Virus record (IMG/VR): IMGVR_UViG_3300042922_000152
Span: 1 to 64,000 of that record
Length of the DNA stretch: 64,000 nucleotides
Direction: 5' to 3' (one strand)
Source of the DNA: a virus
Below are positions 1-64,000 of the stretch, in pieces; position 1 is the stretch's first letter, and every line of letters starts with the position of its first letter. Under the pieces are notes generated by a model. The model saw nothing but the letters and a program-made list of their open reading frames with translations, searched no databases and was not told the origin of the DNA. The translations under genes and the position numbers were made by a program.

Positions 1-2
1 CA

Positions 3-191
3 TGGTTCCTTGAGCGTCGTCATCGTGACAAATGGGGACAGAAGATTGACGTTGCCTCTAAGAATGTCGATGTCAGCGCACTTGATAGGTTCCTGAACGC
101 TGTGGATACAATAGCAAACACAGATGCAGCACCTACTCAGGCCAACGCCTCTGAGAAGCTGCAAGGAGGCTCTGACGATGCGATTACTTGA
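3..191 (+). CDS. Terminase small subunit, C-terminal end (partial)
   Basis: An open frame enters from the left edge and ends after 62 visible codons. It opens with WFLERRHRDKWG, the LERR-x-x-x-x-WG pattern common near the C-terminus of Gram-positive phage small terminases, and ends in a polar Asn/Ala/Asp tail. Small terminases recognise the packaging site and load the large subunit. The DNA-binding half lies outside the window, so the assignment rests on the short motif and on TerL lying about 540 bases downstream. The next gene overlaps its last 14 bases. Confidence 0.6.
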   Translation, partial: WFLERRHRDKWGQKIDVASKNVDVSALDRFLNAVDTIANTDAAPTQANASEKLQGGSDDAIT

Positions 192-348
192 CAAGTACCT
201 GCTGATAAGGATTGCGAAGCTTGAGAAGGCGAATGAGCGTCTATCCAAGGAGAATACAGCGCTGCTTGAACGCCTCTACAACCTCAATGAGGCCTTGAAT
301 GCTGCACATGACCTGCTGAAGGTGTATGAGAGGAGCGATAGGAAATGA
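178..348 (+). CDS. Small coiled-coil protein (56 aa)
   Basis: I chose the ATG at 178 because AAGGAGG sits at the right distance before it; an upstream in-frame ATG at 124 has no such site. Residues 10-50 show a leucine heptad pattern (IAKLEKANERLSKEN, then LLERLYNLNEALNAAHDLL), so the protein is probably one dimeric or trimeric coiled coil. It overlaps the small terminase end and touches the next gene through ATGA. No family was recognised. The position suggests a packaging accessory, but that is inference. Confidence 0.65.
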   Translation: MRLLDKYLLIRIAKLEKANERLSKENTALLERLYNLNEALNAAHDLLKVYERSDRK

Positions 349-545
349 CTCGGCACCCTGAAAAGCGTCACTCTATTCCGAAGTGGCAAATAGCTGACAT
401 GAATATTGCCTCTGCCGAACACGCTCGTGTCATCTTCAGCGCTCAGTTAGAAGCTGCTGGCTTTGACCTCAAAAGGCAGATTATCAGCTATGAAGGTATG
501 GCTACTGGCTGTCTTATCTTCGTCCAACCTGCTTACGAAAGTTAA
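345..545 (+). CDS. Hypothetical protein (66 aa)
   Basis: The start codon overlaps the previous stop (ATGA) and is preceded by GATAGGAA, so translation is probably coupled. The protein is mixed alpha/beta and basic at its N-terminus (MTRHPEKRHSIPKW), with no clear motif. It is the last gene before the palindrome-rich gap in front of TerL. Function unknown. Confidence 0.55.
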   Translation: MTRHPEKRHSIPKWQIADMNIASAEHARVIFSAQLEAAGFDLKRQIISYEGMATGCLIFVQPAYES

Positions 546-730
546 TATACATCCTTTATGCAACAATCCTGCATACTCATGCAAGGACAAGCTCCAATGC
601 CATCAACCTTTGAAAGTAAATTCAAAGGAAGGTGTCTCTCAGAGGGGGGTTTACACCACTGATTAACTTTCTAACTTTAATAGGGTTAGGGAGCTAAGAA
701 GTGAATAAATATACGAGTTGGTGAGCGGAC
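537..730. other. Palindrome-rich gap before TerL, possible packaging or leader site
   Basis: This is the longest gap in the structural half. GAAAGTTAAT at 537-546 is matched by its exact inverse ATTAACTTTC at 662-671. Inside are CCTTTGAA/TTCAAAGG (607-614/621-628) and TGCAT/ATGCA with four bases between. No good promoter and no convincing gene were found. Packaging sites often lie in or next to terminase genes, so a pac/cos role is possible; an RNA leader is the alternative. Confidence 0.35.
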
Positions 731-2020
731 ATGGCACTCATGATGTCTGAGAAGCAGAAGGACTACTATAGCAACAGCAACGCGAAGATTAACATAAGTC
801 ATGGCGCTGTTCGCTCAGGCAAAACGTGGATAACAAACCTGCGTTGGCTGAAGTACATAAGGCAGGGGCCTCCCGGTACTCTGCTTATGTCAGGACGCAC
901 GAAGGACAGTATCAAGGAGAACGTCCTGAATGATATCTTTGACCTCGTAGGCAAGGAGAACTATCATTACAAGGAATCGACTGGCGAACTGCTGATATTT
1001 GGAAGGCAGATCAAAGTAGTAGGCGCTGACGACATTGACGCTGAGAAGCGCATAAGAGGGCGCACATACGCAGGCTGGTACGGCGATGAAATCACAATCC
1101 AGCATCCTTCCTTTGTTCGTCAGGCTATTTCACGTTGCTCTGTCGCTAACGCTCAGATATTCTGGACGACGAATCCTGACCATCCTAAGCATCACATCAA
1201 AACAGGCTTTATCGACAACAAGACAATGCTCAAGGCAGGCATGGTGAAGGTATGGCACTTCCTCCTGACTGACAACCTGACACTGACGAGCGACTATATA
1301 GAGCTTGTGAAGGCCTCCTTCTCAGGCGTATTCTATCAGCGTAATATCCTCGGTCTGTGGGTAATCGCTGAAGGTATGGTCTATCCTGAATACAGCCGCG
1401 AAGCTCATAGAGTAGGACGCAAGAAGATTGCAGGCATGTTGCTACGCAAGGCCTTCAAGGAGTACATTGCAGGCGTTGACTGGGGGTCAAGTCATCCTCT
1501 CGTAGGCCTGCTGATAGGTGTAACCGCTGATGATGAATATTATGTGATAGACGAGTTCTACAAGGAACGAATGCAGACAGAAGACCTTGCTCACTTCTTC
1601 CTCAAATGGGAGGAGATATTGGGCGAGAAGATTTATGTCCTGTTCTGCGACTCTGCCGAGCCTGATAGAATCATAACCTTACAAGCTATGGGCCTGAAGG
1701 CCAAAGGCTGCGATAAGGAGCAGGCAGCAGGCATTAACAGCGTTCAAACTGCTCTCAGGCACGAGCGACTATACATTAATGAGAAGTGCGAGAACGTTGA
1801 CAACGAATTTCAGACCTATCGGTATCCTGACAAGGATGAAGACCCTACGAAGTACAAGCAGGACAAGCCTCTCGACGAAGATGATCATGCTATGGATGCT
1901 CTCAGGTACGCTATACACAACTATGAAAAATACCTCATTGGTCAACAGCGCAAGCTTGAACGCGAGAAGCGCAGACAGGAAAAGGTGCGCAGACGCAAAG
2001 GTGAGAATGCTGCCAACTAA
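731..2020 (+). CDS. terL: Terminase large subunit
   Basis: This is the ATPase-nuclease motor that packages DNA into the prohead through the portal. Walker A is HGAVRSGKTW (residues 24-33), Walker B is WYGDE (116-120), and TTNPD (146-150) fits the coupling region. The RNase H-like nuclease carries Asp250 in GVDWGSSHPLVG and the late acidic motif DDHAMDALRYA near 381. At 429 aa it is full length for the family. The start is a little uncertain because ATGs at 731, 740 and 743 are all in frame and the ribosome site is weak. Confidence 0.95.
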   Translation: MALMMSEKQKDYYSNSNAKINISHGAVRSGKTWITNLRWLKYIRQGPPGTLLMSGRTKDSIKENVLNDIFDLVGKENYHYKESTGELLIFGRQIKVVGADDIDAEKRIRGRTYAGWYGDEITIQHPSFVRQAISRCSVANAQIFWTTNPDHPKHHIKTGFIDNKTMLKAGMVKVWHFLLTDNLTLTSDYIELVKASFSGVFYQRNILGLWVIAEGMVYPEYSREAHRVGRKKIAGMLLRKAFKEYIAGVDWGSSHPLVGLLIGVTADDEYYVIDEFYKERMQTEDLAHFFLKWEEILGEKIYVLFCDSAEPDRIITLQAMGLKAKGCDKEQAAGINSVQTALRHERLYINEKCENVDNEFQTYRYPDKDEDPTKYKQDKPLDEDDHAMDALRYAIHNYEKYLIGQQRKLEREKRRQEKVRRRKGENAAN

Positions 2021-2069
2021 TGATTATTGTTTCCTGAATCGCTTCGCATTATGAGAGGAGGATTTTGTC

Positions 2070-2369
2070 ATGGGACTGCTTGATAGCGAAGGTATGAAGC
2101 CTGAGCCGAACGGGTTGCAAGGATACACACCTGACACGCCTTTCAGTGAAGAAGCACAAGCGCTGTACCTCGTTGAGGAAATCGACATCACGACTGAAGA
2201 AGCTGTGGAATACATCTTCGACAAGCTGTTGAATGATCATGGCATTATCGCTGACAGGACAGAGCTTACAGGCATTGTGCATTATGCCTTTAACTACCTC
2301 GGCGAGAAAGGCCTGTTCGAAACGATTGACGAGGATTGCGATGGAAAATGGGACGAAGAAGGAGTGTAA
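2070..2369 (+). CDS. Hypothetical acidic protein (99 aa)
   Basis: A good GAGAGGAGG site precedes the ATG. The protein is acidic, mostly helical in its centre (EEAVEYIFDKLLNDHG) and ends in DEDCDGKWDEEGV. No family was recognised. It sits between TerL and portal in the packaging operon, three bases before the next gene. Confidence 0.65.
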   Translation: MGLLDSEGMKPEPNGLQGYTPDTPFSEEAQALYLVEEIDITTEEAVEYIFDKLLNDHGIIADRTELTGIVHYAFNYLGEKGLFETIDEDCDGKWDEEGV

Positions 2370-2372
2370 GCC

Positions 2373-2618
2373 ATGTTCGGTTTAAGAGGCGAGAAGCTGC
2401 GCGAGGCCTTCGAAACACAGGTATACAGAGGAAGGCAGACGCCTCTTCCTTTCAGTCAGCTTGTGCTTGCTGTACGTCATTCTTCTGGTGCTATTGAGTT
2501 CATCATTAACACCGAGAACGTAGAGAGCAAGATTGACTATGTTCTGAACGTATATAATTCCAAGTTTCAACTTCATGCGAACCCTACTATTGAGATAGCG
2601 GGGTATCTGCTGCTGTAG
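2373..2618 (+). CDS. Hypothetical protein (81 aa)
   Basis: It begins directly after the previous gene with a GAAGGAG site. The N-terminus is basic (MFGLRGEKLREAFETQ), followed by hydrophobic strands and a YLLL terminus. It has no motif I can name. It is probably translated with its neighbours from the TerL-portal transcript. Confidence 0.6.
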   Translation: MFGLRGEKLREAFETQVYRGRQTPLPFSQLVLAVRHSSGAIEFIINTENVESKIDYVLNVYNSKFQLHANPTIEIAGYLLL

Positions 2619-2635
2619 GGGGGTGAGAATACAAC

Positions 2636-4231
2636 ATGAGCAGACGCAAAAATAAGGTATCGGCAAGAACGGTGCGCAGCGAGGCAGCACCTATTACGAA
2701 GGCCTTGGAATCTCAGAACCTCAAAGATACCAAAGAGGTAGAGATTGCAGGCATTCAAGGTGAAATACCTCCTCCGTATCCTGCAAGAGAGCTACAGAAG
2801 CTTGTTGAAATGTCTACTATCTTACAGCAATGCGTTGAGGCTTACAGGCGTAACATTGTAGGCTTTGGCGCTGTTCCTCAGTATATTGACGATGAAGTGT
2901 CAAAAGGTAAAGAAACTTCCTCTCAATTAGCTGAATGGGAACTGCTTGAAGATTGGGTCAGATACTTCTCGCCTGAGAAGGCCTTTGAAGACATTATGGG
3001 GTCTATCGTAGCTGACAAGGAGATTACAGGCAACGCATATCTCGAAGTTATCAGAGACGGTGCTGGTCTTCCTGTCGAAGGTGTACGCCTTGATCCCAAG
3101 TATGTGAAAATCACACAGCTATCCGACTTTGTTGAGGTAGATGTGATGATAGGCACAGTCAAGACAAAGCGCAAGAGGCGCTTCAGGCGCTATGTGCAAG
3201 AAATCGGTGGCACTAAGATTTATTTCAAGGCCTTCGGTGATCCTCGCATTATCGACAAGCGCTCTGGCGAAGTAGCATCAGGCTTGATTGAAGAAGAGAA
3301 TCAGGCGAACGAGGTCATTCACTTCAAGATCGGTGAAGACACATACGGCATTCCTCGCTGGATAGGTCAACTCGTTCACATGTACGGCGCGCGCAAGGCT
3401 GAGGAGCTTAACTACCGCTATTTTCATCAAGGTAGACACACTCCTATGGCAATCTTGCTGCACAATGCCGAGCTTACGCCTGAGTCTGAAGAGGAGCTTG
3501 ACGCTTATTCGAAGACTGTCGAAGGTACTGACAATGCTCACAAGTTCCTCGTGCTTGAGGCTGAAGGCGTTGGCGAAGGTATCTTGGACGATGAAAAGAA
3601 GAACGCCAAGATTGAAATCAAGTCGCTTGCTGAAATGCTGCAAAAGGACGCGCTTTTCCTTGAGTATGACGAGGCGAGCAGGCAGAAGGTACAGAGTGCT
3701 TTCAGGCTGCCCGACATCTACCTTGGTAGAAGCGCTGACTTCAATAGAGCGACTGCTGACACAGCACGTTCTATTACTGAGGAGCAGGTATTTGAGCCTG
3801 AGCGAGGCATATACGAGTGGGCTATATCCTGCCTTCTCCTTCAGCCTTTTGGTTTGAAAGAAACCAAACTCGTGTTCAAGAAGCCTGAAATCAGTGACTA
3901 CGAGAGCCTGTATAAGATTCTCGACGTTATCAACAAAATCGGCGGCGTAGCGCCTAACGATGTTCGTGACCTCCTTGGTAAGCTGTTAGGCAAGCAGCTT
4001 GAGCCGTTCGATGGTGACGAATACAACCTGCCAGCAGGTGCTATGAAGGCGAAGGCTGAAGTCGAGCAGATGCAGACAGCAACGAAGCTGTCAGTCTCAG
4101 ACGCAGCGAAGCAAAACCAGAGCGTTCAGAAAGCTACATCTGCGCGTGATGACCTGATAGACCTCCTGAAGGACTTAGGAGACATTCTTCAGGAGCAACA
4201 CGCTCAGATTGAAGGACTGACTGCCTCATGA
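2636..4231 (+). CDS. Portal protein, PBSX-type
   Basis: The portal forms the dodecameric ring at one head vertex through which DNA enters and to which the tail joins. At 531 aa it has the expected size. The N-terminal third (VEAYRRNIVGFG, then ITGNAYLEVIRDGAG and LDPKYVKI) matches the PBSX/XkdE-type portal layout, and the helical C-terminal part holds FRLPDIYLGRSADFNRATAD. A GGGGTGAG site precedes the ATG. The stop overlaps the start of the minor head protein. Confidence 0.9.
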   Translation: MSRRKNKVSARTVRSEAAPITKALESQNLKDTKEVEIAGIQGEIPPPYPARELQKLVEMSTILQQCVEAYRRNIVGFGAVPQYIDDEVSKGKETSSQLAEWELLEDWVRYFSPEKAFEDIMGSIVADKEITGNAYLEVIRDGAGLPVEGVRLDPKYVKITQLSDFVEVDVMIGTVKTKRKRRFRRYVQEIGGTKIYFKAFGDPRIIDKRSGEVASGLIEEENQANEVIHFKIGEDTYGIPRWIGQLVHMYGARKAEELNYRYFHQGRHTPMAILLHNAELTPESEEELDAYSKTVEGTDNAHKFLVLEAEGVGEGILDDEKKNAKIEIKSLAEMLQKDALFLEYDEASRQKVQSAFRLPDIYLGRSADFNRATADTARSITEEQVFEPERGIYEWAISCLLLQPFGLKETKLVFKKPEISDYESLYKILDVINKIGGVAPNDVRDLLGKLLGKQLEPFDGDEYNLPAGAMKAKAEVEQMQTATKLSVSDAAKQNQSVQKATSARDDLIDLLKDLGDILQEQHAQIEGLTAS

Positions 4232-5160
4232 GCATGGACAAACGCCTTCAGCGCATATTCAAAGCCATTGAGCGAATCACGAAGATAGAGGACGAGGAGC
4301 TTGCAGACCTCATTAAAGAGTTTCCTGAAGCTGACGCGCTTATACAGTATATTGCTGCCTACGAGAAAGACTTGGCAAAGCTGCTGAAGGAAGAGAAGAA
4401 GTTCTTCATTCAGGCTGTACAGCAGTACCTTGCAGGCGCTCAGACAGGCAACATTCTTGTACAGGCTATGCTTGACCTCGTTGTCACTGACATGCTTGCT
4501 GATGATCCCTTTGACGCAAAGCTTGCGGCACAATCGAAGGCTTTTTTGACAAAGGCTTGTCAAGAACTCTGCACGAAGATCATGGACATTATCGACAAGG
4601 ACGTACCTTTTCAAATACTCTCGCCGCGCACAACTCAATGGATTGAGTCATGGTCTGAAGACCTTGGCAAGCTCATGAAGCTGACGAGTCACGAGGCTGT
4701 AGAGAACGTCTTGAAGAAAGGCATTGCTGAAGGCCTCGGCATAGACAAGATTGTGGATGAAATGAAAGACTTGCCAGAGTTTTCACGCAGGAGAGCAAGA
4801 GCGACTGCAATCACTGAAGTCTTGACAGCATCCTCAGTATCACAGAATGAGGCCTACGCTCAATCGCCTGCTGTCGAAGGCAAGACCTGGTTGCACTCAG
4901 GCAGCAAGAAGAATAAGCCGCGAGAGCATCATGTCAAGCTGCACGATGTTACCATAGGCAAAAATGAAAAGTTTCTCATAGAAGGCCCGAAAGGCAGCTT
5001 TCAGGCTTCATTCCCGCGAGATACTGCGCTTCCTGCTTCTGAACGAGTCTTTTGTCATTGTGCATTAGCTCCTTCAGTGAATGAAAGTATACTCGGCCTG
5101 AGCAAGCAGGAAAAAGAAAGCATCAGGGAGCAGGTGTTAAGGGAGCTGGGAAAGGTGTGA
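4228..5160 (+). CDS. Minor head protein, SPP1 gp7 / Mu F family
   Basis: The start overlaps the portal stop, the usual order for this family. The N-terminal 200 residues are mostly helical. The C-terminal domain has the signature RARATAITEV, then HLSG-like WLHSGSKKNK with a following His, and ends with the conserved FCHCAL. In SPP1 and Mu such proteins bind the portal inside the prohead and aid early DNA delivery. There is no sign of a fused ADP-ribosyltransferase or toxin domain. Confidence 0.85.
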   Translation: MSMDKRLQRIFKAIERITKIEDEELADLIKEFPEADALIQYIAAYEKDLAKLLKEEKKFFIQAVQQYLAGAQTGNILVQAMLDLVVTDMLADDPFDAKLAAQSKAFLTKACQELCTKIMDIIDKDVPFQILSPRTTQWIESWSEDLGKLMKLTSHEAVENVLKKGIAEGLGIDKIVDEMKDLPEFSRRRARATAITEVLTASSVSQNEAYAQSPAVEGKTWLHSGSKKNKPREHHVKLHDVTIGKNEKFLIEGPKGSFQASFPRDTALPASERVFCHCALAPSVNESILGLSKQEKESIREQVLRELGKV

Positions 5161-5164
5161 CACT

Positions 5165-5365
5165 ATGGAATGGGATACGGAGGGAAAAACGGTGGACTCT
5201 TGTGCTGCATGTGAGTGGGACCATGAAAACGTTGCGTTTTTTAGCGCCAATCCTGGTCTTTACTTCAAATGTCCTCTTACGCTTGCGACTGTACGAATCG
5301 CACCTAATGGTTCGTATCGTGTCGTAAAAGCGAAAAACGTGGACATTCTCTTTGGAAGGGGGTGA
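5165..5365 (+). CDS. Hypothetical Cys-containing protein (66 aa)
   Basis: It sits in the short space between the minor head protein and XkdF, with AAAGGTG before the ATG. CAAC near residue 13 and one later Cys could bind a metal, but there are too few Cys for a full zinc finger. The stop lies within the next gene's ribosome site, so expression is probably coupled. Function unknown. Confidence 0.55.
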   Translation: MEWDTEGKTVDSCAACEWDHENVAFFSANPGLYFKCPLTLATVRIAPNGSYRVVKAKNVDILFGRG

Positions 5366-5369
5366 GAAT

Positions 5370-6467
5370 ATGCCAAGAGAACTGAAAAACGCACAAATAA
5401 CCCATGTATCCTACGTAGACAAGGCAGCCAATAAACGTCAATTCTTCCTGATGAAGGCAGAAGGTGACAAGCAGCCGAACTTTACGCGGGACGTCAAGAT
5501 TCTCACCAAGGCTGACGACGAGCAAATGTTGGTCTATGGTGTTGTATATGAGCCTGGTGTTGAAGATGCCCACGACGACTTCATGACTGCTGCTGAGATT
5601 GAGAAAGCTGCTCACGGCTTCATGAAGGATGCTCAGAACATCGACACTCAGCACAACTTTAAGGATGGCGCAGGCGAAGTGGTTGAAAGCTACATTGCCC
5701 CGCAAGATTTCAAAGTTGGTGAGCAGGTCATTACAAAAGGCTCGTGGGTACTCGTCACGAAGGCGACTCCTGAAATCTGGGACGCCATTCAGAAGGGCGA
5801 GTTCACAGGCTACAGTATGGCAGGCGTTGCAGAGGTAGAGCAGAAGGACAGCGTAGAGAAGAATTTCTTCAAGCTGGTCAAGGACTTCTTCACCAAAGGC
5901 GAAGTAACTGACAAGTTCAACTCCGGCAAAGCGCAGCGCGACTTTCGTGCCGCATTTTATTTGTTTGAAGACGTGTATTACCAGTGTGCGTACAACAGCG
6001 ATTCAAACGTACCTGACTATCAGCGCTTATCTGATGCAGCTAAGGACTTGGGCGAGCTTCTGCTTGCACTTGCTGCTGAAGGCTCAACCGTTTGGAAATC
6101 GCTTGAACCTATCGACAAGGAGAGTGACATTGTAATGATGAAGAAAGAGGAACTGCAACAGCTTATGAAAGAAGCGCTTGAGCCTGTCGTAACGCGCTTG
6201 GACAGCCTTGAGAAGGCACAGCCTGAAGCACCTGCTGCCGAGCCTGTAGCGAAGTCGGAAGAAGGCGAAGGCGCGAAGCCTGAAGGCGAGTCTGCTGAAG
6301 ACATCAAGAAGGCCTTCGCTGACATCGTAAAGGAAGCCCTTGCTCCTATCAGCGCTCGTCTGGATGTCGTCGAAAAGAATCGCGGTATTAGCAAGGCCGC
6401 TGACGCTGACGACAAGAAGCCTGCCGAAACTGAAGTTCAAAAATCCATCTGGGCAGGCCTGCTGTAA
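5370..6467 (+). CDS. XkdF-like prohead protease/scaffold
   Basis: The start is the ATG at 5370 behind GGAAGGGGGTGAG, giving 365 aa. The N-terminal half (THVSYVDKAANKRQFFLMK, then DTQHNF and YSMAGVAE) matches the XkdF family of putative prohead proteases. The C-terminal 140 residues are Ala/Glu/Lys rich with coiled-coil segments, as in internal scaffolds. The position just before the major capsid gene supports an assembly role. The active-site residues were not identified with certainty. Confidence 0.8.
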   Translation: MPRELKNAQITHVSYVDKAANKRQFFLMKAEGDKQPNFTRDVKILTKADDEQMLVYGVVYEPGVEDAHDDFMTAAEIEKAAHGFMKDAQNIDTQHNFKDGAGEVVESYIAPQDFKVGEQVITKGSWVLVTKATPEIWDAIQKGEFTGYSMAGVAEVEQKDSVEKNFFKLVKDFFTKGEVTDKFNSGKAQRDFRAAFYLFEDVYYQCAYNSDSNVPDYQRLSDAAKDLGELLLALAAEGSTVWKSLEPIDKESDIVMMKKEELQQLMKEALEPVVTRLDSLEKAQPEAPAAEPVAKSEEGEGAKPEGESAEDIKKAFADIVKEALAPISARLDVVEKNRGISKAADADDKKPAETEVQKSIWAGLL

Positions 6468-6509
6468 TATCAGCAGCTTTGCACCTATTAAAAGGAGGAC
6501 TTACACATA

Positions 6510-7457
6510 ATGCCTACTAACCAGCAAATTATCGAAAAAGCAGCAATGATGCTGTCTGACCTGTCCACCGGCGGTAAAATGAATGACACTCAGTTTAACA
6601 CCTTTTACCGCAAGGTGATTGACAGCCCGACTATCCTGCGGGATTGCCGTACTGTTGTAATGCCTATCGACAGCATGAAGATTGAGAAGATCGGCTTCGG
6701 TACTCGCATTCTGCGTCCCGGTGTTGAAGGCGTAGCGCTGCTGGACAATCAACTCAGCAAGCCTACTACTTCCACCATCACGCTGAACGCGAAGGAAGTT
6801 ATCGCGGAAGTTAACATCACTTACGATACCCTGGAAAACAACATTGAGGGTGACCGTTTGTATGACACCATCATGAACATGATTGCAGAGCGCGTGTCTC
6901 TTGACCTGGAAGAGCTTATCCTGAACGGCGATACCTCTCTTTCTGCGACTGACCCGTATCTGGCAATTCTGAACGGCCTGCGTAAGAAGGCTACTTCCCA
7001 CGTGGTTGACTACGCCAACGCAGACCTGACCAAGACCTTGTTCAAGAAGCTGTACAATGCTGTGCCGACGAAGTACATTCGTAACCCCGGCGACTGGCGT
7101 TTCTACGTGTCCTACAGCAATGAGCTGGAGTGGAAGGACACTATTGCTAATCGTCAAACAGCTTTGGGTGACCAAGGCGTTACCTCTGCTAACGTGCCTA
7201 CTGCATATGGCGTACCTGTTCGCGGTATTGCTATGCTGCAACCGTACACGTCTAACAGCGTTGACGTGAATGATGGTTTCTTCACTCACCCGAAGAACAT
7301 CCTGACAGGTATCAGCCGGAACATTCGGGTTGAGGTTGACAAGGACATCCGCGCCCGGAAGTTCATCATCGTTGTTACTGCCAAGATTGACACTCAATTT
7401 GAAGAAGAAGACGCTGTGGCTAAGGCCATCAAGATCAAGAACACAATTTCCGGCTAA
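6510..7457 (+). CDS. Major capsid protein
   Basis: AAAAGGAGG precedes the ATG, one of the best ribosome sites in the window, as fits the most abundant virion protein. The 315-aa sequence has features of the HK97 fold: a long central helix (LYDTIMNMIAERVSLDLEEL), a beta-rich region before it and a C-terminal strand (RKFIIVVTAKIDTQ). It follows the protease/scaffold gene and precedes a hairpin terminator. Identity rests mainly on position, size and fold-like pattern. Confidence 0.85.
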   Translation: MPTNQQIIEKAAMMLSDLSTGGKMNDTQFNTFYRKVIDSPTILRDCRTVVMPIDSMKIEKIGFGTRILRPGVEGVALLDNQLSKPTTSTITLNAKEVIAEVNITYDTLENNIEGDRLYDTIMNMIAERVSLDLEELILNGDTSLSATDPYLAILNGLRKKATSHVVDYANADLTKTLFKKLYNAVPTKYIRNPGDWRFYVSYSNELEWKDTIANRQTALGDQGVTSANVPTAYGVPVRGIAMLQPYTSNSVDVNDGFFTHPKNILTGISRNIRVEVDKDIRARKFIIVVTAKIDTQFEEEDAVAKAIKIKNTISG

Positions 7458-7491
7458 TAATTAGCCTGCGCTATTCAGCGCTCAAATATGC

Positions 7492-7520
7492 GAGGTAGGT
7501 ACAAGCTGCCTACCTCTTCT
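7492..7520 (+). terminator. Hairpin after the major capsid gene
   Basis: GAGGTAGG (7492-7499) pairs with CCTACCTC (7509-7516) around a nine-base loop, followed by TTCT. The U-run is short, so it probably ends only part of the transcripts or protects the capsid mRNA 3' end. Confidence 0.55.
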
Positions 7521-7541
7521 ATAATAAGGAGGAGAACTACA

Positions 7542-7871
7542 ATGGCAAAGTTTGCAAGCCTGATTGTTGGTCAGACTTATGACGTGATGGGCATTCGCTT
7601 TACTGCGAACAACCCGATTGAGGTAGACGAGGCGCTTGCTGACTACCTCGAAGATAACGAACAGTTCGAAATCACTTCCGGCAAAGCTCCTTCCAAGGAG
7701 AAAGCAAAGGGCAAAGGCAAGGACGCTGCAAAGGCTGAAGTGAAAGCTGATGCTGATGCAGACGAAGAACTTGCGCGCCTTCAGGCTATTGCTGCTACCT
7801 TGGAACTGGAAACCGAAGGCCTGAGCGTTGACGAAATCAAAGCCCTGATTGAAAAGGCTGAGAACGAGTAA
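7542..7871 (+). CDS. Small head protein with C-terminal HeH-like domain
   Basis: I chose the ATG at 7542 (AAGGAGG before it) over an in-frame ATG at 7488 that lies inside the hairpin. The 109-aa product has a beta-type N-terminus, a Lys/Ala/Asp-rich linker (about 48-75) and a C-terminus LSVDEIKALIEKAE that resembles HeH/LEM helix-extension-helix domains seen in phage head proteins. A head decoration or connector role is likely but not proven. Confidence 0.65.
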   Translation: MAKFASLIVGQTYDVMGIRFTANNPIEVDEALADYLEDNEQFEITSGKAPSKEKAKGKGKDAAKAEVKADADADEELARLQAIAATLELETEGLSVDEIKALIEKAENE

Positions 7872-7899
7872 TCCCATAAGGGAGAAAGGATGACGTACA

Positions 7900-8115
7900 A
7901 TGCCCAAAATTCCTCCGGAAATCGGTAAAGGCGGCGCGCACCTGAACGAAATCAGGACTCTGCTGTACAGCCTCGTAGATGACCTCACGAGCGTGAAAGC
8001 TGAACTGGCAGACCTGAAGACGAAGTACAACGCGCACACGCATACTGCAAATGATACTGCGATTATCGCAGGTCAGCGCGGTACTGTCTCCTCTACCATT
8101 ACCACTACGAAGTAG
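7900..8115 (+). CDS. Small structural protein with HTH-type trimerisation motif (71 aa)
   Basis: A helical segment (residues 15-45) leads into KYNAHTHTAND, a His-rich motif of the kind that closes trimers in phage fibres and spikes, then a Ser/Thr-rich tail. Its place between capsid and connector genes suggests a head fibre or decoration protein. The GGGAGAAAGGATG site fits the ATG. Confidence 0.6.
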   Translation: MPKIPPEIGKGGAHLNEIRTLLYSLVDDLTSVKAELADLKTKYNAHTHTANDTAIIAGQRGTVSSTITTTK

Positions 8116-8124
8116 GTGGCCTGA

Positions 8125-8514
8125 ATGTCCTTAATAGCTCCGTCTGACGTGAAGGAATACACAGCTTACGAGACTGTGAAGGCGCGCGCTGACGCACAGC
8201 TTGCTTTCGACATAATTCAGGCGGAGCAGGACATTTTCTCTTACTGCGGTCATGATTTCACCGCAGACGAGTACACTCCGCTGCCTGTACCTGTCAAAAT
8301 TGCGCTAATCAAGGTAACTGAATACTATTCGCTGATCAACTCTGATGAATCTGGCATCAAAGGTTACAAGTCAGAGAAGATTGGCGATTATCAGTATCAG
8401 GTAGGCGACTCTGCGGGGACGCCTATATTTGCGCGTTTTGCGCTCGCCTCGCTGCTCAAGCCTTTCATTTTACCCGGCAAAGGCGGACCTCGCTTCCGGT
8501 TGAGGGGGATATGA
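8125..8514 (+). CDS. Head-tail connector, YqbG/DUF3199-like
   Basis: The 129-aa helical protein (VKEYTAYETVKARADAQLAF, then FSYCGHDFTAD and the GDYQYQVG turn) resembles YqbG-type adaptors that dock below the portal. It is the first of the connector group capsid, connector, stopper, tail completion, which matches PBSX order. The TAGGTGG site is modest. Confidence 0.75.
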   Translation: MSLIAPSDVKEYTAYETVKARADAQLAFDIIQAEQDIFSYCGHDFTADEYTPLPVPVKIALIKVTEYYSLINSDESGIKGYKSEKIGDYQYQVGDSAGTPIFARFALASLLKPFILPGKGGPRFRLRGI

Positions 8515-8515
8515 T

Positions 8516-8893
8516 ATGTCGTATGCCTCTTTGCTGTCTGAGCGAGGCGACTTCTTCAGGCTGAAGGAAATCAAAGCGCCTCGTGCCTATGGCGCTCCTG
8601 AGAAGAAAACCTTCGGCTATGACGTAACGCCTGATCTTGCTGACGTGCCTTGTCAGTCTGTACGCTTCGTTGGTCAAGCAAAAATCACTCAGGAAGAACC
8701 CAATCGTGTAGTAGAAGCGCAGTTTCTTTTGCATGTAGGCATATCGCAAGATATACGCCTAAATGACAAGATCATCCTTTATCCTAAAGGTGATACTGCG
8801 AAAGCGCGTGGCGTTGCTTACAAGCTGCGTGAGCCTCGCAATATTCGAGGACATCATTGGGAAGTCGAAATCTATCGGGATGAAAGTCTATGA
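8516..8893 (+). CDS. Head-tail stopper, XkdH/YqbH-like
   Basis: The 125-aa beta-rich protein starts two bases after the previous stop. Its size, strand pattern (AQFLLHVGISQDIRLNDKIIL) and place between the connector and gp10-like genes fit the XkdH family, which plugs filled heads before the tail attaches. It overlaps the next start by four bases. Confidence 0.7.
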   Translation: MSYASLLSERGDFFRLKEIKAPRAYGAPEKKTFGYDVTPDLADVPCQSVRFVGQAKITQEEPNRVVEAQFLLHVGISQDIRLNDKIILYPKGDTAKARGVAYKLREPRNIRGHHWEVEIYRDESL

Positions 8894-9432
8894 CCGGAAT
8901 CCAAGGACTTGACGACTTTCTGAATGACCTGACGAAGCTACAGAACATTAAGAATGAGATACCTTTATGGCTCGAAGCCCTATCCTTTCAGTTCCTCGAA
9001 GAGGTTCAACGTGAGATTATACGGTCCCAGACAGTAGACACTCGCAGGCTATTGAACAGCTTCGACAAAGGAAATGAAGATGGCGTATTCGAGTACAGTA
9101 ATGGTGGTCTTACACTTGAGGTTGGCACGAACCTTGAATATGCGCGCTTTGCGAACGATGGTCACATGACTGTCAGGCCTGACACTCCCGGTGCGAAGCG
9201 CTTGAAAAACGGTCAACTTGCTCGCTGGGTTCCCGGCTACTGGCGAGGCGGTGAGTTCGTGTATGACAAAGGCGCGAAAACAGGAATGCTCTTAAAGGCA
9301 AAATGGGTGGAAGGTTCGCATTATTTTGATACGGCATTCAAAATTTGGGAGGCTATGTTCGGCAAGTCTCTTGAGAAAAAGTTTGCCATGTATCTCAATA
9401 ATCCTACTATGTCTAAGAAAAGGGGGAAATAG
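8890..9432 (+). CDS. Tail completion protein, XkdI / HK97 gp10-like
   Basis: This 180-aa protein has a helical start, then a core with VDTRRLLNSFDKG and LEVGTNLEYARFANDGH, the pattern typical of gp10-like neck proteins (VGTNxxYAxxxExG). It ends with a helix and a basic SKKRGK tail. Such proteins terminate the tail tube for joining to the head. ATGA overlap with the stopper gene. Confidence 0.8.
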   Translation: MTGIQGLDDFLNDLTKLQNIKNEIPLWLEALSFQFLEEVQREIIRSQTVDTRRLLNSFDKGNEDGVFEYSNGGLTLEVGTNLEYARFANDGHMTVRPDTPGAKRLKNGQLARWVPGYWRGGEFVYDKGAKTGMLLKAKWVEGSHYFDTAFKIWEAMFGKSLEKKFAMYLNNPTMSKKRGK

Positions 9433-9433
9433 T

Positions 9434-9898
9434 ATGCTTGAGCAGGAGCTTGGTTCGCTTATGAAGCATGTTCATGCTGCGTTTCCTGTCGATATCTGGA
9501 CAACAAACGCCACGAAAGACCTTTTGCCTCCTACGCTATACTTCCCTCCCCCGATAATGACAAGTCGTGTCATCATGCCCGACGCCTTTCAGTATTCATA
9601 CACGCTTAACGTCAAACTGTTTCACAAGAGTCAGGAAGAAGCATTTGCTCACGCTCATGCTATTTCCATATCTCTCTGCAAGTACAGAATGACGTTTAAG
9701 CTCATGGACGAGGCAGGCGAGGACACAGGCAAAGTGAAGAAGCTGAAGGCTGTCAGAGTGTCAATGTTGACGCAGCCTGACGAGGAAAATCACATTGCCG
9801 AAATCGCTATCGAATGGGATTCAATATACAGGTATGAGCAAGAAGCATATGAGAAGATGATGGAAGTCAACATCAAGAGATTATCAAAGGAGGAATAG
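9434..9898 (+). CDS. Tail terminator-like protein, XkdJ/YqbJ position
   Basis: The ATG at 9434 has AGGGGGAAA before it, so the longer upstream in-frame reading is unlikely. The 154-aa product has an N-terminal helix and central strands (SYTLNVKLFHKSQEEAFAHA). It lies directly before the sheath gene, where PBSX-like phages keep XkdJ. A role in capping the tube is inferred from gene order. Confidence 0.65.
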   Translation: MLEQELGSLMKHVHAAFPVDIWTTNATKDLLPPTLYFPPPIMTSRVIMPDAFQYSYTLNVKLFHKSQEEAFAHAHAISISLCKYRMTFKLMDEAGEDTGKVKKLKAVRVSMLTQPDEENHIAEIAIEWDSIYRYEQEAYEKMMEVNIKRLSKEE

Positions 9899-9900
9899 AC

Positions 9901-10959
9901 ATGGCAGGAGGTTCTTGGGACCCGGCTTCTGCGAAGGTGCGCCCCGGTCTTTACATCAACTTCAAAAATGCCGCTATTGCCGCTATTCAAGGCGGCGCTC
10001 GCGGTACTGTCGCTGTTCCGCTTGTGACCTATACAGGCGCAACAGCAAAGAAGCTGTATGAAGTGGCTAACGTTGCTGAAGCCTCTCAGCTTTTCGGCGC
10101 TGCAAACATCAAGCCCATTCAGCGTATTTTCAAAGGCGGTGCGAACAAGGTTATTGTGTACACCTTGCCCGCTTATGATGCGCAAACAGCCGCGCAGGAT
10201 TACATTGACATGCGCGCTGCGTTCGATACTCGCATTTTCAATGTGTTCGTGTACGCAGGCGAAGTGACGAGCGCAGAGCAGGACAACGCGCTTGCGTGGA
10301 TGCAAGGTAACAAAGCTGAGGGCAAACTGTTTCAGGTGGTATTCGGTGGCTCTGCTGCTGATGATCAAAACCCCGCAACAGGCAATGCGCGTACTACGCG
10401 CCTCGCAGACCCCTATGCTGTTAACCTGATTGTCGGCACGATTGAAAGTGGCGTTGTTATCTCGTCCGCTGAGTTCGCTGCCGAAATCGCGGGCCTGATT
10501 GCAGGAACGCCTATCAACAAGTCCATTACTTACGCACAGGTGCGTGTCGATGATGTCAGCAAGCGCCTGACAAATGCGCAGATCATCACAGCACTTCAGG
10601 CTGGCTCGCTTGTCCTTGTGCATGACGGTGAGAAGGTGAAGGTTGAGCGCGGTCTTGCTACCGACAAGAGCAAAATTCGTAAGGTGCGCGCTGAAATCGC
10701 TATTCAAACTGACATCACGAAAACAGCCAATGATAACTACATTGGCAAGATTGACAATAACACTGACGGTCAGAAGGCGCTCATTGCAGCTATCAAGGCA
10801 TTCCTTGAAACGCTGGTAACTATGAACGTCCTCACCGAGGACTTGACTGTCGGTCTGAGTGCTGATTATCCTTCTGTAGGTGACAAGGTTTACATTGACA
10901 TCAGCTTTACAGAGGTAGACAGCATGGAAGAAATCTATCTCACCATCACGGTCAACTAA
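9901..10959 (+). CDS. Contractile tail sheath protein (XkdK-like)
   Basis: At 352 aa, starting MAGGSWDP with VRPGLYINFKN, the N-terminus matches the XkdK sheath family. A central domain (IFNVFVYAGEVTSAEQDNA, then QNPATGNARTTRLADP) and a C-terminal domain ending YPSVGDKVYIDISFTEVD follow. Sheath subunits encircle the tube and contract to drive it through the cell wall, which makes this a myovirus. AGGAGG lies before the ATG, and the tube gene follows after 20 bases. Confidence 0.92.
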   Translation: MAGGSWDPASAKVRPGLYINFKNAAIAAIQGGARGTVAVPLVTYTGATAKKLYEVANVAEASQLFGAANIKPIQRIFKGGANKVIVYTLPAYDAQTAAQDYIDMRAAFDTRIFNVFVYAGEVTSAEQDNALAWMQGNKAEGKLFQVVFGGSAADDQNPATGNARTTRLADPYAVNLIVGTIESGVVISSAEFAAEIAGLIAGTPINKSITYAQVRVDDVSKRLTNAQIITALQAGSLVLVHDGEKVKVERGLATDKSKIRKVRAEIAIQTDITKTANDNYIGKIDNNTDGQKALIAAIKAFLETLVTMNVLTEDLTVGLSADYPSVGDKVYIDISFTEVDSMEEIYLTITVN

Positions 10960-10979
10960 GAGAGGAGGTATAGCTTACT

Positions 10980-11417
10980 ATGGCACTTGACGAAAAGCGC
11001 ATTATTAATGGTCAATATGGCGAGCTTTGGCACGAAGGTGTATGGCAAACCAACGTCATTAGCGTAGAGGCTTCCGTCGAAATCACGAAGGAAGAAGTAA
11101 ATCGCGCAGGTACTCGCTGGGTAGGTCACAAAGCTACCTCGCTTAAAGGTACAGGCACGATGCGTGGTTACAAGGTGACTTCCGACTGGGTTGAGCGTAT
11201 CGGCACTATCGCAAATGACCGCAATTCTGCCTATGTGACAGAGCTTATTATTGCTCTGAAAGACCCCGAAGCATGGGGGTCTTATCGTTTGCGTCTGAAA
11301 GGCGTTTCCTTCGACAAGATTGACCTCGTTAACTACGAGCTTGGTCAACTGGTTGAAGAAGAAATGGCCTTCACCTTCACAGGCTTTGACCTGCTGGACA
11401 AATACACAGCCGTTTAA
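10980..11417 (+). CDS. Tail tube protein (XkdM-like)
   Basis: The 145-aa protein has the beta-rich pattern of XkdM tubes (RIINGQYGELWHEG, then VNRAGTRWVGHKAT and GTGTMRGYKVTS). It polymerises into the inner tube on the tape measure. The gene follows the sheath gene and ends at a hairpin terminator, consistent with high expression of both products. Confidence 0.9.
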   Translation: MALDEKRIINGQYGELWHEGVWQTNVISVEASVEITKEEVNRAGTRWVGHKATSLKGTGTMRGYKVTSDWVERIGTIANDRNSAYVTELIIALKDPEAWGSYRLRLKGVSFDKIDLVNYELGQLVEEEMAFTFTGFDLLDKYTAV

Positions 11418-11426
11418 TATATTCAA

Positions 11427-11462
11427 AGAGGCGAAGAGGCAAAAGCCTTTTCGCCTTTATTC
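11427..11462 (+). terminator. Hairpin after the tail tube gene
   Basis: AGAGGCGAAGAGGC pairs, with a few G-U pairs, to GCCTTTTCGCCTTT around an AAAA loop, then TTTATTCT. It probably ends part of the capsid-tube transcript while letting the rest read on. Confidence 0.65.
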
Positions 11463-11480
11463 TAAGGAGGAGAACACGAA

Positions 11481-11906
11481 ATGAATGAAGAACTGGAGAA
11501 GAAAGAACAAACTGCCGAGGACGTACTGAATGCGCTGCTTTCGACTGAACACGTTGTACAGAAGAAAATTCACATGAAGCGCTTTGGCGTAGATTTTACT
11601 ATCTGCGCTGTTGACGGCAAGGTCATTGACCGCATTAGCGAGCGCTGTACGCGCTATGTAGGCAAAGGCAGCAAGCGCACGAAGGAAATGGATGAACTGC
11701 TGTTCGGCGCGCTGCTGATCAAGCATGGCTGTGTTGAGCCGAAATGGGATGATCAACGCCTGTTGACTGCCTATCAGACGCATGACGCCGCTGACGTTAT
11801 CAAGCTTCGCCTGCTCGCTGGCGAGATTAGCAAGCTGACCTCCGAAATCATGACTCTCAGCGGTTACGAAGATGACGAGGACAGCATTGACACGGTAAAA
11901 AACTAA
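11481..11906 (+). CDS. Tail assembly chaperone, short form (XkdN-like)
   Basis: AAGGAGG precedes the ATG. The 141-aa protein is acidic, with KKIHMKRFGVDFTICAVDG and a helical C-terminus, matching XkdN-type chaperones that coat the tape measure before the tube assembles. The last sense codons GTA AAA AAC form a classic slippery heptamer directly before two stop codons, so some ribosomes shift to -1 and make the longer product described separately. Confidence 0.85.
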   Translation: MNEELEKKEQTAEDVLNALLSTEHVVQKKIHMKRFGVDFTICAVDGKVIDRISERCTRYVGKGSKRTKEMDELLFGALLIKHGCVEPKWDDQRLLTAYQTHDAADVIKLRLLAGEISKLTSEIMTLSGYEDDEDSIDTVKN

Positions 11907-12076
11907 TAAAGGAAGGTGGCGAAGCATTTTGCTTGCACCTTGTATATCAGCGCCACCACCTTCCTCCACATGAAGTATACAACCTTCCAAAGAAACAAAA
12001 GAATTTCATGTATGCCTCTGACCTGCTCGCACTTGAGGAGGAAAAGGCCGAAGCTGATAGAATGAAACGAAAGTAG
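11481..12076 (+). CDS. Tail assembly chaperone, -1 frameshift fusion
   Basis: If ribosomes slip back one base at 11897-11903, reading continues without a stop to the TAG at 12074-12076. The extra 58 residues or so include YQRHHLPPHEVYNLP and end SDLLALEEEKAEADRMKRK. This pattern (HxLPPxEV, LPKKQK, EEEKA) is that of the extension domain made by frameshifting in many tailed phages. No separate start codon with a good ribosome site opens this frame, which supports shifting. The tape measure gene follows nine bases later. Confidence 0.85.
11897..11964 (+). promoter_or_regulatory. Programmed -1 ribosomal frameshift signal
   Basis: The heptamer A AAA AAC (11897-11903) is in the correct phase. A seven-base spacer TAATAAA follows. 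Then GGAAGGTGG (11911-11919) pairs exactly with CCACCTTCC (11956-11964), with a small inner stem AAGCA/TGCTT. This is the textbook arrangement of slippery site, spacer and stimulatory structure. Confidence 0.9.
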
Positions 12077-12084
12077 GTGACGAA

Positions 12085-14709
12085 ATGGCGGGCAAACAAT
12101 ACAGGCTGACAGCGGTCTTGTCCTTGCGTAATAAGCTTTCAGGTCAATTGTCCAAGGTTAAATCTGCTACCTCTAAGGTGGCGAAGACCGTGAGCAAAGA
12201 CATGAGCGCTATATCCCGCGCTGTATCGACAGGCGCGAAGCGAGTCAAGACTGTATCTGGTAGACTGTTTCAGCCTATCTCAGGCGCAGCGACTCAAGCG
12301 ACTATTGCAGTCAAAGGCCTTGTGTCAGCCGTGAAGAAGGTTCGCGGCATTTCTGCTCCAACAACTCGTCCGGCTACAGCAGCGCCTCCACAATCTAATG
12401 CAGTTTACTCAGGAGGACGCTGGCGTAATCCTAATACAGGACGCTTCGTAGCTGGTGCAAACGCTGCGACAAACGCCGCGATTCGCGCGACGACAGCAAC
12501 AGGAAAAACATCCACCTCCCTGAACAAGCTGACACAGAGCAACGCGCGCGCAGGTTCGAGCTTCATGTCTATGACAAAGGGTATCGTAGGCATGACTGCT
12601 GCCTTCGGCGTACTTACAGCAGCAGCGTCCCCCTTCCTGAAGGTGGTTCAAGGCATTAAAGATGCGTTCAAATTCGAAATGAACCAAGCGACGATAACAG
12701 CAATGTTCAAGGGCGACACGAAGCAAGCCGACGCATACATGAACATGCTCAGTAAACGAGCGCTTGACTCACCACTGTTTCAAGAACAAGACTATTTTCA
12801 GTATTCGAAATCGTTCGTCGGTATGTCTAAGGACATAAACCAACTGAGCGCCATGTGGGGAATCGCTGAAAGACTTGCTGCGGCTGACCCTGTACAAGGT
12901 CTTGAAGGTGCGGTATTCGCTATGCGCGAAATGTTCTCCGGTGACGCTGTTTCGATGGTTGAACGTTTTGAAATGCCGAGAGCAAAAATGAACGAAATCA
13001 AGAAACTCGACATCAATGGGCAGATTAACGCTCTTGACAAACAACTGTCAGAAATGGGTTTCGGTGCCGACTTCCTCGACAAGATTTCTGATACCGGAAC
13101 AGCTTACAAGAATCAAATTCAAGAGAAATTCCAAAAGGCGTTCAAGAACATCGGTACAGGCGCGCTTGAGGAAATGAAACCTCGTATGAAGGCCTTCAAC
13201 GAATCGCTTGATACAGGAGGCCTTGAGCAGTTTACGAAGATTGGCACGAAGGTCATGAAGACTTTCTTCAGCTACACGTTCAGAGGCTTTGACATGTTCG
13301 TGAACAAGGTAGCGAAGCCTTTCGTCAAGTGGTTCAAGGAAATGAGCGCTTGGACTTATCCTCTTGCGAAAGGAATTGGCGTTGCAATCGCAGCCTTTGC
13401 AGCTTTCAGCGCTGTGACGATGGTTATTCGCGCTGTAGGCGCTGCTATATCGTTCCTAACCTCTCCTATCGGTCTTGTCCTCGTAGCTATAGCGCTGCTG
13501 TATGCTGCGTGGGATGGAAACTGGTGGGGATTCCGTGATACGGTAATTAAGGTGTGGAACTACATCTTCCCGTATCTGACGAAGGCGTGGAACTGGATTG
13601 TCAACCTGTTCAAGACGAGTGGGCCTAAAATACAGTCAACAGTCATGTCTATGATGTCAAAGGTCAAGCAGATTTTCCTAACCTACTGGCCTATGGTAGT
13701 AAACATTGCCAAACAGGTTTGGGGAGTCCTTGTTAACATTTACAGGACGTTCGCGCCGATTATCGTGCAGGTTGTGCAGTATGCGTGGGGCTTGATTCAG
13801 CGGATCATTGCTTTTGTAATGCCCTTCATTGTCGGGCTAATTCAAAAATATGTACCGATGATTGTCAAAGCCTTTCAAACTGTCTACAACTATATTATGA
13901 TGATCATGCCGAAGGTGCTTGAGGTCATAACGCGCATTTGGAACACAATCTGGCCTATTGTCAAGTTTGCTGTTGACGTGATATGGGAAGTTGTTAAGGT
14001 GGCGTTTACGGCAATTTGGGGAATTATCGAATGGGTAATGAACCTCATTGTAAACGTCATTCGCGTTGCTTGGGATGTCGTCTCTGGCGTGTTCAACTTC
14101 TGGGTATCGCTGCTTTCAGGTGACGTTGTAGGAGCCTTTACAGGCCTGTGGGATACCGTTCAAAAGGTGTTCGGCAAGAACGGCATTACCAAAATTTTCA
14201 CAGACGCTATAGGCGGCGCTTGGGATGTTGGCAAGAACCTCGCAGGTGCGATTCGAGACGGATTCACAAACGTGTTTACGAGCTTCATTGATAATGTCAA
14301 GGGCTTGTGGGATGGGCTTACAGGCTGGTTTAAAAAGGGTGACAAGAAGATTTCTCCGCAGCTTGAAATTCCTTCTGAGGCAGAGCGCGCAGCATTTATT
14401 CCTGGAGGCTACAGCGCTGCAAGAGGCTCCTTTGGGCCTGCCCCGAAAACACCTGCCTCTATTCCTTACAAGTCGCATTCAGGTGGCCTTGATTATGTGC
14501 CTTACGATGGCTACAAGGCAAACCTGCATAAAGGCGAGCGCGTGTTAACCAAGGAAGAAAACAAAGAGCAGAGCAGCGCGCAGCGTCCTATCATCGTCAA
14601 CATTCCCAAGCTTGCTGATACTATTAATGCAAGTGACCCGAAGGACGTTGATAAGATGATGGGTATATTCGCTCGCAAACTGAATGAGTTAGGAGGCGCG
14701 CCCGCATGA
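12085..14709 (+). CDS. Tail tape measure protein
   Basis: The 874-aa protein is the longest in the window. It has a basic N-terminus rich in Lys/Ser/Ala (first 110 residues), helical and Gly/Ala-rich middle parts, many hydrophobic segments with repeated Trp-bearing helices (about 430-690), and a C-terminus with [20 protein letters not shown], common in tape measures of this group. By the usual 0.15 nm per residue, tail length would be about 130 nm. It overlaps the LysM gene by ATGA. Confidence 0.92.
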
Positions 14710-15356
14710 TGGAGTTTTGGTTGAGCTTCAACAATGGTGCAGAGCGCATAAGACTTCCTGTCAATCCTGAAACGCTGCGAATCAAGTTTGGCATGAAATA
14801 CGATGACATTCAGGTGAATAAGCTCGGCGAGTATACAGTGATAGGAGACCCGTTGGGGGTGGAGATTGACTTCGCCTCCTTTTTTCCTCTTCGCTTTGAC
14901 CCGACTTACGTTAACTATCCTGAGCCTGGCAATCCTTGGAGTCTCGTAGGTCAGATTCGCAGGTGGCATACTTCAGGAAAACCCATGCGCCTGACAATCA
15001 CAGGTACACCCATCAACTATGCTATGACAATTCGGGACTTCGAAGTTTCCGAAACGTTTGGCTCTGTTGGTGACTTATATTATTCCCTATCGTTCAAGGA
15101 ATACAAGTTCATTGACGTGAAGAAGGTAGACCTGACAGACCCGATAGTGCAAGGTTCTGGCGAAAGGCCTCCTCCTGACACAGCTTCGGCTTCAGGTAGC
15201 TCGTACACTGTCGCGTCAGGTGATTCGCTCTGGAAGATTGCAGCGAAGCAGCTTGGTAGTGGTGATAGGTGGAATGAGCTTTACGAGAAGAACAAGGCGA
15301 CAATTGGGGCGAATCCTAACCTTATTAAGCCCGGGCAGGTGTTGATCATACCATGA
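14706..15356 (+). CDS. LysM-containing baseplate/tail protein (XkdP-like)
   Basis: The first 140 residues resemble XkdP-type tail hub-associated proteins ([14 protein letters not shown]). A C-terminal LysM domain (about 165-215) reads [19 protein letters not shown], ending VLIIP. LysM binds peptidoglycan or similar glycans, so the protein probably helps seat the baseplate in the cell wall. Start and stop overlap the neighbours by ATGA. Confidence 0.85.
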
Positions 15357-16360
15357 GCATCAGCGTTGTGTATGTCGAAGGAGGAACGCAGACAGTTCTT
15401 GACACAATTGTTATCAGTATCACTTGGTCAGGCGATACGCAACAGGCTATGCGCAAGCTTGAAGTCAGCCTTCAAAACGTGTCTAACTTCTATGACAACG
15501 GCGCGAAGCGTGTGGTAGACATTAAGCTCGGCAAGGAATTGCGTCTGCTGGAAGATTCGAAGGAACTTTTTCGTGGCGTTGTGTTCGCCACTGAAATTGA
15601 CCTGAGAGGACACTTCACCTGTACTGCCTATGACGAGGCTGTGTACCTGACGAAGAATAGCGATAGCAAGAAGTGGCTGAAAAAGAAAGCGTCCGACATC
15701 GTAAGCGAGCTTTGCAGCGAGTATGGCATTGCGACAGGCTCTATTGAGGATACAGGCTATGTCATTCCAAAAATGATCATTAAGAATAAATCTCTGTACG
15801 AGCATATCATAACCGCATTAACCGAAACTCGCAAGAACAATGGCAGAACGTTCAAGCTCATTCAGGCTGATGGCAAGCTGAACCTGTACGAGCGCAAGAA
15901 GCAAGTTAGTCAGCATGTGATAGAGAATGGTGTGAACCTCATAGAGGCCAGCTATTCTGTGAACATGGATGACATGCGCACGAAGGTTAAGGTCATCGGA
16001 GGCAAGGAAGACGCGCCTGTGGAAGTGGTAGAACAAAATTCTGCTTTGATAGCTGATTATGGCATCATGCAGCATGTCGAGGAAGTATCTGACGACGATG
16101 CCACGCAAGCGCAGATGCAGGCGAAGGCGAAGGAATTGCTTGAACAGCTTGGCACGTTTGACGACGAGGCAGAAATTGAATGCCTTGGTATAACTGAAGT
16201 CATTTCAGGAACAGCTATCTACGTCAAAGAGCCTATGACGAACATCATGGGTGGCTATTACGTTACCGCAGACACGCATTCCTTTGAAGGCACAAAGCAC
16301 ATTATGAGCCTGACGCTTTCAGCTACCGACGATATTCCTACTATGAAGTACGAGGAGTGA
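15353..16360 (+). CDS. Tail hub protein (XkdQ / gpD-like)
   Basis: At 335 aa, with beta-rich start and a core of [42 protein letters not shown] and [20 protein letters not shown], it matches the XkdQ family related to phage P2 gpD and T4 gp27 hubs. Such hubs join the tube to the baseplate. The ATGA overlap with the LysM gene indicates coupling. Confidence 0.85.
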
Positions 16361-16364
16361 TAAC

Positions 16365-16778
16365 ATGGACAGACTTGAAGGCGCAGGCGTTTCAAAGCTC
16401 GCTCAGGTTATTCGCAGCCTCGGGTATAACAAAGACGTTGACATTATCTTTGGTACTATTAAGGCTGAACCCCCTGACATCAAGATAAGCCTTGATAACT
16501 TCGAGTTTGAGTTGGACAAAGATGACGTGTACTTTGTCGAGTCTCTACTTCCTCGCAAGGTAAAGCTGAAAGCGCAGCTTCGTAGTGACTCGGTTTCAAG
16601 CTCTATGTCTACAGCAGGCTATACGCCTCACACGCACGACATTTCAAAGATGGACATTGACGGCAAGCTCGAAGTAGAATACACGCAAGAAGACAATGGT
16701 CTAAAGGTAGGAGATAGGGTTATATTGATTGATTACGGACAGGCCTATCTTGTACTCGACAAGGTGGTGAAGTTATAA
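16365..16778 (+). CDS. Baseplate protein, XkdR/DUF2577-like
   Basis: The 137-aa protein contains a typical DUF2577 layout: an N-terminal helix, then a beta barrel with TAGYTPHTHDIS and LKVGDRVILIDYGQAYLVLDKV at the end. It lies between the hub and gp25-like genes as in PBSX, and is probably a small spike or hub cap. Its last base is the first base of the next gene. Confidence 0.75.
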   Translation: MDRLEGAGVSKLAQVIRSLGYNKDVDIIFGTIKAEPPDIKISLDNFEFELDKDDVYFVESLLPRKVKLKAQLRSDSVSSSMSTAGYTPHTHDISKMDIDGKLEVEYTQEDNGLKVGDRVILIDYGQAYLVLDKVVKL

Positions 16779-17200
16779 TGGCGCTATCTCCTTTGAATAG
16801 CAGCGCACCGCGAACGCAGGTCATAGAGACAACCGTACTGCCTTCAAGGACTTATGAATTTGATTTCACTACAGGCGAGTTTACAGGAAGGATGATAGAC
16901 GAAGAAACAGCTATTCGGCAATTCATCATGAAGGCTATATACACGCCACGCTTTCGACACATCATCTACACCTATCGTTATGGCTGCGAGGTAGATTCCT
17001 TGATAGCTGAGAGCTTGCCTTACGATATGGTTGTGATGGAAGTCGAGCGTATGATACGGGAGGCGCTGATCTACGACGAGCGCATTTCTACCGTTACGGA
17101 CTTCAGCTTCTCGCAGAAGGCAGACAAGCTTTATGTGGCGTTTACAGTAACAACGAACACAGGAATTGCTTACAGAGAGGAGGCGAATTTTGATGTTTGA
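16778..17200 (+). CDS. Baseplate wedge protein (XkdS / gp25-like)
   Basis: The 140-aa protein carries the gp25/DUF2634 hallmark: TYEFDFTTGEF, then ETAIRQFIMKAIYTPRFRH and YGCEVDSLI, with C-terminal strands. gp25-like proteins nucleate sheath assembly at the baseplate. The next gene starts inside its last codons. Confidence 0.88.
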   Translation: MALSPLNSSAPRTQVIETTVLPSRTYEFDFTTGEFTGRMIDEETAIRQFIMKAIYTPRFRHIIYTYRYGCEVDSLIAESLPYDMVVMEVERMIREALIYDERISTVTDFSFSQKADKLYVAFTVTTNTGIAYREEANFDV

Positions 17201-18242
17201 GGAACAAACCTCGGCGACAATCTTCGCCCGAATGTTGCTGAAAATTCCTGACAACGTTGACAAGCGCGAGGGCAGTATTGCACATGACATGCTCATGCCC
17301 TCGGCTGTCGAACTCGCTCAGGCCTATATTGAGCTTAACAATGTGCTGAACTTCGGCTTTGGTGATACGACTTACGGCGAGTACCTTGATAGGCGTGTAT
17401 CTGAAGTAGGCCTTACGCGCAAGCTTGCTGCAAAGGCTAACGGGTACGTCAACTTCTATGGAGGTACTGTAGGTACTTTCATTCCTTCAGGAACGCTCCT
17501 GCAAACAGCCGATGGCATTCAGTTTATAACCACCGATAACGTGACGCTTGCGAGTGCAGGCAATGCGAATAACATCCCCATCATTGCTGTCCTCGAAGGC
17601 TCTACAGGTAATGTGCCTATTGGCGCTATCGTACAAACTCCTGGCTCTACAGGCTTCCTCGTCAATAACACCGCTCCGACCTCTGGAGGCGTTGACATAG
17701 AGAACGACGAAGACCTTCGCAAGCGCTACTTTCAGCGTGTGCGTACCTTCGGCGCAGCGGGAAGTATTGGCGATTACATTCGTCTTGCAATGGAAATTCC
17801 CGGTATTGCTGATGCTCGTGTATTCTCAGCATGGGATGGACCTACTACGGTCAAGATTGTCCTGTTAGGCACAGACAGGCGAACTCCTTCAGCTACTCTC
17901 ATTGCGCGCACAGCAGCGCACATCGAGACGAACAGGCCTCTTGGAGCGCAGGTGACTGTAGTAGGTGCTACAGAAATCGCAATCAACGTACACGCAAACC
18001 TGACTTTGAAAGCAGGTGGCGTTATGAGCAACGCAATTGCGCAGATTACCGCGAATGTCGTAGAGTATCTGAAAACGCTGGCTTTTACAGACCAAATCAT
18101 TCGCTATACAAAAATAGCTGACTGCGTTTTGAATGCAGCGGACGTTCTTGACTATGCGAATCTTACGGTCAATGGCTCAAATTCGAACGTACAGATTGCC
18201 GATGACCAAGTGGCTGTCATCGGTGCTGTCGTCAATACCTAA
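17193..18242 (+). CDS. Baseplate J-like protein (XkdT)
   Basis: The true start is ATG 17193 behind GAGAGGAGG; the upstream TTG lacks a site. The 349-aa sequence has the Baseplate_J layout: KREGSIAHDMLMPSAVELAQ, then GTLLQTADGIQF, an Ig-like stretch and IENDEDLRKRYFQRV. In the PBSX/P2 series it forms the wedge arm with gp25-like and YmfQ-like proteins. Eight-base overlap with the previous gene. Confidence 0.9.
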   Translation: MFEEQTSATIFARMLLKIPDNVDKREGSIAHDMLMPSAVELAQAYIELNNVLNFGFGDTTYGEYLDRRVSEVGLTRKLAAKANGYVNFYGGTVGTFIPSGTLLQTADGIQFITTDNVTLASAGNANNIPIIAVLEGSTGNVPIGAIVQTPGSTGFLVNNTAPTSGGVDIENDEDLRKRYFQRVRTFGAAGSIGDYIRLAMEIPGIADARVFSAWDGPTTVKIVLLGTDRRTPSATLIARTAAHIETNRPLGAQVTVVGATEIAINVHANLTLKAGGVMSNAIAQITANVVEYLKTLAFTDQIIRYTKIADCVLNAADVLDYANLTVNGSNSNVQIADDQVAVIGAVVNT

Positions 18243-18255
18243 AGGAGGATGAACT

Positions 18256-18642
18256 ATGTCTCAATTTTCTGATTACCTTGAAAATGCGCTTATCAATGCT
18301 ACGCTGCGCGGTGTAAATTTCACAGCGCCTACCGCTGTATACCTCGCGCTGTTCACCTTGAATCCCGGCGACACTGGCGCTGGTACTGAAGTCTCCGGTG
18401 GAGGCTATGCTCGTAGACCTATTACCTTTACTGCTCCTTCGAACGGCGTAACGAGCAACAGCGCTGAGGTACTGTTCAATGCAGCCACAGCTAACTGGGG
18501 TACTATTACACACATCGGAATTTACGATGCTACTACAGGCGGAAACCTCCTGTATTACTCGCCTATCTCTAATGCGAAGACGATTAATGCGGATGATCAA
18601 TTGAAGGTATCGACGGGGGATATTATCGTCTCGCTGGCATAA
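18256..18642 (+). CDS. Putative tail fibre/baseplate appendage protein (128 aa)
   Basis: AAAGGAGG precedes the ATG. The sequence begins SQFSDYLENALINATLRG, then AVYLALFTLNPGDTG and HIGIYDATTGGNLLYYSP. This is a small family found near fibres in Gram-positive and mycobacterial phages. It is beta-rich and probably trimeric. Exact role unknown. Confidence 0.7.
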   Translation: MSQFSDYLENALINATLRGVNFTAPTAVYLALFTLNPGDTGAGTEVSGGGYARRPITFTAPSNGVTSNSAEVLFNAATANWGTITHIGIYDATTGGNLLYYSPISNAKTINADDQLKVSTGDIIVSLA

Positions 18643-18646
18643 AATC

Positions 18647-18664
18647 TTGACATAGGCCTGTCAA
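18647..18664. repeat. TTGACA-N6-TGTCAA palindrome
   Basis: TTGACA TAGGCC TGTCAA lies in the gap before the YmfQ-like gene. The same half-sites with six-base spacing occur at 4546-4563 (in a gene) and 62721-62738 (on a -35 box). The two former copies also share GGC in the spacer. It may be a regulator site. Confidence 0.4.
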
Positions 18665-18679
18665 AAGTGAGGTGAAATC

Positions 18680-19636
18680 ATGCCAGAGGTAAACTTGGTT
18701 GATTCCCCGTTAACCATTACTGCTACGGCGGGCGTAACTGCTCGCCTTATTCGTCCTGTCGGCGGCCTCTATGTAGGAAATTTGCTTGGATGGGCGACTG
18801 TCACCGCAAATTTTTTTAAGAGGATACGTTACGCAACCAGCGAGCTTGAAGCAACAGCATCATTTTCGGGCAAGCTTACGCGCATAACGCCCATGAGCAA
18901 GGCGTATATTCTTGGTACTGCTACTGTAGAATGTGAGACGCTTCATCAGTATAAAAGTCTGGGGCAGGTTGGGATAACTGCCTTCGGTACTATGACCGTC
19001 AAACCTCCTAAGCGCTATAGGCTTGCAGCAGCATCCATTCAGGCTGAAGCTTCTATGGAGGCTTTTCGGTGGGACAGGTCAATCTATCAGGACATGTTGG
19101 ATTACCTGCCCAAATACTATGAGGACTCGTTCACAGTCAGCAAAATCATGCAAGTTGTCGCCAACGAGTATGTGCGCCTCACAGTCAACGCCTATGACGT
19201 GCTGAATCAATTCACGCCTGAGACTGCTTCAGAGTGGGGACTTGCTCGCTGGGAAAAAATCTGCTTGATAAAGCCTCTTGAAAACGCGACGATAGCGCAG
19301 AGGCGCGCGAGCATCCTGAAGCGCCTGAGAGGAATCGGGACAGTCACTCTCAGCGTGTTCACGTCATTGATTGAGGAATACTACAGCGCGCGAATCGTGG
19401 TAGACGAAGAACTTGCACACGTCACTATACAGTGGACAGGTATACGCGACACGCCACCTGAGTTTGCAGAAATTGAGTACCTGACTCGACAAGTATTGCC
19501 AGCTCATATGACGTTCGAATTTGAGTCTTCGTTCCTCACCTTTGAGGAGTTGGCGAAGCTGCGATTCAGTCAGCTTGCAGGCATGACATTTACTGACATC
19601 AAGAATTACATTCCACCGGGCTACGCGGGACATTAA
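18680..19636 (+). CDS. YmfQ/XkdU-like baseplate protein with N-terminal extension
   Basis: From about residue 130 the sequence matches DUF2313/YmfQ proteins: SIYQDMLDYLPKYYEDS, FTPETASEWGLARWEK, RRASILKRLRG. These are wedge proteins after the J-like protein. The first 125 residues are an extra beta-rich region of repeated KAYILGTATVE- and YRLAAASIQAE-like units that the usual 190-aa family members lack; it may be a fibre attachment domain. Confidence 0.8.
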   Translation: MPEVNLVDSPLTITATAGVTARLIRPVGGLYVGNLLGWATVTANFFKRIRYATSELEATASFSGKLTRITPMSKAYILGTATVECETLHQYKSLGQVGITAFGTMTVKPPKRYRLAAASIQAEASMEAFRWDRSIYQDMLDYLPKYYEDSFTVSKIMQVVANEYVRLTVNAYDVLNQFTPETASEWGLARWEKICLIKPLENATIAQRRASILKRLRGIGTVTLSVFTSLIEEYYSARIVVDEELAHVTIQWTGIRDTPPEFAEIEYLTRQVLPAHMTFEFESSFLTFEELAKLRFSQLAGMTFTDIKNYIPPGYAGH

Positions 19637-19652
19637 AGGAGGTTGATAGAAC

Positions 19653-20909
19653 GTGCCCAATAAAACGCCCAACCTTGGCTTGAATCAATATCAACCTGAA
19701 GACTTTGCGCTTCGTGAGTATTTCAACGAAGACAATCAGGCGGTTGATAAGAAATTCGACGATAACACAGGTCACAGACACTCAGGCGATAACGGTGACG
19801 CGCCTCCTATCGACAGGGACGGAATAGCTAATCAGGCTATCACTGACGAGAAGATTGTTGAGGTTCATGGCAATAAAATCATTCCCGGCACAATTCCTGC
19901 AAGCAGGCTGCGTACCTCGTCGAATGACGAAAAGATTCGCCTCATTAACTTGCACCCCGAAGTTATCTCGGCTATCACAGGTAATGCTCCTGTTGCAGGC
20001 GAGATTCCTGAAGGCAGCATTACAAAAGAAATGCTTGCGGCTGAATCTGTAGACGGTGAAAAGCTCGAAAGCGGCACCGTAGATTATAAGCATTTCTCTT
20101 TGACGAATCGAGCCGCGCTATCAAGTCCTTTTCAGCGTTCGACAGGCACATTTTATCTCGCCAAGGACATTTTGACACTGGCGAACAAAGGACAGGCCTC
20201 TGGTGGCGCAACAGTGACGCGAGCGCTGCTGAAGGACTTGCCTGTCAAACCTAAGTGGAATTTGCACACAGCAGCACTTTCATTTCCCTCTGGCTCTGCT
20301 GGGCAGTTTAGGATTCCTCTTGACGTGTACACGCAGAGCGCAGGTTTCAACAATAATCAGTCCTTGCAATTCGGAATACTGACAAAGGGCATTATTCCGT
20401 ATGACTACTTTGTGGGGATGAAGATCAATATCAATGACACGCAGGTCATGAACTATCACGCCACGTTCTACGCAGCGCTTGGCAATGACTGGTATTTGAG
20501 GTTTGGCACCTACGATGTCACAAGTCAGATGGTTAGTTCGCCACAATCTAAATTTGATTCTGTGATGATTAGCAAGCCAACTGAATCTCAGGCTGCTAAC
20601 TTCACCGTGGCGCTTCCTATCGTCGCAGTATGTCGCGGTTCATCCATCGTCAATCTGTTTGAACTTGCCTACAGTTATCTTGACTCTGTGATTACTGAAG
20701 GTCTGTTTGATACAGAGATGGTTTATGATACTAATGGGCGTCTTCTTGAAATTGTCGATAAAGCAGATGATTCCGAGATTATGTCTACTACCATGAACTA
20801 TACAGGAGGAATTTTGACTTCTGTAGTGGAAACCCTGTCTGACGGAAGCGTGGTAACAACAATATTTAATTATGTAGGTGGAAGGCTTGTAGGCGTTTCG
20901 AAATCCTAA
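19653..20909 (+). CDS. Tail fibre protein with C-terminal YD-like repeats
   Basis: A GTG start follows AAAGGAGGTTGATAG. The N-terminus MPNKTPNLGLNQYQPEDF is typical of fibre proteins that dock on the baseplate, with HRHSGDNGD motifs. The middle is beta-rich. The last 60 residues repeat a Y-x-x-GRL / NY-x-GG-x-L pattern three times, resembling RHS/YD repeats. It probably contacts the host surface with the next two proteins. Confidence 0.75.
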   Translation: MPNKTPNLGLNQYQPEDFALREYFNEDNQAVDKKFDDNTGHRHSGDNGDAPPIDRDGIANQAITDEKIVEVHGNKIIPGTIPASRLRTSSNDEKIRLINLHPEVISAITGNAPVAGEIPEGSITKEMLAAESVDGEKLESGTVDYKHFSLTNRAALSSPFQRSTGTFYLAKDILTLANKGQASGGATVTRALLKDLPVKPKWNLHTAALSFPSGSAGQFRIPLDVYTQSAGFNNNQSLQFGILTKGIIPYDYFVGMKININDTQVMNYHATFYAALGNDWYLRFGTYDVTSQMVSSPQSKFDSVMISKPTESQAANFTVALPIVAVCRGSSIVNLFELAYSYLDSVITEGLFDTEMVYDTNGRLLEIVDKADDSEIMSTTMNYTGGILTSVVETLSDGSVVTTIFNYVGGRLVGVSKS

Positions 20910-20922
20910 AGGAGGTTTGCAA

Positions 20923-22896
20923 ATGGCTGGTTTTAGTCCCGTATATGTCCTTAATGACAAGCTTCCTGTTAAGCTGCTGCAAGACAAGTTCACGCTGACC
21001 GAACTTGGTTATGAGCCTACATCGCAAACCACACTCACTGTCAGCAATACTACAGCATCGTCCCAACTCACGCAGAACGAGTATGTGCGCGCGCTGATTA
21101 CTGTCGAGAACTATCCTATCCGCGTATGGGTGACAGGCGAGCTTCCAACGAATGCCGCAGGTCATCTTATTGAGGCAGGGGATCAAATTGTTCTCAACTC
21201 TCCGACGCAGATCAAGAAATTTCGGGCAATCGGTATCGGTGGTCCTGCCGTACTGCAAATTTCTTTCTATCGTCCTTATGACTCTGAAGCGCCTGAAGCT
21301 GTCACAGGCGTTGCAGCACAGCCGGGAGTGCGCCTTGTGTCGCTGACTTGGGACGCCTCGCCTGCTACTGATCTTGCCGGATACAATGTGTATCGAAACG
21401 GCTCCAAGGTCAATGACGCGCTGATTACCTCGACTTCCTACGTCATGCAGAACCTCACAGCAGGTCAGACATATATCTTCCAAGTAACAGCGCTTGACCT
21501 GTACAACAACGAATCGCTCAAGAGCGCTGCGATTGAGGTAGTACCTCTTGCGCCTGACCTTGTACCTCCTGGTGCGCCTACGAATGTCCTGATTGACCCG
21601 ATTCATGCAGGCTTGCGCGTTTCGTGGGCAATCAGTCCTGAGCTTGACCTTGCGGGCTATAACGTCTATGTCAACAATGCCCCTGTGAATCAAGGTCTGA
21701 TTTTGATTCCGACATACGACATCGAAGGTCTGACTATTGGTCAATCGTACAGCGTACAGATCACCGCTGTTGATACATCCGACAATGAGTCTGCGAAATC
21801 CGCCGCTGTAAACGGCGTACCTGTTGACCTCACGCCGCCTGCAACACCTACGAACTTCAGCGCCACCGCTGCTGACCGTCAGGTTGTCCTCACTTGGTCT
21901 GCAAATACCGAACCTAATCTTGCAGGCTACAACGTCTACAGAAACGGCGTCAAGGTTACTGCAACGCCTATCTCTGCGCTGACCTACACGAGCAGCGGCT
22001 TGACAAACGGCGTTGAGTATTCCTTCCAAGTAGCTGCTGTGAATACTCAAGGCATTGAGTCCACAAAGACTGCTGCTGTTCCCAGAACTCCTCGTGACGC
22101 TGTAGCGCCTGCAACGCCTGTGAGCCTTGCTATAACGCCTCAAGACAGCGGACTTGTCCTCACATGGTCTGCTAATACTGAAAGTGACCTTGCTGGTTAC
22201 AATGTGTACCGCAATAACGTCAAGGTCAATTCGACTCTTGTCACTAATGCGACTTACACAATGACAGGCCTCACGAACGGAACGCAGTATTCTTGCCAAG
22301 TGTCTGCTGTCGATACTTCAGGCAACGAGTCTGCAAGAACAGGCGCGATTACAGGCACGCCCAATGACCCGTCCTTGCTGCTGTACGACGATTTCAATCG
22401 TACAACCACAACTGACTTGGGTACTGCTGATACAGGTCAGGCTTACACGTACTACGGCACAGGAGGTTCCTGGCGTTGTAACAATGGCTCTGCTGCTTAT
22501 GTCGCTGTCGATGCGTTCGAAATCGGCTATGCTGTTGTCAACTTCCCTGGACACAATCACGGCAGCATTGAGGCGCAATTCAACAGCGCGCCCAACGCTC
22601 ACCTTGGCTTGGCCTTCCGTATGTCTGCTGATGACGTTGGTCTGTCTGTACGTCCCGGAACAGGTGGTTATGCGCTTTACAAGGACGCGCAGACTGTTGT
22701 TACAACGTTCCCCTCGACGATTGCAGATGGCGACATTCTGAAGGTGACTTTCATCAATGACGACATCATTGTACACCTGAACGGTGTTGAAATCGGACGC
22801 ACAAAGCTTTCCGTGTACATGACGAATACGCAGCATGGTCTTGTGTCGCGCTCTGCTCGTAGTGCTGCATATCTCAAGATTCGCAACAATTCCTAA
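20923..22896 (+). CDS. Tail-associated protein with four FN3 domains and a lectin-like C-terminus
   Basis: AAAGGAGGTTTGCAA precedes ATG 20923. Residues 1-120 form a unique N-terminal domain. Four fibronectin type III domains follow (about 122-210, 212-300, 302-390, 392-480), each with the repeated LAGYNVYRNG and SYxVQITAVD strands and clear similarity to each other. The last 175 residues form a beta-sandwich-like domain (LYDDFNRTTTTDLG, LKVTFINDDIIVHLNG) like laminin-G/concanavalin folds. It is probably a sugar-binding fibre. Confidence 0.85.
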   Translation: MAGFSPVYVLNDKLPVKLLQDKFTLTELGYEPTSQTTLTVSNTTASSQLTQNEYVRALITVENYPIRVWVTGELPTNAAGHLIEAGDQIVLNSPTQIKKFRAIGIGGPAVLQISFYRPYDSEAPEAVTGVAAQPGVRLVSLTWDASPATDLAGYNVYRNGSKVNDALITSTSYVMQNLTAGQTYIFQVTALDLYNNESLKSAAIEVVPLAPDLVPPGAPTNVLIDPIHAGLRVSWAISPELDLAGYNVYVNNAPVNQGLILIPTYDIEGLTIGQSYSVQITAVDTSDNESAKSAAVNGVPVDLTPPATPTNFSATAADRQVVLTWSANTEPNLAGYNVYRNGVKVTATPISALTYTSSGLTNGVEYSFQVAAVNTQGIESTKTAAVPRTPRDAVAPATPVSLAITPQDSGLVLTWSANTESDLAGYNVYRNNVKVNSTLVTNATYTMTGLTNGTQYSCQVSAVDTSGNESARTGAITGTPNDPSLLLYDDFNRTTTTDLGTADTGQAYTYYGTGGSWRCNNGSAAYVAVDAFEIGYAVVNFPGHNHGSIEAQFNSAPNAHLGLAFRMSADDVGLSVRPGTGGYALYKDAQTVVTTFPSTIADGDILKVTFINDDIIVHLNGVEIGRTKLSVYMTNTQHGLVSRSARSAAYLKIRNNS

Positions 22897-22910
22897 GAGG
22901 AGGTACACGC

Positions 22911-24104
22911 ATGGAGATTATTCGCAAGAAGAAATCTTCAGGCGGACCCGTAGTTTCCGGTAATGCGTGGAAGTATCCTTTTGGGTATAACATCGAATCA
23001 GGCTTGGCGCGCTGGCCTCTCAGGCGCGCTGAGGCTGTGGACCGGATTGTGCGGGTTAACCTGACAGGTGACTCTATTACTCGCGGCGCTTACTCTTCTG
23101 ACGATACGACAAAATCATATGGCGCACAGCTTCGCAATATCCTTGCACCTATCTATGGCGATAGCGGTTACGGATATATCAATGCTCGTGAAGGCTATAG
23201 CGGACTCGCTACACATCAAACAGCATCCGGCGTGTACGGCGCGCAGAAGCGCGTTCAATTCCTTGATGCTGCTGATGCTGAATATGTTCCTACTCTCGTA
23301 GGCGTAGGCGGTTTTGGTGGCGAGTACATGCGCATTTTCACCAACTGTAAATGCGTATTTAACAACGTTGTAGGCAACAAGTTCACGCTCCTGTACGTTG
23401 ACCTTCCCGGCTCTGGTGAATGGGGAGGAGGCAAGGCGCGAATTGAGGTTGACGGTAACGTTGTCCTGAATAACATTGGTGACAACAGTGTCCTTGTTGA
23501 AACGCCTCGCGCTGTGACCTTCACTGTACCTGCTGGCACTCACACTATTCGCGTAGTAACTACCACGAATCGCTTCGCTGTCAGCGGCATCATCTGTCAG
23601 ACTGCTGATAAAGGCATTCAGATTAATCGTGTAGGACGCGAAGCTTGGAAGACAGGCGACTGGGCGAATCGTGCTGACTCGCATCACCTTGCGTGGGAAC
23701 TCACTCCTGCTGACCTGCATATCATTGCACTCGGCACGAATGACCTGAATCCCGGCATTGTGTCGCAATCGAAAGCGAACATGTCCAAGATTATCAACGA
23801 GATTAAGGCCACGCAAGCTGACGTTTTGCTGTACCTGATGCATCAACCTGCGCAAGGATGGGCAAACTACACCGTTTGGCCTGAGTTTGTAAAAGGCTGG
23901 TACGAGCTTGCTGACGAGCATAACGTGGGCCTGCTTGATGGGCACAAAGCATGGTGGGGTAACTATCAGTACCCGAACGAAATGGGATTCTTCGCACCTT
24001 CTCCTAATGATTTCAGCGGTGGTCCCGGCAATGATCAAGTTCACCCGAGTGACAAGGGCTACAGGTACATGGCCCTTACTATCGCTAACCTCTTGAAAGC
24101 ATAA
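22911..24104 (+). CDS. SGNH-family esterase/hydrolase, tail-associated
   Basis: Block I is GDSIT (residues 53-57, Ser55 nucleophile), block III is ALGTNDLNPG (near 275), and block V is DQVHPSDKGY (near 377, Asp and His). The catalytic triad of GDSL/SGNH hydrolases is therefore present. An inserted carbohydrate-binding-like beta domain lies between blocks I and III. As the last tail gene before lysis it probably deacetylates or cleaves surface polysaccharide or teichoic acid esters at infection. Confidence 0.88.
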   Translation: MEIIRKKKSSGGPVVSGNAWKYPFGYNIESGLARWPLRRAEAVDRIVRVNLTGDSITRGAYSSDDTTKSYGAQLRNILAPIYGDSGYGYINAREGYSGLATHQTASGVYGAQKRVQFLDAADAEYVPTLVGVGGFGGEYMRIFTNCKCVFNNVVGNKFTLLYVDLPGSGEWGGGKARIEVDGNVVLNNIGDNSVLVETPRAVTFTVPAGTHTIRVVTTTNRFAVSGIICQTADKGIQINRVGREAWKTGDWANRADSHHLAWELTPADLHIIALGTNDLNPGIVSQSKANMSKIINEIKATQADVLLYLMHQPAQGWANYTVWPEFVKGWYELADEHNVGLLDGHKAWWGNYQYPNEMGFFAPSPNDFSGGPGNDQVHPSDKGYRYMALTIANLLKA

Positions 24105-24115
24105 CACCCGCTTCC

Positions 24116-24160
24116 AGACGCCGCACGACTTTGACACTAAAGTTTGTGCGGCGTCTTTTT
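24116..24160 (+). terminator. Strong terminator at the end of the structural genes
   Basis: AGACGCCGCAC (24116-24126) pairs perfectly with GTGCGGCGTCT, followed by TTTTT. It separates the virion genes from the lysis pair. Confidence 0.9.
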
Positions 24161-24191
24161 CTATAATCACCTATATAAGGGAGATGTCAAA

Positions 24192-24620
24192 ATGTTGCTT
24201 AAAACTGACAACATGTTTAGCGGCGCGCTTGCTGGGTTGTTGACTTCCGTAACTGCTTCGTTGGGGGGTTGGGACTTGGCGTTGAAGATTTTGCTCGCCT
24301 TTCAGGTCATCGACTACATTACGGGGCTGCTCGCTGCATGGAAGAGAAATGAACTTGACTCCGAAATTATGCTTTGGGGTGGCGTTCGCAAGGCTATGAC
24401 GCTTATCGTCGTAGGCGTTGCGGTTATGTTTGATCATCTGGTTAACGGTGGCGAGCCGATGTTTCGCACACTCGCTGTATATTTCTATGTAGCGCGTGAA
24501 GGTCTGTCTGTTACTGAAAACCTTGGTCTGCTCGGCGTTCAGCTTCCTGATTTCATCAAGGATGCGCTGGTTCAATTGAATAAGCGCGCAGGGGTCAAGG
24601 AGGAAAAGAAGGAGGAATAA
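24192..24620 (+). CDS. Holin (phage_holin_4 / toxin-secretion type)
   Basis: Start is ATG 24192 behind AAGGGAGATG. The 142-aa protein has hydrophobic segments at about 10-30, 33-50 and 70-90, the ITGLLAAWKRNELDSE loop typical of Cph1-type holins, and a charged tail ending KEEKKEE. Holins open the membrane at a set time to free the amidase encoded one base downstream. The short gap indicates co-expression. Confidence 0.85.
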   Translation: MLLKTDNMFSGALAGLLTSVTASLGGWDLALKILLAFQVIDYITGLLAAWKRNELDSEIMLWGGVRKAMTLIVVGVAVMFDHLVNGGEPMFRTLAVYFYVAREGLSVTENLGLLGVQLPDFIKDALVQLNKRAGVKEEKKEE

Positions 24621-24621
24621 C

Positions 24622-25416
24622 ATGCTAATCGCTCTTGATAATGGTCACGGTGCAAACACTCCCGGCAAGCGCACTCCGAAATTCGAGGATGGAACCTTCA
24701 TGCACGAATGGGAGTTTAACAGGCGCGTTGTGCAGATTCTCGCTGTCGAGCTTCAGCGCTGCGGCTTCAGCGTTCTTGAAGTGTCACCTACTGACGAGGA
24801 CACTGACCTAATGGTTAGAACAGCGCGCGCGAATACTGCAAAGGCCGACTTGTTCCTTTCAGTTCATGCGAATGCACTCACAGGCTCATGGGGCAATGCG
24901 CGAGGCATTGAAACGCTGACAGCAGGTGTAGGCGAATCAGTTCGCGTTGGCGCAATCTTACAGCGTCACCTTGTAGCAGATACAGGCCTTTATGATAGAG
25001 GCTTGAAAGATGGCACATGGTTAGGCGTTGTGAAGTATACGAGAATGCCTGCTGTTCTTGTTGAGTGTGGATTCATGGATAACCTGAATGAGGCGCGCTT
25101 GCTCGTGACTGAGGAATACAGGCGCGTGTGCGCTGTCGCGTTGGCTAAAGGAGTATGCGAGGCCTACAGCGTTCAGTATATAGAGGAGGATGACGAAGAA
25201 ATGAAGGAACAACTTGCGGCACTTGAAAAACAGGTGCAAGAACTGACAGCTACTTGTCAAGAATTGAAGGCGAATGCCTCAATGAAGGCACCTTTGTGGT
25301 CTGCTGAAGCTGTCGCTGCTGCTGTGCGTAATGGGCTTATTGATACGCCTGACGGTGGCAGCTATGACTTCTATCGCATTCTGACAGTAATGTATCGTCA
25401 AAAACTGTTCAAATAA
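24622..25416 (+). CDS. Endolysin: N-acetylmuramoyl-L-alanine amidase (Amidase_3)
   Basis: Zinc ligands fit His9 (DNGHG), Glu29 or Glu31 (HEWEF) and His82 (SVHANA), with Glu147 (VLVECGF) catalytic. The enzyme cuts the bond between muramic acid and the stem peptide. Residues 190-215 form a coiled coil, and the C-terminus (SAEAVAAAVRNGLIDTPDGG) resembles a small wall-binding helical domain. No signal peptide, so it depends on the holin. Confidence 0.92.
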   Translation: MLIALDNGHGANTPGKRTPKFEDGTFMHEWEFNRRVVQILAVELQRCGFSVLEVSPTDEDTDLMVRTARANTAKADLFLSVHANALTGSWGNARGIETLTAGVGESVRVGAILQRHLVADTGLYDRGLKDGTWLGVVKYTRMPAVLVECGFMDNLNEARLLVTEEYRRVCAVALAKGVCEAYSVQYIEEDDEEMKEQLAALEKQVQELTATCQELKANASMKAPLWSAEAVAAAVRNGLIDTPDGGSYDFYRILTVMYRQKLFK

Positions 25417-25633
25417 AAAATTTTCGCTGGTTGTGCATAATGTACAAGCGCGTCCACATAGACTATTCATAGTCACATAGGCACACTCTGACCTCTGCTA
25501 ACGCAGGGGTCTTTTTTATTTTGTTCGAAAAATCTTCGAATATGACAAGCTTTTGCCATCATATTCTCAAGCAAAGGTACTTTTGAAGTAGCGACAACAT
25601 GAAAAGTACCTAACATTTGAGGAGGTAGCGAGT
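25417..25633. promoter_or_regulatory. Gap before parM: terminator, palindromes, possible centromere
   Basis: A terminator lies at 25490-25519. Before it, CACATAG is repeated at 25455 and 25474 flanking the palindrome GACTAT-TC-ATAGTC (25461-25474). After it, AGGTACTTTT (25575-25584) is matched by AAAAGTACCT (25602-25611) with 17 bases between. Type II partition systems keep their ParR-binding site just before parM, so this AT-rich stretch is the natural candidate. No clear iterated array was seen. Confidence 0.5.
25490..25519 (+). terminator. Terminator after the lysis genes
   Basis: GACCTCTGC (25490-25498) pairs with GCAGGGGTC (25503-25511) around TAAC, followed by six U. Confidence 0.85.
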
Positions 25634-26491
25634 ATGATTATAGGCGTAGATGCTGGTAACAACGCTGTGAAGCTGTATGGCGAGGCTGGACCCCTGATGT
25701 TTCCTTCCGCGATAGGTGAATATCGTGAAAGGAACGTTGAAGGACGCTTTTCTGCTGACGACATGATATATGAGTTCAAGGGTAAGAAAGGTTTTGCAGG
25801 TACGCTCGCGCTGAATGAGTCGGAGTTTTCAGGTTCTCGCATGGGTACGACGAAGGCGCATGAGGAATTGCTTCTGCGCGTCCTGTTAGGTCTTCACAGG
25901 TACGGGACTTCTCCTGAGTATCAGATTATTGTAGGTCAGCCCATCAAGCGTCATACAGTCACAGAAAAGGCGAAAATGCGCACGATGCTGCAAGGTCAGC
26001 ACGAGTTCACATTGAATGGGGTGACGCGCTTAATCAACATCGTGGATGTAGGTATAGCGCCTGAAGGCAGCGCGTCTTTTTGGGCAGCGCCTTGCAATGG
26101 TAAAGTGCGCATTCTTGACTTCGGTTCAGGCACAGTGAACGGGGCAGCGCTCATAGATGGTGCCTATGTTGATAAGGATTCATTTACACTTGAGTATGGA
26201 TTCAATACAACACTGTCAGAGGATAGGATTGAAATGGCGCGCGCTGTAGCAGTTCACGCGCTCAAGAAGTGGCGAAACGAGGATAAACTGCTGCTTGCTG
26301 GAGGAGGCGCAGAGGTCATGCTTCCTCACCTGAGTGAATACTTCGAAAACGTCAGCCTGCTTCGTCCTCGCATCGTTACGAAGTCTTCAGAAGGAGTGGT
26401 GACGAAGTACCTTCAGCCTGTGTATGCAAACGCTGTTGCTTTCTACAATATCGGTGTGCAACAGTTCAAGGTAGGTGTAGAGAATGGCTAA
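25634..26491 (+). CDS. parM: Actin-like segregation ATPase (ParM/StbA type)
   Basis: The actin nucleotide-binding motifs are present: phosphate-1 GVDAGNNAVKL (residues 4-14), phosphate-2 ILDFGSGTVNG (about 159-169) and adenosine motif LLLAGGGAEVM (about 218). PVYANAVAFY near the end is the ParM-type closing motif. At 285 aa it is somewhat shorter than plasmid ParM. ParM filaments push plasmid copies apart; the ParR-like gene overlaps its end by eight bases. In a phage it may segregate a plasmid prophage or position replicating DNA. Confidence 0.88.
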   Translation: MIIGVDAGNNAVKLYGEAGPLMFPSAIGEYRERNVEGRFSADDMIYEFKGKKGFAGTLALNESEFSGSRMGTTKAHEELLLRVLLGLHRYGTSPEYQIIVGQPIKRHTVTEKAKMRTMLQGQHEFTLNGVTRLINIVDVGIAPEGSASFWAAPCNGKVRILDFGSGTVNGAALIDGAYVDKDSFTLEYGFNTTLSEDRIEMARAVAVHALKKWRNEDKLLLAGGGAEVMLPHLSEYFENVSLLRPRIVTKSSEGVVTKYLQPVYANAVAFYNIGVQQFKVGVENG

Positions 26492-26735
26492 GAACTCTGG
26501 CAAGAACTATGAAATTGTTTCCAAGGCTACGTCATTCAACGTCAAAGACCCTGATCAATTGAAGATGCTTGAACATGCGAATAAGCGTAAAAACTTCTCT
26601 GCCTACATTAAGCGCCTGATTCAAAGAGACATGGAGGGGGCTATGCCTGTTTTCGTGCAAGCCCCTTCGCAAGCTCCTATACAGGAGGAATCTGAAATGG
26701 ATTTCAATCCTGACCTGATGCTGAAAATGTTATAA
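26484..26735 (+). CDS. ParR-like ribbon-helix-helix DNA-binding protein
   Basis: KATSFNVKDPDQLKMLEHA followed by NKRKNFSAYIKRLIQRDMEG is the strand-helix-helix layout of ParR/CopG adaptors. The 83-aa protein then has a Pro/Gln-rich linker and an acidic/hydrophobic C-terminus (DFNPDLMLKML), where ParR proteins contact ParM. Overlap with parM supports a ParMR pair. It probably binds the region before parM and represses its own operon. Confidence 0.8.
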   Translation: MAKNSGKNYEIVSKATSFNVKDPDQLKMLEHANKRKNFSAYIKRLIQRDMEGAMPVFVQAPSQAPIQEESEMDFNPDLMLKML

Positions 26736-26795
26736 AGGCAGGCGGCTAAAAAGGATAAGAGCAGCACCGATGATGATTTTAATGATAGGCGACAT
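26730..26795 (-). CDS. Possible 21-aa hydrophobic peptide on the minus strand
   Basis: On the minus strand GGGGGAA lies seven bases before an ATG that opens MSPIIKIIIGAALILFSRLPL. It is one membrane helix with a basic end, like small type I toxins or membrane regulators. It ends against the ParR stop codon, tail to tail. It would be the only minus-strand gene in the window. It could be chance; no promoter was confirmed. Confidence 0.3.
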   Translation of the reverse strand: MSPIIKIIIGAALILFSRLPL

Positions 26796-26837
26796 TTGTT
26801 TTCCCCCTTAATTCGTTTTGGCTTTCGTTCGTAGTAT

Positions 26838-26859
26838 GTGCGCGGGCGCGCACTAATAT
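26838..26859 (+). promoter_or_regulatory. GC palindrome abutting a -10-like box
   Basis: GTGCGC-GGGC-GCGCAC (26838-26853) is followed at once by TAATAT (26854-26859), 22 bases before the start of the transfer-like operon. The same design, palindrome then TAATAT, occurs at 39165-39191. No good -35 was seen here, so an activator or repressor site is suspected. Confidence 0.4.
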
Positions 26860-26880
26860 TCATGAGGAGGCTGTTACATT

Positions 26881-27360
26881 ATGACAACAGTCAACATTAG
26901 ATGGAAGTCTGAGGTAGGCGTACAGCAGGAAAAGCGCCTCATTACCTCTCATAGCATTGAAAAGGATTTCGGCACATCTATCGACAAGGAAGGCCTCGAA
27001 AAAACCGTCAAGTCATTCTTCTATTCTCTGCTGTCGCTGACAGGCGCACACGGTTTTTACACTATGGTAAAGGAGGCCTATGTACAAACGCAGACCGAGG
27101 CTGTAGCTGTGTTCGCGCAGCAGCAGCTTGCAGCGCCTACAGGAACGTTCATGACCCGCCTTGCGCCTCTGCTTCACATGTTTCAGGAAATCGCATTGCC
27201 TGTCGGCATCATCGTCAGTACATGGGGACTTGTCGAAATTATCATGGGAAATGTCGATGTAGGCAAAACTAAATTAAAGTGGTCAATTGTTTGCTACATC
27301 GGGATTTTCCTGATTCCTGAATTGTTCTATGCAATACATGACGCATTCTCCAAGGGGTGA
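26881..27360 (+). CDS. Two-helix membrane protein, VirB2/TrbC-like
   Basis: The 159-aa protein has a soluble N-terminus of about 95 residues, then two membrane helices (about 104-123 and 132-152) joined by a short loop with Gly/Lys (GNVDVGKTKLKW). This loop-linked pair resembles TrbC/VirB2 pilin-type subunits and small membrane parts of Gram-positive conjugation systems. The gene leads an operon whose third gene is a VirD4/HerA-type ATPase. The family call is tentative. Confidence 0.6.
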   Translation: MTTVNIRWKSEVGVQQEKRLITSHSIEKDFGTSIDKEGLEKTVKSFFYSLLSLTGAHGFYTMVKEAYVQTQTEAVAVFAQQQLAAPTGTFMTRLAPLLHMFQEIALPVGIIVSTWGLVEIIMGNVDVGKTKLKWSIVCYIGIFLIPELFYAIHDAFSKG

Positions 27361-27364
27361 CAGC

Positions 27365-27709
27365 ATGATAAGTGCAACAGCAAAAGGCTTTCGTGTGCTG
27401 CTTGAGCCTGAAAAGGATTATGATGGGTTCTTCGGCTTCTTCAGAGAGGCGCGCGACGATTACGCAGAGATAGGCAGATTCCTTTCAGACATGCGACATG
27501 AAGGTATCTGGTATGCTATTACAGGTCAATACTTTACAGATTGGCTCATAGGCATAGGAAACACAATCCTTTATTACTCGGATGCGCTTGTTCTTGTCGC
27601 TATGGGTGCAACGCTGTTTTGCATCTTCGGAAGCAAGAAGGCGCGCAGCGTTCTTTACTGGACAATCGTCTCATATGGCTTCATCAAGTTTCTGGGGGTG
27701 CTATTTTGA
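27365..27709 (+). CDS. Small membrane protein of the transfer-like operon (114 aa)
   Basis: ATG 27365 follows AAGGGGTGACAGC. Residues 1-60 are soluble, with an acidic FFREARDDYAEIG helix. Two hydrophobic segments follow (about 61-89 and 95-114), with a KKAR turn between them. The stop overlaps the TTG start of the ATPase gene, so translation is coupled. A membrane anchor for the ATPase is plausible. Family not recognised. Confidence 0.6.
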   Translation: MISATAKGFRVLLEPEKDYDGFFGFFREARDDYAEIGRFLSDMRHEGIWYAITGQYFTDWLIGIGNTILYYSDALVLVAMGATLFCIFGSKKARSVLYWTIVSYGFIKFLGVLF

Positions 27710-30003
27710 ATTGGCTACTGAACAAGGAGTATGTACGCCTGAAGCTGATTCCTGATAGCTCTGTCAGGAACTGGCGAGCAGAAGACCTTGCCAAGACGAT
27801 TGCAGAACAGTTTAAGCTTCCTATAGAACGCATCGTGTCTGAAGGCTTGCGTATCAAAGGTTATAAAGTGCAGGAGCGCGCAGGCTTTGAAATCGCCTTT
27901 CAAGATGGTTCTGTAACATTTTATCTTACAGTTCCCAAGCACATAGCGCCTCTCGTTGTCAGGCGCTTGCAGTCTATTTGGGATAGAGCGACATTCGAGG
28001 AGACGACATTCGCAAAGCCTTTTGACAGCAATATGTCAACAGTTTACGAGCTTGTGTACAAGAAACACGACATGTACTCACTACACACGGACGCAAAGAA
28101 TAATCTTCCTCTTATCTCGCTGATTGAGTCAGGCAGGTTACTTGGTGAAGGCGAGCGCGCTTCTGTGTTCGCCTACCTTGAGCCTATCAATCAAATTAGT
28201 TGGAACTACAAAATGCAGCAAGCTTGGGAGATATTGCGCAGCGGCAAGCTGCCTATGCGCGCACAGCTTACTGTGAGGGTTGTTATTTACATGATAGTAT
28301 CGGGCCTTGCTTCAATCCTGCAAGAGATTATGGCAGCAATGTCTGATGTCCTGTCTTCAGGACGTGGCAACAATATCTACCTCAATAAGCCTGCAATAGC
28401 TCCAGAGGCCTCGCAGTATGCTATTGATAGACTGTCGGAGTCAACGAAGCGCAAGGCAGCAAAGGCAGGCATGAAGGCGTATGTCTGGACAATGGCGCAA
28501 AGTAAGAACGAATCACGCGCCGACCTCGTTGCGCGCTCACTTGCTGTGAGCTATTCAGACCTCGCAGAGGACAACGAGCTTGAACCTCGAAGGCTTGGCA
28601 AAAAGCAGCGCGCAGAGGTTTTGCGTGTCGTCGCCTCCTCACAACCTCCTAAGATTAACTTGCGGTATAACCTCATGAGCAGCGCAGAGGCGGGCAAGCT
28701 TCTTCAGCTTCCCGGCCTCGAATTGCAGGAGGCATTCAAGGAGATTGAGCGCGTAGAGCAGGCACAGCTTGAAGTGGCTAACAAACGTTTCCTTGATCCG
28801 ACAGGTATCCTTATAGGTGACGTTACCTTTAAAGGCAAGACGCAAAAGGTCTATCAGCCTATACATGATGACGACGAGCTTTGCCTGCCTCATGTAGGCG
28901 TTGGAGGCATGGGTCAAGGTAAAACGAAAGGCCTCCTATCTAACTACGCTGTAGAGGCGACGAGAGCAGGCTTTGCAGCTTTGACGATAGACGCGGCAAA
29001 AGGCGAGATATTCGAACAGGTTTCTGCTGTGCTGCCTCCTGAGCAAGTCAATCACATAGACCTTGGCAAAACAGTGTTCGCGCTCGACTTCTGCGAGGCC
29101 ATGCACGATGACAGGGCGCGCTCACGCCTTGCAAATATTGTGGTATACTTCTTCGATGTTGCAGAGGAGACAACAGGACAGACAGAACGCTTTCTGCGCG
29201 CTTGTGTACTTGCTATGCAGCACGGAAGGCTGTCAGAGGTCTTGAGCATCCTGAACATGAACAAAGACAACAAGGAGGCAGAGAAGCGCCTTGACGAGGC
29301 TATACAGCGCCTCATAGACCGAGACGATGAATTTAACCTCGCCACGCTGAAAGAGTTCAAAAGCTATGATACAGGAATGAGGCGCAAGATACTGTCGCCT
29401 ATCCTGAACAGGATGAACGACATACTTGGTGACGAGCATCTTGCCAAATGCATGAAAGCTGACAACTCACTTGATTTTGTTGAAATCATGAGCAAGCGAA
29501 ATCTGTGTACGGTCATAGACGTGCGCGCGGATGATCTTGACAAAGTAGCGGTGAACGTCATTGTCAGCCTGCTATCATTGAAGATTGATCTTGCCATGAG
29601 GATGCGTGAGAAGATCAAAGGCCCAGAGGCCTCGTTTCCTTACTTCGCGCTCATTGACGAACCACATCAATACATGAAGTCAACAAAGATATGGGAGGAC
29701 GCTGTTGTGGAATCAAGGAAGTGGCGTGTGTGCTACTTCTGGACATTTCACTATTTTGACCAACTGCCTGCGAAGCTTCAAAAAGCAATCAAGAACGCGC
29801 TGCCTCATTATCACCTTTATCCTACATCAACCGAAACCTTCAAAAGCCTCCTTCAGGAAATACGTCCTTTTGTTCTGGACGATGCGCTAAAACTAAAACG
29901 ATGGCATGCAATCAACGTTATCAGGTCAGGAGGCGAAAACGCTACGCCGTTCATAGCGCACATGGCTGCACCCCCAAAAGACCGCTTAAAATCAGGAGCT
30001 TAA
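27706..30003 (+). CDS. VirD4/HerA-FtsK superfamily ATPase, conjugation-coupling-like
   Basis: I chose TTG 27706 behind GGGGGTG, overlapping the previous stop; the long upstream extension in this frame shadows that gene. The 765-aa protein has a 180-residue N-terminal domain, one likely membrane helix (about 190-212), a helical linker and a motor domain with Walker A GGMGQGKTKG (about 400-409) and Walker B LIDEPHQYM (about 648-656). This resembles coupling proteins that pump DNA through type IV secretion channels. No relaxase or VirB4 was found, so the cargo is unknown. Confidence 0.75.
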   Translation: MNWLLNKEYVRLKLIPDSSVRNWRAEDLAKTIAEQFKLPIERIVSEGLRIKGYKVQERAGFEIAFQDGSVTFYLTVPKHIAPLVVRRLQSIWDRATFEETTFAKPFDSNMSTVYELVYKKHDMYSLHTDAKNNLPLISLIESGRLLGEGERASVFAYLEPINQISWNYKMQQAWEILRSGKLPMRAQLTVRVVIYMIVSGLASILQEIMAAMSDVLSSGRGNNIYLNKPAIAPEASQYAIDRLSESTKRKAAKAGMKAYVWTMAQSKNESRADLVARSLAVSYSDLAEDNELEPRRLGKKQRAEVLRVVASSQPPKINLRYNLMSSAEAGKLLQLPGLELQEAFKEIERVEQAQLEVANKRFLDPTGILIGDVTFKGKTQKVYQPIHDDDELCLPHVGVGGMGQGKTKGLLSNYAVEATRAGFAALTIDAAKGEIFEQVSAVLPPEQVNHIDLGKTVFALDFCEAMHDDRARSRLANIVVYFFDVAEETTGQTERFLRACVLAMQHGRLSEVLSILNMNKDNKEAEKRLDEAIQRLIDRDDEFNLATLKEFKSYDTGMRRKILSPILNRMNDILGDEHLAKCMKADNSLDFVEIMSKRNLCTVIDVRADDLDKVAVNVIVSLLSLKIDLAMRMREKIKGPEASFPYFALIDEPHQYMKSTKIWEDAVVESRKWRVCYFWTFHYFDQLPAKLQKAIKNALPHYHLYPTSTETFKSLLQEIRPFVLDDALKLKRWHAINVIRSGGENATPFIAHMAAPPKDRLKSGA

Positions 30004-30024
30004 AAAGTTCCTGATTTTTTTTTT
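29989..30024 (+). terminator. Terminator after the ATPase operon
   Basis: AAATCAGGA (from 29989) pairs with TCCTGATTT around a CTTAAAA-type loop, followed by a long U run. The stem begins inside the last codons of the ATPase gene. Confidence 0.88.
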
Positions 30025-30044
30025 GTTTTTATGATTAAAATGGC

Positions 30045-30074
30045 TTGCCATAGAAAATGCTATGTAGTATATTA
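30045..30074 (+). promoter_or_regulatory. Sigma-A-like promoter (TTGCCA, 17, TATATT)
   Basis: TTGCCA (30045-30050), a 17-base spacer, then TATATT (30068-30073) inside TAGTATATTA. It belongs to the TTGC-type promoter group found also at 31401, 39163, 43467 and 50031. Confidence 0.75.
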
Positions 30075-30129
30075 GAAACATGAAGTTCATCAAAACGCCC
30101 GGAGAGGCGAACATGGAGGAGAATTTAAA

Positions 30130-31335
30130 ATGAATAAACTGACTGTAGCTCAAATTAAGGAACTGGTTGAATTTAAGGCTGTAGCTGCCTCGTCCGGCAA
30201 GAAAGCGTCCTTTAAGGTCATCGACGACACGAAAGCTGTAGCAGCTTTCGAAGATGGCACTTCGAAGGAAATCAAGCTCGAAACTATCAGCAAAATGTGG
30301 CGTCTCGAAGGCGAAGCAGGTGAAGCAGGTGAAGGCGCTCCTGCTGGCGAGGATGCTCCCAAGGTTGAGAAGACCGCCGAAGAAACCGCTGCTGAGAAGG
30401 CTGCCGCGAAAGCTGCTGACAAGGCGAAGAAGGACGCAGAGAAGGCAGAGGCGAAGGCAAAGCGCGAAGCTGACAAGGCCGCTGCAAAGGCGAAGGCTGA
30501 GGCTGACAAGAAGGCGAAGGAAGAAGAGAACGCTGCAAAGCTGGCGAGCCTGAAGAAGCCCTTGACGCTGCCTGAAGAAAAGCTTGAGGCCCGCGTTACT
30601 GAGAAGGAAGCCACCATTTTCAACGTACTCGCAGGCCTCGTGCTGACGACTGCTGATGGCGTGTCCACCTTTGACCTCGTTGACATTGCACAACGTACAG
30701 ACATGAAAGCTCGTGTCGTGAAGGGCATCCTCGGCAGCCTCGTGAAGAAGCGCTTCGTTGAATCCAAGGAAACGAAGGAAGGCGAGAACACGATTGACGT
30801 GTTCCACATCGTTCCTACCTACGCGAACAAGACTCTTGTTCCTTCTGCTGACGCACATGTTGGTACTACTGCTCAACGCCGCGAGACTCAAATTGACACT
30901 TCGCCTGCTGTGCCTGCCTGCGACGATTACAACAAGTTCCTGCTGGCCTTCGTGAACAACGTCAAGGAAAAGCTGCCCGGCTACAGCACAGTGAAGCGCG
31001 TCGGCGCGAAGAATTACATCAGCTTCCCGACAGGTCAATCCGAGGCCTCGCTGATTGTAACGCAAGTCAAGAAGGCGCTGCGCATTGAGGTTTACCTGAT
31101 GGCTGACACAAGCAAGCTGAATGAACTGTATGGCAAAATCGAAGCGAAGAAGGAAGAACTGACAGCAGCGCTGGGTGAGCTTGCATGGAGCAATCCTGAA
31201 AAGACTCGCAGCGCGACAATCTCCCAAACCTTTGCAGCAGATACCTTCGAGACTGAGGCGGCTGCTATCGAAAAGCTGACCGAGCGCCTGAAGGCCTTCA
31301 AGGAAGCCTTTGCTCCCATCGTAACTGCGAAGTAA
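30130..31335 (+). CDS. Hypothetical protein with long charged helix and winged-helix-like part (401 aa)
   Basis: The gene has its own promoter, a GGAGGAG site and its own terminator, so it is a one-gene early unit and probably strongly expressed. Residues 1-60 are a small domain, 65-150 a Lys/Ala/Glu-rich helix, and 160-220 a winged-helix-like domain (TFDLVDIAQRTDMKARVVKG). The C-terminal part (PGYSTVKRVGAKNYISFPTG, then KKALRIEVYLMAD) resembles domains in proteins that act on nucleic acids. A host-takeover or DNA-binding role is guesswork. Confidence 0.7.
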   Translation: MNKLTVAQIKELVEFKAVAASSGKKASFKVIDDTKAVAAFEDGTSKEIKLETISKMWRLEGEAGEAGEGAPAGEDAPKVEKTAEETAAEKAAAKAADKAKKDAEKAEAKAKREADKAAAKAKAEADKKAKEEENAAKLASLKKPLTLPEEKLEARVTEKEATIFNVLAGLVLTTADGVSTFDLVDIAQRTDMKARVVKGILGSLVKKRFVESKETKEGENTIDVFHIVPTYANKTLVPSADAHVGTTAQRRETQIDTSPAVPACDDYNKFLLAFVNNVKEKLPGYSTVKRVGAKNYISFPTGQSEASLIVTQVKKALRIEVYLMADTSKLNELYGKIEAKKEELTAALGELAWSNPEKTRSATISQTFAADTFETEAAAIEKLTERLKAFKEAFAPIVTAK

Positions 31336-31353
31336 GGTATACCTCATAATTCG

Positions 31354-31391
31354 AAAAGAGGTCAGCGAAAAAAATCGTTGGCCTCTTTTGC
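31354..31391 (+). terminator. Terminator after the 401-aa protein gene
   Basis: AAAAGAGG(T)CAGCGA pairs with TCGTTG(G)CCTCTTTT around an A-rich loop. Confidence 0.8.
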
Positions 31392-31400
31392 ATATAATGC

Positions 31401-31430
31401 TTGCAGGTGTACATATTATATAGTATACTA
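31401..31430 (+). promoter_or_regulatory. Sigma-A-like promoter with TAGTATACTA palindrome
   Basis: TTGCAG (31401-31406), 17 bases, TATACT (31424-31429). The -10 lies in TAGTATACTA (31421-31430), a perfect 10-base palindrome repeated at 43487 and 50051. It serves the SNF2 helicase gene. Confidence 0.8.
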
Positions 31431-31467
31431 TATGTAAAGAAGGAGTTAGCGAAGGAGGCAGTAAGGA

Positions 31468-33270
31468 ATGGCGAACATCACTCTGGCAGTCAAGAAATCG
31501 CAGTTTATCAAAACGGCAAAGCAGTCACTTTTCGTCAGCTTCAGTTATGATATGAACCTGGTTGCAACAATCAAGACCTTGCCGACACGTTACTATGTAG
31601 GAGCTTCGCGCGAGTGGGAAGTACCGCTTGAGAGCGTGAATGATGTCATGAACCTTTTCAGTCAGCATAAGATCACGATTCAAGGCAAGGCGGTCACAGA
31701 GCTTGAGGCAGTAGAGCAAAACGCTCCCAAGACAATGCCTGGTACACTGTTCACCGCTGCTGAGAGCAAAGAATTTCAGTACAAGACGAAGCCCTTCTAT
31801 CATCAGGAAGAAAGCTTCAAACACTCTTTGACACATCCCAAATTTCTTCTTGGTGACGAGCAAGGCCTCGGCAAGACAAAGCAGGCCATTGACATTGCTG
31901 TGAATCGCAAGAAGGCGAATGGTTTCAAGCATTGCCTCATTATCTGCGGCGTGAACACACTCAAGTCGAATTGGTACAGAGAAGTCATGATACACTCGAA
32001 TGAACGTCCTCACATCATCGGTGCAAAGGTTGACTTCAAAGGAAACTCGCTTCGTATCAAAGAAGGCACCATGAAGGAGCGCCTTGCAGACATCAGCAGC
32101 GACATGAAGGAGTTCTTCCTGATAACCAACATTGAGTCGATGCGTGACCCGCGCGAATGGGATAAGCACCTGAAGAAGCACAAGCCACTGAACGCTACAC
32201 AGCAGGTTCAATATGATTTCATTTGCAAAATCAAAGAGCTTTGCGAAAACGGAACTATCGGCATGGTAATCCTCGACGAGGCGCACAAAGCCAAGAACTC
32301 TGAGAGCAAGCAAGGCAAGGCGCTTCACTTCGCAAACGCGCATTTCAAACTGCCCATGACAGGAACGCCCATCATGAACAATCCTATTGACGCATACAAC
32401 GTCATGAAGTGGATAGGCGCAGAGCGCGGCACACTGTATCAGTTCAAAAATCGTTATGTAGTGTACGGCTCATTCAATGACGTTGTAGGTTACAAGAACA
32501 TGGACGAATTGCGCAAGCGCCTTGATGCCATCATGCTTCGCAGACGCAAGGACGAAGTTCTTGACCTGCCGCCGAAAATCGAATCCACTGAATACGTGCA
32601 GATGTCGAAAGACCAAGCAGCGCTTTACAAGGAAGTGCTGAATGATATCAAGGCAAACCTTGCAAGCATTGAGTTGGACAGCAATCCTCTCGCCCGGCTC
32701 ATTCGCCTTCGTCAGGTAACTTCGAATCCTCTGATTGTGTCTGATGTCATCGACGCCAACGCGAAGCTTGATCGGCTTGAAGAGATTGTGGAAGAGCTTA
32801 TGGAATCAGGTCAAAAAGCTCTGATCTTTAGTAACTGGTCTGAAGTGACTGACGCTATCAGAGAGCGCCTGAAGAAGTACAATCCTGCTTACATCACTGG
32901 CGACACAAAGAATCGGGATGCAGAAGTACAAAAGTTTCAAAATGACAAGACTTGTGGTGTTGCGATTGGCACAATAGGCGCAATGGGAACAGGCCTGACG
33001 ATGACAGCAGCAAGCACCGTTATCTTCTTTGACAGACCTTGGAACAAGGCTACTGTAGATCAAACAGCAGACAGAGCGCATAGAATTGGTACAACCGGAA
33101 CTGTAAACGTCATAACGCTTGTGTGTGAGGACACAATTGACGAGCGCATTGAAGAAATCATTTCAGACAAAGGACAAATTTCTGATGGCCTTGTAGATGG
33201 CGAAGCGTCACCCATTCTGAAGCTCGACAAGGATGCCAAGAAGAAATTGCTCAAGAAGCTGCTCGCGTAG
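31468..33270 (+). CDS. SNF2-family DNA helicase/translocase with HARP-like N-terminus
   Basis: The 600-aa protein starts with a HARP-like stretch (SYDMNLVATIKTLPTRYYVG, then WEVP) as in SMARCAL1-type annealing helicases. Walker A is GDEQGLGKTK (129-138), the DEAH box is LDEAHKAKN (about 268), and motif VI is in ADRAHRIGTTG near 533. Such enzymes move on double-stranded DNA and remodel forks or displace proteins. The gene stands alone behind its own promoter, before the small DNA-binding protein genes. Confidence 0.9.
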   Translation: MANITLAVKKSQFIKTAKQSLFVSFSYDMNLVATIKTLPTRYYVGASREWEVPLESVNDVMNLFSQHKITIQGKAVTELEAVEQNAPKTMPGTLFTAAESKEFQYKTKPFYHQEESFKHSLTHPKFLLGDEQGLGKTKQAIDIAVNRKKANGFKHCLIICGVNTLKSNWYREVMIHSNERPHIIGAKVDFKGNSLRIKEGTMKERLADISSDMKEFFLITNIESMRDPREWDKHLKKHKPLNATQQVQYDFICKIKELCENGTIGMVILDEAHKAKNSESKQGKALHFANAHFKLPMTGTPIMNNPIDAYNVMKWIGAERGTLYQFKNRYVVYGSFNDVVGYKNMDELRKRLDAIMLRRRKDEVLDLPPKIESTEYVQMSKDQAALYKEVLNDIKANLASIELDSNPLARLIRLRQVTSNPLIVSDVIDANAKLDRLEEIVEELMESGQKALIFSNWSEVTDAIRERLKKYNPAYITGDTKNRDAEVQKFQNDKTCGVAIGTIGAMGTGLTMTAASTVIFFDRPWNKATVDQTADRAHRIGTTGTVNVITLVCEDTIDERIEEIISDKGQISDGLVDGEASPILKLDKDAKKKLLKKLLA

Positions 33271-33310
33271 CAGCTTCTTGTACACACTATTCACAGGGGG
33301 TTGTTGATAA

Positions 33311-33592
33311 GTGTATAATGTAACTATGAAGTCATATTGGGTGCTGATGACTCGCACCTATCCGTATAGGTATAGAGGACATCTGGGAACTGGGAACAGC
33401 TTTGACTATGCCACGCAATACAAAAGCCTCAACGCCGCGCAGAAGGCGCGTAAGGCTCACATAGTAGCGCTTGAACAGGACATACGCGCTCGACAACTTT
33501 ATGAGCAGCCTACAGAGCTTCTGGAAGCCTGCTTGCGTGTAGCATATGACATGAAGCCTCGTGAAGTCAAAATAACCGTATCAATGCCATAA
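33311..33592 (+). CDS. Hypothetical protein (93 aa)
   Basis: GTG 33311 has AGGGGG ten bases upstream. The ATG at 33326 is the alternative: TTCACA (33290) and TATAAT (33314-33319) form a sigma-A-like promoter whose transcript would begin about there, so a second, nearly leaderless product is possible. The protein is basic and Tyr/Arg rich (RTYPYRYRGHLGTG), followed by a long helix. No family was recognised. Confidence 0.6.
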   Translation: MYNVTMKSYWVLMTRTYPYRYRGHLGTGNSFDYATQYKSLNAAQKARKAHIVALEQDIRARQLYEQPTELLEACLRVAYDMKPREVKITVSMP

Positions 33593-33605
33593 GGAGGGCA
33601 ACAGC

Positions 33606-33848
33606 ATGAAATTTCATAACGGCAAAAGGTATTACACAATAGGCGAGGCTGCTGAAATGATTGGGCGCAGTCCTCAAACCATCAAAAATTGGTACAAACT
33701 TGCTGAAGGCAAGAAGGATTTTCCTGCTTTGCCGAAGATATTCTACCTTGACGAGAAGAAGACAAGATACTTTTCTGACGTTGACGTTCAGGTTCTTGAA
33801 ATGTTCCGGGATGATGTTCGCTATGGATCACTTACTGGCGACGCATGA
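33606..33848 (+). CDS. MerR/excisionase-type helix-turn-helix protein
   Basis: RYYTIGEAAEMIGRSPQTIKNWYK is the MerR-like HTH typical of excisionase/HTH_17 proteins, followed by the wing with RYFSDVDVQVLEMF. The 80-aa size leaves no effector domain. AAGGAGGG precedes the ATG. It may regulate phage promoters or architecture; there is no integrase nearby to support an excision role. Confidence 0.75.
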   Translation: MKFHNGKRYYTIGEAAEMIGRSPQTIKNWYKLAEGKKDFPALPKIFYLDEKKTRYFSDVDVQVLEMFRDDVRYGSLTGDA

Positions 33849-33910
33849 TTACCACACTATGCTTACTCATACTCATTGTCGTGCTAATTCACGCCGATGA
33901 ACATAAATAA
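33845..33910 (+). CDS. Possible 21-aa membrane peptide
   Basis: The ATG overlaps the HTH gene stop (ATGA). The peptide MITTLCLLILIVVLIHADEHK is one hydrophobic helix with a charged end, and its stop directly precedes the next terminator stem. Coupling by ATGA favours a real product, but the ORF is very short. Confidence 0.35.
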   Translation: MITTLCLLILIVVLIHADEHK

Positions 33911-33949
33911 GGCGCTGCTTAAAAAGGCAGCGCCTTTTGCTATATAACG
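33911..33949 (+). promoter_or_regulatory. Nested terminator-promoter, copy 1
   Basis: GGCGCTGC and GCAGCGCC form the stem, CTTAAAA (33918-33924) lies in the loop, TTTT follows, and TATATAACG (33941-33949) comes exactly 16 bases after CTTAAAA. It ends the upstream unit and probably starts the next. Confidence 0.85.
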
Positions 33950-33981
33950 AGTGAACTGATAATTAAAAGGAGGAGAACAAA

Positions 33982-34398
33982 GTGGCAAAAGAAGAAAAAA
34001 GTATTGCCGAGGTTGTCAGCGAGTATCACAGCCTGAACAGTGAGAAGAAGGCGCTTGAAAAAGACCTTGAACCGCTGAACGCTCGCATTAAGGAACACCT
34101 TGGTGAAGAAGCGGGCGAGGAGACGTTTGAAACCGAACAAGGCAAAATTCAAGTCAAGCTCGCTATTCAGGACAGAAGTACGATGAACCCTGAAAAGCTC
34201 GTTCTGAAACTGAAGGAACTCGGATTTCATCAGGCTATCAAAACTGTTGAAGTCCCGGATGCTCAGGCTGTTGAAATGCTCATGTTCGAAGGTAGGATTC
34301 CTGCGGCAGAGCTTGATTCCTGTCGAGAGCCGAAATTCGTCAGAGTGCTGACTACGAAGCTCGTACTCGAAAAACTGAAGAAGGGCGGTAAAAAATAA
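33982..34398 (+). CDS. Hypothetical coiled-coil protein (138 aa)
   Basis: A GTG start follows AAAAGGAGGAG. Residues 5-45 form a charged coiled coil (EYHSLNSEKKALEKDLEPLN), then a small beta part (FETEQGKIQVKLAIQD), a helix and a basic KLKKGGKK tail. This layout is common in small phage proteins next to replication genes, but no named family was recognised. Confidence 0.65.
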   Translation: MAKEEKSIAEVVSEYHSLNSEKKALEKDLEPLNARIKEHLGEEAGEETFETEQGKIQVKLAIQDRSTMNPEKLVLKLKELGFHQAIKTVEVPDAQAVEMLMFEGRIPAAELDSCREPKFVRVLTTKLVLEKLKKGGKK

Positions 34399-34641
34399 AT
34401 GAAACAACCTCGCGCTGTAACGATTCACGGTCAGAACGTCGATCTGTACGCCTCGGGTTACGGCAGTATTACCATTGACAGGCAAAACCTTGTAGATATT
34501 ATTTACGGCGCATTTGGCGCCAAAGATGGTGTGGCTGTTTCCGGCAGATTTAACATTCAGGTTGTCATCACTGAAGTTGAGTCTTCCTTGTCTGTAGTTG
34601 GCGTAGTTCCGAAGGAGGACGAAGAGAATGGCGCAAGTTAA
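34399..34641 (+). CDS. Hypothetical protein (80 aa)
   Basis: The ATG directly follows the previous stop, with GAAGAAGGGCGG as a probable site. The protein is beta-rich (AVTIHGQNVDLYASGYGS, then FNIQVVITEVESSLSVVGVV) with an acidic tail, which overlaps the next gene. Function unknown; it belongs to the three-gene operon behind nested promoter 1. Confidence 0.6.
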   Translation: MKQPRAVTIHGQNVDLYASGYGSITIDRQNLVDIIYGAFGAKDGVAVSGRFNIQVVITEVESSLSVVGVVPKEDEENGAS

Positions 34642-34825
34642 AACTTTTCGCGCAGAATTTGGCTCGTCCGTAGAAATTCGTAAGGTGTGGTACAAGTTCA
34701 CAGCAGCTATCGAACTCGAACTCACGCCAGACGATGATCCGCCCGAAGTTATTGAGAAGGCATGGAACACCGTCATAAACGAAGTCGAAATCCAGCTTGA
34801 GCATGTTGCAAGGCAGAATCAATAA
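34628..34825 (+). CDS. Hypothetical protein (65 aa)
   Basis: GAAGGAGGACG precedes the ATG, inside the end of the previous gene. The protein has strands (KTFRAEFGSSVEIRKVWYKF) followed by a helix (VIEKAWNTVINEVEIQLEHV). No motif was recognised. A terminator follows. Confidence 0.6.
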   Translation: MAQVKTFRAEFGSSVEIRKVWYKFTAAIELELTPDDDPPEVIEKAWNTVINEVEIQLEHVARQNQ

Positions 34826-34835
34826 AAGCAGGAGG

Positions 34836-34868
34836 AAGGAGAAGGCTGCTTGTATACCTTCTCCTTTT
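34836..34868 (+). terminator. Terminator before the initiator gene
   Basis: GGAGAAGG (34838-34845) pairs with CCTTCTCC (34857-34864), followed by TTTT. Confidence 0.75.
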
Positions 34869-34921
34869 CCATGACGTTCTGAGAGTCAGAAATAGGCTTC
34901 TAAGAGAGGAGAGCGCAAAGG

Positions 34922-36028
34922 ATGATATTCAGGCTTTTGAAGTCAGGCGCAACGCTCACAGTGTATAAAGAGCTTGCGAGAGCTATCGGGTTAGAGGCTT
35001 CGCTGATGTACTCCGAACTGCTGAAAAGGTGGGAGCGCTTTGCAGAGCTTGACCAGCTAACTGAAGATGGTTATTTCTATAATACCATTGAGGACATGCA
35101 GCGCGAAACGTTCCTTTCAGCACATCAGCAGCGCGCAGCCATTAAGCTTTTGACAGAACTTAATCTTATCCAAACTACTGTTAAAGGCCTTCCTGCCAAA
35201 AGATTTTTCCTCGTAAATCCTGACAGCAGCGTCATTGAGTCCATACTGAAAAAAGAGTGTGAAGAACAGCCTGCGCAGCAAGTTCAGGAGTCGCAAAAAC
35301 AAGTTGTTAAAAATTTAATAACTGATAGTGACGCGGGTTCGCAGCCTCCTGAAGGTGCAAACCTTACATACTCGCGTCAGTTGTTAAAAATTCAACAACA
35401 AGAAGTTAAAATTTTAACTCAATATAAACATAAAAACAAAGATCAAGAACCAAAAGAACAAAACCTAAAAGAAAGTTCAAAAGATACTTCTCCTTCGGAG
35501 AAGGCGCAAGCGCCAAGCATTCAAAAGCAAAAGCCTCTCTTCGCTTTACCTGAAGTACCTCTGTCAGTACCTCACTCTGGCAAAAACCTCACACAAGCGC
35601 AGCAGTCTGAAAACAAGATTTTTCAGGCAAGGCACACAGGCGACTGGGATAAAGTAACTAACCAAGACTTTGCGCATTACTACGTTCAGGCTCATAACAA
35701 GATCATGAGCAAGCCTGTGACCTTCGACAGATATACCTCGACAACGATCATCAGGGACAACCTGATAGGCGCTTTTGACATCGACAAGTCAAAAGTCTGT
35801 GAGTACATTGACCAACTGCTGCTGACATATAGCAAGTCGCCTGACAAATATGATTGGCTCAGCTTCAACATGATTCAGAAAGCAAGTCCCCTCATGAAAG
35901 ACCTCATGAGACAAGTTTGCAGCTTGTTAGAGCCTGTGGAGCGAACGATTGCTTATAACGACTTCACAGATGTTGCCGACGAAGTAGAGAAGCTAAAGAA
36001 GCTGTCTACAGACGAACTCATTTTCTAA
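34922..36028 (+). CDS. Replication initiator / DnaD-like replisome organiser
   Basis: The N-terminal 100 residues look like the winged-helix domain of phage replisome organisers (ARAIGLEASLMYSELLKRWE, then HQQRAAIKLLTELNLI). A Gln/Lys-rich linker follows (115-215), encoded by very AT-rich DNA with repeats that may be the origin. The C-terminal part (about 235-340) has a DnaD-like helical pattern. The protein ends DELIF, like two other replication proteins. The helicase loader and helicase genes follow. Confidence 0.75.
   Translation: MIFRLLKSGATLTVYKELARAIGLEASLMYSELLKRWERFAELDQLTEDGYFYNTIEDMQRETFLSAHQQRAAIKLLTELNLIQTTVKGLPAKRFFLVNPDSSVIESILKKECEEQPAQQVQESQKQVVKNLITDSDAGSQPPEGANLTYSRQLLKIQQQEVKILTQYKHKNKDQEPKEQNLKESSKDTSPSEKAQAPSIQKQKPLFALPEVPLSVPHSGKNLTQAQQSENKIFQARHTGDWDKVTNQDFAHYYVQAHNKIMSKPVTFDRYTSTTIIRDNLIGAFDIDKSKVCEYIDQLLLTYSKSPDKYDWLSFNMIQKASPLMKDLMRQVCSLLEPVERTIAYNDFTDVADEVEKLKKLSTDELIF
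35303..35419. other. Candidate replication origin inside the initiator gene
   Basis: GTTGTTAAAAATT occurs at 35303 and 35380, the second copy extended to an inverted GTTGTT/AACAAC pair (35380-35399). The perfect palindrome AGTTAAAATTTTAACT lies at 35404-35419. The surrounding 190 bases are far richer in A/T than the rest. Phages with DnaD-like initiators often carry the origin within that gene. Confidence 0.55.
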
Positions 36029-36035
36029 TTCGCCA

Positions 36036-36067
36036 CTTAAAAATCGTTCTGCTTTTGCTATATAACT
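36036..36067 (+). promoter_or_regulatory. CTTAAAA-N16-TATATAACT promoter, copy 2 (no stem)
   Basis: CTTAAAA at 36036-36042 and TATATAACT at 36059-36067 keep the exact 16-base spacing although no hairpin forms here. This shows that the sequence pair is conserved for its own sake, as a promoter. It serves the helicase loader gene. Confidence 0.8.
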
Positions 36068-36085
36068 GACAAAGGTGGTGAAAGC

Positions 36086-36817
36086 GTGAATAGATGTCAT
36101 GCCGAAGGATACTGCAAGAAGTTCAATCCCCAAAAGAGTAATTGCCACGAATACTGCATCGGATACATTCAGCTTCAAAACATCTACGCAATGTCCAACA
36201 TGCCTAAGCGCTATCAATTTGACAAGGCTTTGCACTTCAAGGGGCCTACTGATGCGATAGCAAAGCAGAACTATCAAGACCTTGAAGCATACGCAAAACT
36301 GAAAGCTTGGGAAGAGAACGTGCTTGAAAACGTGCAAGAGGGCAAAGGCTTGTTCCTCGTCAGCAAAACGACAGGCAATGCCAAGACAACCTGGGCCTGC
36401 AAAATCATGAACAAGTATTTCCGACATGTTGCGCTGACCAATAATTTGCGCTGTCGAGGCCTGTTCGTGAATGTACCTGAGTTCTTCAGAGACTTGAAGG
36501 ACTCCTTCGATAACCCGTCGGCCGATTTTCGAGAGTTCATGAGTAACATCAAAACTGCTGACATTGTAATTTGGGATGACATAGGAACTGAGTCACCTAC
36601 CCGCTTTGTACGCGACACGCTCTATGTGTTCCTGAATCATAGAGAGGCGAACGGCCTCTCAAACATATATACTTCCAATGTGCTGCCTGACATCATGCAA
36701 GAGGAGTCCTATCTGGGTCCCCGCATCGTGAGCAGGCTGCAAGAGCAATGTAAAGTCATAGAGTTCTTCGGCACAGATAGGAGGGTAACTCTTGGTAGAA
36801 CTTCAGATACTCAATAG
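36086..36817 (+). CDS. DnaC-like helicase loader with N-terminal Cys cluster
   Basis: A GTG start follows AAAGGTGGTG. Cys4, 10, 20 and 24 form a likely zinc site. The AAA+ core has an unusual Walker A, SKTTGNAKTT (93-102), lacking the usual second Gly, and a normal Walker B, IVIWDDIGTE (160-169). Sensor-like TSN (near 197) and arginine-finger RIVSRL residues follow. It probably loads the DnaB-like helicase encoded next, whose TTG start lies within its end. Confidence 0.85.
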   Translation: MNRCHAEGYCKKFNPQKSNCHEYCIGYIQLQNIYAMSNMPKRYQFDKALHFKGPTDAIAKQNYQDLEAYAKLKAWEENVLENVQEGKGLFLVSKTTGNAKTTWACKIMNKYFRHVALTNNLRCRGLFVNVPEFFRDLKDSFDNPSADFREFMSNIKTADIVIWDDIGTESPTRFVRDTLYVFLNHREANGLSNIYTSNVLPDIMQEESYLGPRIVSRLQEQCKVIEFFGTDRRVTLGRTSDTQ

Positions 36818-38120
36818 GGTGCTGCATGAAAAGTCTTTGCGCATCATTCGTCATAATGGTTTAACAGAGGGACATTTTGTTGTGTACAAGAAGGAATATC
36901 AATTCATCATGGCACATTATGAGAAGTATGACATGGTTCCTGACCTTGTAACCTTCCTTGAGCATTTCAGGGACTTTGACGTGTTCCTTGTAACAGAGTC
37001 GGACAAATATCTCATAGATACGATTCAAGAAGAGTTCTCGTATAAGTACATGGTTCCCTTTATTCATGACGCTGCGGCTCTTCTGAAAGTCGATGCTCGT
37101 CAGGCTGTTGACTTTATCGTCACAAACATGGACAAGCTGCAAAAGCTCACAGCGCAATACAGGGCAGGTGTAGACATCGTTCAGGATTCTGACGCGCGGC
37201 GTGAGGAGTTTCGTGATAGGAACAGCATGAAAGGCCTGCTTGGAATACACACAGGCATTAAAGAGCTTGACGAGATAACGCATGGTTGGCTGAAAGAGGA
37301 TTTTATTGTAATCCTTGGACGAACGAACGAAGGAAAATCGTGGGTGCTGCTATTCTTCCTCGTCGCTGCATGGGCAGCAGGAAAAAACGTGCTGCTGTAT
37401 TCAGGCGAAATGGGTCATACTGTCGTAGGCTTTCGTTTCGACACTGTACACGCACATTTCAGCAATCGTGCGCTTATGGGTGGCAAGGACGAACTGCAAG
37501 GCGAAGCTGCTGAGGAAAAGAAAACACCCGACGATTACTATACCTACCTGACAAACCTTTCTAAGACTGAGACAAAGTTCGTTGTCGTGACCCCCAAAGA
37601 CCTTAACGGTAAGCGCCTTACTGTGCCTATGCTGCAAGCACTCATTGAGCAGGTAGGCGCTGACATCGTAGGCATTGACCAAATCTCTTTGATGGAAGAT
37701 GCTCGCAAAGAGAAAGGACAGCAGGGACGCATGGATTACACACACATATCAGAGGATTTATACATAACCTCTGAAAAGTATGGCATACCTATTCTTGCAC
37801 CTGCGCAGGCAAACAGAAACGGTTCCAAGAAAAAGAAGAAGGATGATGAAAGCGGCAGCGAGGAGCAAACACCCGAGCTTGAAGATACCGCGGAATCTGA
37901 TGGCATTCCTCAAAATGCAACGCGCGTTCTCGCTATCAGGCAGCTTGGCGCTACTATGAAAATCACATTGCGCAAGAATCGCTATGGCGAGCGCAACAAG
38001 GACATGCTGCTCATATGGGATATAGACAAGGGTATTGTGAAACCGTTCTTGCTCGCTTCGACAGATGACAAAGGCGTGGCAGTAGCGACAACAAGCCTTT
38101 CAGGAGAGGAGCTTTTCTAA
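36792..38120 (+). CDS. Replicative DNA helicase (DnaB-like)
   Basis: TTG 36792 has TAGGAGGG before it. The N-terminal helical domain (1-110) and linker precede a RecA-type motor: LLGIHTGIKELDEITHGW, Walker A ILGRTNEGKSW (near 173), Walker B IVGIDQISLM (near 292) and the ILAPAQANRNG motif. A Lys/Asp/Glu-rich insert (about 345-375) is unusual. The hexamer unwinds DNA at the fork. The protein ends SGEELF, similar to the initiator and SSB tails. Confidence 0.9.
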   Translation: MVELQILNRVLHEKSLRIIRHNGLTEGHFVVYKKEYQFIMAHYEKYDMVPDLVTFLEHFRDFDVFLVTESDKYLIDTIQEEFSYKYMVPFIHDAAALLKVDARQAVDFIVTNMDKLQKLTAQYRAGVDIVQDSDARREEFRDRNSMKGLLGIHTGIKELDEITHGWLKEDFIVILGRTNEGKSWVLLFFLVAAWAAGKNVLLYSGEMGHTVVGFRFDTVHAHFSNRALMGGKDELQGEAAEEKKTPDDYYTYLTNLSKTETKFVVVTPKDLNGKRLTVPMLQALIEQVGADIVGIDQISLMEDARKEKGQQGRMDYTHISEDLYITSEKYGIPILAPAQANRNGSKKKKKDDESGSEEQTPELEDTAESDGIPQNATRVLAIRQLGATMKITLRKNRYGERNKDMLLIWDIDKGIVKPFLLASTDDKGVAVATTSLSGEELF

Positions 38121-39139
38121 TGCTGATGATATGGGAAACGCCTGTACTATCAACCGTGCCTGACATAATCGACGCTGTTCACGCAGAGCTTGCAGCACAA
38201 GGCGTTCACCTTCTGAAGAAGCGCAAAATCTCGGCAGGTAACTATATGGTTACCTGTCCTTTTCATGAGGGTAGCAATAAGATTATGGGTGATGAAAAGC
38301 ATCCCTCTATGGGATTCCTTCTGAAGGATATGGAACGCAAAACAGGCATTAAGCCTGCGGGTACTTGTAACTGCTTTAGATGTGGCTATGTCTCTGACAT
38401 TTGTGAATTTGTGTCGAAGATATTTGGCAAGGAAGACGCAGGCATGTTTGGCTACAAGTGGATTACAGAGCGCTTCGTGAACCTGTCGATTGAGAAGCGC
38501 GAGGATATTGTACTTGACCTTGCACGAGGCAAAGAGGTTGTGGCTAATGCAAACTACATACCGGAATCTGTCCTCGAGCAGTACAGAACATATCATCCAT
38601 ACATGTATGAGCGTAAACTGACTGACAAGGTTATTGACTATTTTGACGTAGGGTATGACAAGAAGCATCATGCGTTGACGTTTCCTGTTCATGACCTTAC
38701 TGGCAAAGTACCACTAATTCAAAGACGGTCTATCGGACGCAAACAGTTTATAAATGACGAAGGCGCTGACAGAGGCGAGTTCTTATATGGCCTCTATCAG
38801 GTCTACGTCAATAAGTTGTGGATTAAAGAAGTCATCATTTGCGAGTCACCTATTGACGCGCTGACATGCTGGAAGTATAGAAAGCCTGCTGTAGCGCTCA
38901 TGGGTTCCGATGTTACCCCCACGCAGGTTGAGCTTCTGCGAAACATGCCTGCGAGGACTTTAATACTTGGCTTAGACAATCCTCTCATAGACAAAGCTGG
39001 TGCAAAGGGAATAAAAAAGCTGACTGAGCAGCTTCGTGAATACAAGCTACTCTATCAGCTTAGATATCCTCCTGGCGTGAAGGATATAAACGAGTTAACC
39101 GACGAGGAATTTGTTGAAATGAGGACAACTTTGCTGTGA
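38120..39139 (+). CDS. DNA primase (DnaG-like, CHC2 zinc finger and TOPRIM)
   Basis: TAATG overlap with the helicase stop. The CHC2 zinc ligands are Cys46, His49, Cys85 and Cys88 (CPFHE and CNCFRCG). The TOPRIM motif has the glutamate in IICESPIDALTCW (near 241), and the acidic pair lies in LGLDNPLIDKAG (near 283), where DGD would be usual. At 339 aa the helicase-binding tail of bacterial DnaG is absent. It makes RNA primers with the adjacent helicase. Confidence 0.88.
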   Translation: MLMIWETPVLSTVPDIIDAVHAELAAQGVHLLKKRKISAGNYMVTCPFHEGSNKIMGDEKHPSMGFLLKDMERKTGIKPAGTCNCFRCGYVSDICEFVSKIFGKEDAGMFGYKWITERFVNLSIEKREDIVLDLARGKEVVANANYIPESVLEQYRTYHPYMYERKLTDKVIDYFDVGYDKKHHALTFPVHDLTGKVPLIQRRSIGRKQFINDEGADRGEFLYGLYQVYVNKLWIKEVIICESPIDALTCWKYRKPAVALMGSDVTPTQVELLRNMPARTLILGLDNPLIDKAGAKGIKKLTEQLREYKLLYQLRYPPGVKDINELTDEEFVEMRTTLL

Positions 39140-39162
39140 CGTAGAAGTCACAAAAATGCCTA

Positions 39163-39191
39163 TTGCACGTTACATAGTAACGTGCTAATAT
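39163..39191 (+). promoter_or_regulatory. Promoter with operator palindrome in its spacer
   Basis: TTGCAC (39163-39168), 17 bases, TAATAT (39186-39191). GCACGTTAC-ATA-GTAACGTGC (39165-39185) fills the spacer, a perfect 9-base inverted repeat, so a bound regulator would block polymerase. It controls the sigma-like gene at 39293. A further inverted repeat AGCCATG/CATGGCT spans the 5' leader. Confidence 0.75.
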
Positions 39192-39292
39192 GTTTGTACA
39201 AGCCATGATTGTCCTGAACTTATTATTTTAAACACATCTAACTTTGTCTAAACATGGCTCTTTGAAAAATTTTTCGAGGAGGACGAAAACAC

Positions 39293-39883
39293 ATGAACCA
39301 TCTTTCAAATTTCTTGGAGCTTTCTGCGCTTTATCAGGGTCCCACAGACGAGACAAGCATGATTATTGAATATCAGGAAACAGAGGACCCAACTATACTT
39401 AGTATCTTCTATGTACGCCTTCACTCAGTAGCCTTTAAGCTCGCCAATCAGTTTTTCTATATTACTGAGGAAGACAAGCAGTCTTTTATTGTTGAGGAAC
39501 TACATAAGACACTCCAAGCATTTGATACCTCTATGAACTGTAAACTTTCTACCGCGTTCTATTCCTTCCTGAAAAATCGCCTGCGCTCTGAAACAAAGCT
39601 GCTCGCCTACCAAAAACGCCGCGTTAATAACGTTGCTTGTGAAATCCCTGAAGGCCTTTCGACTGATCAAGACTTTTCGAGAGTCGAGGTCATGCAGTCT
39701 ATTGCCCAAGCTAACATACTGACAACCAACGAACTTCGTTATTGCAGTATCATTCTCAGCGACAACTATGCCGTTATTGACTCTGACGTTGCAGCTATTC
39801 TTAATATCTCTCCCTCTGCTATTCATCAACTGAAAAAGTCTATTTGCAGAAAGTTTATGAACGCTCGTCTTTTTGTATGCTAA
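39293..39883 (+). CDS. Sigma-70-like factor (196 aa)
   Basis: Residues 30-115 fit sigma region 2: FYVRLHSVAFKLANQFFYI, then AFDTSMNCKLSTAFYSFLK and NRLRSETKLLAYQKRR. Residues 145-190 look like region 4 with an HTH (DVAAILNISPSAIHQLKKSI). AGGAGG precedes the ATG. The gene is richer in A/T than its neighbours. Behind an operator-controlled promoter, it may switch expression to the nested phage promoters, the first of which after it lies at 39900. Confidence 0.7.
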   Translation: MNHLSNFLELSALYQGPTDETSMIIEYQETEDPTILSIFYVRLHSVAFKLANQFFYITEEDKQSFIVEELHKTLQAFDTSMNCKLSTAFYSFLKNRLRSETKLLAYQKRRVNNVACEIPEGLSTDQDFSRVEVMQSIAQANILTTNELRYCSIILSDNYAVIDSDVAAILNISPSAIHQLKKSICRKFMNARLFVC

Positions 39884-39899
39884 CTTTTGTACAAGCTCA

Positions 39900-39931
39900 C
39901 TTAAAAATTTTCGGGGTTTTACTATATAACG
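39900..39931 (+). promoter_or_regulatory. CTTAAAA-N16-TATATAACG promoter, copy 3
   Basis: CTTAAAA (39900-39906), 16 bases, TATATAACG (39923-39931). The stem is weak (AAAATTTTCGGGGTTTT), so it is mainly a promoter for the 58-aa and SSB-like genes. Confidence 0.8.
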
Positions 39932-39973
39932 CTATGACAACAAGAAACACAACAGCCAGAGGAGGGACTTATA

Positions 39974-40150
39974 ATGATGACACTTATTCGGAAGCTCAAA
40001 AAGGCCGCAAAGGTTTTCAAGTCGGACTGCGTTGTGCTTGTTGTGCAGGATGATACTTTGATTGTTGACGCTGGAAACAAGAGTGCTGAAGAGGTTAAAA
40101 GCCTCGCCAGTACCTTTTTCAAAACAGCCTATAGGCTGAAAAATTCATAA
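39974..40150 (+). CDS. Hypothetical protein (58 aa)
   Basis: GAGGAGGGAC precedes tandem ATGs. The product MMTLIRKLKKAAKVF has a basic amphipathic start, then strands (DCVVLVVQDDTLIVDAG) and a helix (SAEEVKSLASTFFKTAYRL). The codon pattern fits coding, and it fills the space between promoter 3 and the SSB-like gene. Function unknown. Confidence 0.6.
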   Translation: MMTLIRKLKKAAKVFKSDCVVLVVQDDTLIVDAGNKSAEEVKSLASTFFKTAYRLKNS

Positions 40151-40190
40151 ACGTTCACACGTACAAACGAGAAAACGAGGAGGAACTAAC

Positions 40191-41003
40191 ATGACAGGTA
40201 GAAGACTTGAAGACGCTATGGATGATTATCGCTCGGAATCATTCGAGTGGTGGGCAGCACCGAAGGAAGACAAGGAAATTAAAGTCGCTCGTATTTTGCT
40301 TGGCAAAGAACTTGTCCATAATGTTGACTGGTTCATTGTTCACGAAGCGCAAATTAACGGCCGGAAGCGGTATATCGTATGCCCGGAAGATAGTTCCTGC
40401 CCTTGGTGCAGAAGCGGTGGCAAACCGTTTATCAAGCTGTTCCTTGCAATGCAAGACCCCGACACTGAAGAAGTTGGCATTTGGGAGCGCGGTCAAAAAT
40501 TCATCCCACAACTTCAGTCACTTCTTAAAAGCAAGAAGGAGCTTTGTGAAAGACTGTATGAGGTAGAGCGTCACGGTCAGCCCGGCGACAAACGCACCAC
40601 CTACAAGCTGCTTCCTTTGCGCGTTGACAACGTTCGTTATTCTGAAGTCGAGCCGCTGCGTCCTGAAGTTGTTAGCGACTCGCATAAGACTTGGGTAATG
40701 AACGTAGAGGCAGAAGTCATGGAAGCAATCCACGATGGTTCATATGCTGATCAATATATGACCGAAGAGGAGCGCAACGCGGGTCGGCAAGACAATGACG
40801 AACGCGGCTATGAGCGTAGCTATGAGCGCGAAGGACGCAGAAGCTATGGCGACAGCGAGGAACGCAGCTATGACAGAGGTAGCAGAGGAAGAGGCGCAGG
40901 TTATGGTGGTCCTTCTCGTGATTCCCGCAATGACAATTCTCTGTCTGACTCTGCGCCTCCTGAGCGTTCAGGAAGGCAGCGCGGTGGCGACGAAATTTTC
41001 TAA
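40191..41003 (+). CDS. Probable single-stranded DNA-binding protein
   Basis: AGGAGG precedes the ATG. The core (1-185) has a zinc-like cluster Cys64, Cys70, Cys73 in VCPEDSSCPWCRSGG and the RYIVCPE, FLAMQDPDTEEVGIW strands seen in phage SSB proteins of the gp32-like type. Residues 195-265 are disordered and rich in Arg, Gly, Tyr and Ser. The C-terminus GGDEIF is acidic-aromatic like bacterial SSB tails, which recruit partners. The place just before the polymerase supports the call. Confidence 0.75.
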   Translation: MTGRRLEDAMDDYRSESFEWWAAPKEDKEIKVARILLGKELVHNVDWFIVHEAQINGRKRYIVCPEDSSCPWCRSGGKPFIKLFLAMQDPDTEEVGIWERGQKFIPQLQSLLKSKKELCERLYEVERHGQPGDKRTTYKLLPLRVDNVRYSEVEPLRPEVVSDSHKTWVMNVEAEVMEAIHDGSYADQYMTEEERNAGRQDNDERGYERSYEREGRRSYGDSEERSYDRGSRGRGAGYGGPSRDSRNDNSLSDSAPPERSGRQRGGDEIF

Positions 41004-41014
41004 GGCAATATTCA

Positions 41015-41055
41015 AAGACGCTGCTTAAATGCAGCGTCTTTTTTACTATATAACG
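41015..41055 (+). promoter_or_regulatory. Nested terminator-promoter, copy 4
   Basis: AAGACGCTGC (41015-41024) pairs with GCAGCGTCTT (41031-41040) around TTAAAT. CTTAAAT (41024-41030), 16 bases, TATATAACG (41047-41055). It precedes the DNA polymerase gene. Confidence 0.88.
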
Positions 41056-41078
41056 AAGTAACGAAAGGAGAGTGTATA

Positions 41079-43460
41079 ATGGCTAAGAAGCAACAAAGTA
41101 TATTTGGTGCAATGCAGCGCGACGACAAGACCAAGGAACTCAACAAGGCTATACTCGAACGCGCGCAGCAATCGCAGAAGCAGGCACGAACAATGTCAGC
41201 GCGCGTTACTGTAGACCCCAAGGAAGGCAAGCGCGCTGCGCTCATTGCTAAGGTGCAGGCTGCTGTGGAAGTAGCGAAGCAGAAGCTTATACCTGATGAC
41301 ACCTATGAAATCATTAGAGACGAAGCGCGACTTGTAGAATACGTGGATACTTTGATAGGTATCGTCACTGTCAATCCTGATGAAATTATTGGCATTGACT
41401 TCGAGGCGACGAGCCTTGATCCGATAACAGGAACGCTCGTAGGCACAGCACTTTACATTCAGGGCACGAAGGAAGTCTATATACCACATACTCACACAGA
41501 CTACTTTGACAAGCTGTTGCCAAATCAGATTTCCTTTGAAGTCATGGCGCGTGAGCTTATGCGTCTTATCGCTGCAAATGCCAAGTTCGTCTATCATAAT
41601 GCTAAGTTTGATATGCGATATGCTAAGAACGCTATGGGCGTTCTTATACCTGTGCATTGGGATACTTCGCTTGGCTCAAACTTCCTGAATGAGTATGAGC
41701 CTCACGGCCTCAAGCCTTTGTGGGACAAATATGTAAGCAAGGACAGCGAAAAGAAATCCGAGCAGTTTTCTGACCTGTTTGACGGCATACCTTTTAACTA
41801 TGTTCCTATCGAACTTGGCGCAATCTATGCAGCGAAAGACCCGCGCAAGACTGTTGAACTATGTTACTTCCAAAAGCAGTACCTAACTGAGACTGCGGAG
41901 AAGTGCATAAAGGCTGACCTTGTTGACACAGCGCGTCTACATTGTAACTGGGAAACGCCACTAATTCCTGTTCTCAGAGACATGGAAGAACGAGGCGTTG
42001 GACTTGACAAAGACATGTCAAAAGAACTGTCCGTCAAGTATAATAGATTGAAGGTAGAGGCTGAAGCAAAATGTCAAGCGTACCTGAAGAAGCTTGATTA
42101 TCGTAAGCTGAACGCAGAGCAGCGCGGCAAGCTCGGCAATCCTATAAATTTGAACAGTCCCATTCAGCTTCAGATTGTACTATATGACGTTATGGAGCTA
42201 CCTTCTGTAGAAAGGAAGTCTCCAAGAGGTACGGGTGAGAAGGTTCTTGAAAAGCTCAAGGAGCGCCTTCAGAATGAGAAGAATACAAAGGATGGCGATA
42301 AGAAAAAGCATGTTGAATTTTTTGACTTGCTTCTTGAATATCGCGGCATAGCGAAACTCGTTTCCACATACATTGACAACCTGCCTGACCTTGTTAAGGA
42401 GAAGACAGGCAAGATTCACACCCAATACAATCAGTATGGCGCAAGAACAGGACGATTCTCTTCAGAAGCGCCCAACCTGCAAAATATACCGTCAAAGAAT
42501 AAAGAGATTCGAAAGATGTTCATTCCTTCGATTGGCTTTGTGTTCATCGGCGGCGACTTTTCACAGCAGGAGCCTCGCGCGCTTGCTCACCTGTGCTTTG
42601 TCCTCTTTCAGGACAGGAAAATGCTTGACGCATATCTTGCAGGCAAAGACTTGTATTCATGGATGGCTGCTGAAATTTACAAAGTTTCTTACGAGGAATG
42701 TAAAGAGTTCCGGCCTGATGGCAGCACCAATGCTGAAGGCAAGAAGCGCAGAAACTCAGTTAAGAGCATTTTGCTTGGCCTGATGTACGGGCGCTCGACT
42801 GCATCCGTAGCAGAGCAAATGGAAGTAACTGAAGCTGAAGCGCAAAAAATTGTTGACATGCTGTTTAACGAGTTTCCCGGCATTCTTCGTGTCATTCATT
42901 ACTATGAAGACATGGTTCGTGAGAAGGGTTATGTTAAGACCATATACGGGCGCAAGTGTCGTATACCTGATTTCAATCTTCCTGATTATCAATGCGTGTA
43001 TGACAGCGACAGGAAGACGCCAATACAAGAGCGTGAAATAAATGATTACTATGTACGCAAGATGCGCCTTGCTACGGGTTACAAGTCAAGGCGCGCAGTC
43101 ATCGAAGAGGCTAATTCGAAAGGCATATGGATTGAGGACAACACACTTCTAATCTCAGAAGCGCAACGTCAAATACTGAACAGCGTCATTCAGGGCACAG
43201 GCGCAGACATCACGAAAATTGCTATGGTGCTTGTAGGTACGGACGAGCAATTGAAGGAATGGGGTTTCCATTTGTTGCTAACTGTGCATGACGAACTTAT
43301 TGGCGAAGCTCCTGAAGCGACTGCTCGTAAGTGCGCCGAGCGTATGCGTGAACTGATGCTGAAGGCTACTGAAGGCGTTCTTACAGTACCTATGTCTGTT
43401 GACTGTGAAATTACAAGGCGCTGGTTCGGTGAGGATATCACAAATGAATTAGCTGCATAA
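41079..43460 (+). CDS. DNA polymerase, family A, with 3'-5' exonuclease
   Basis: The 793-aa enzyme has exonuclease motifs GIDFEAT (Asp107, Glu109), VYHNAKFDMRY and YAAKD, so proofreading is probably active. Polymerase motif A is GGDFSQQEPR (about 491), motif B RRNSVKSILLGLMYG (about 557) and motif C VHDELIGE (about 737). The N-terminus MAKKQQSIFGAM has a QxxIF peptide like those that bind bacterial beta clamps, and the phage encodes such a clamp at 43851. Its own nested promoter lies directly upstream. Confidence 0.95.
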   Translation: MAKKQQSIFGAMQRDDKTKELNKAILERAQQSQKQARTMSARVTVDPKEGKRAALIAKVQAAVEVAKQKLIPDDTYEIIRDEARLVEYVDTLIGIVTVNPDEIIGIDFEATSLDPITGTLVGTALYIQGTKEVYIPHTHTDYFDKLLPNQISFEVMARELMRLIAANAKFVYHNAKFDMRYAKNAMGVLIPVHWDTSLGSNFLNEYEPHGLKPLWDKYVSKDSEKKSEQFSDLFDGIPFNYVPIELGAIYAAKDPRKTVELCYFQKQYLTETAEKCIKADLVDTARLHCNWETPLIPVLRDMEERGVGLDKDMSKELSVKYNRLKVEAEAKCQAYLKKLDYRKLNAEQRGKLGNPINLNSPIQLQIVLYDVMELPSVERKSPRGTGEKVLEKLKERLQNEKNTKDGDKKKHVEFFDLLLEYRGIAKLVSTYIDNLPDLVKEKTGKIHTQYNQYGARTGRFSSEAPNLQNIPSKNKEIRKMFIPSIGFVFIGGDFSQQEPRALAHLCFVLFQDRKMLDAYLAGKDLYSWMAAEIYKVSYEECKEFRPDGSTNAEGKKRRNSVKSILLGLMYGRSTASVAEQMEVTEAEAQKIVDMLFNEFPGILRVIHYYEDMVREKGYVKTIYGRKCRIPDFNLPDYQCVYDSDRKTPIQEREINDYYVRKMRLATGYKSRRAVIEEANSKGIWIEDNTLLISEAQRQILNSVIQGTGADITKIAMVLVGTDEQLKEWGFHLLLTVHDELIGEAPEATARKCAERMRELMLKATEGVLTVPMSVDCEITRRWFGEDITNELAA

Positions 43461-43466
43461 TTTGGC

Positions 43467-43496
43467 TTGCCTCTGGACACGTTATATAGTATACTA
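43467..43496 (+). promoter_or_regulatory. Sigma-A-like promoter with TAGTATACTA palindrome
   Basis: TTGCCT (43467-43472), 17 bases, TATACT (43490-43495), with TAGTATACTA at 43487-43496. It serves the 79-aa gene that follows. Confidence 0.8.
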
Positions 43497-43523
43497 AAAG
43501 AAAAACGTTTCGGAGGTTTGAAC

Positions 43524-43763
43524 ATGATCACTACGAAAAAGCAAAAGGTCATTGACGCGCTGAAGGCTGGTAACGCTCTTGAGGCAACAAAGTTGGCGAA
43601 GGCCTTCAAGATTGAGCTTACAAAGGAGCAGCAAGCTATTGTGGCGCGCGCCTTCGAAATGTCTCACTCGCCCGCGTTCTACGAACAACTTGGCTTTAAT
43701 GCTGCTGATCAACTTCAGAAAGCCGAAACAATCCTGCGCGAGGTATACGCAGAACATTTGTAA
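43524..43763 (+). CDS. Hypothetical helical protein (79 aa)
   Basis: CGGAGG precedes ATG 43524. The protein is all helical (KKQKVIDALKAGNALEATKL, then AAD-x-LQKAETILREVY) and has its own TTGC-type promoter and a terminator, so it is a one-gene early unit. No family was recognised. Small single-unit early proteins often target host factors, but nothing in the sequence shows this. Confidence 0.65.
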   Translation: MITTKKQKVIDALKAGNALEATKLAKAFKIELTKEQQAIVARAFEMSHSPAFYEQLGFNAADQLQKAETILREVYAEHL

Positions 43764-43778
43764 TAATTTCACACATAA

Positions 43779-43819
43779 AAGACTCCACTTAAAAAGTGGG
43801 GTCTTTTTGTTATATAACG
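43779..43819 (+). promoter_or_regulatory. Nested terminator-promoter, copy 5
   Basis: AAGACTCCACTT pairs with AAGTGGGGTCTT. CTTAAAA (43788-43794), 16 bases, TATATAACG (43811-43819). It starts the clamp operon. Confidence 0.88.
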
Positions 43820-43850
43820 ATTGAAAAACTAAAAGAGGAGTGACTGGACA

Positions 43851-44942
43851 ATGAAGTTCAAAATCAGCACAGCAAACCTTAATCGCATCTTGGCAATCGT
43901 CATCAAAGGGGCAGGCAACAAGCACACGCTGCCTATTACGAAATACTTCGCTCTGAGCCTGTCGAGTAACACATTGATTGTCACAGCTACGAACGGCGTT
44001 AACTTTATCTCGTACATTGAACCTGATGTACATGGTGAGGATGGTTACGCTGTTGTCGCTGCTGATCAACTGGTGCAGCTTGTAAAGCGCACTACGAAGC
44101 CGGAAATTGCCTTTGCTTCTGTGAAAGGTCATCTTGAAGTCAAAGGCAATGGCAAGTATTCGCTGCCTCTGTACACCTTCAGTGAAGGTGAGAGCTATCC
44201 GTCCTATGAGTTTGACGAAGATGCTGCACCGTTCGAAGTGAACGCGCAGATTCTCAAGAAGGCGCTGAAGGTCAACGAGTCGGCAATTGCAACAAACCTG
44301 ATCATTCCTTATCTCGCAGGCTATAACATTGGTGGACAACTGATCACTACCGATGGCCTCAAGATGTGCGTTAACGAGAGCGTGTTTGTTGATCCGCCTA
44401 TGCTCGTCTCTCAGCAGCTTGCAGACCTGTTGCAAATGCTTACCGCTGAAAAAGTCACTGTGCAAAAGGATGAAAACAAGCTGCTCTTTACTACTGACAA
44501 TATCGTTATCTTTGGCGCAGAGCTTGATGGCCTGAAAGATTATCCCGACATTACAGGTGTACTCGGCTTCGAGTACGACAATGTAGTGACTGTATCCAAA
44601 GTTGAGTTCACGAATGCACTTGACCGCCTGAAGTTGTTCACAGACCCTAACGACAATAACAGCATTATCATGACATTCGCTAAGAAAGGCCTGCTCATTG
44701 AAGACAGCAAAAAGAGCAGTCAAGAAGTGGTAGCGATTCAAGAGGGACCGGAGTATGCAGAGTTCTCCGTGACTGTCAACATTGAACTCTTGACTGACCT
44801 TATTGACGTGCTTGTTCATCCTGTCGTCAAGATTGAGTTTGGCGAAAACCTGCCTCTCAAGATTACTGAGAACGATGTTACATTGACGCTCGGCGTTATC
44901 GGTGACGACGAGGAAGAAGAGGACGCTGGCGAGGAGGAGTAA
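43851..44942 (+). CDS. dnaN: DNA polymerase sliding clamp (beta clamp, DnaN-like)
   Basis: The 363-aa length and pattern fit the three-domain bacterial beta clamp: NRILAIVIKGAGNKHTLPIT with TKYFALSLSSNTLIVTATNG at the start, and later strands (VNIELLTDLIDVLVHPVVKIEFG). The C-terminus is extended by an acidic EEEEDAGEEE tail, unlike bacterial clamps. A ring of two subunits would hold the phage polymerase on DNA. GAGGAGTG precedes the ATG. Cas4-like, ThyX, resolvase, dUTPase and RecA genes follow in the same operon. Confidence 0.85.
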   Translation: MKFKISTANLNRILAIVIKGAGNKHTLPITKYFALSLSSNTLIVTATNGVNFISYIEPDVHGEDGYAVVAADQLVQLVKRTTKPEIAFASVKGHLEVKGNGKYSLPLYTFSEGESYPSYEFDEDAAPFEVNAQILKKALKVNESAIATNLIIPYLAGYNIGGQLITTDGLKMCVNESVFVDPPMLVSQQLADLLQMLTAEKVTVQKDENKLLFTTDNIVIFGAELDGLKDYPDITGVLGFEYDNVVTVSKVEFTNALDRLKLFTDPNDNNSIIMTFAKKGLLIEDSKKSSQEVVAIQEGPEYAEFSVTVNIELLTDLIDVLVHPVVKIEFGENLPLKITENDVTLTLGVIGDDEEEEDAGEEE

Positions 44943-44944
44943 GC

Positions 44945-45736
44945 TTGACAAACAATCCCTACAAGAACCTCGCAAAGCTCATTCAGAACGCGCAGCAAAA
45001 CCAGTCACCCGAGGATGCGTTCCTTCAGGCTCTTAACAGCGCTATATCTAAATATAGCAAGCTGAATGACAAGCCTCCCTCACAGTCCTACAAACCCAGT
45101 ATGCTCGGCGGGTGCCTGCGTGAAATCTATTTCACAGTGACAGGCGCTCCCGAGGATGACGTATTGCCTGACCCGAATCTTGTAGGTATGGGGGAATCGG
45201 GAACTGACAGGCATTTACGCCTTCAGACTGTTATCTCCGAAATGAAAAAGATGGGCTTCAAAGATGTCGAATGGATTGACGTTGAGGAATTTTTGAAGTT
45301 TCATCCTGTCGAAGGCACAGAGGTTGTAGAACGCAAAGGCATGGAGGTAAAGCTGCGAAACACGATTTTTAATATGTCCTTCATGTGTGATGGCATTATT
45401 AAGTTTCGCGGCGTTTACTATGTCCTTGAAATCAAGACGGAAACAAGTTTCAAGTGGCAGCCTCGAACAGGTCCCGAGCCTAAAGCTGTAGTACAGGCAA
45501 GCTCTTACAGCCTGTGTCTTGGCGTAAATAAGGTGATGTTTGTTTACGAGAATCGGGACGTGTGCAGCAAAAAGGTATACATTCATCAAGTATCTGAAAT
45601 TGAAAAATATGATCTTGTGGTTCACAAGATTGAAGAATGTAACACCTATGTTGAAACGGACACTGTGCCTCCCAAGAGCGACAACAAAAATGACTGTCGC
45701 TACTGCGACTACAAGCAGGAATGCAAAAAATATTGA
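44945..45736 (+). CDS. Cas4/RecB-like Fe-S nuclease (PD-(D/E)XK)
   Basis: A TTG start follows GGAGGAGTAAGC. His90, Asp149, Glu162 and Lys164 (CDGIIK and YVLEIKTE), with Gln in VVQASSY, form the nuclease site. Cys57, 251, 254 and 260 (CRYCDYKQEC) fit an iron-sulphur cluster that locks the fold, as in AddB and Cas4. It probably resects DNA ends for recombination with the phage RecA. There is no CRISPR array in the window. Confidence 0.85.
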   Translation: MTNNPYKNLAKLIQNAQQNQSPEDAFLQALNSAISKYSKLNDKPPSQSYKPSMLGGCLREIYFTVTGAPEDDVLPDPNLVGMGESGTDRHLRLQTVISEMKKMGFKDVEWIDVEEFLKFHPVEGTEVVERKGMEVKLRNTIFNMSFMCDGIIKFRGVYYVLEIKTETSFKWQPRTGPEPKAVVQASSYSLCLGVNKVMFVYENRDVCSKKVYIHQVSEIEKYDLVVHKIEECNTYVETDTVPPKSDNKNDCRYCDYKQECKKY

Positions 45737-45752
45737 TAGGAGGCTGATTCGA

Positions 45753-46490
45753 TTGACTTTCGTAGCAAAGCGCATTAACGTTATGGAGGGCGGCTTTGAG
45801 CAGGAAGGAGGCTATGTCACGCTCAGGAATACAATGGGTGATGACAGGACGATTGTAGACGCTGCGCGCGTATCTTACAATAAACGTGCGGGCGAAGTCC
45901 TTTCAGCGAAGGACGTTCGACTCATTGACTTTCTGGCTGAGAACGGTCACACTTCTCCTTTTCGCCATGCTGTGCTTCAATTCGAGGTACACGCACCTTT
46001 GATGGTAGCGCGTCAATGGTGGAAGTATGTTGTCGGCTCTGTTCATGACACTATGGAAGCCTGGAATGAATCTTCTCGACGCTACATTACAGAGGAAGTG
46101 AATTTCTATACACCTAACTCGTCCATGTGGCGTTTGGCTCCTGAGAACTCGAAACAAGGTTCGGGCGCCAATATGCACTGGAAGGAAGGCGAAGAAGTCA
46201 CTAAAATGCTCTATGAATTGCAGGAAAAATGTCACGATTATTACAAAACCGCAATTGCAATGGGTATATGTGCAGAGCAGGCGCGCTTGTTCCTTCCTGC
46301 TTACGGTTTGTACGTTCGCTGGATGTGGACTGCTTCGCTGCAAGGCGTAGCTCATTTCATTAACCAACGAACAGCAGAAGACGCTCAAGGCGAAATTCAG
46401 AAATTCGCTGAGGCTGTGAAGGAACTGGCGATGTATCAGTTTCCTGCTGCGCTGTCTGCTCTGTTAGGTGAAAATAATGAGCGGGCGTAA
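45753..46490 (+). CDS. thyX: Flavin-dependent thymidylate synthase (ThyX)
   Basis: TTG 45753 follows ATAGGAGGCTG, giving 245 aa. FRHAVLQFEVHAPLMVARQW is the ThyX substrate region, and WNESSRRY carries the conserved Ser and Arg residues of the family motif; the RHR part is degenerate (RQWWKY). ThyX makes dTMP from dUMP with FAD and NADPH. The dUTPase encoded 1 kb later supplies dUMP, so the two serve thymidine supply. Confidence 0.92.
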   Translation: MTFVAKRINVMEGGFEQEGGYVTLRNTMGDDRTIVDAARVSYNKRAGEVLSAKDVRLIDFLAENGHTSPFRHAVLQFEVHAPLMVARQWWKYVVGSVHDTMEAWNESSRRYITEEVNFYTPNSSMWRLAPENSKQGSGANMHWKEGEEVTKMLYELQEKCHDYYKTAIAMGICAEQARLFLPAYGLYVRWMWTASLQGVAHFINQRTAEDAQGEIQKFAEAVKELAMYQFPAALSALLGENNERA

Positions 46491-46980
46491 ATCGAAAAAT
46501 AAAGGTTATCGTGGTGAAAAGGAGTTCGCTGACCTGACAGGAGGAAGGCGAGTTCCTCTGTCAGGTGCAGCAGCCCATGCAGGCGAGGAGTTCGGCAACG
46601 ATGTCATACTACCGAACGGCATGAAGGTAGAGGTCAAGCGCAGAGCAGAGATGGAGAAGACGCTCTATGGCTGGCTGCTTGACGAGCGCGAGAAGCCTGA
46701 CCTCGTAGCCTTTCGCGCAGATCACAAGCCTTGGATTATCAGCATGACGCTTGACCAGTTTGCGCGCCTCATGAATATTGAGATTGCTGCAAAAGACTTG
46801 CTTAATCAAATGTTTGAAGAGGACATGTCTGACGTTGGCGCCTCGCAGCTAATAAAGGCGGTGATGAAACTAAATGACGACGGAACAAGAACAGGCAGAT
46901 TCTCAGGAGCAGGAACACACAGAAGCAGCGTCCCCAAAGCAGGACGAGGAGAAGTTGAGAACAATACGGCACAAGATTAA
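46477..46980 (+). CDS. Holliday-junction-resolvase-like nuclease
   Basis: SKNKGYRGEKEF at the N-terminus and DVILPNGMKVEVKRRAE match the Hjc-type PD-(D/E)XK core (Glu, Asp, Glu-x-Lys). The last 35 residues are Gly/Arg/Thr rich and encoded in a 107-base overlap with the next gene, an unusually long one. ATG 46477 is preferred to the upstream GTG. It would cut four-way junctions or branched DNA before packaging. Confidence 0.75.
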   Translation: MSGRKSKNKGYRGEKEFADLTGGRRVPLSGAAAHAGEEFGNDVILPNGMKVEVKRRAEMEKTLYGWLLDEREKPDLVAFRADHKPWIISMTLDQFARLMNIEIAAKDLLNQMFEEDMSDVGASQLIKAVMKLNDDGTRTGRFSGAGTHRSSVPKAGRGEVENNTAQD

Positions 46981-47440
46981 AGCTGACTCAGATGTGGTAA
47001 CTCGCCTCGTTGATCAACTGGTGAACGAGTACAGCAGAGAAATTGACAGACTCGTGTCAGAAGTCAAGGACATGCTCGTCAAGAAGGATACGCTTGACGA
47101 CGAAGAAATTGAGAAATGCGTCCTGCGTTTCCCGGTTTACATGTATAGCGCAGTTAATGGCGTTGAGAATGTAGGCATTCAGGCAGAGCTTGCAAAGGCG
47201 AACAAGATGGAAGTTCTCAATCAGGCATTTGAAGCCATTGAAGGTACGATACCTGACAAGACGAAGTATGCCGAGCTTGAGAGCTTCAATGAACACCTGA
47301 TGACTGTAGTGTTTGAGAAAGCCTACAGGAAGCTGAAGGCAAAAATTGAACACGCCGACAAGGTTTACTCTGCGACGAAGAAGGTCATGGAAAAGCGCAT
47401 TGCTGAAATGGGAGTTCTTAGGAGGGATAGAAATGGCTAA
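46874..47440 (+). CDS. Hypothetical helical protein (188 aa)
   Basis: The first 30 residues are a Glu/Gln-rich tail, then helices (SDVVTRLVDQLVNEYSREI, EYSREIDRLVSEVKDMLV) and a long C-terminal coil (KAYRKLKAKIEHADKVYSAT). It lies in the recombination and nucleotide operon between resolvase and dUTPase, overlapping both. Similar small helical proteins next to phage recA are known only as hypothetical. Function unknown. Confidence 0.65.
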   Translation: MTTEQEQADSQEQEHTEAASPKQDEEKLRTIRHKIKADSDVVTRLVDQLVNEYSREIDRLVSEVKDMLVKKDTLDDEEIEKCVLRFPVYMYSAVNGVENVGIQAELAKANKMEVLNQAFEAIEGTIPDKTKYAELESFNEHLMTVVFEKAYRKLKAKIEHADKVYSATKKVMEKRIAEMGVLRRDRNG

Positions 47441-47891
47441 CGGAAAACGCAGATTTCAATACCTGCCCGAATATCAGCACCTTAACATGCCAATACCTCA
47501 ACGCAAAACGCTGCGCTCGGCAGGCTACGACATTGCAGCAGCCTTTGTGAATCCTTATGAAAGGCGCGTCATTAGTCCTGGCGGCATTGACCTCATACCT
47601 ACAGGCCTTACAGTGTATGACATGGAAGATGATGATGAATTGCAAATACGTTCACGCTCAGGCCTCGCATGGAAGAACGGCATTATTGTTGCCAACTCAC
47701 CCGGCACAATAGATGCTGACTATGAAGGTCAGCACATTCAAGTTCTCTTGCATAACGTAAGTGACACTGACTTTGTTGTTACCTGCGGTATGCGTATCGC
47801 TCAAGGCGTTTTCAGTAAGGTTCATTTCACATTGCTGGACTGTCCTGATGAAGTAGTTCGCCGGGGCGGCTTCGGTCACACGGGGGTGTAA
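47433..47891 (+). CDS. dut: dUTPase
   Basis: ATG 47433 follows TAGGAGGGATAG, giving 152 aa. All five trimeric dUTPase motifs are present: SAGYDIAA (I), RSRSGLAWKNGI (II), GTIDADYEGQ (III), RIAQGVF (IV) and RRGGFGHTGV (V, the Phe/Gly arm). It removes dUTP and feeds dUMP to ThyX. Confidence 0.95.
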   Translation: MANGKRRFQYLPEYQHLNMPIPQRKTLRSAGYDIAAAFVNPYERRVISPGGIDLIPTGLTVYDMEDDDELQIRSRSGLAWKNGIIVANSPGTIDADYEGQHIQVLLHNVSDTDFVVTCGMRIAQGVFSKVHFTLLDCPDEVVRRGGFGHTGV

Positions 47892-47893
47892 CA

Positions 47894-49078
47894 TTGAACG
47901 CACTTGATAAAGCAATGGGCGAAATTAATAAGAAGTACGGTAAGCAGATGGTGCAAATGGGAACCTCTCGTATTTACGTAGACAAGATTCCCTTCTCGTC
48001 TCCTAAGCTTAACTGGATGACTTATGGTGGCGTTCCTATCGGCAAGGCTACTGAGCTTATCGGTCAAGAGTCTGGTGGCAAAACGACAAATGCGCTTGAC
48101 ATCGTAGCGAACGCACAGAAGAAAGCTGAAAGGGATTATCGCGCAATTCTCGCTGACACAGATAAAAAGATTGAAGCACTCGAAGACTCGGGCACAAAAA
48201 CAGCGTTGAAGGAAGCTGACAAGCTGCGCGCCGCTCGTGCAAAGATCGTTGAAGATGGTCCTCGTCGTGTCGTCTACGTAGACCTTGAGAACACGCTTGA
48301 CGAGGATTGGGCAGAACTCCTTGGCGTTGACCTCGAAGCCTTGTACCTCGCTCGCTTCGACGACGAGACTGCCGAGCAAGTCCTTCAGGCCATTCTTGAT
48401 CTGATAGCGACAGGTCAGGTAATCGCGCTCGTTGTCGATTCTATACCAATGCTCGTTCCTCAACAAATTGCTACAGAAGACCTAAGTAAAAAGAGCTATG
48501 GAGGTATAGCTGGCGCTGTTACTGAGTTCTGTCGCCGGGTATCCTCGCTTATCAGCACCAACAAAACTGCTCTTATCATTATCAATCAGGTGCGCGAGGA
48601 CTTTGACAATCCCTACAATCAGTACAAAACGCCGGGCGGACGTGCGCTGAAGCATCTGTACGCGCTGCGCCTCTTCTTCCGAAAAGGTACGTACTTTGAC
48701 GCTGATTACAAGGAACTCAAGAACAAGAACGCTGTAGAGCCTGCTGGTCATATCATTGACGTTGAAATTGTCAAAACGAAAGTATGTAAGCCGGACAGAC
48801 GCCTTGGTCAAGAAACACTGACCTACGACAAGGGTATTGACATCACGGCTGACACACTTGACATGGCTATCAGGTACAAGCTTATCGAACTGTCAGGTGC
48901 GTGGCATTACATTATGGATAGCGCAGGCACAGGAGAGGTACGCAAAGACGAAATGGATGAAGATATGAAATTCCAAGGACGTCCGCGCACTCTTGAATTT
49001 TTCCTCAATGAAGGTGCTGAGGTCTTCGAGGAGATATATGAAGAGGTTCACAGCCTCGTGACTGCGCTGCCTGAATGA
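47894..49078 (+). CDS. recA: RecA-family recombinase with an inserted helical segment
   Basis: A TTG start follows GGGGGTG. Walker A is GQESGGKTT (57-65); VVYVDLENTLDEDW, VVDSIPMLVPQ and IINQVRED are the RecA core motifs. Between Walker A and VYVDLE is an extra charged helical stretch (about 73-118, with KKIEALEDSGTK) that bacterial RecA lacks. The phage copy would pair ends made by the Cas4-like nuclease, for repair or concatemer formation. It is the last gene of the clamp operon. Confidence 0.9.
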   Translation: MNALDKAMGEINKKYGKQMVQMGTSRIYVDKIPFSSPKLNWMTYGGVPIGKATELIGQESGGKTTNALDIVANAQKKAERDYRAILADTDKKIEALEDSGTKTALKEADKLRAARAKIVEDGPRRVVYVDLENTLDEDWAELLGVDLEALYLARFDDETAEQVLQAILDLIATGQVIALVVDSIPMLVPQQIATEDLSKKSYGGIAGAVTEFCRRVSSLISTNKTALIIINQVREDFDNPYNQYKTPGGRALKHLYALRLFFRKGTYFDADYKELKNKNAVEPAGHIIDVEIVKTKVCKPDRRLGQETLTYDKGIDITADTLDMAIRYKLIELSGAWHYIMDSAGTGEVRKDEMDEDMKFQGRPRTLEFFLNEGAEVFEEIYEEVHSLVTALPE

Positions 49079-49166
49079 CAAGCATCCCAAAATAATCGTT
49101 CTAAGGTACTTCAAAGGTGTGTATGCTGTTAGTGTAAGCTACACTTCACACAAAGGAGACTGAGGA

Positions 49167-49319
49167 ATGATGGATCAAATTAAAGAGGTATTGTCTCAAC
49201 TCATGGCAGCAGAGGAAAAAGGCGCGCACATCTTTTTCACCAACGAAGGTTTGCGCTTCATTGCTACCTTGCCTGACAGCCTGCTCATTCACGAGGAGGA
49301 CGAAGCTGCTGCTATGTAA
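49167..49319 (+). CDS. Hypothetical acidic protein (50 aa)
   Basis: AAAGGAGACTGAGG precedes tandem ATGs. The peptide has a helix (DQIKEVLSQLMAAEEKG), strands (HIFFTNEGLRFIATL) and an acidic end. It lies between the recA gene and nested promoter 6; the inverted repeat GTGTA-AGC-TACAC lies upstream. Function unknown. Confidence 0.6.
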   Translation: MMDQIKEVLSQLMAAEEKGAHIFFTNEGLRFIATLPDSLLIHEEDEAAAM

Positions 49320-49334
49320 AATTTTCCTTCTCGC

Positions 49335-49403
49335 AAGGCGCCACTTAAAAGGTGGCGCCTTTTTGCTATACAATGATTAAGCTCAAATTTTAATCATTGT
49401 ATA
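49335..49403 (+). promoter_or_regulatory. Nested terminator-promoter, copy 6, with 14-base operator repeat
   Basis: AAGGCGCCAC pairs with GTGGCGCCTT. CTTAAAA (49344-49350), 16 bases, TATACAATG (49367-49375). TATACAATGATTAA (49367-49380) is repeated exactly in inverse as TTAATCATTGTATA (49390-49403), covering the -10 and the start site. Only this copy has such a repeat, and it precedes a sigma factor gene, suggesting tight control. Confidence 0.85.
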
Positions 49404-49416
49404 GGAGGAATGAAGT

Positions 49417-50025
49417 ATGGGACGTGCATTACTCGTGACAGAACTGCCCAAGCCTGTAGTTGGCGAGGAGGCGCTGATTGTAGAGCATACAGACCTGGTT
49501 CACTTCGTTTGTCAGCGTTTTCGGACTACTTCTCATTTTCTTAATGTTGACTATGAGGACTTATATCAGGAAGGCATGATTGGTCTGCTTTTGTCAATTC
49601 GCAAGTTTGACCCGACACGTGGTCTTAAATTGTCTACCTACGCCGTACCTTCTATATACTTTGCTATTCGTAAATATTTACGCGACAAGTCGCGCTTGAT
49701 TAGAACACCACGAAGTAAGGTTTCGAAGGCCTATATCGTCGATAGCTTAGAGCGTACTGCATATAATGGTGATAGTGAGCCTGTTACACTTGGCGACATG
49801 ATAGGCGTAGATGACGACATGAACAGCTTTTATTCCGCTGACCTTTGCAACAGGATTATGGAAAGGCTTCCTACGTTACACCGCGAAGTTCTTAATTTAA
49901 GCATACAGGGTTACAATCAGCCCGAGATAAGCAAGAAAGTTGGCATATCGCAACCACATGTAAGCAGAATAATTCGAAGTTCGAAAGAAACCGCTCGCCA
50001 AGAATTGTCAGAACATCTTGCATAA
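49417..50025 (+). CDS. RNA polymerase sigma factor (SigF/SigB-like, 202 aa)
   Basis: Region 2 is clear (about 45-105): DYEDLYQEGMIGLLLSIRKF, STYAVPSIYFAIRKYLRD, RLIRTPRSKVSKAY. Region 4 (about 155-198) holds HREVLNLSIQGYNQPEISKK and QPHVSRIIRSSK. It is a small group 3 factor with a short region 3. ATAGGAGG precedes the ATG. It is the best candidate for reading the CTTAAAA/TATATAACG promoters or for late genes; which one is not shown by the sequence. Confidence 0.9.
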   Translation: MGRALLVTELPKPVVGEEALIVEHTDLVHFVCQRFRTTSHFLNVDYEDLYQEGMIGLLLSIRKFDPTRGLKLSTYAVPSIYFAIRKYLRDKSRLIRTPRSKVSKAYIVDSLERTAYNGDSEPVTLGDMIGVDDDMNSFYSADLCNRIMERLPTLHREVLNLSIQGYNQPEISKKVGISQPHVSRIIRSSKETARQELSEHLA

Positions 50026-50030
50026 TTCTG

Positions 50031-50060
50031 TTGCATCTGAACACACTACATAGTATACTA
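50031..50060 (+). promoter_or_regulatory. Sigma-A-like promoter with TAGTATACTA palindrome
   Basis: TTGCAT (50031-50036), 17 bases, TATACT (50054-50059), with TAGTATACTA at 50051-50060. It starts the 50.1-52.2 kb operon of small genes. Confidence 0.8.
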
Positions 50061-50093
50061 TATACAAAGATGCAATGAAGGAGCTGGTAACAA

Positions 50094-50741
50094 ATGTTGA
50101 ACCTGTTGACCTATGAAAAGCCTCTGCTTGTAAATGGCAAGCTTTTCGAAAACGCTGCTGAAGCTTTTGCTGCTTTCAAGGACAGCGCGGATGACTTGAA
50201 GATTGAACTGCATCTGTCTGACGCTGAGATAGCTGAAAAGCGTGTTTCTAACTCTCACATTATCGTGGACGTGCCTGCTGCCTCCTCTACACCTTCAGCG
50301 CGCAAGCTGACTGTCTACAAGTTGATTGTCAGACAGTACATGACAAAGCATTCATCACCTGGCTTCGACTTCATGAAGAAGTACAATGATGACAATCCCA
50401 TGCCTATGCGCGTCATGTATGGCGTCATTCTTCAGGAAACACCTGGCATGTACAAGATGCAATTGCATTGCAGAGCGCATAAGGATTCGGTACACTGTTC
50501 ACATTGTATGCGTGAATTGACGCATCCTATAAGCAGAGTTTATGGCGTTGGGCCTATATGCGGCGAACATTATTGGCAGGCTGATGAATGGATTAAGTCG
50601 CTCGCAAATGACGAGGAGGCGCTTTTCAAGGAAGCTGACAAACGCCTGCGTCAAATAACTTGGGAAGGATGGATACCGAAGAAGGCGCTTGAATCGTTTA
50701 CGCCTTTGCTTGAAAAAATGTCTGTGGAGGTGGCTTCGTAG
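50094..50741 (+). CDS. Zinc-finger-containing hypothetical protein (215 aa)
   Basis: GAAGGAGCTGG precedes the ATG. A zinc site CSHCMRELTHPISRVYGVGP followed by ICGEHYW (about 140-165) matches the C-x2-C, later C-x2-H form found in DUF6011-like phage and plasmid proteins. The first 70 residues are a separate helical part, and the end is helical with Trp residues. It may bind nucleic acid. First gene of its operon. Confidence 0.7.
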   Translation: MLNLLTYEKPLLVNGKLFENAAEAFAAFKDSADDLKIELHLSDAEIAEKRVSNSHIIVDVPAASSTPSARKLTVYKLIVRQYMTKHSSPGFDFMKKYNDDNPMPMRVMYGVILQETPGMYKMQLHCRAHKDSVHCSHCMRELTHPISRVYGVGPICGEHYWQADEWIKSLANDEEALFKEADKRLRQITWEGWIPKKALESFTPLLEKMSVEVAS

Positions 50742-50744
50742 CTC

Positions 50745-50996
50745 ATGAGTTTACGCGCAGCAATATTTGAAGCAATCAACGCAGAACGCGCAAGGCAGAA
50801 CAAGAAGCATCCGGAGTTTCAAAAGGAACTCCGGATGGCTGTTCTTGCTGAAGAAGTAGGAGAGGTTGGAACAGCCTTACAGACTGGTGACCTTGAGAAC
50901 CTGCGCGAGGAGTTAACGCAGGTAGCCGCATTAGCAGTAAGATGGCTTGAATACATTGACAAGGAGGGTGACCCGGATGCTGCTTTCGAAAACTAA
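50745..50996 (+). CDS. MazG-like nucleotide pyrophosphohydrolase (83 aa)
   Basis: AVLAEEVGEVGTALQ followed by NLREELTQVAALAVRWLEYI has the EExxE and ExxxVAA helices of all-alpha NTP pyrophosphohydrolases. Two such helix pairs dimerise to bind magnesium and a nucleotide. Phage versions tune nucleotide pools or lower host ppGpp. GGAGGTGG precedes the ATG. Confidence 0.8.
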   Translation: MSLRAAIFEAINAERARQNKKHPEFQKELRMAVLAEEVGEVGTALQTGDLENLREELTQVAALAVRWLEYIDKEGDPDAAFEN

Positions 50997-51360
50997 TCTT
51001 GAGAAGGTCATTGAAAATATTATGCAGCTTGACAGCTTTGCGGATGTTGAGGAACTGACGTTTCCCATGAAGCGGCCTACAGCAGCGCGTCAGCAGGAAT
51101 GGCTTGACGAATTTATGAACAGGTTCGAAACACATATTCGCGGCGTTCTTGAGGAGTACACAGAAGTTCCAAAAAAGATTTTTGAGCCTACAGCAGATAT
51201 TAACATCACGAAATTGCAGTTACGTGTTAATATAGCTCGTGACTCGGAAACGGCAGTTAAAATGCGCGAACATGGTTACACGTTGATTGACAGGTATGGC
51301 TCTATGGAACGTGATTACCTCTTTCATGAGTATATATTGCCTGACAAGAGGGGCGAATAA
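50977..51360 (+). CDS. Hypothetical protein (127 aa)
   Basis: ATG 50977 follows AAGGAGGGTGACCC, within the end of the MazG-like gene. The N-terminal half is helical (NLEKVIENIMQLDSFADVEE), the C-terminal half mixed and ending YLFHEYILPDKRGE. No family was recognised. It is translated with its neighbours. Confidence 0.6.
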   Translation: MLLSKTNLEKVIENIMQLDSFADVEELTFPMKRPTAARQQEWLDEFMNRFETHIRGVLEEYTEVPKKIFEPTADINITKLQLRVNIARDSETAVKMREHGYTLIDRYGSMERDYLFHEYILPDKRGE

Positions 51361-51361
51361 C

Positions 51362-51490
51362 ATGTTCGGAGCTATCCTTTTCCTGATTGTCGCTTATCCT
51401 GTCGCGCTGTTCGTTTGCAATCTCGTTGTCAGGCTGTTCGTCGGTGACAAATACGAAGGAGTCTCAAAGGTTGGTGACGACGATGACTAA
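51362..51490 (+). CDS. Small single-span membrane protein (42 aa)
   Basis: GAGGGGCGAATAAC precedes ATG 51362. Residues 1-27 are one membrane helix (MFGAILFLIVAYPVALFV, then VVRLFVG); the rest is cytosolic and acidic (GVSKVGDDDD). The next gene starts inside its end. Possibly superinfection exclusion or lysis-timing; not shown by sequence. Confidence 0.6.
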   Translation: MFGAILFLIVAYPVALFVCNLVVRLFVGDKYEGVSKVGDDDD

Positions 51491-51794
51491 GAAGCAGCAG
51501 AGCCTTTTCAGTCTCAAGCCTCCTGCGCCTAAAGCAGCGTCGAAGCCTGCTGTACCTGTAGCTGTCGTCACTCGCACCTATCCTGCGTTTACGCCTCATG
51601 CAGGTGACTCCTGTCGCGTATGGACTGAGGATAGGACAAAGCAGGAAAAGGCTGTCATTGAGTTTGTAGATTATCCGAACCTGTATCGTGACCACATGTA
51701 TCCTGTACAGGTTCGCGTCAATGATGAATATATGTTCCGCTGTGCGTTTTCCGATATCGAAAAGGAGGAGCAAAATGAAATTTCAGAGAAGTAG
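51483..51794 (+). CDS. Hypothetical protein with N-terminal clamp-binding-like peptide (103 aa)
   Basis: The start MTKKQQSLFSLKPPAPKA is nearly the same as that of the phage DNA polymerase (MAKKQQSIFGAM). QQSLF fits the QxxLF-type peptide that binds the beta-clamp pocket. A Pro/Ala/Lys linker (12-32) leads to a small beta domain (FTPHAGDSCRVWTEDRTKQE, then VQVRVNDEYMFRCAF). It probably binds the phage or host clamp, as a competitor or tether; enzyme motifs are absent. Confidence 0.65.
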   Translation: MTKKQQSLFSLKPPAPKAASKPAVPVAVVTRTYPAFTPHAGDSCRVWTEDRTKQEKAVIEFVDYPNLYRDHMYPVQVRVNDEYMFRCAFSDIEKEEQNEISEK

Positions 51795-52173
51795 CAGAAG
51801 CGAGTACCTGAAGCTTAACTGGACTATTGCGACTGACTACCTGCGCGCCATCGAAGATCAACTTCAGCGCATGTCAGATAACGAAGGCCTTGCAGATGAA
51901 ATTCCTTCACGAGAGCAGATTGAAATGGTGCTGCTCGCTGCTGAGGTTGTAGGCGAGCGCCTTGTTGATACACCTGACATTGAGGTGGTGAAGTCAAGCA
52001 TCAGGACACTGATGGAGGAGGTCAGCAAGCTAACGGGCTGGCTCAAACACAACAAGGACGCACCCGACTTCGTTACTGCACCACTTATCATTCAAAAGCA
52101 GGCTATGCTTGACGCAGCCGACGCGCATTCTAAAACGCTTCGAAAGCTCGAAGGACTTCAACCAATTGAATAA
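51775..52173 (+). CDS. Hypothetical helical protein (132 aa)
   Basis: AAAAGGAGGAGC precedes the ATG, 20 bases before the previous stop. The protein is nearly all helical (EYLKLNWTIATDYLRAIEDQ, then SIRTLMEEVSKLTGWLKHN). No family was recognised. It is the last gene before a nested terminator. Confidence 0.65.
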   Translation: MKFQRSSRSEYLKLNWTIATDYLRAIEDQLQRMSDNEGLADEIPSREQIEMVLLAAEVVGERLVDTPDIEVVKSSIRTLMEEVSKLTGWLKHNKDAPDFVTAPLIIQKQAMLDAADAHSKTLRKLEGLQPIE

Positions 52174-52181
52174 ATCCAAAC

Positions 52182-52221
52182 AGGCCTCGCTTAAAAAAGC
52201 GGGGCCTTTTACTATATAACG
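52182..52221 (+). promoter_or_regulatory. Nested terminator-promoter, copy 7
   Basis: AGGCCTCGCTT pairs with AAGCGGGGCCT. CTTAAAA (52190-52196), 16 bases, TATATAACG (52213-52221). It starts the second sigma factor and clamp-loader operon. Confidence 0.88.
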
Positions 52222-52245
52222 TTCTGAAAGGAGGAAACACACTAT

Positions 52246-52884
52246 ATGCGAAGCGTGGTGAGGTTAAGCGCAGCAGCGCAGAAGCTCGTTGAAGACCATT
52301 ATAATCTTGCTTGGAAATATGCGCGTAAATATCAGCGCATGGGTTGGGCAAACGGCTTGACTGTTGAAGACCTTGTATCTGCGGGTCATCTTGCTTTAGT
52401 CGATGTTGCGCGCTATTATAAACCAGAATCCGGCTTCGCTTTCGCTACTCCCGCAATAAAAGTTATCAAGCGGTACATCCGAGAAGAAGTTGACAAAAAC
52501 AGACGCAGAAAAGGCGAAACGCGAGGCTACTACGTAATAAGCTTGGACGCTCTTTTGAATAGCGAGCGCATGAAAACGCAAGAGCACCACAATACTAAGC
52601 TGACCTATGCCGACACATTCTCGTACCTTCAGGATTTAACCGACATTGATTACATTGACTTCGTAGAATCTCTTACACTTATGGATCAAACTATACTTAG
52701 CCTTCGAATGCAGGACTATTCCTTTCGTGAGATTGCTGACATGTATGGTCAAAAGAGTATAAACTTTGCGCAGCGTCGCATGATCAAGATAAGAGAAAAA
52801 TTCATATCGGAGGGACTGCATGAAGCCTACCCGTCATTACAGCAAAAGGCAGGAAGAAAGCGTATCTCGAAGCCTCGGTCTTAG
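52246..52884 (+). CDS. RNA polymerase sigma factor, second (212 aa)
   Basis: Region 2 (about 15-80) reads YNLAWKYARKYQRMGWANGL, EDLVSAGHLALVDVARYYKP and KVIKRYIREEVDKNRRRK. Region 4 (about 145-190) holds MDQTILSLRMQDYSFREIAD and a weak HTH. AAAGGAGG precedes the ATG. Like the factor at 49417 it is preceded by a nested promoter, so one factor may feed expression of the other or of itself. A resolvase-like gene overlaps its end by 65 bases. Confidence 0.85.
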   Translation: MRSVVRLSAAAQKLVEDHYNLAWKYARKYQRMGWANGLTVEDLVSAGHLALVDVARYYKPESGFAFATPAIKVIKRYIREEVDKNRRRKGETRGYYVISLDALLNSERMKTQEHHNTKLTYADTFSYLQDLTDIDYIDFVESLTLMDQTILSLRMQDYSFREIADMYGQKSINFAQRRMIKIREKFISEGLHEAYPSLQQKAGRKRISKPRS

Positions 52885-53167
52885 ACGCACAGCGAACAGT
52901 GGTGCCACACAGTTCGATAAAGGTGATGTCGTAGGTGAACACATCATGATTGAGTGCAAGACGCTGACTAAACCGCAAGCCTCTATCAGCATCAAGAAGG
53001 AATGGCTTGACAAGAATCAGGAAGAGGCCTTTGCAAGGGGCAAACAAATTGCAGCGCTCACCTTCGACTTCGGTGACAATGGTAACAGGTATTACATTGT
53101 CAGGGAGGACGACTTCCGGCAATTTTACAATTTATTTCTGAAGGAGCTTGAAGAAGATGGAAGCTGA
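52820..53167 (+). CDS. Second resolvase-like PD-(D/E)XK nuclease (115 aa)
   Basis: SKRQEESVSRSLGLRRTANS followed by GATQFDKGDVVGEHIMIECK gives the layout Glu, Asp (KGD), Glu-x-Lys (ECK) of small junction or penetration nucleases of phages. It is shorter than the Hjc-like protein at 46477 and differs in its N-terminus. TCGGAGGGAC precedes the ATG. It may handle forks while the other serves recombination. Confidence 0.75.
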   Translation: MKPTRHYSKRQEESVSRSLGLRRTANSGATQFDKGDVVGEHIMIECKTLTKPQASISIKKEWLDKNQEEAFARGKQIAALTFDFGDNGNRYYIVREDDFRQFYNLFLKELEEDGS

Positions 53168-53375
53168 AAGCAGGGAACTTCAAAAGTTCTGCAAAGGCCG
53201 TAAGGTGACAGGCATTTGGCTTGACGGTGATCAACTCATATGGGAGCTTGATAACGTGTTGATTGTTACCGCACAGGCAGGACACAGCCGCACACTTTTT
53301 ACTGATGTGAAGAAGAAAACAGTATCGTATGTTGAACCCACTGAGGAGGACTATTCCTATGAATCTCGCCAATAA
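53157..53375 (+). CDS. Hypothetical protein (72 aa)
   Basis: AAGGAGCTTG precedes ATG 53157, inside the end of the nuclease gene. The protein has a helix, then strands (KVTGIWLDGDQLIWELDNVL) and an acidic Tyr-rich end. It lies just before the clamp loader gene and overlaps its start. Function unknown. Confidence 0.6.
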   Translation: MEAESRELQKFCKGRKVTGIWLDGDQLIWELDNVLIVTAQAGHSRTLFTDVKKKTVSYVEPTEEDYSYESRQ

Positions 53376-54345
53376 GTACAGACCGCAAAGCTTCATCGAC
53401 GTTGTAGGTCAGGAGCATGTGAAGAAGATTCTTGCGAATCAACTTCGCACCAAGGACATCAAGAACGCCTACCTTTTCACAGGGGGCGCAGGAACAGGCA
53501 AGACAACCAATGCTCGTATCTTCGCTAACTGCATTGACGCTGAAGTTATCGAAATTGATGGCGCAAGTAACAACGGCGTGGACAACGTTCGTGAATTGAT
53601 TGAATCCTCTCGGTATCGTCCTATTAGCGCCGCGTACAAAGCTTACATCATTGACGAGGTTCACATGTTGTCTACAGGCGCGTTCAATGCGCTGCTGAAG
53701 ACGCTGGAAGAGCCGCCTGCTCACGCTGTATTCATTCTCGCTACGACTGACCCGCAAAAGATTCCGGCAACGATTATGAGTCGAGTTCAGCGCTTCGACT
53801 TTCACCGCCTCACTGTCGAGCAGATTGTTGCGAACCTGAGCAACATTGCGGAAGCAGAAGACCGCAGCGTTGCTGAGGATGCGCTCGAATACATTGCAAA
53901 GCTCGCTCAGGGTGGAATGCGTGACGCTATCACGATTCTCGACACAAGCCTTGGTTATGTTTCTGAAGGCGAGACGCTGACCCTTGATACAGTGATTGAC
54001 GTTGTAGGAACTACGCCACATAGCTTGTACATTGACCTGTGCAGGTATAAGGAAGCAGGCAACACGTTGGAAATTCTCAACCTGCTTGAGCAGGTTTACG
54101 CTTCAGGCGCCGACTTCAAGCGCTTCGTTGCAGGCCTGCTTGAGTTTGTAGTGGACGTTGAAAAGCTTGTGGTACTTGATGACATGCGCTATGTAGCTGC
54201 TCCTGCTATCTATGAGGTTGACATGAGGAGTCTTGCGGACATGAACCTCCTCAAGTGGTACAAGCCTCTGTCTGACCTGCTTGCTCAGATTAAGTACGAG
54301 CATTCACCTAAAACTTTGGTTACGGGGGCGATACTGTGTCTGTAG
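53359..54345 (+). CDS. dnaX: Clamp loader ATPase subunit (DnaX gamma/tau-like)
   Basis: GAGGAGGAC precedes ATG 53359. LANKYRPQSFIDVVGQEHV opens the AAA+ core; Walker A is GGAGTGKTT (42-50) and Walker B IIDEVHML (97-104), followed by NALLKTLEEPP and the sensor ATTDPQKIP with SRV. The zinc module usually between Walker A and the IEIDGASNNG motif is absent. At 328 aa it lacks the tau extension. With the delta-prime-like and delta-like proteins next door it can form a complete loader. Confidence 0.92.
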   Translation: MNLANKYRPQSFIDVVGQEHVKKILANQLRTKDIKNAYLFTGGAGTGKTTNARIFANCIDAEVIEIDGASNNGVDNVRELIESSRYRPISAAYKAYIIDEVHMLSTGAFNALLKTLEEPPAHAVFILATTDPQKIPATIMSRVQRFDFHRLTVEQIVANLSNIAEAEDRSVAEDALEYIAKLAQGGMRDAITILDTSLGYVSEGETLTLDTVIDVVGTTPHSLYIDLCRYKEAGNTLEILNLLEQVYASGADFKRFVAGLLEFVVDVEKLVVLDDMRYVAAPAIYEVDMRSLADMNLLKWYKPLSDLLAQIKYEHSPKTLVTGAILCL

Positions 54346-55163
54346 AAAAGAACTTAGTATTCCTCGGACAGTCTCCTGTTTATACTCACCTTATGCACCT
54401 GATTTTTACAAAGCGCCTGCCTAACTTCATCATCATTGCGGCGCCTCCGCGCTGGGGAAAAAAGACCTTCGCTCGCGCTATCGCTATGGCAGCAAACATG
54501 CCTCTTCTGGAGGCGACAGAGTTCAAAGTTGACGAAATGCGGGACTTCATCATTGACGCGCAGACTCTCAGGCAGCGCAAGGCCTACCTGATACCCGACA
54601 TTGAAACAATGTCACTCGGCGCACAAAACGCGCTGCTGAAGTTCATGGAGGAGCCTCCGAAAAATGCGTACATCTTCGCAACAGTTTCGGCGCTTCATAC
54701 TGTGCTGCCAACGATTCGCTCACGCGCTAAGACTTTCATCTTCAGGCCTTATGATGTTGAGGAGCTTCGACACTTCACAGACGACGAGGAACTTCTGAGC
54801 GCCTGCATGTCACCCGGACAGGTCAAGCGATTCCTCGACATGGGGGAAGCGGGCTACAAGGCAATGCTGAAGCTCACGAAGAAGCTCGTGGATGACATTG
54901 CGAAGGCAAGCGCTGCGAACCTGTTCAAGATTCCCGCGCAAGTTACCGCAGATGACTTGGACCTGTTCTTCATGCTCATTGAGCATTACCTGTTCATTAA
55001 CTTGTGTGTTCCTTTTGGCAATAATAGCGTCGAGCTTTCACGTTTGCACCGTATGTCTATCGTTACAGCAGAGTTCAAACATCAAAGTCATAACAAGGGA
55101 ATCAGCAAAGCAAACATGCTGGACATGTACCTTGTCAGGCTGCGCGAGGAGGCTTTACAGTGA
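54336..55163 (+). CDS. Clamp loader delta-prime-like subunit
   Basis: A GTG start follows GGGGGCGATACT. The 275-aa AAA+ fold has a changed P-loop, APPRWGKKTFAR (near 32-43), and motifs AQNALLKFMEEPPKNAYIFA and RSRAKTF that match HolB-type delta-prime proteins. Such subunits stiffen the loader and usually do not hydrolyse ATP. The ten-base overlap with the DnaX-like gene indicates coupled synthesis. Confidence 0.85.
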   Translation: MSVEKNLVFLGQSPVYTHLMHLIFTKRLPNFIIIAAPPRWGKKTFARAIAMAANMPLLEATEFKVDEMRDFIIDAQTLRQRKAYLIPDIETMSLGAQNALLKFMEEPPKNAYIFATVSALHTVLPTIRSRAKTFIFRPYDVEELRHFTDDEELLSACMSPGQVKRFLDMGEAGYKAMLKLTKKLVDDIAKASAANLFKIPAQVTADDLDLFFMLIEHYLFINLCVPFGNNSVELSRLHRMSIVTAEFKHQSHNKGISKANMLDMYLVRLREEALQ

Positions 55164-55306
55164 TTGTTCGTATCAATGGTGAACGCATTGAAAACGTAGA
55201 GCGCTTGGAAATCGTGAATAACGAAGTTCCCACATCTGTAGCGCTTGCGTGGGTGGCTGTAGGCCTCGTAGTGCTGATTGCGTGGATTGAGAGGTTCGCG
55301 TCATGA
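55160..55306 (+). CDS. Small membrane protein (48 aa)
   Basis: A GTG start overlaps the previous stop, with GAGGAGGC upstream. The N-terminal 24 residues are soluble (MIVRINGERIENVERLEI); a hydrophobic helix follows (VALAWVAVGLVVLIAWI). It sits between two clamp-loader genes, an odd place for a membrane protein; a role in tethering the replisome is only an idea. Confidence 0.6.
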   Translation: MIVRINGERIENVERLEIVNNEVPTSVALAWVAVGLVVLIAWIERFAS

Positions 55307-55325
55307 ACGAGAGGAGAAAAAGCCG

Positions 55326-56261
55326 ATGAACTTCCAAACATTGAAGAAGGAACTTGATAACGGCGTCTACAGGAACCTGTATATCTTCTCAGGTGACGAG
55401 CGTGAAGTGATGCGCAAGTACATTAAGCGCATAGCTGGTGATACTCCTATAACACGTCCCGACAGCATCAAGAGCATAGCAAAGGCGCTGCAAACGCGCT
55501 CCTTGTTTCCTTCTCGTCGCGTGTATCTGCTGGAAGATGATAAGGCAGTTCTTGACATGAATTTGTCAACTTTGCAGCACAAGGCCAACATGTGCAAGGA
55601 TACCGTCATCATTATCACCTTCAGGAGTATTGACAATCGCCTCAAGTTTTTCAAGGACGTGAAAGAGGAGCTTTGTAGCTTCGACAAGTACACGGAGCAG
55701 CAGCTTGTAGGCTTTATAGTCAAGCAGGTTCAAATGCCTGAAGAGGTAGCTTTGCAGCTTGCAAAACGTTGTGGAAATGACGTTGCGCGCATTGAGTCTG
55801 AATGTAACAAGCTGAAGCACTTCACGAGTGATGTACCACCATTCATTGACGATGCGATTACCCTTGAAATGCTGCGCGATATTGTTGCACCTACGCTGGA
55901 AGATAGGATATTCGAAATGATTGACGCGGTGGCTACAAAGAAACTCTCAAAAGCCTTCAGCCTCTACAAGGAACTGCTGGACATGAAAGAAAGCCCCATC
56001 AAAATTGTGTCGCTTCTGTACACGAAGTTTCGTCAAATTTTCCTGCTGCAATATTACAGCGGCTTGAAAGGCGAAATCGGTCAGAACACAGGCATGAATC
56101 CTTGGCAAATTAAAATGACTCAACCGCTCGTAGGTCACTTTCAGACTGAGCGCCTGCTGAAGATCATGAAGCAGATTCAAAGCGCAGAGGTCAAAATGAA
56201 AACAGGTCAGATGGACATGTCAACTGGTATGGATGTCCTGATGATAAACATTCTCGCATAG
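55326..56261 (+). CDS. holA: Clamp loader delta-like subunit (HolA)
   Basis: GAGAGGAG precedes ATG 55326, giving 311 aa. NLYIFSGDEREVMRKYIKRI, TRSLFPSRRVYLLEDDKAV and KRCGNDVARIESECNKL follow the delta-subunit pattern, with the later PIKIVSLLYTKFRQIFLLQY helix. Delta opens the clamp ring. Finding gamma-, delta- and delta-prime-like genes together with a clamp gene means the phage brings its own clamp machinery. Confidence 0.85.
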   Translation: MNFQTLKKELDNGVYRNLYIFSGDEREVMRKYIKRIAGDTPITRPDSIKSIAKALQTRSLFPSRRVYLLEDDKAVLDMNLSTLQHKANMCKDTVIIITFRSIDNRLKFFKDVKEELCSFDKYTEQQLVGFIVKQVQMPEEVALQLAKRCGNDVARIESECNKLKHFTSDVPPFIDDAITLEMLRDIVAPTLEDRIFEMIDAVATKKLSKAFSLYKELLDMKESPIKIVSLLYTKFRQIFLLQYYSGLKGEIGQNTGMNPWQIKMTQPLVGHFQTERLLKIMKQIQSAEVKMKTGQMDMSTGMDVLMINILA

Positions 56262-56273
56262 GAGGAATAACAC

Positions 56274-56450
56274 ATGCCGTATATTTTGCAAAGCGTTCAC
56301 GCAGAGGAATATCTGGATGAACATGAAGATTATGTAACTGATCCCGAAGAGGCGAAACACTTCGAGGACTATGACGATGCTGTGGCTTACAAGAACGATG
56401 ACGAAATTGTTATGAATTATGTGGAAGGTAGAGTGGAACCTATTTCCTAA
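56274..56450 (+). CDS. Very acidic small protein (58 aa)
   Basis: ATAGGAGG precedes the ATG. The 58 residues hold 18 Asp/Glu and only 3 Lys/Arg (YLDEHEDYVTDPEEAKHFED). Small acidic phage proteins often mimic DNA to block host enzymes, for example anti-restriction proteins. That is only a possibility; a clamp-loader accessory is another. Confidence 0.6.
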   Translation: MPYILQSVHAEEYLDEHEDYVTDPEEAKHFEDYDDAVAYKNDDEIVMNYVEGRVEPIS

Positions 56451-56469
56451 AAATTCTTACAATATCTTG

Positions 56470-56511
56470 AAGGCCACCGCTTAAAAAACGGGGCCTTTTT
56501 ACTATATATAG
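56470..56511 (+). promoter_or_regulatory. Nested terminator-promoter, copy 8
   Basis: AAGGCC(A)CCG pairs with CGG(G)GCCTT. CTTAAAA (56480-56486), 16 bases, TATATATAG (56503-56511). The -10 differs at the end from the consensus. Confidence 0.82.
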
Positions 56512-56559
56512 ATATGTAAGACTAATTCTAAACTACTATTCTCTTGGAGGAGAACACAC

Positions 56560-56883
56560 ATGAATAATGAAGAGGTAACAACGAATGTCCCTATGTACGC
56601 AGACTTTGCATGTTGGTTGAAAGATTATCACACTGGTGCAGAAAAGGCAATCTCTGCGAAGCATCTGCGCGCGTGGGGGCGTGGCGTAGAGATTCGCAAG
56701 ATTGTAAACTCTCTGCGCAACAGTGGTGTGCCCATTTGTTCTGATCAAAATGGCTATTACTACGCTGCGAACCAGCGCGAACTTCAGCACACTATCAACA
56801 ATCTGAGGAGTCGCGCTACCGAAATCACGAAGGCACAAGAAGGACTTTGCAAAGCTCTTGACGATGGCACTTTAACAACATGA
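56560..56883 (+). CDS. Winged-helix-like phage protein (107 aa)
   Basis: GGAGGAG precedes the ATG. KAISAKHLRAWGRGVEIRKI, then LRNSGVPICSDQNGYYYAAN, is a winged-helix pattern found in many phage proteins near replication genes: an HTH that senses or binds DNA, followed by a helix (QRELQHTINNLRSRATEITK). It is probably a regulator. Partners unknown. Confidence 0.7.
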   Translation: MNNEEVTTNVPMYADFACWLKDYHTGAEKAISAKHLRAWGRGVEIRKIVNSLRNSGVPICSDQNGYYYAANQRELQHTINNLRSRATEITKAQEGLCKALDDGTLTT

Positions 56884-56896
56884 CGGGGGTGACCTA

Positions 56897-57253
56897 ATGG
56901 GCGCTGTCGCTATTGAGACTTACAACGCACAGCTAATGGCTATAGCAAACTACGAAAACGCTGGTCAATTGAAACACTTACTGCGAAACTATAACAACCT
57001 GTACGGACTTTCTCAGCGTGGCGATGGTGTAGCCCAGAGCATTTACATTGACCTGAAGACAGCGCTTGAAGCTAACGCGCTCACTGATCTTCAGGCGCTC
57101 TACATAAGGGAACATCTGATTGAGGGTATGTCCCTCGAATACCTGAGTAACTTTTACGGTGTTAAACGCGCATCAGTAGCAGATTCCGTTAAGCGAGGCC
57201 TGAGCAATCTTCAGAAGGTCTTGCAGGGAGGAAACCTGTATGCGCGCTCGTGA
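56897..57253 (+). CDS. Sigma region-4-like / ArpU-like regulator (118 aa)
   Basis: ALYIREHLIEGMSLEYLSNF then GVKRASVADSVKRGLSNLQK is a sigma region-4-type HTH at the C-terminus; no region 2 is present. Such proteins act as late-gene activators in some Gram-positive phages (ArpU/RinA-like). GGGGGTGACC precedes the ATG. It may turn on the structural genes. Confidence 0.7.
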   Translation: MGAVAIETYNAQLMAIANYENAGQLKHLLRNYNNLYGLSQRGDGVAQSIYIDLKTALEANALTDLQALYIREHLIEGMSLEYLSNFYGVKRASVADSVKRGLSNLQKVLQGGNLYARS

Positions 57254-57461
57254 CCTTGACAAGGCTGCGGAAGACTTTCTTCGAGAACATGATCCGCTGT
57301 TTCACGCGAAGAACAAGAAAAAGCTTATGGAGTATCCCTACCTGTCACGCAGACAGTCACAGATACGCGCGTCCACTGAGATTCCGGGAAGCGCGTTATC
57401 AAAAGGTCAAAGGCGCGTGTGTGGTCAAATGCTTGAATGTGTATACTACGACGAGGAGTGA
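57240..57461 (+). CDS. Hypothetical protein (73 aa)
   Basis: GGGAGGAAACC precedes the ATG inside the end of the previous gene. The protein is basic in the middle (KNKKKLMEYPYLSRRQSQIR) and ends CVYYDEE. No motif was recognised. Confidence 0.6.
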   Translation: MRARDLDKAAEDFLREHDPLFHAKNKKKLMEYPYLSRRQSQIRASTEIPGSALSKGQRRVCGQMLECVYYDEE

Positions 57462-57467
57462 GGTGGC

Positions 57468-57527
57468 ATGGACTTCTTGCGTTCCCTTTACAAGTATGTA
57501 AAATCGAAGATCACAAAGCCGCGTTAA
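57468..57527 (+). CDS. Possible 19-aa basic peptide
   Basis: MDFLRSLYKYVKSKITKPR follows GAGGAGTGAGG and ends just before a terminator. It is amphipathic and basic. Its size makes it uncertain. Confidence 0.3.
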   Translation: MDFLRSLYKYVKSKITKPR

Positions 57528-57532
57528 TTTCT

Positions 57533-57573
57533 AAGGAGCCACTTAAAAATGGCTCCTTTTTTGCTATATAAAG
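57533..57573 (+). promoter_or_regulatory. Nested terminator-promoter, copy 9
   Basis: AAGGAGCCA (57533-57541) pairs with TGGCTCCTT (57550-57558). CTTAAAA (57542-57548), 16 bases, TATATAAAG (57565-57573). It drives the putative DNA modification operon. Confidence 0.87.
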
Positions 57574-57591
57574 AGTAAAGGAGGAATGAAC

Positions 57592-58314
57592 ATGACAATT
57601 TACAAAGCTAATAACTGGGAGTTTAACGAGGACGTAGCGAAGGTTTTCAAAGATCATGTCCGGCAATCTGTGCCCATGTACGATGCGTTTCACGACATGA
57701 TTGCAGAATTATCACGCTGGTTCATCAGGAACGACTCTATAGTGTTTGACCTCGGTTGCGCAACGGGTGAAGTCATCAGGCGTTTGTGCCTGGAACATGC
57801 TGACAAGAATGTTACTTATGTTGGTATTGATAATTCGATTGCCATGATTCAAGAGTCCCATGAAATGGTAAACACCTATAAATTTCAGAATGTTTGTCTG
57901 CAACAAGACGACATAAGAAATCTTGAGGATTATGTACCCGGCGAAGGTACTCTGGATTTCATTACGTCCGTACTCACGCTTCAATTCGTTCATCCGCGTT
58001 ATCGTCCTGAGATTTTACGCGCTGTTCATGCTTCACTCGCTCCCGGCGGTGCGTTCATCCTTGTTGAGAAGACCGTAGGCGCGTTCGCGCAGCTTGATGA
58101 AATGTATGTCGAATGCTATCATGAAATGAAAATGCGCAAAGGTTTGACGGTGCAAGACGTTCACGACAAGCAAAAATCTCTGCGCAGCGTACTTATGCCT
58201 GCGTCTGTAGGTGAGAACATTCGCTGGTTGAAGGACGCTGGCTTTCGTACAATGGAGGCATTCTTCAAATGGCACAATTTTGTAGGCATTATTGCCATTA
58301 AGGACAATGTATGA
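57592..58314 (+). CDS. CmoA-like protein (carboxy-SAM synthase family)
   Basis: ATG 57592 is eight bases behind AAAGGAGG. The 240-aa sequence follows CmoA along its length: FNEDVAKVFKDHVRQSVPMY at the start, FDLGCATGEV (52-61), GIDNSIAMI (78-86), the hallmark LTLQFV (128-133), PGGAFILVEK (151-160) and the end FFKWHNFVGIIAIK. CmoA turns SAM and prephenate into carboxy-SAM, used by CmoB in tRNA. No CmoB is seen; an ATPase and a DNA methyltransferase follow. The CmoA Arg thought to hold the carboxylate seems replaced by Gln194 (recalled alignment). Confidence 0.8.
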   Translation: MTIYKANNWEFNEDVAKVFKDHVRQSVPMYDAFHDMIAELSRWFIRNDSIVFDLGCATGEVIRRLCLEHADKNVTYVGIDNSIAMIQESHEMVNTYKFQNVCLQQDDIRNLEDYVPGEGTLDFITSVLTLQFVHPRYRPEILRAVHASLAPGGAFILVEKTVGAFAQLDEMYVECYHEMKMRKGLTVQDVHDKQKSLRSVLMPASVGENIRWLKDAGFRTMEAFFKWHNFVGIIAIKDNV

Positions 58315-59165
58315 CAAAGGCGCAGGAGTTTCGAACACTGTTGCTGCAAAAAGTCGAAGCTATTACGAAGGAGCATAAAGACCTGGCTTTGTTGTTCAGC
58401 GGGGGAACAGATTCGAGCCTGATTCTGTTCTGTCTCCTCGAACTTGGTATAAAGCCTGTATGCTACACCTTTGGCGTCGAAGGCTACAGGTCAAGAGACG
58501 TTATAGTCTCTCAGCAGCTTGCACAGCACTTTGGCGTTAAGCAGCAGCTTATCATGCTGAAGCCTGATGTCCAAACGCTTGAGCGAGACGTGCGGCAGAT
58601 CATACGCTATGCAAAGACCTCACGCAAAACTGTTGTGCAATGCCTTCACCCAATCAAGTATGTAATGCAGGTAGTGAAGGAGCCTGTATTGCTGAATGGT
58701 CTTAACGCTGACTCACTCTATGGAACAAGTCGGAAAATCTGCATTGAAGGCAAGGACGACAAGGAAGCCTTTGACAGGCTGCGGTACGCTGAAATGTATG
58801 ACCCGGAACTGTCCGACTTTTATATCAAGCGATACGTGGAGAGTCATGGTATAGTGTCGATTGACCCGTATCGTGACAAGGAAATAGAGGACTTCTTTCT
58901 CCCATTCACATGGCGAGAAGTGAATGAGCCTAAAGAGAAGCAGATTGCTGTAGACGCCTTTCAGGATTACTTCGGCGCGTTCGACTTTTACAGGCGCTCC
59001 GCGTCCTACCAGATTGAAAGCAAGCTGCGTGAATATCATGACTTGCTGCTTGCACAGCCTCACTTGAACCTCAAAGGCTGGAAGATTGTTAAGCCCATTT
59101 ATGACCTGATTTACTCGCAAGAAGTTCTTCAGGCAGGCAAACCCAAGCAGCGGCGATTATTTTAG
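58311..59165 (+). CDS. Asparagine-synthetase-like ATPase (PP-loop, no glutaminase domain)
   Basis: The PP-loop is FSGGTDSS (29-36). LLNGLNADSLYGTSRK (127-142) and the later DPYRDKEIEDFFLPFTWREV match the C-terminal synthetase domain of AsnB, which adenylates a carboxyl group and joins it to ammonia. The N-terminal glutaminase is absent, so ammonia or an amine is used. ATGA overlap with the CmoA-like gene ties the two. It may amidate a carboxyl group made by the pathway. The end QRRLF resembles clamp-binding peptides. Confidence 0.78.
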   Translation: MTKAQEFRTLLLQKVEAITKEHKDLALLFSGGTDSSLILFCLLELGIKPVCYTFGVEGYRSRDVIVSQQLAQHFGVKQQLIMLKPDVQTLERDVRQIIRYAKTSRKTVVQCLHPIKYVMQVVKEPVLLNGLNADSLYGTSRKICIEGKDDKEAFDRLRYAEMYDPELSDFYIKRYVESHGIVSIDPYRDKEIEDFFLPFTWREVNEPKEKQIAVDAFQDYFGAFDFYRRSASYQIESKLREYHDLLLAQPHLNLKGWKIVKPIYDLIYSQEVLQAGKPKQRRLF

Positions 59166-59182
59166 AAAGGAGGCTTGCAGCT

Positions 59183-59617
59183 ATGGGAGATATGGCGGAT
59201 TACTATCTTGATCTGGCGATGAACGCTTACGGTCTTGACGTAAACGACGAATGGCAAGGACGCTCATACAGCAGAAAGCATAAGACAAGGACGCACTACA
59301 CGCAGTATCGAAAGCCTGAAAAGAGTAATAAGCCCACGGTACAATTTCTCAAATTGCGGGATAATCCTAAGCTCTGGATAAACGCAGAAGGTGACATTAT
59401 TCACATTTACGACATGGACAGCAAACACCTGTTCAACTGCGTGAGACTTATTGAACGGCGTGAGCAAGAGCAGAAAGGAAATCCTCCTCCTGTATATGCG
59501 GAAATGATTAAGGAGCTGGTGAAGCGCGGCGTCATCACAGAACGCTATCAGCAGCAATCCTACATGAGAAAAAGCTTGAATGTGGAGGTAAACCTAAATG
59601 CGATTTACAATGACTGA
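59183..59617 (+). CDS. Hypothetical protein of the modification operon (144 aa)
   Basis: AAAGGAGGC precedes the ATG. The N-terminal half is basic and Tyr/Arg/His rich (GRSYSRKHKTRTHYTQYRKP), the middle has strands (FLKLRDNPKLWINAEGDIIH), and a helix with VYAEMIKELVKRGVITERY ends it. No family was recognised. It lies between the ATPase and methyltransferase genes, overlapping the latter by 20 bases, so it probably shares their task, perhaps DNA contact or substrate hand-over. Confidence 0.65.
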   Translation: MGDMADYYLDLAMNAYGLDVNDEWQGRSYSRKHKTRTHYTQYRKPEKSNKPTVQFLKLRDNPKLWINAEGDIIHIYDMDSKHLFNCVRLIERREQEQKGNPPPVYAEMIKELVKRGVITERYQQQSYMRKSLNVEVNLNAIYND

Positions 59618-60626
59618 TTTATTTTGTGGCTCTGGTATAGGTGCGATAGGTTTTCTCGCAGCAGGTTTTGATATTAACTATGCTCTTGATTTTAATGAAT
59701 ATGCGGTGAATACTTACAACCTGAATCACGCTGGTAAACACGCATTCAAGGCTGATGTGCGCGAGCTTGTATCAAGTGACCTGCCTGATAATGACATTAT
59801 CTCGGGAGGTTTTCCTTGTACCCCCTTTTCACTCGGAGGCAGCAACAGAGGCGAGAATGACGAGCGCCTTGGCAATCTTGGTTATCACTTCTTCAGGATG
59901 ATACAGGTCAAGAAGCCTATGGCCTTCATCGTTGAGAATGTCGAAGGCCTGACGAATGGGCGACACGTAAGATTCTTTCACTCGCTCATTGGTTGGCTTG
60001 AAAGTGCTGGCTACAATGTCGCTTTTCGTGTCGTCGATTGTTGGGACTATGGCGTACCACAGACACGAAATCGTGTGTTTATCGTAGGTATTCGCAAAGA
60101 CCTTGGCAAGCATTTTGTGTTCCCTGAAGTGCTGCCTATTCATGAACGTCCTACGATGCGTCAAGCGATATCTGACCTTCCTTTTCATCCTGAAGGCAGT
60201 AACATCCGCAATCATGTACGCTTTGTGCGTGGCTTCTCCTCGCGTTCTGCAATGATGAACAGGCAGCGCACATGGGACGAACCATCGTATACCATAGTCA
60301 GCAATCCTCGTCACCTTCCTTTGCATCCTGAGCCAGCAGGCTACGACTTCAGGCACAGAAGCATTGAGCAGATACATGAGGACGAGAAGAACCATATTAT
60401 TCGCAGGCTTACAGTTAGAGAATGTCTGCGCCTTCAGTCTGTACCTGATTGGTACTACTTCCCCGATATACCTGGGCGCAAGCTGAACGGCATCCTTGAG
60501 AAGCAGCATGAACGCTGTTCCGGTATTCCTCCCATCGTTGCTGAAAAGCTTGGTAAGCGCCTGATTGACACACTGACAGGCGACTTTCAAGAACCGCCTC
60601 GACAGAAAAAACTTTTCTCCATTTAA
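59598..60626 (+). CDS. DNA cytosine-C5 methyltransferase with altered motif X
   Basis: Motif I is DLFCGSGIGAIGF (7-19), motif IV GGFPCTPFS (70-78, Cys74 nucleophile), motif VI IVENV (111-115), motif VIII QTRNR (155-159) and motif IX RRLTVRECLRLQ (269-280). Motif X, usually QIGNAVPP, reads ERCSGIPP (305-312): the near-invariant Gly-Asn is Cys-Ser, with Arg306 beside it. That Asn lines the SAM pocket, so the cofactor may differ. The short C-terminal tail RQKKLFSI is clamp-motif-like. The target sequence cannot be read from the protein. Confidence 0.9.
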   Translation: MRFTMTDLFCGSGIGAIGFLAAGFDINYALDFNEYAVNTYNLNHAGKHAFKADVRELVSSDLPDNDIISGGFPCTPFSLGGSNRGENDERLGNLGYHFFRMIQVKKPMAFIVENVEGLTNGRHVRFFHSLIGWLESAGYNVAFRVVDCWDYGVPQTRNRVFIVGIRKDLGKHFVFPEVLPIHERPTMRQAISDLPFHPEGSNIRNHVRFVRGFSSRSAMMNRQRTWDEPSYTIVSNPRHLPLHPEPAGYDFRHRSIEQIHEDEKNHIIRRLTVRECLRLQSVPDWYYFPDIPGRKLNGILEKQHERCSGIPPIVAEKLGKRLIDTLTGDFQEPPRQKKLFSI

Positions 60627-60664
60627 GACTTGCTTAAAAAGCAAGTCTTTTTTCTTATATAACG
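60625..60664 (+). promoter_or_regulatory. Nested terminator-promoter, copy 10
   Basis: AAGACTTGC (60625-60633) pairs with GCAAGTCTT (60641-60649). CTTAAAA (60633-60639), 16 bases, TATATAACG (60656-60664). The stem begins at the methyltransferase stop codon. Confidence 0.9.
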
Positions 60665-60693
60665 AGTATCAGACAAGAAAGGAAGTAGAAAGT

Positions 60694-61230
60694 ATGGACG
60701 TAAGATTTCAAGTAACTACTGTTGTTGGTGAAACTCGCAAGGAAATTGACTTTTCGCTGGATCGGGCAGATGAAGTGCAGAAGTGGGCGTTAATCTGCGG
60801 CATGTTCGAAGTTCTTGGCGTGAACGTGCCTGAAGTGTTTACGACGTATGAAAGGATTGGTAAGGCGTACAAGGACTTCTTTGACCAAGTTAGACCTGAA
60901 GAACCTAAAGTTATCACTGTTGAGGCAAGCGCCGTTACAAACGTGCCTATAATGACCTCGCCACCTGTCAAACACATGCATCACAGCATCAGTCAACATG
61001 ATATAGACGCGCTCAAATATGCTATGCAAGGCGGCGAAGTGACATACAAGTGCCGCGTATTCTGTGACTGTGTATCTTACTCACAAGTTACATACATTGC
61101 ACAACACACCAAGAGCGTTAACTGTCCTTCATGTGGTAAAAAGCTTCGCGTCTATCAGACGATGGACAAGTTCCTTGAGCCTGACAAATTCGGCAATTAT
61201 TTCAGGGCAAAGCCTGCAATTACTGATTAA
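60694..61230 (+). CDS. Zinc-ribbon-like hypothetical protein (178 aa)
   Basis: The C-terminal part has KCRVFCDCVSY and NCPSCGKKLRVY, two Cys pairs that fit a zinc ribbon. The N-terminal 75 residues form a separate domain with strands then helices (EVQKWALICGMFEVLGVNVP). It leads an operon of small genes, several also Cys-rich. A nucleic-acid role is plausible. Confidence 0.65.
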   Translation: MDVRFQVTTVVGETRKEIDFSLDRADEVQKWALICGMFEVLGVNVPEVFTTYERIGKAYKDFFDQVRPEEPKVITVEASAVTNVPIMTSPPVKHMHHSISQHDIDALKYAMQGGEVTYKCRVFCDCVSYSQVTYIAQHTKSVNCPSCGKKLRVYQTMDKFLEPDKFGNYFRAKPAITD

Positions 61231-61244
61231 AGGAGGAATGACAA

Positions 61245-61367
61245 ATGCGTTGGGTATTTCATCAGTCTCATGGACGTATTTACGCCGTATCTGTGTATGC
61301 GCGTAAGGACGCCTTGCCGGAGTACATGACACTCGAAGAGTTTCGCGCCTTCAAGCGCGGCTCCTGA
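61245..61367 (+). CDS. Hypothetical protein (40 aa)
   Basis: AAAGGAGGAATG precedes the ATG. The peptide MRWVFHQSHGRIYAVSVYAR has strands, then a helix LEEFRAFKRGS. A strong site and tight packing support expression. Function unknown. Confidence 0.55.
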   Translation: MRWVFHQSHGRIYAVSVYARKDALPEYMTLEEFRAFKRGS

Positions 61368-61384
61368 AAAGGTGGTGACAGATA

Positions 61385-61579
61385 ATGTTGGTATTATCGT
61401 GTGAAGTTTGTACATCCCCGCTCACTTTAGAACAAGGTACGGAGCGTGACCTGCTCAAAGCTGCCAACATCATCTGTCCTGTCTGTCAGCAGCGCTCGCC
61501 TATTCCGAACAGCCTGAAAGCCTTCATCAAGAAAAACTATCGTGTACCAAGAAAGGTGGAAAAAGATGGGTCCGAGTGA
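61385..61579 (+). CDS. Small zinc-binding protein (64 aa)
   Basis: CEVC (6-9) and CPVC (about 31-34) form a likely rubredoxin-like zinc knuckle; a basic tail follows (KKNYRVPRKVEKDGSE). AAAGGTGGTGAC precedes the ATG. Its end overlaps the MazG-like gene. Confidence 0.65.
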   Translation: MLVLSCEVCTSPLTLEQGTERDLLKAANIICPVCQQRSPIPNSLKAFIKKNYRVPRKVEKDGSE

Positions 61580-61979
61580 ACTTCCTGCAAGTCAGTTGTC
61601 TGACGCTGAACTCATTGCCGAGTTCGAACTCGCTTGTCGCGGTGGTGATCATGAATTTGCTCCCGAATATCGCGCTGAACTCTCTGAGCGCCTTTCTAAG
61701 CGCGCTTATGACGCTGACCTGTATCAGCAGCTTAAAGAGGCGCCCCTGTACGCAGCAGTCATTCAAAGGCTTGTAGCGCAGCAGGAAAAAGGTATCAAGA
61801 AGTACGGTGCGCTGCTCAGTGGGAAGACCTATTCCGTAGACGAGTATATCGAACACGTACAGCAGGAACTCACTGACGCGCTCGTGTACTTCGAAGGCCT
61901 GAAGCAGCAGCTTGAACAGCTTAATAGCAGCAGACTTCCAGTGTATTTACAGTTTCCTAATTGGGTTCCGAATGATTGA
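61566..61979 (+). CDS. MazG-like / dNTP pyrophosphohydrolase-like protein (137 aa)
   Basis: RLVAQQEKGIKKYGALLSG then DEYIEHVQQELTDALVYFEG is the pattern of phage all-alpha nucleotide pyrophosphohydrolases, with E-x2-E-x12-E-x2-D-type acidic helices. ATG 61566 has AAAGGTGG before it. A second MazG-like protein is encoded at 50745, so the phage may act on two nucleotides. Confidence 0.7.
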   Translation: MGPSELPASQLSDAELIAEFELACRGGDHEFAPEYRAELSERLSKRAYDADLYQQLKEAPLYAAVIQRLVAQQEKGIKKYGALLSGKTYSVDEYIEHVQQELTDALVYFEGLKQQLEQLNSSRLPVYLQFPNWVPND

Positions 61980-62181
61980 CGAGGACAATCCTGCCCCGCG
62001 GTACAAGCTGAAGACCTTTCAACGTATACGCCACACAAAGAACTCACGCCTACCTCATGCCTGCGTGTACTGCCTTCAGGTCATTCCTTCAGGCTCGAAC
62101 CTCATAGAAGTATCCGGCAAGAGCCTGAAGTTTTATTATTACTATGTATGTCGTGCATGTTGGGAGGAGGACGACATGTGA
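61972..62181 (+). CDS. Small zinc-binding protein (69 aa)
   Basis: CVYC (about 31-34) and CRAC (about 61-64) fit one zinc site around a Lys/Tyr-rich strand (KSLKFYYYYV). The start overlaps the previous stop (ATGATTGA) and has no clear site, so it depends on coupling. Confidence 0.6.
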   Translation: MIDEDNPAPRYKLKTFQRIRHTKNSRLPHACVYCLQVIPSGSNLIEVSGKSLKFYYYYVCRACWEEDDM

Positions 62182-62369
62182 GGTTTACACATCTGCATGG
62201 CCTGTCAGTAACCGAGTGCTTAGAGGTAGAGCAGCGCATTATAGAACTTATCCATAAGAAGCCGAAACGTAAGGTATTCTATTTTCAGCACAAGACGCAC
62301 AAGCTCTGCTGCTTTTCCGTAGGTGTGCAGCTTTGGGAAGTCGTGAAAGACGTATGGGAAGACTACTAA
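62178..62369 (+). CDS. Hypothetical protein (63 aa)
   Basis: GTG 62178 follows GGGAGGAGGACG and overlaps the previous stop. The protein is helical, then basic strands (KPKRKVFYFQHKTHKLCCF), and ends WEDY. Function unknown. Confidence 0.6.
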   Translation: MRFTHLHGLSVTECLEVEQRIIELIHKKPKRKVFYFQHKTHKLCCFSVGVQLWEVVKDVWEDY

Positions 62370-62381
62370 GGAGGAATCAAC

Positions 62382-62675
62382 ATGGAAGAACAACAAGGTC
62401 AAACTGAAGTCAAGAAGGAAGTTGTCGCGCTGCGTCCTGAAGTCGCATGGTTCGCTGAACAGATGGAACTCACGCTGCGCAAGAATGACGCCAAAGGCGG
62501 TTGGGTGTTCACTGACAATCAGTATCTCACGAACAAAATTCAGGAACACGCCGAGAAGATCGGCCTGACGCTTGAAGGAGGATTTCCTTCAGCAGTAATC
62601 CTTGAGTACGCTGTACACGCTGCGAATTATGCAATGATGGTAGGCGACAACGTAGCCGGACCGTACACAAGATAA
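62382..62675 (+). CDS. Conserved phage hypothetical protein (97 aa)
   Basis: VAWFAEQMELTLRKNDAKGG W, then YAVHAANYAMMVGDN, is a pattern seen in many phage and prophage small proteins of unknown role: Trp-Phe-Met helix, ND-x-KGGW loop and a closing helix with Asn. AAGGAGG precedes the ATG, and a terminator follows. Confidence 0.65.
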   Translation: MEEQQGQTEVKKEVVALRPEVAWFAEQMELTLRKNDAKGGWVFTDNQYLTNKIQEHAEKIGLTLEGGFPSAVILEYAVHAANYAMMVGDNVAGPYTR

Positions 62676-62679
62676 TAAT

Positions 62680-62708
62680 GAAGCGCCTCAAAAAAGAGGC
62701 GCTTTTCT
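62680..62708 (+). terminator. Terminator after the small-gene operon
   Basis: AAGCGCCTC (62681-62689) pairs with GAGGCGCTT (62696-62704) around six A, followed by TTCTT. Confidence 0.88.
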
Positions 62709-62720
62709 TCAAGAATTTTC

Positions 62721-62750
62721 TTGACATGTAAGTGTCAAAAATGATATATT
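62721..62750 (+). promoter_or_regulatory. Consensus sigma-A promoter with TTGACA-N6-TGTCAA operator
   Basis: TTGACA (62721-62726), 18 bases, TATATT (62745-62750). TTGACA-TGTAAG-TGTCAA (62721-62738) is an inverted repeat on the -35. It is the only perfect -35 with a near-consensus -10 in the window, so probably a strong early promoter under control. Confidence 0.82.
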
Positions 62751-62788
62751 ATATACATAAGGAACACACAAACGGAGGCGATTCACAA

Positions 62789-62971
62789 ATGACAAAAGCT
62801 TTTGAAAATATAGATGGTTTATTCGCTACAGCAAAGCAGCTAACTAATGAAATTTACGATTATGCTGAAGCCAATAACACATTAGAGTATGTAAAAGAAG
62901 CGGAGTCTACAGAAGGAATTTTGTGTAACGTGTACGCTGTAAACGGCGAGTATTACTATTCATTAGCATAA
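62789..62971 (+). CDS. Hypothetical early protein (60 aa), A/T-rich gene
   Basis: ACGGAGGCG precedes ATG 62789. The protein is acidic and helical (IDGLFATAKQLTNEIYDYAE) with strands at the end (NVYAVNGEYYYSLA). The gene is clearly richer in A/T than its neighbours and lies behind the best sigma-A promoter, as expected for a recently acquired or first-expressed gene. Confidence 0.65.
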   Translation: MTKAFENIDGLFATAKQLTNEIYDYAEANNTLEYVKEAESTEGILCNVYAVNGEYYYSLA

Positions 62972-62990
62972 CAAAAGGAGCGGATAAACA

Positions 62991-63158
62991 ATGAACCTGT
63001 ACTACATCACTTTCAAACTCGGAAGCCGGAGCATTAAAGTCACTCAACGGGCAATGAACAAGCAAGCAGCGATAGTGGCAGCAAAAGGCAAGTTGACTTG
63101 GAGAGAGCGTGACCGCATCACTGACATTGAGGTCATTGAAGACAAAAACAACATATAA
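62991..63158 (+). CDS. Hypothetical protein (55 aa)
   Basis: AAAGGAGCGG precedes the ATG. The peptide begins MNLYYITFKLGSRSIKVTQR, then a basic helix (NKQAAIVAAKGKLTWRERD) and ends in strands. The stop codon touches a UUCG hairpin. Function unknown. Confidence 0.6.
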   Translation: MNLYYITFKLGSRSIKVTQRAMNKQAAIVAAKGKLTWRERDRITDIEVIEDKNNI

Positions 63159-63224
63159 GGCCTTCGGGCCTCAAGTAATGCAGCCTACGGCGGTTCCAAG
63201 CCCGCGCAAATGCAGAGGACTTGA
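63158..63224 (+). ncRNA. Structured leader RNA with C(UUCG)G hairpin
   Basis: AGGCC-TTCG-GGCCT (63158-63171) forms a very stable tetraloop. TCAAGT (63171-63176) pairs with ACTTGA (63219-63224), enclosing GCGG/CCGC around TTCCAAGC. AATGCAG occurs twice inside. It is probably a 5' leader of the SprT-like gene; no tRNA fold fits. Confidence 0.4.
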
Positions 63225-63247
63225 AAATACAAAGGAGGAATTAACAT

Positions 63248-63955
63248 ATGACAACAGAAGTGATGACCTCGGACCTGCAAGTGCAAGGAACCCCTGAAGA
63301 GCAGCGCGTTTTCAACTCCGACGTGACAATTTCAGAACTGAACAGAGCTTACAGGCTGTTCAATGAACACATCTTCAATAACTACCTCGAAGACGCTTAT
63401 ATCATCGTCACAAGCACAGCGAAGCAGAAGGCAAATGGTTACTTCACTGTACAGAAGGTGTGGACAGACGTTGAGAATAAGATTGAACGTCACGAAATCG
63501 GTATCGGCGCTGAGTACATGAACAGACCTTTGCTCGAAATCATGAGAACACTGTTGCATGAAATGGTTCACCTGTACTGCGAGAGCAATGAAATTCAGGA
63601 TACATCCAGGCAGAATCGTTATCATAACAAGAAGTTCAAGAAGGCCTGCGAGGAAAACGGTATGTTCTATCCTGAAGGCTTCGTACCTGACGACAAGTAC
63701 GGATGGTCAGCAGCGCAGCTTACACCCGAGACTGTTGAACTCGTTAAATCCTGGGAGATCAATGAGGAGGCGTTCAAGCTGTACCGCAAGCGCTTCGACA
63801 CAGCGCCTAAAGGTGACGACGAGGAAGAGAAGAAGCCGCGCGTCCTGTTCAACATCAAGCACATGTGCCCCAAGTGCTTCGCAGAGTTCAAAGCGCCTGC
63901 GCCTCTCAACGTGACATGCAACGAGTGTGAAGAGGAATATCTGGTGATGGAATGA
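63248..63955 (+). CDS. SprT-like zinc metallopeptidase with C-terminal zinc ribbon
   Basis: LLHEMVHLY gives the HExxH site (His104, Glu105, His108); a later His-rich loop (RYHNKKF) supplies the third ligand. Cys207, 210, 224 and 227 (CPKC, CNEC) form a zinc ribbon as in SprT/Spartan proteins, which cleave proteins stuck on DNA. The N-terminal 25 residues are extra. AAAGGAGG precedes the ATG. It may clear DNA-protein crosslinks for replication. Confidence 0.88.
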   Translation: MTTEVMTSDLQVQGTPEEQRVFNSDVTISELNRAYRLFNEHIFNNYLEDAYIIVTSTAKQKANGYFTVQKVWTDVENKIERHEIGIGAEYMNRPLLEIMRTLLHEMVHLYCESNEIQDTSRQNRYHNKKFKKACEENGMFYPEGFVPDDKYGWSAAQLTPETVELVKSWEINEEAFKLYRKRFDTAPKGDDEEEKKPRVLFNIKHMCPKCFAEFKAPAPLNVTCNECEEEYLVME

Positions 63956-63965
63956 CAACAAAAAT

Positions 63966-63994
63966 AAGGCCTCCTTCTCAGGAGGCCTTTTCTT
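63966..63994 (+). terminator. Terminator after the SprT-like gene
   Basis: AAGGCCTCC (63966-63974) pairs with GGAGGCCTT (63981-63989), followed by TTCTT. Confidence 0.88.
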
Positions 63995-64000
63995 ATGCTT

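What the first reader, a model, noticed from the sequence alone, without database searches (positions are those of the whole stretch)
11481..12076. Textbook -1 frameshift joins the two tail chaperone forms
A AAA AAC in the right phase, a seven-base spacer and a nine-base-pair stem with an inner stem. The -1 frame stays open for 58 codons or so and encodes a typical chaperone extension without its own start. The 0 frame ends in tandem stop codons just after the heptamer.
Basis: seen in the sequence. Interest (0 to 1): 0.58.

Follow-up and report, generated by a model that had tools for sequence, protein, structure and literature searches.

The report
Frameshift-made tail assembly chaperone pair
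A phage with a contractile tail appears to use a standard ribosome slip to make a short and a long form of its tail assembly chaperone from one gene, an ordinary and widely shared arrangement, although in this gene family the slip site almost always touches a stop codon.

Summary
An XkdN-type tail assembly chaperone gene (Pfam Phage_TAC_5; 11481-11906) ends ...GTA AAA AAC TAA TAA, with an in-phase A AAA AAC heptamer at 11897-11903. Seven bases further on is a 9-10 bp stem. The -1 frame stays open for 57 codons (stop at 12076) and ends 8 bases before the tape measure gene.

A survey of relatives settles the reading. Of 194 distinct family loci, 191 have an in-phase heptamer leading into a -1 extension; 184 of these heptamers are exactly AAAAAAC. 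Downstream RNA is more structured than controls. AlphaFold models place the 0-frame product on the YqbN/HK97 chaperone fold and the extension as a confident small helical domain.

So this is a new member of the known lambda G/GT kind of programmed -1 frameshift. It is well supported and ordinary; no expression data were available.

One regularity seems less familiar. In 173 of 191 loci the 0-frame stop directly abuts the heptamer, and the codon choice that creates it far exceeds background usage. Whether that stop helps to set the frameshift rate is untested. Several "unknown function" small phage families appear to be pieces of this extension.

The parts
11481..11906 (+). 0-frame tail assembly chaperone (XkdN/Phage_TAC_5), 141 aa, ending in tandem TAA TAA
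   Evidence: PF08890 E 3.2e-24; phrog_389 E 2.2e-29; model matches YqbN 3klu Z 13.1 and HK97 TAC 2ob9 Z 8.4
11897..11903 (+). slippery heptamer A AAA AAC, in phase
   Evidence: same heptamer in 184 of the 191 family loci that have one
11904..11909 (+). tandem 0-frame stop codons TAA TAA, directly abutting the heptamer
   Evidence: stop abuts heptamer in 173 of 191 loci, tandem stop in 36 of those 173
11904..11910 (+). 7-nt spacer TAATAAA
   Evidence: in the family, minimum-energy folds start most often 6-8 nt after the heptamer (112 of 188)
11911..11919 (+). 5' arm of the stimulatory stem, GGAAGGTGG
   Evidence: z -3.18
11922..11934 (+). weak inner hairpin AAGC/GCUU with 5-nt loop
   Evidence: centroid structure only
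11956..11964 (+). 3' arm of the stem, CCACCTTCC
11903..12076 (+). -1 frame extension (T-like domain), 57 codons and TAG; entered by the frameshift
   Evidence: AlphaFold pLDDT 92.6
10980..11417 (+). tail tube protein (context)
   Evidence: PF09393 E 2.1e-42
9901..10959 (+). tail sheath protein (context: contractile tail)
   Evidence: PF04984/PF17482, phrog_279
12085..14709 (+). tape measure protein (context), 874 aa; its likely ribosome site AGGTG (12075-12079) overlaps the stop of the extension
   Evidence: phrog_58 E 1.3e-43; ribosome site read from sequence, inferred

Best explanation
A programmed -1 ribosomal frameshift makes two forms of a tail assembly chaperone. Most ribosomes decode GTA AAA AAC and stop at the TAA directly behind, giving the 141-residue chaperone. 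A minority are held by the stem 7 nt downstream, re-pair one base back on the A-run (AAA AAC to AAA AAA) and read on for 57 codons, giving a 198-residue fusion. [quoted passage not shown] neither form would remain in the virion. Shown here: gene family, heptamer in phase, conserved extension, excess RNA structure in the family, chaperone fold. Inferred: that slippage occurs, its rate, the ratio, and the binding roles.
For: In-phase A AAA AAC, 7-nt spacer, stem and open -1 frame. PF08890. In-phase AAAAAAC in 7 of 7 phage relatives examined, stop directly behind in 6 of 7. Across 194 distinct family loci, 191 have the heptamer with a -1 extension; 184 are AAAAAAC. A-run exactly six in 186 of 191. 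Mean folding z -2.61 downstream against -0.22 and -0.47 in control stretches (188 loci), and -2.15 against synonymous-codon randomisation (188 loci). Extension conserved and predicted as a folded helical domain. 0-frame model matches YqbN and the HK97 chaperone. The XkdN-like protein gp57 of phiCD508 was not detected in purified virions by mass spectrometry (PMC11948020, passages), as expected of an assembly chaperone.
Against: No expression, proteomic or reporter data for this phage. For the window alone the stem is not clearly beyond what the encoded protein gives (12 of 100 synonymous draws fold as well). Its exact pairing register is not shared: another register shows covariation among the window and six near relatives, the window's own register shows none. 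Two close relatives (L009, L010) show no special downstream fold (z -0.2). In 69 of 191 loci the extension frame has a start codon between its upstream stop and its tenth codon, so separate initiation is not excluded everywhere.
Confidence: 0.95

Rival explanations
1. Transcriptional slippage on the A-run, rather than ribosomal slippage, makes the -1 fusion: RNA polymerase adds or drops A's in a fraction of transcripts.
For: The site is an A-run. Five of 191 family loci have a run of nine A's, a length at which polymerase slippage is plausible (recalled).
Against: The run is exactly six A's in 186 of 191 loci, always in the same phase. A downstream structure, most often 6-8 nt behind, is kept in the family, which polymerase slippage does not need.
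Confidence: 0.03
2. The two frames are separately translated genes: the extension is its own small protein, started at an internal codon or by re-initiation after the 0-frame stop.
For: Some records annotate part of the extension as a separate hypothetical gene (Osiris gp024 and Abouo gp18). Start codons exist in the frame in 69 of 191 loci. In the window there is a TTG at 11933 and an ATG at 12008.
Against: 122 of 191 loci have no start codon between the upstream stop and codon ten of the extension. Conservation begins at codon 1 of the extension (LI in 178 of 191). The heptamer would have no reason to be kept in phase.
Confidence: 0.02

Closest known systems
Lambda gpG/gpGT -1 frameshift (Levin 1993; Xu, Hendrix and Duda 2004, 2013; cited in PMC5009743, originals not read)
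   Same: Gene between tail tube and tape measure, short chaperone plus rare -1 extended form, in-phase heptamer near the end of the 0 frame.
   Different: Heptamer here A AAA AAC, in lambda G GGA AAG; the stop directly abuts the heptamer here, 15 nt away in lambda; shorter extension; contractile tail.
XkdN-like tail assembly chaperones of PBSX-type phages and prophages (PF08890, phrog_389)
   Same: Same family by sequence, same gene order, same heptamer, same conserved extension.
   Different: Nothing essential; the window's stem uses its own pairing register.
P2 gpE/gpE+E' -1 frameshift
   Same: Contractile-tail phage, -1 extension between tail tube and tape measure genes (annotated in the record).
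   Different: Heptamer T TTT TTG, stop 18 nt downstream; sequence relation not tested.
HK97 gp13 and B. subtilis YqbN (2ob9, 3klu)
   Same: Predicted fold of the 0-frame product: Z 8.4 (rmsd 5.0, 98 aligned) and Z 13.1 (rmsd 3.8, 111 aligned).
   Different: HK97 gp13 shows no in-phase X XXY YYZ heptamer in the stretch scanned, though its record annotates a -1 frameshift.

Membership tests
Phage_TAC_5 (XkdN-like tail assembly chaperone) | sequence match above the curated cut-off | tested here: met
   85.8 bits against a cut-off of 27
Phage_TAC_5 (XkdN-like tail assembly chaperone) | position between tail tube and tape measure genes | tested here: met
   PF09393 at 10980-11417, phrog_58 at 12085-14709
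Phage_TAC_5 (XkdN-like tail assembly chaperone) | tail assembly chaperone fold | tested here: met
   AlphaFold model, mean pLDDT 84.4; 3klu Z 13.1, 2ob9 Z 8.4
Programmed -1 ribosomal frameshift of the lambda G/GT kind | in-phase X XXY YYZ heptamer near the 0-frame stop | tested here: met
   A AAA AAC 11897-11903
Programmed -1 ribosomal frameshift of the lambda G/GT kind | downstream stimulatory RNA structure a few nt behind the heptamer | tested here: met
   stem at 7 nt, z -3.18; family mean z -2.61, n 188; weaker against synonymous draws for the window alone
Programmed -1 ribosomal frameshift of the lambda G/GT kind | open, conserved -1 extension ending near the tape measure start | tested here: met
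   57 codons, stop 12074-12076, tape measure ATG 12085; conserved in relatives
Programmed -1 ribosomal frameshift of the lambda G/GT kind | fusion protein made at a low, set ratio | not testable with these tools
   needs proteomics or a reporter
Transcriptional slippage | long homopolymer run (about nine or more; recalled) | tested here: not met
   six A's in the window; six in 186 of 191 loci

The most novel reading that the evidence does not exclude
In this chaperone family the stop codon fused to the slippery heptamer is part of the recoding signal. A ribosome that has just decoded A AAA AAC faces UAA, UGA or UAG in the A site, and the wait for release factor, together with the stem, sets the ratio of terminated to -1 shifted chains. 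The ratio of the two chaperones would then follow release factor supply in the host.
Probability: 0.25. Interest if true: 0.5.

Novelty: new member of a known kind. Interest (0 to 1): 0.27.

Why it matters
As a single finding it adds one more well-formed example to a known mechanism. Two by-products are useful. First, the extension is mostly unannotated or split off in the public phage records opened here, and several small PHROG families of unknown function match it (phrog_4503 and phrog_10943; weaker 20560, 5646, 33439, 2722). These could be relabelled as the frameshift-encoded part of the chaperone. Second, the near-universal abutment of heptamer and stop (173 of 191; within one codon in 188 of 191) gives a simple test of whether termination competes with -1 slippage in a natural phage signal.

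Tried and rejected
Two DNA-pattern scans of viral contigs, with the extension and with the 0-frame protein, confirmed no relative. The tail tube protein gave 7 loci there and 2 in genome contigs, and these seeded the genome survey. No Rfam family and no tRNA in the window. NCBIfam gave no match for the five proteins tried. The extension has no relative in the PDB by sequence and no significant fold match there. Its best viral fold matches are weak by E-value (0.04 and worse) and mostly unnamed small phage proteins.

Other in-phase heptamers in the window were considered. G GGA AAG at 5148-5154, near the end of ORF 4228-5160, has an open -1 frame to 5327, but that peptide overlaps another plausible ORF (5165-5365) and was not pursued. 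I looked for a natural in-frame fusion as support: Streptococcus phage EJ-1 reads as one ORF through the junction, but two phages about 99% alike (Javan336, MismyG) have two frames there, so a one-base difference or an error in that record is likelier, and I do not count it.

Survey limits: 26 match rows listed were not fetched (nearly all weak matches, plus one copy split by an internal stop). Of the 206 loci scanned, one was dropped as too short (L182) and 11 as duplicates, leaving 194. The three without the signal: L017 differs at the A-run from a near-identical copy (L015) whose heptamer is intact, L095 has AAAAAAC but a short extension, L181 has no heptamer. Three loci with a distant stop were left out of the folding tests (188 of 191 used). 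The codon test uses clusters at about 60% identity, which are not fully independent, and the survey's own rule (heptamer within 120 nt of a stop) slightly favours near stops.

Full report
What is there. The window is G000:C1:1-64000 of a 67,830-base virus record. Around the finding the order is tail sheath (9901-10959), tail tube (10980-11417), chaperone (11481-11906) and tape measure (12085-14709), a contractile-tail module; a sheath initiator and a baseplate J protein follow. The chaperone ends GTA AAA AAC TAA TAA; A AAA AAC (11897-11903) is in phase. The -1 frame from 11903 encodes LIKEGGEAFCLHLVYQRHHLPPHEVYNLPKKQKNFMYASDLLALEEEKAEADRMKRK, stop 12074-12076. A stem of 9 bp plus one A-U pair begins 6-7 nt after the heptamer.

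Is it more than chance? It is the only in-phase AAAAAAC in the 36 larger ORFs scanned in the first 33 kb. The downstream RNA folds better than all but 1 of 200 dinucleotide shuffles. Against synonymous-codon draws that keep the -1 protein, 12 of 100 fold as well; I think this is because the conserved GG and PP residues already favour GG/CC pairing. So the window's stem alone is suggestive; comparison carries the case.

Relatives. tblastn found 14 phage records with the chaperone and 4 with the extension. I examined seven representative relatives: 7 of 7 have in-phase AAAAAAC leading to a 53-65 codon extension, 6 of 7 with the stop directly behind. A wider survey used PF08890: 88 of 398 genomes drawn from the class of a Paenibacillus genome and 51 of 391 from the class of a Clostridium genome had matches. 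Together with the phage and virus loci, 206 loci were scanned, 194 distinct after dropping one truncated and 11 duplicate loci. 191 of 194 have an in-phase heptamer within 120 nt of the 0-frame stop and a -1 frame that runs at least 90 nt past it: 184 AAAAAAC, 5 AAAAAAA, 1 AAAAAAT, 1 AAAAAAG. The A-run is exactly six in 186 and nine in 5. Extension length has median 58 codons, range 47-82, and starts LI in 178 of 191.

RNA structure. For 188 of the 191 (those with the stop at most one codon away), the 72 nt after the heptamer have mean folding z -2.61, 63% below -2; the same length from the 0-frame gene gives -0.22 and from further along the extension -0.47. Against synonymous draws, mean z is -2.15 over 188 loci and -2.06 over 85 cluster representatives. 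In an ungapped alignment of the window and six near relatives, one pairing register shows 4 pairs with changes on both sides; the window's own register shows none, and a third, that of L002, shows 3. I read this as a structure kept while its exact pairing slides, but seven sequences are few and two of them (L009, L010) have no special fold.

The stop next to the heptamer. In 173 of 191 loci the 0-frame stop is the next codon, in 15 one codon later, in 3 further away. Given the -1 residues Leu-Ile, only CTA or CTG as the leucine codon creates this stop. Among the 83 of 87 cluster representatives whose first extension codon is CTN: CTA 57, CTG 17, CTC 9, CTT 0, against a background in the same genes of CTG 279, CTT 274, CTC 148, CTA 87; CTA or CTG 74 observed, 37.5 expected. 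The absence of CTT speaks against a mere preference for an AU-rich spacer. In lambda the stop is 15 nt behind the heptamer, in TP901-1 24, in P2 18; Mu gp41 and HK97 gp13 gave no canonical in-phase heptamer in the stretch scanned. A nearby stop is known to matter elsewhere: in pea enation mosaic virus, changing the stop 3 nt behind the shift site to sense had a drastic effect on frameshifting (PMC5009743, passage). Whether it matters here is untested; a plain alternative is that the short form simply must end there.

Protein side. The 0-frame model (pLDDT 84.4) matches YqbN 3klu (Z 13.1, rmsd 3.8, 111 aligned) and the HK97 chaperone 2ob9 (Z 8.4, rmsd 5.0, 98 aligned); YqbN also matches by sequence (E 3.4e-20). 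The last ten residues of the 0-frame product (132-141), which lead into the extension, are modelled with low confidence. The extension, modelled alone, has three helices and pLDDT 92.6. The fusion as one chain was not modelled.

Annotation. I opened feature tables for this gene in 11 annotated phage records: none annotates a -1 fusion. Osiris gp024 and Abouo gp18 are in-frame parts of the extension started at an internal codon, EJ-1 reads through as one ORF, and the Lietuvens record places an ORF of a different frame there. PHROG families of unknown function match the extensions: phrog_4503 up to E 3.7e-36, phrog_10943 up to 4e-7.

Literature. Searches of the open library for XkdN with frameshift terms, for tail chaperones with slippery terms, for AAAAAAC with tail and for Brevibacillus gave no statement of this frameshift in XkdN genes in what I saw; I read listings and passages, not whole papers. 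Xu, Hendrix and Duda 2004 was not read and may list members. A possible AAAAAAC site is named for the tail assembly gene of P. larvae phage Dragolir (PMC6003738, passage), and tested tail chaperone genes of the HK97 kind shifted at 6 and 7% (PMC3711429, passage).

Verdict. Real, correctly described, and ordinary in kind: a new member of the tail-chaperone -1 frameshift group. The abutting stop is the one feature worth an experiment.

Noticed in passing
L176, L178, L180, L186, L187: Five family members from the clostridial survey have a run of nine A's at the junction instead of six plus C, a length at which polymerase slippage could replace ribosomal slippage.
   Followed up: no
L216 190-786 (Streptococcus phage EJ-1): The chaperone and its extension read as a single ORF, while two phages about 99% alike have two frames there; probably a one-base difference or error in the record.
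   Followed up: partly
window 5148-5154: An in-phase G GGA AAG near the end of ORF 4228-5160 with a -1 frame open to 5327; it overlaps another plausible ORF, so probably chance.
   Followed up: partly
L003 1897-2076 (Sporosarcina phage Lietuvens ORF17): The annotated hypothetical ORF overlaps the frameshift extension (1881-2051) in a different frame, so it is likely a mis-annotation.
   Followed up: partly
   Followed up: no
window 12074-12087: The stop of the extension overlaps the likely ribosome site of the tape measure gene, so frameshifted ribosomes would end right at its start; translational coupling is possible but untested.
   Followed up: no

What the first reader, a model, noticed from the sequence alone, without database searches (positions are those of the whole stretch)
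57592..60626. Candidate DNA hypermodification operon: CmoA-like protein, AsnB-like ATPase, unknown protein, C5-methyltransferase
Seen: four overlapping or tightly spaced genes behind one promoter, with no CmoB-like partner for the CmoA-like protein. Known: CmoA makes carboxy-SAM from SAM and prephenate; AsnB-type synthetase domains turn carboxyl groups into amides; phage Mu Mom DNA carries carbamoylmethyl on adenine, so such groups occur on DNA. Inferred: the methyltransferase places a carboxymethyl group on cytosine and the ATPase amidates it, or loads it with another amine, giving DNA that resists host nucleases. I know of no described phage pathway of this composition.
Basis: partly seen in the sequence, partly recalled or inferred. 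Interest (0 to 1): 0.9.

Follow-up and report, generated by a model that had tools for sequence, protein, structure and literature searches.

The report
Phage carboxymethylcytosine DNA-modification operon, new enzyme class
This phage carries a recently described three-enzyme pathway that hangs a carboxymethyl group on cytosine in its DNA and then couples an amine to it, but its DNA-modifying enzyme belongs to a separate lineage, not covered by the published definition, that appears to have evolved the same chemistry independently.

Summary
In detail: window 57592-60626 encodes a CmoA-like protein, a glutaminase-less AsnB-like ligase, a small unknown protein and a cytosine-C5 DNA methyltransferase, between two terminators and without CmoB. 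So the pathway is known. The window is not a plain copy. Its methyltransferase lacks both sequence marks used there to define CmoX (SPPC and Arg350); it has GFPC and ERCSGIP. I found ten more methyltransferases with this ERCSGIP-type motif. Seven have cmoA adjacent or nearby (phage contigs, Bacillota megaplasmids); the three without are from Vibrionaceae or their phages, whose hosts should make carboxy-SAM. They form one clade, and a single clade with classical CmoX is rejected (AU p=0.007). Both classes carry an Arg ('ER', R306 here) that none of 101 ordinary C5-methyltransferases has. Carboxy-SAM use therefore probably evolved at least twice. Two to three related operons also encode chorismate mutase, which makes prephenate, CmoA's co-substrate. 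The ligase belongs to a subclade with altered residues, so its amine is unknown. All biochemistry for the window is inferred.

The parts
57533..57558 (+). terminator-like hairpin and T-run closing the upstream unit
   Evidence: sequence
57565..57577 (+). TATATAAAGAGTA, possible phage promoter element at the operon start; one of only two exact TATATAAnGAGTA copies in the window
   Evidence: function inferred
57592..58314 (+). cmoA: carboxy-SAM synthase homologue (longest ORF from 57586; RBS favours 57592)
   Evidence: TIGR00740 162 bits, E 1.8e-47, higher than the proven SpCmoA at 115.6 bits; E. coli Arg199 position is Gln with Arg one helix turn later, as in SpCmoA (Glu/Arg)
58311..59165 (+). 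cmoY-like AMP-forming amide ligase, AsnB synthetase domain only, no glutaminase domain
   Evidence: PF00733; AlphaFold pLDDT 94; Foldseek asparagine synthetase E 5.7e-12 and beta-lactam synthetase; clade 99* with L013, L093, L095, L180
59183..59617 (+). 144-aa protein of a phage small-protein family (MGDMADYY start), probably a bystander
   Evidence: no Pfam hit; relatives L009-L012 without cmoA/X/Y in the fetched stretch
59598..60626 (+). class II CmoX candidate: C5-MTase with GFPC catalytic Cys74, HaeIII-like target-recognition region, and ERCSGIP (Arg306) in place of GN[AS]V of ordinary enzymes or GR[AS]V of classical CmoX
   Evidence: fold; Foldseek best M.HaeIII, rank 14 carboxymethyltransferase 8YF3
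60625..60649 (+). terminator-like hairpin and T-run closing the operon
60656..60668 (+). second exact TATATAAnGAGTA, upstream of the next unit

Best explanation
The operon is a CmoA/CmoX/CmoY-type DNA hypermodification system. CmoA converts SAM and prephenate to carboxy-SAM, which a Bacillales-like host would not provide (host inferred). The methyltransferase flips a cytosine, attacks C6 with Cys74 and transfers carboxymethyl to C5, giving 5-carboxymethylcytosine, probably in a GGCC-like site. The AsnB-like ligase adenylates the new carboxylate and couples a free amine (an amino acid or similar), giving an amide that blocks host nucleases. The methyltransferase is a second class of carboxymethyltransferase. 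In place of the Arg350 loop of classical CmoX it has ER[C/T]SGIP, with Arg306 proposed to hold the carboxylate of carboxy-SAM. Shown: gene content, homology, phylogeny, gene linkage and residue patterns. Inferred: every reaction in this phage, the role of Arg306, the target site and the amine.
For: 1) Same three enzymes in an operon as in S-B43, where all three steps and native 5-glycyl-carboxymethyl-dC were shown (PMC12783734; S-B43 locus). 2) The window CmoA scores above proven SpCmoA on TIGR00740 and shares its X199/R203 pattern. 3) Of ten other ERCSGIP-type MTases, all found through the methyltransferase and not through cmoA, seven have cmoA close by: phage contigs L180, L267, L265 and megaplasmids L269, L270, L271, L276. 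No convincing cmoA lies near about 80 loci with ordinary C5-MTases. Fisher p=1.4e-7, computed as 6/9 v 0/80 before pSC2 (L276) was added. 4) The three without cmoA are in Vibrionaceae (ICP1, Vibrio phage 1.161.O, a Photobacterium plasmid). 5) Arg in the 'ER' position: 68 of 71 CmoA/CmoY-linked R350-type enzymes carry exactly ER, all ERCSGIP-type enzymes have the Arg, 0 of 101 ordinary GN-type. 6) Chorismate mutase (prephenate source) lies in three related cmoA operons: L180, L267, L107.
Against: No biochemistry exists for any ERCSGIP enzyme. SpCmoX R350N lost activity with both cofactors (PMC12783734), so losing Arg350 is not trivially tolerated. Three class II members lack cmoA in their own record or neighbourhood; that their hosts make carboxy-SAM was not tested here. 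Cofactor placement could not be modelled: no coordinates were available. One weak CmoA-profile hit (E 1e-10, generic methyltransferase likely) lies in one ordinary-MTase locus (L224).
Confidence: 0.8

Rival explanations
1. The methyltransferase is an ordinary SAM-dependent C5-methyltransferase giving 5mC; CmoA and the ligase act on another substrate such as tRNA or a small molecule.
For: It fails both published CmoX marks, SPPC and Arg350. Its closest solved relative is M.HaeIII, a plain 5mC enzyme. ERCSGIP enzymes in ICP1 and Vibrio phage 1.161.O have no cmoA in the record.
Against: The Asn of the GN motif, present in all 101 ordinary enzymes in which the motif was found, is missing, and the Arg common to R350-type CmoX is present. 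Repeated linkage to cmoA. No CmoB in the record.
Confidence: 0.12
2. The end product is plain 5-carbamoylmethylcytosine (amidation with ammonia), as first suggested.
For: The ligase is AsnB-related, and some phage ligases associated with CmoX carry a glutaminase domain (PMC12783734; possibly the 546-aa ligase of L148, whose N-terminal part was not identified).
Against: The window ligase is 284 aa and covers only the synthetase domain. Its sister clade contains the glycine ligase SpCmoY.
Confidence: 0.12
3. 5-carboxymethylcytosine itself is the final product and the ligase is inactive or serves another pathway.
For: The ligase differs from SpCmoY at several otherwise conserved positions: Gln110 for Glu, Arg228, Arg240, His243. 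Megaplasmid class II systems have no ligase on the plasmid.
Against: PP-loop and other core residues are intact, those differences are conserved across a five-member clade, and all of these lie in cmoA operons.
Confidence: 0.08

Closest known systems
CmoA-CmoX-CmoY system of Synechococcus phage S-B43 (5-glycylcarboxymethylcytosine; Yang et al. 2025, PMC12783734; PDB 8YF3)
   Same: Same three enzyme types in one operon, no CmoB, ligase without glutaminase, CmoA with the shifted Arg pattern.
   Different: Methyltransferase of another lineage without SPPC and Arg350 and with a HaeIII-like target-recognition region; ligase in a sister subclade with different residues; an extra 144-aa gene.
M.HaeIII and other HaeIII-like C5-methyltransferases
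   Same: Fold (Foldseek E 7.7e-25) and similar target-recognition segment.
   Different: ERCSGIP replaces the GN[AS]V of ordinary enzymes; no restriction partner seen; linked to cmoA and cmoY.
CmoA-CmoX-II pairs on Bacillota megaplasmids (Aneurinibacillus, Brevibacillus, Jeotgalibacillus, Paenibacillus polymyxa pSC2)
   Same: Closest CmoA (40-42%) and among the closest methyltransferases, same motif.
   Different: No CmoY and no Terminase_6N hit on the three searched; pSC2 was not searched. The pSC2 methyltransferase gene is interrupted by a TnpB element.
E. coli CmoA/CmoB (cmo5U in tRNA)
   Same: CmoA homologue, 162 bits on TIGR00740.
   Different: No CmoB; target DNA, not tRNA.

Membership tests
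CmoA (Cx-SAM synthase, TIGR00740) | full-length similarity to the CmoA model | tested here: met
   162 bits over positions 6-239 of 239, under the curated cut-off of 193.3; proven SpCmoA scores 115.6
CmoA (Cx-SAM synthase, TIGR00740) | Arg199 of the E. coli enzyme (salt bridge to the Cx-SAM carboxylate, PMC3663124) | tested here: not met
   Gln in the window, with Arg four residues on; proven SpCmoA has Glu/Arg at the same places, so Arg199 itself does not define phage CmoA
CmoA (Cx-SAM synthase, TIGR00740) | forms Cx-SAM from SAM and prephenate | not testable with these tools
   needs an enzyme assay
CmoX as defined by Yang et al. 2025 | SPPC catalytic motif | tested here: not met
   GFPC
CmoX as defined by Yang et al. 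2025 | Arg350 at the position of Asn304 of M.HhaI | tested here: not met
   ERCSGIPP has no Arg there; it has Arg at the SpCmoX Arg347 position
CmoX as defined by Yang et al. 2025 | same clade as R350-type CmoX | tested here: not met
   AU test rejects classes I and II as one clade, p=0.007
CmoX as defined by Yang et al. 2025 | gene linkage to cmoA and ligase | tested here: met
DNA cytosine-C5 methyltransferase | PC motif, ENV motif and the C5-MTase fold | tested here: met
   PF00145 202 bits; Cys74 and Glu113-Asn114-Val115; Foldseek
CmoY (AMP-forming amide ligase) | AsnB synthetase domain with PP-loop, no glutaminase, in a cmoA/cmoX operon | tested here: met
CmoY (AMP-forming amide ligase) | glycine-binding pocket residues | tested here: inconclusive
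   sister clade to SpCmoY with different residues; the published pocket residues are in a supplement not readable here
cmo5U tRNA pathway | CmoB partner | tested here: not met
   no PF08003 hit in the record

The most novel reading that the evidence does not exclude
A second, independently evolved class of DNA cytosine carboxymethyltransferase (QYER[CT]SGIP, no Arg350) exists in phages and on Bacillota megaplasmids, outside the published CmoX definition; here it feeds a ligase subclade that attaches an amine other than glycine, giving a DNA base not yet described.
Probability: 0.5. Interest if true: 0.75.

Novelty: new variant of a known kind. Interest (0 to 1): 0.6.

Why it matters
5-carboxymethylcytosine was thought unnatural until 2025, and the published census counts only SPPC/Arg350 enzymes. 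A second class without those marks means the modification is more widespread than counted, extends to bacterial megaplasmids, and probably arose by convergent changes in one loop of ordinary C5-methyltransferases. A shared Arg (SpCmoX Arg347, window Arg306) gives a simple sequence test for carboxy-SAM use and a mutational prediction. Phage-encoded chorismate mutase bears on the prephenate-supply question that the 2025 paper leaves open.

Tried and rejected
Single-protein scans of IMG/VR with the window CmoA and the window methyltransferase found no relatives, because exact peptide patterns are too narrow; alignments were used instead. The 144-aa ORF was considered as a pathway enzyme and rejected: its relatives show no link to cmoA, cmoX or cmoY. 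Chorismate mutase was sought in the window record and is absent. GGCC counts (123 seen, 155 expected) do not decide the target site. The deviation of ERCSGIPP from GR[AS]VPP was first suspected to be an assembly error; identical motifs in ICP1, Vibrio phage 1.161.O and others exclude that. L266, a pattern hit, is a chance match. Structure models gave fold and confidence only, so no cofactor docking was possible.

Full report
OBSERVATION. The window lies in a 67,830-base IMG/VR virus record. It is a tailed phage with terminase, portal and baseplate J and its own replisome: primase, SSB, DnaB-type helicase, family A polymerase, beta clamp and three clamp-loader subunits. The best phage matches of its polymerase are from Gram-positive hosts (Streptococcus, Bacillus and Listeria phages), so a Bacillota host is plausible but not shown. 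The four genes are as described. They lie between hairpins at 57533-57558 and 60625-60649, each followed by TATATAAnGAGTA, which has only these two exact copies in the window. No CmoB is present.

THE PATHWAY IS KNOWN. Yang et al. (Nat Commun, 7 Dec 2025, PMC12783734) showed in Synechococcus phage S-B43 that phage CmoA makes carboxy-SAM, that CmoX (PDB 8YF3) makes 5-carboxymethylcytosine in GC motifs using Arg350 where M.HhaI has Asn304, and that CmoY ligates glycine to it; virion DNA held the glycyl product. The S-B43 operon is cmoA-cmoY-cmoX. In the set of loci fetched here, mostly from IMG/VR, 78 have all three genes (this count includes the window itself and a few duplicates).

CmoA. The window protein scores 162 bits on TIGR00740; proven SpCmoA scores 115.6. 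E. coli Arg199, which salt-bridges the carboxylate (PMC3663124), is Gln here with an Arg four residues later. SpCmoA has Glu and Arg at those places, so the window shares the arrangement of an enzyme known to work. Only E. coli among 14 control genomes passes the TIGR00740 cut-off, and B. subtilis does not appear at all; B. subtilis uses mo5U, not cmo5U (PMC6599085). A Bacillota host would thus need a phage-supplied CmoA.

METHYLTRANSFERASE. It is a clear C5-methyltransferase (model pLDDT 84; best PDB match M.HaeIII, 8YF3 at rank 14). But the defining marks of CmoX fail: GFPC instead of SPPC, and QHERCSGIPP where R350-type enzymes have ERxGR[AS]VPP. The nearest phage enzymes, in Vibrio phages ICP1 and 1.161.O, have the same QxERCSGIPP. 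Searching by the methyltransferase or its motif, not by cmoA, I found eight further members. Phage contig L180 reads cmoY-cmoA-chorismate mutase-methyltransferase; L267 has the same order; in L265 cmoA adjoins the methyltransferase. Bacillota megaplasmids of Aneurinibacillus (L269), Brevibacillus (L270), Jeotgalibacillus (L271, RTSGIP) and Paenibacillus polymyxa pSC2 (L276) each have cmoA upstream; pSC2 came up in both the methyltransferase search and a CmoA search. A Photobacterium plasmid (L272) has none nearby. Including ICP1 and 1.161.O, which lack cmoA in their records, seven of ten have cmoA close by. All three without are from Vibrionaceae, gammaproteobacteria that I expect to make carboxy-SAM for tRNA (a Vibrio vulnificus CmoB is cited in PMC12783734; not tested here). 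About 80 loci with ordinary C5-MTases show no convincing cmoA (one weak hit, L224). Fisher p=1.4e-7 for 6/9 against 0/80, computed before pSC2 was added; L180 and L267 are close relatives, as are ICP1 and 1.161.O, so the cases are not all independent.

INDEPENDENT ORIGIN. In a tree of 45 methyltransferases, R350-type CmoX (12 rows, 100*) and ERCSGIP-type (10 rows, 96*) are separate. The second sits with the ordinary enzyme of Bacillus phage phi3T (100*). Forcing both into one clade is rejected (p-AU 0.007; quick tree, groups defined by motif). A third set (L013, L093 with Arg in the loop; L129; two Staphylococcus phages with GG instead) lies elsewhere among ordinary enzymes. Both Cx-SAM-linked classes carry Arg at SpCmoX position 347: exactly ER in 68 of 71 R350-type enzymes, and the Arg in every ERCSGIP-type sequence, against 0 of 101 ordinary enzymes. 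I infer that this Arg helps bind carboxy-SAM and that in class II it replaces Arg350.

LIGASE. 284 aa, synthetase domain only, model pLDDT 94, fold of asparagine and beta-lactam synthetases. It forms a 99* clade with ligases of L013, L093, L095 and L180, next to the SpCmoY clade (support 89). Conserved differences in the clade are Gln110 for Glu, Arg228, Arg240 and His243. Without a glutaminase domain ammonia is unlikely; the amine could be glycine, another amino acid or something else.

PREPHENATE SUPPLY. Chorismate mutase (CM_2) lies inside the cmoA operons of L180 (39.5 bits), its relative L267 (43.5 bits) and, with an R350-type enzyme, L107 (66 bits). It is absent from the window record and from 98 of the 100 records searched in two batches. 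The 2025 paper does not mention chorismate mutase in its main text and names prephenate availability as an open question. No paper in the held library joins phage CmoA and chorismate mutase.

TARGET. The target-recognition segment (NRQRTWDEPSYTIVSNPRHLPLHP) resembles that of M.HaeIII, suggesting GGCC-like sites; genome statistics do not decide.

VERDICT. A member by function (inferred) of the 2025 pathway, with a methyltransferase that fails the published definition and represents a separate class: new variant of a known kind. Every biochemical step in this phage is inference from homology, linkage and residue patterns.

Noticed in passing
L180:5736-5993, L267 about 12410-12645, L107:540-791: Chorismate mutase genes inside phage cmoA operons, a likely prephenate booster for CmoA; found in two lineages.
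   Followed up: partly
L038, L050 and about 60 further loci: A large clade of viral contigs has CmoA (Arg199 type) beside ParB-domain proteins, one fused to a possible Rossmann methyltransferase-like region; 20 of 21 records checked have no C5-methyltransferase. The user of carboxy-SAM there is unknown.
   Followed up: partly
L269, L270, L271, L276: CmoA plus class II methyltransferase on Bacillota megaplasmids without CmoY on the three searched, suggesting carboxymethylcytosine outside phages; the pSC2 copy is interrupted by an IS200/IS605 TnpB element.
   Followed up: partly
L003, L006: Staphylococcus phages vB-SscS-F1 and SPbeta-like have cmoA next to a C5-methyltransferase with VVGGVINQ, neither GN, GR nor ERCSGIP.
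   Followed up: no
window 1-64000: CTAG is completely absent (0 seen, 93 expected) and GATC is depleted (77 seen, 181 expected).
   Followed up: no
window 57565-57577 and 60656-60668: TATATAAnGAGTA occurs exactly twice, each right after a terminator hairpin: a candidate phage promoter element.
   Followed up: no
window 41079-44942 and 53329-56261: The phage encodes a family A polymerase together with a beta clamp and three clamp-loader genes.
   Followed up: no
L007:5947-6738: CmoA homologue in a non-phage-like gut cluster with ABC transporters and membrane proteins, possibly natural-product synthesis with carboxy-SAM.
   Followed up: no
L265:3431-4357: A second C5-methyltransferase-like gene directly upstream of CmoA and the class II enzyme.
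   Followed up: no
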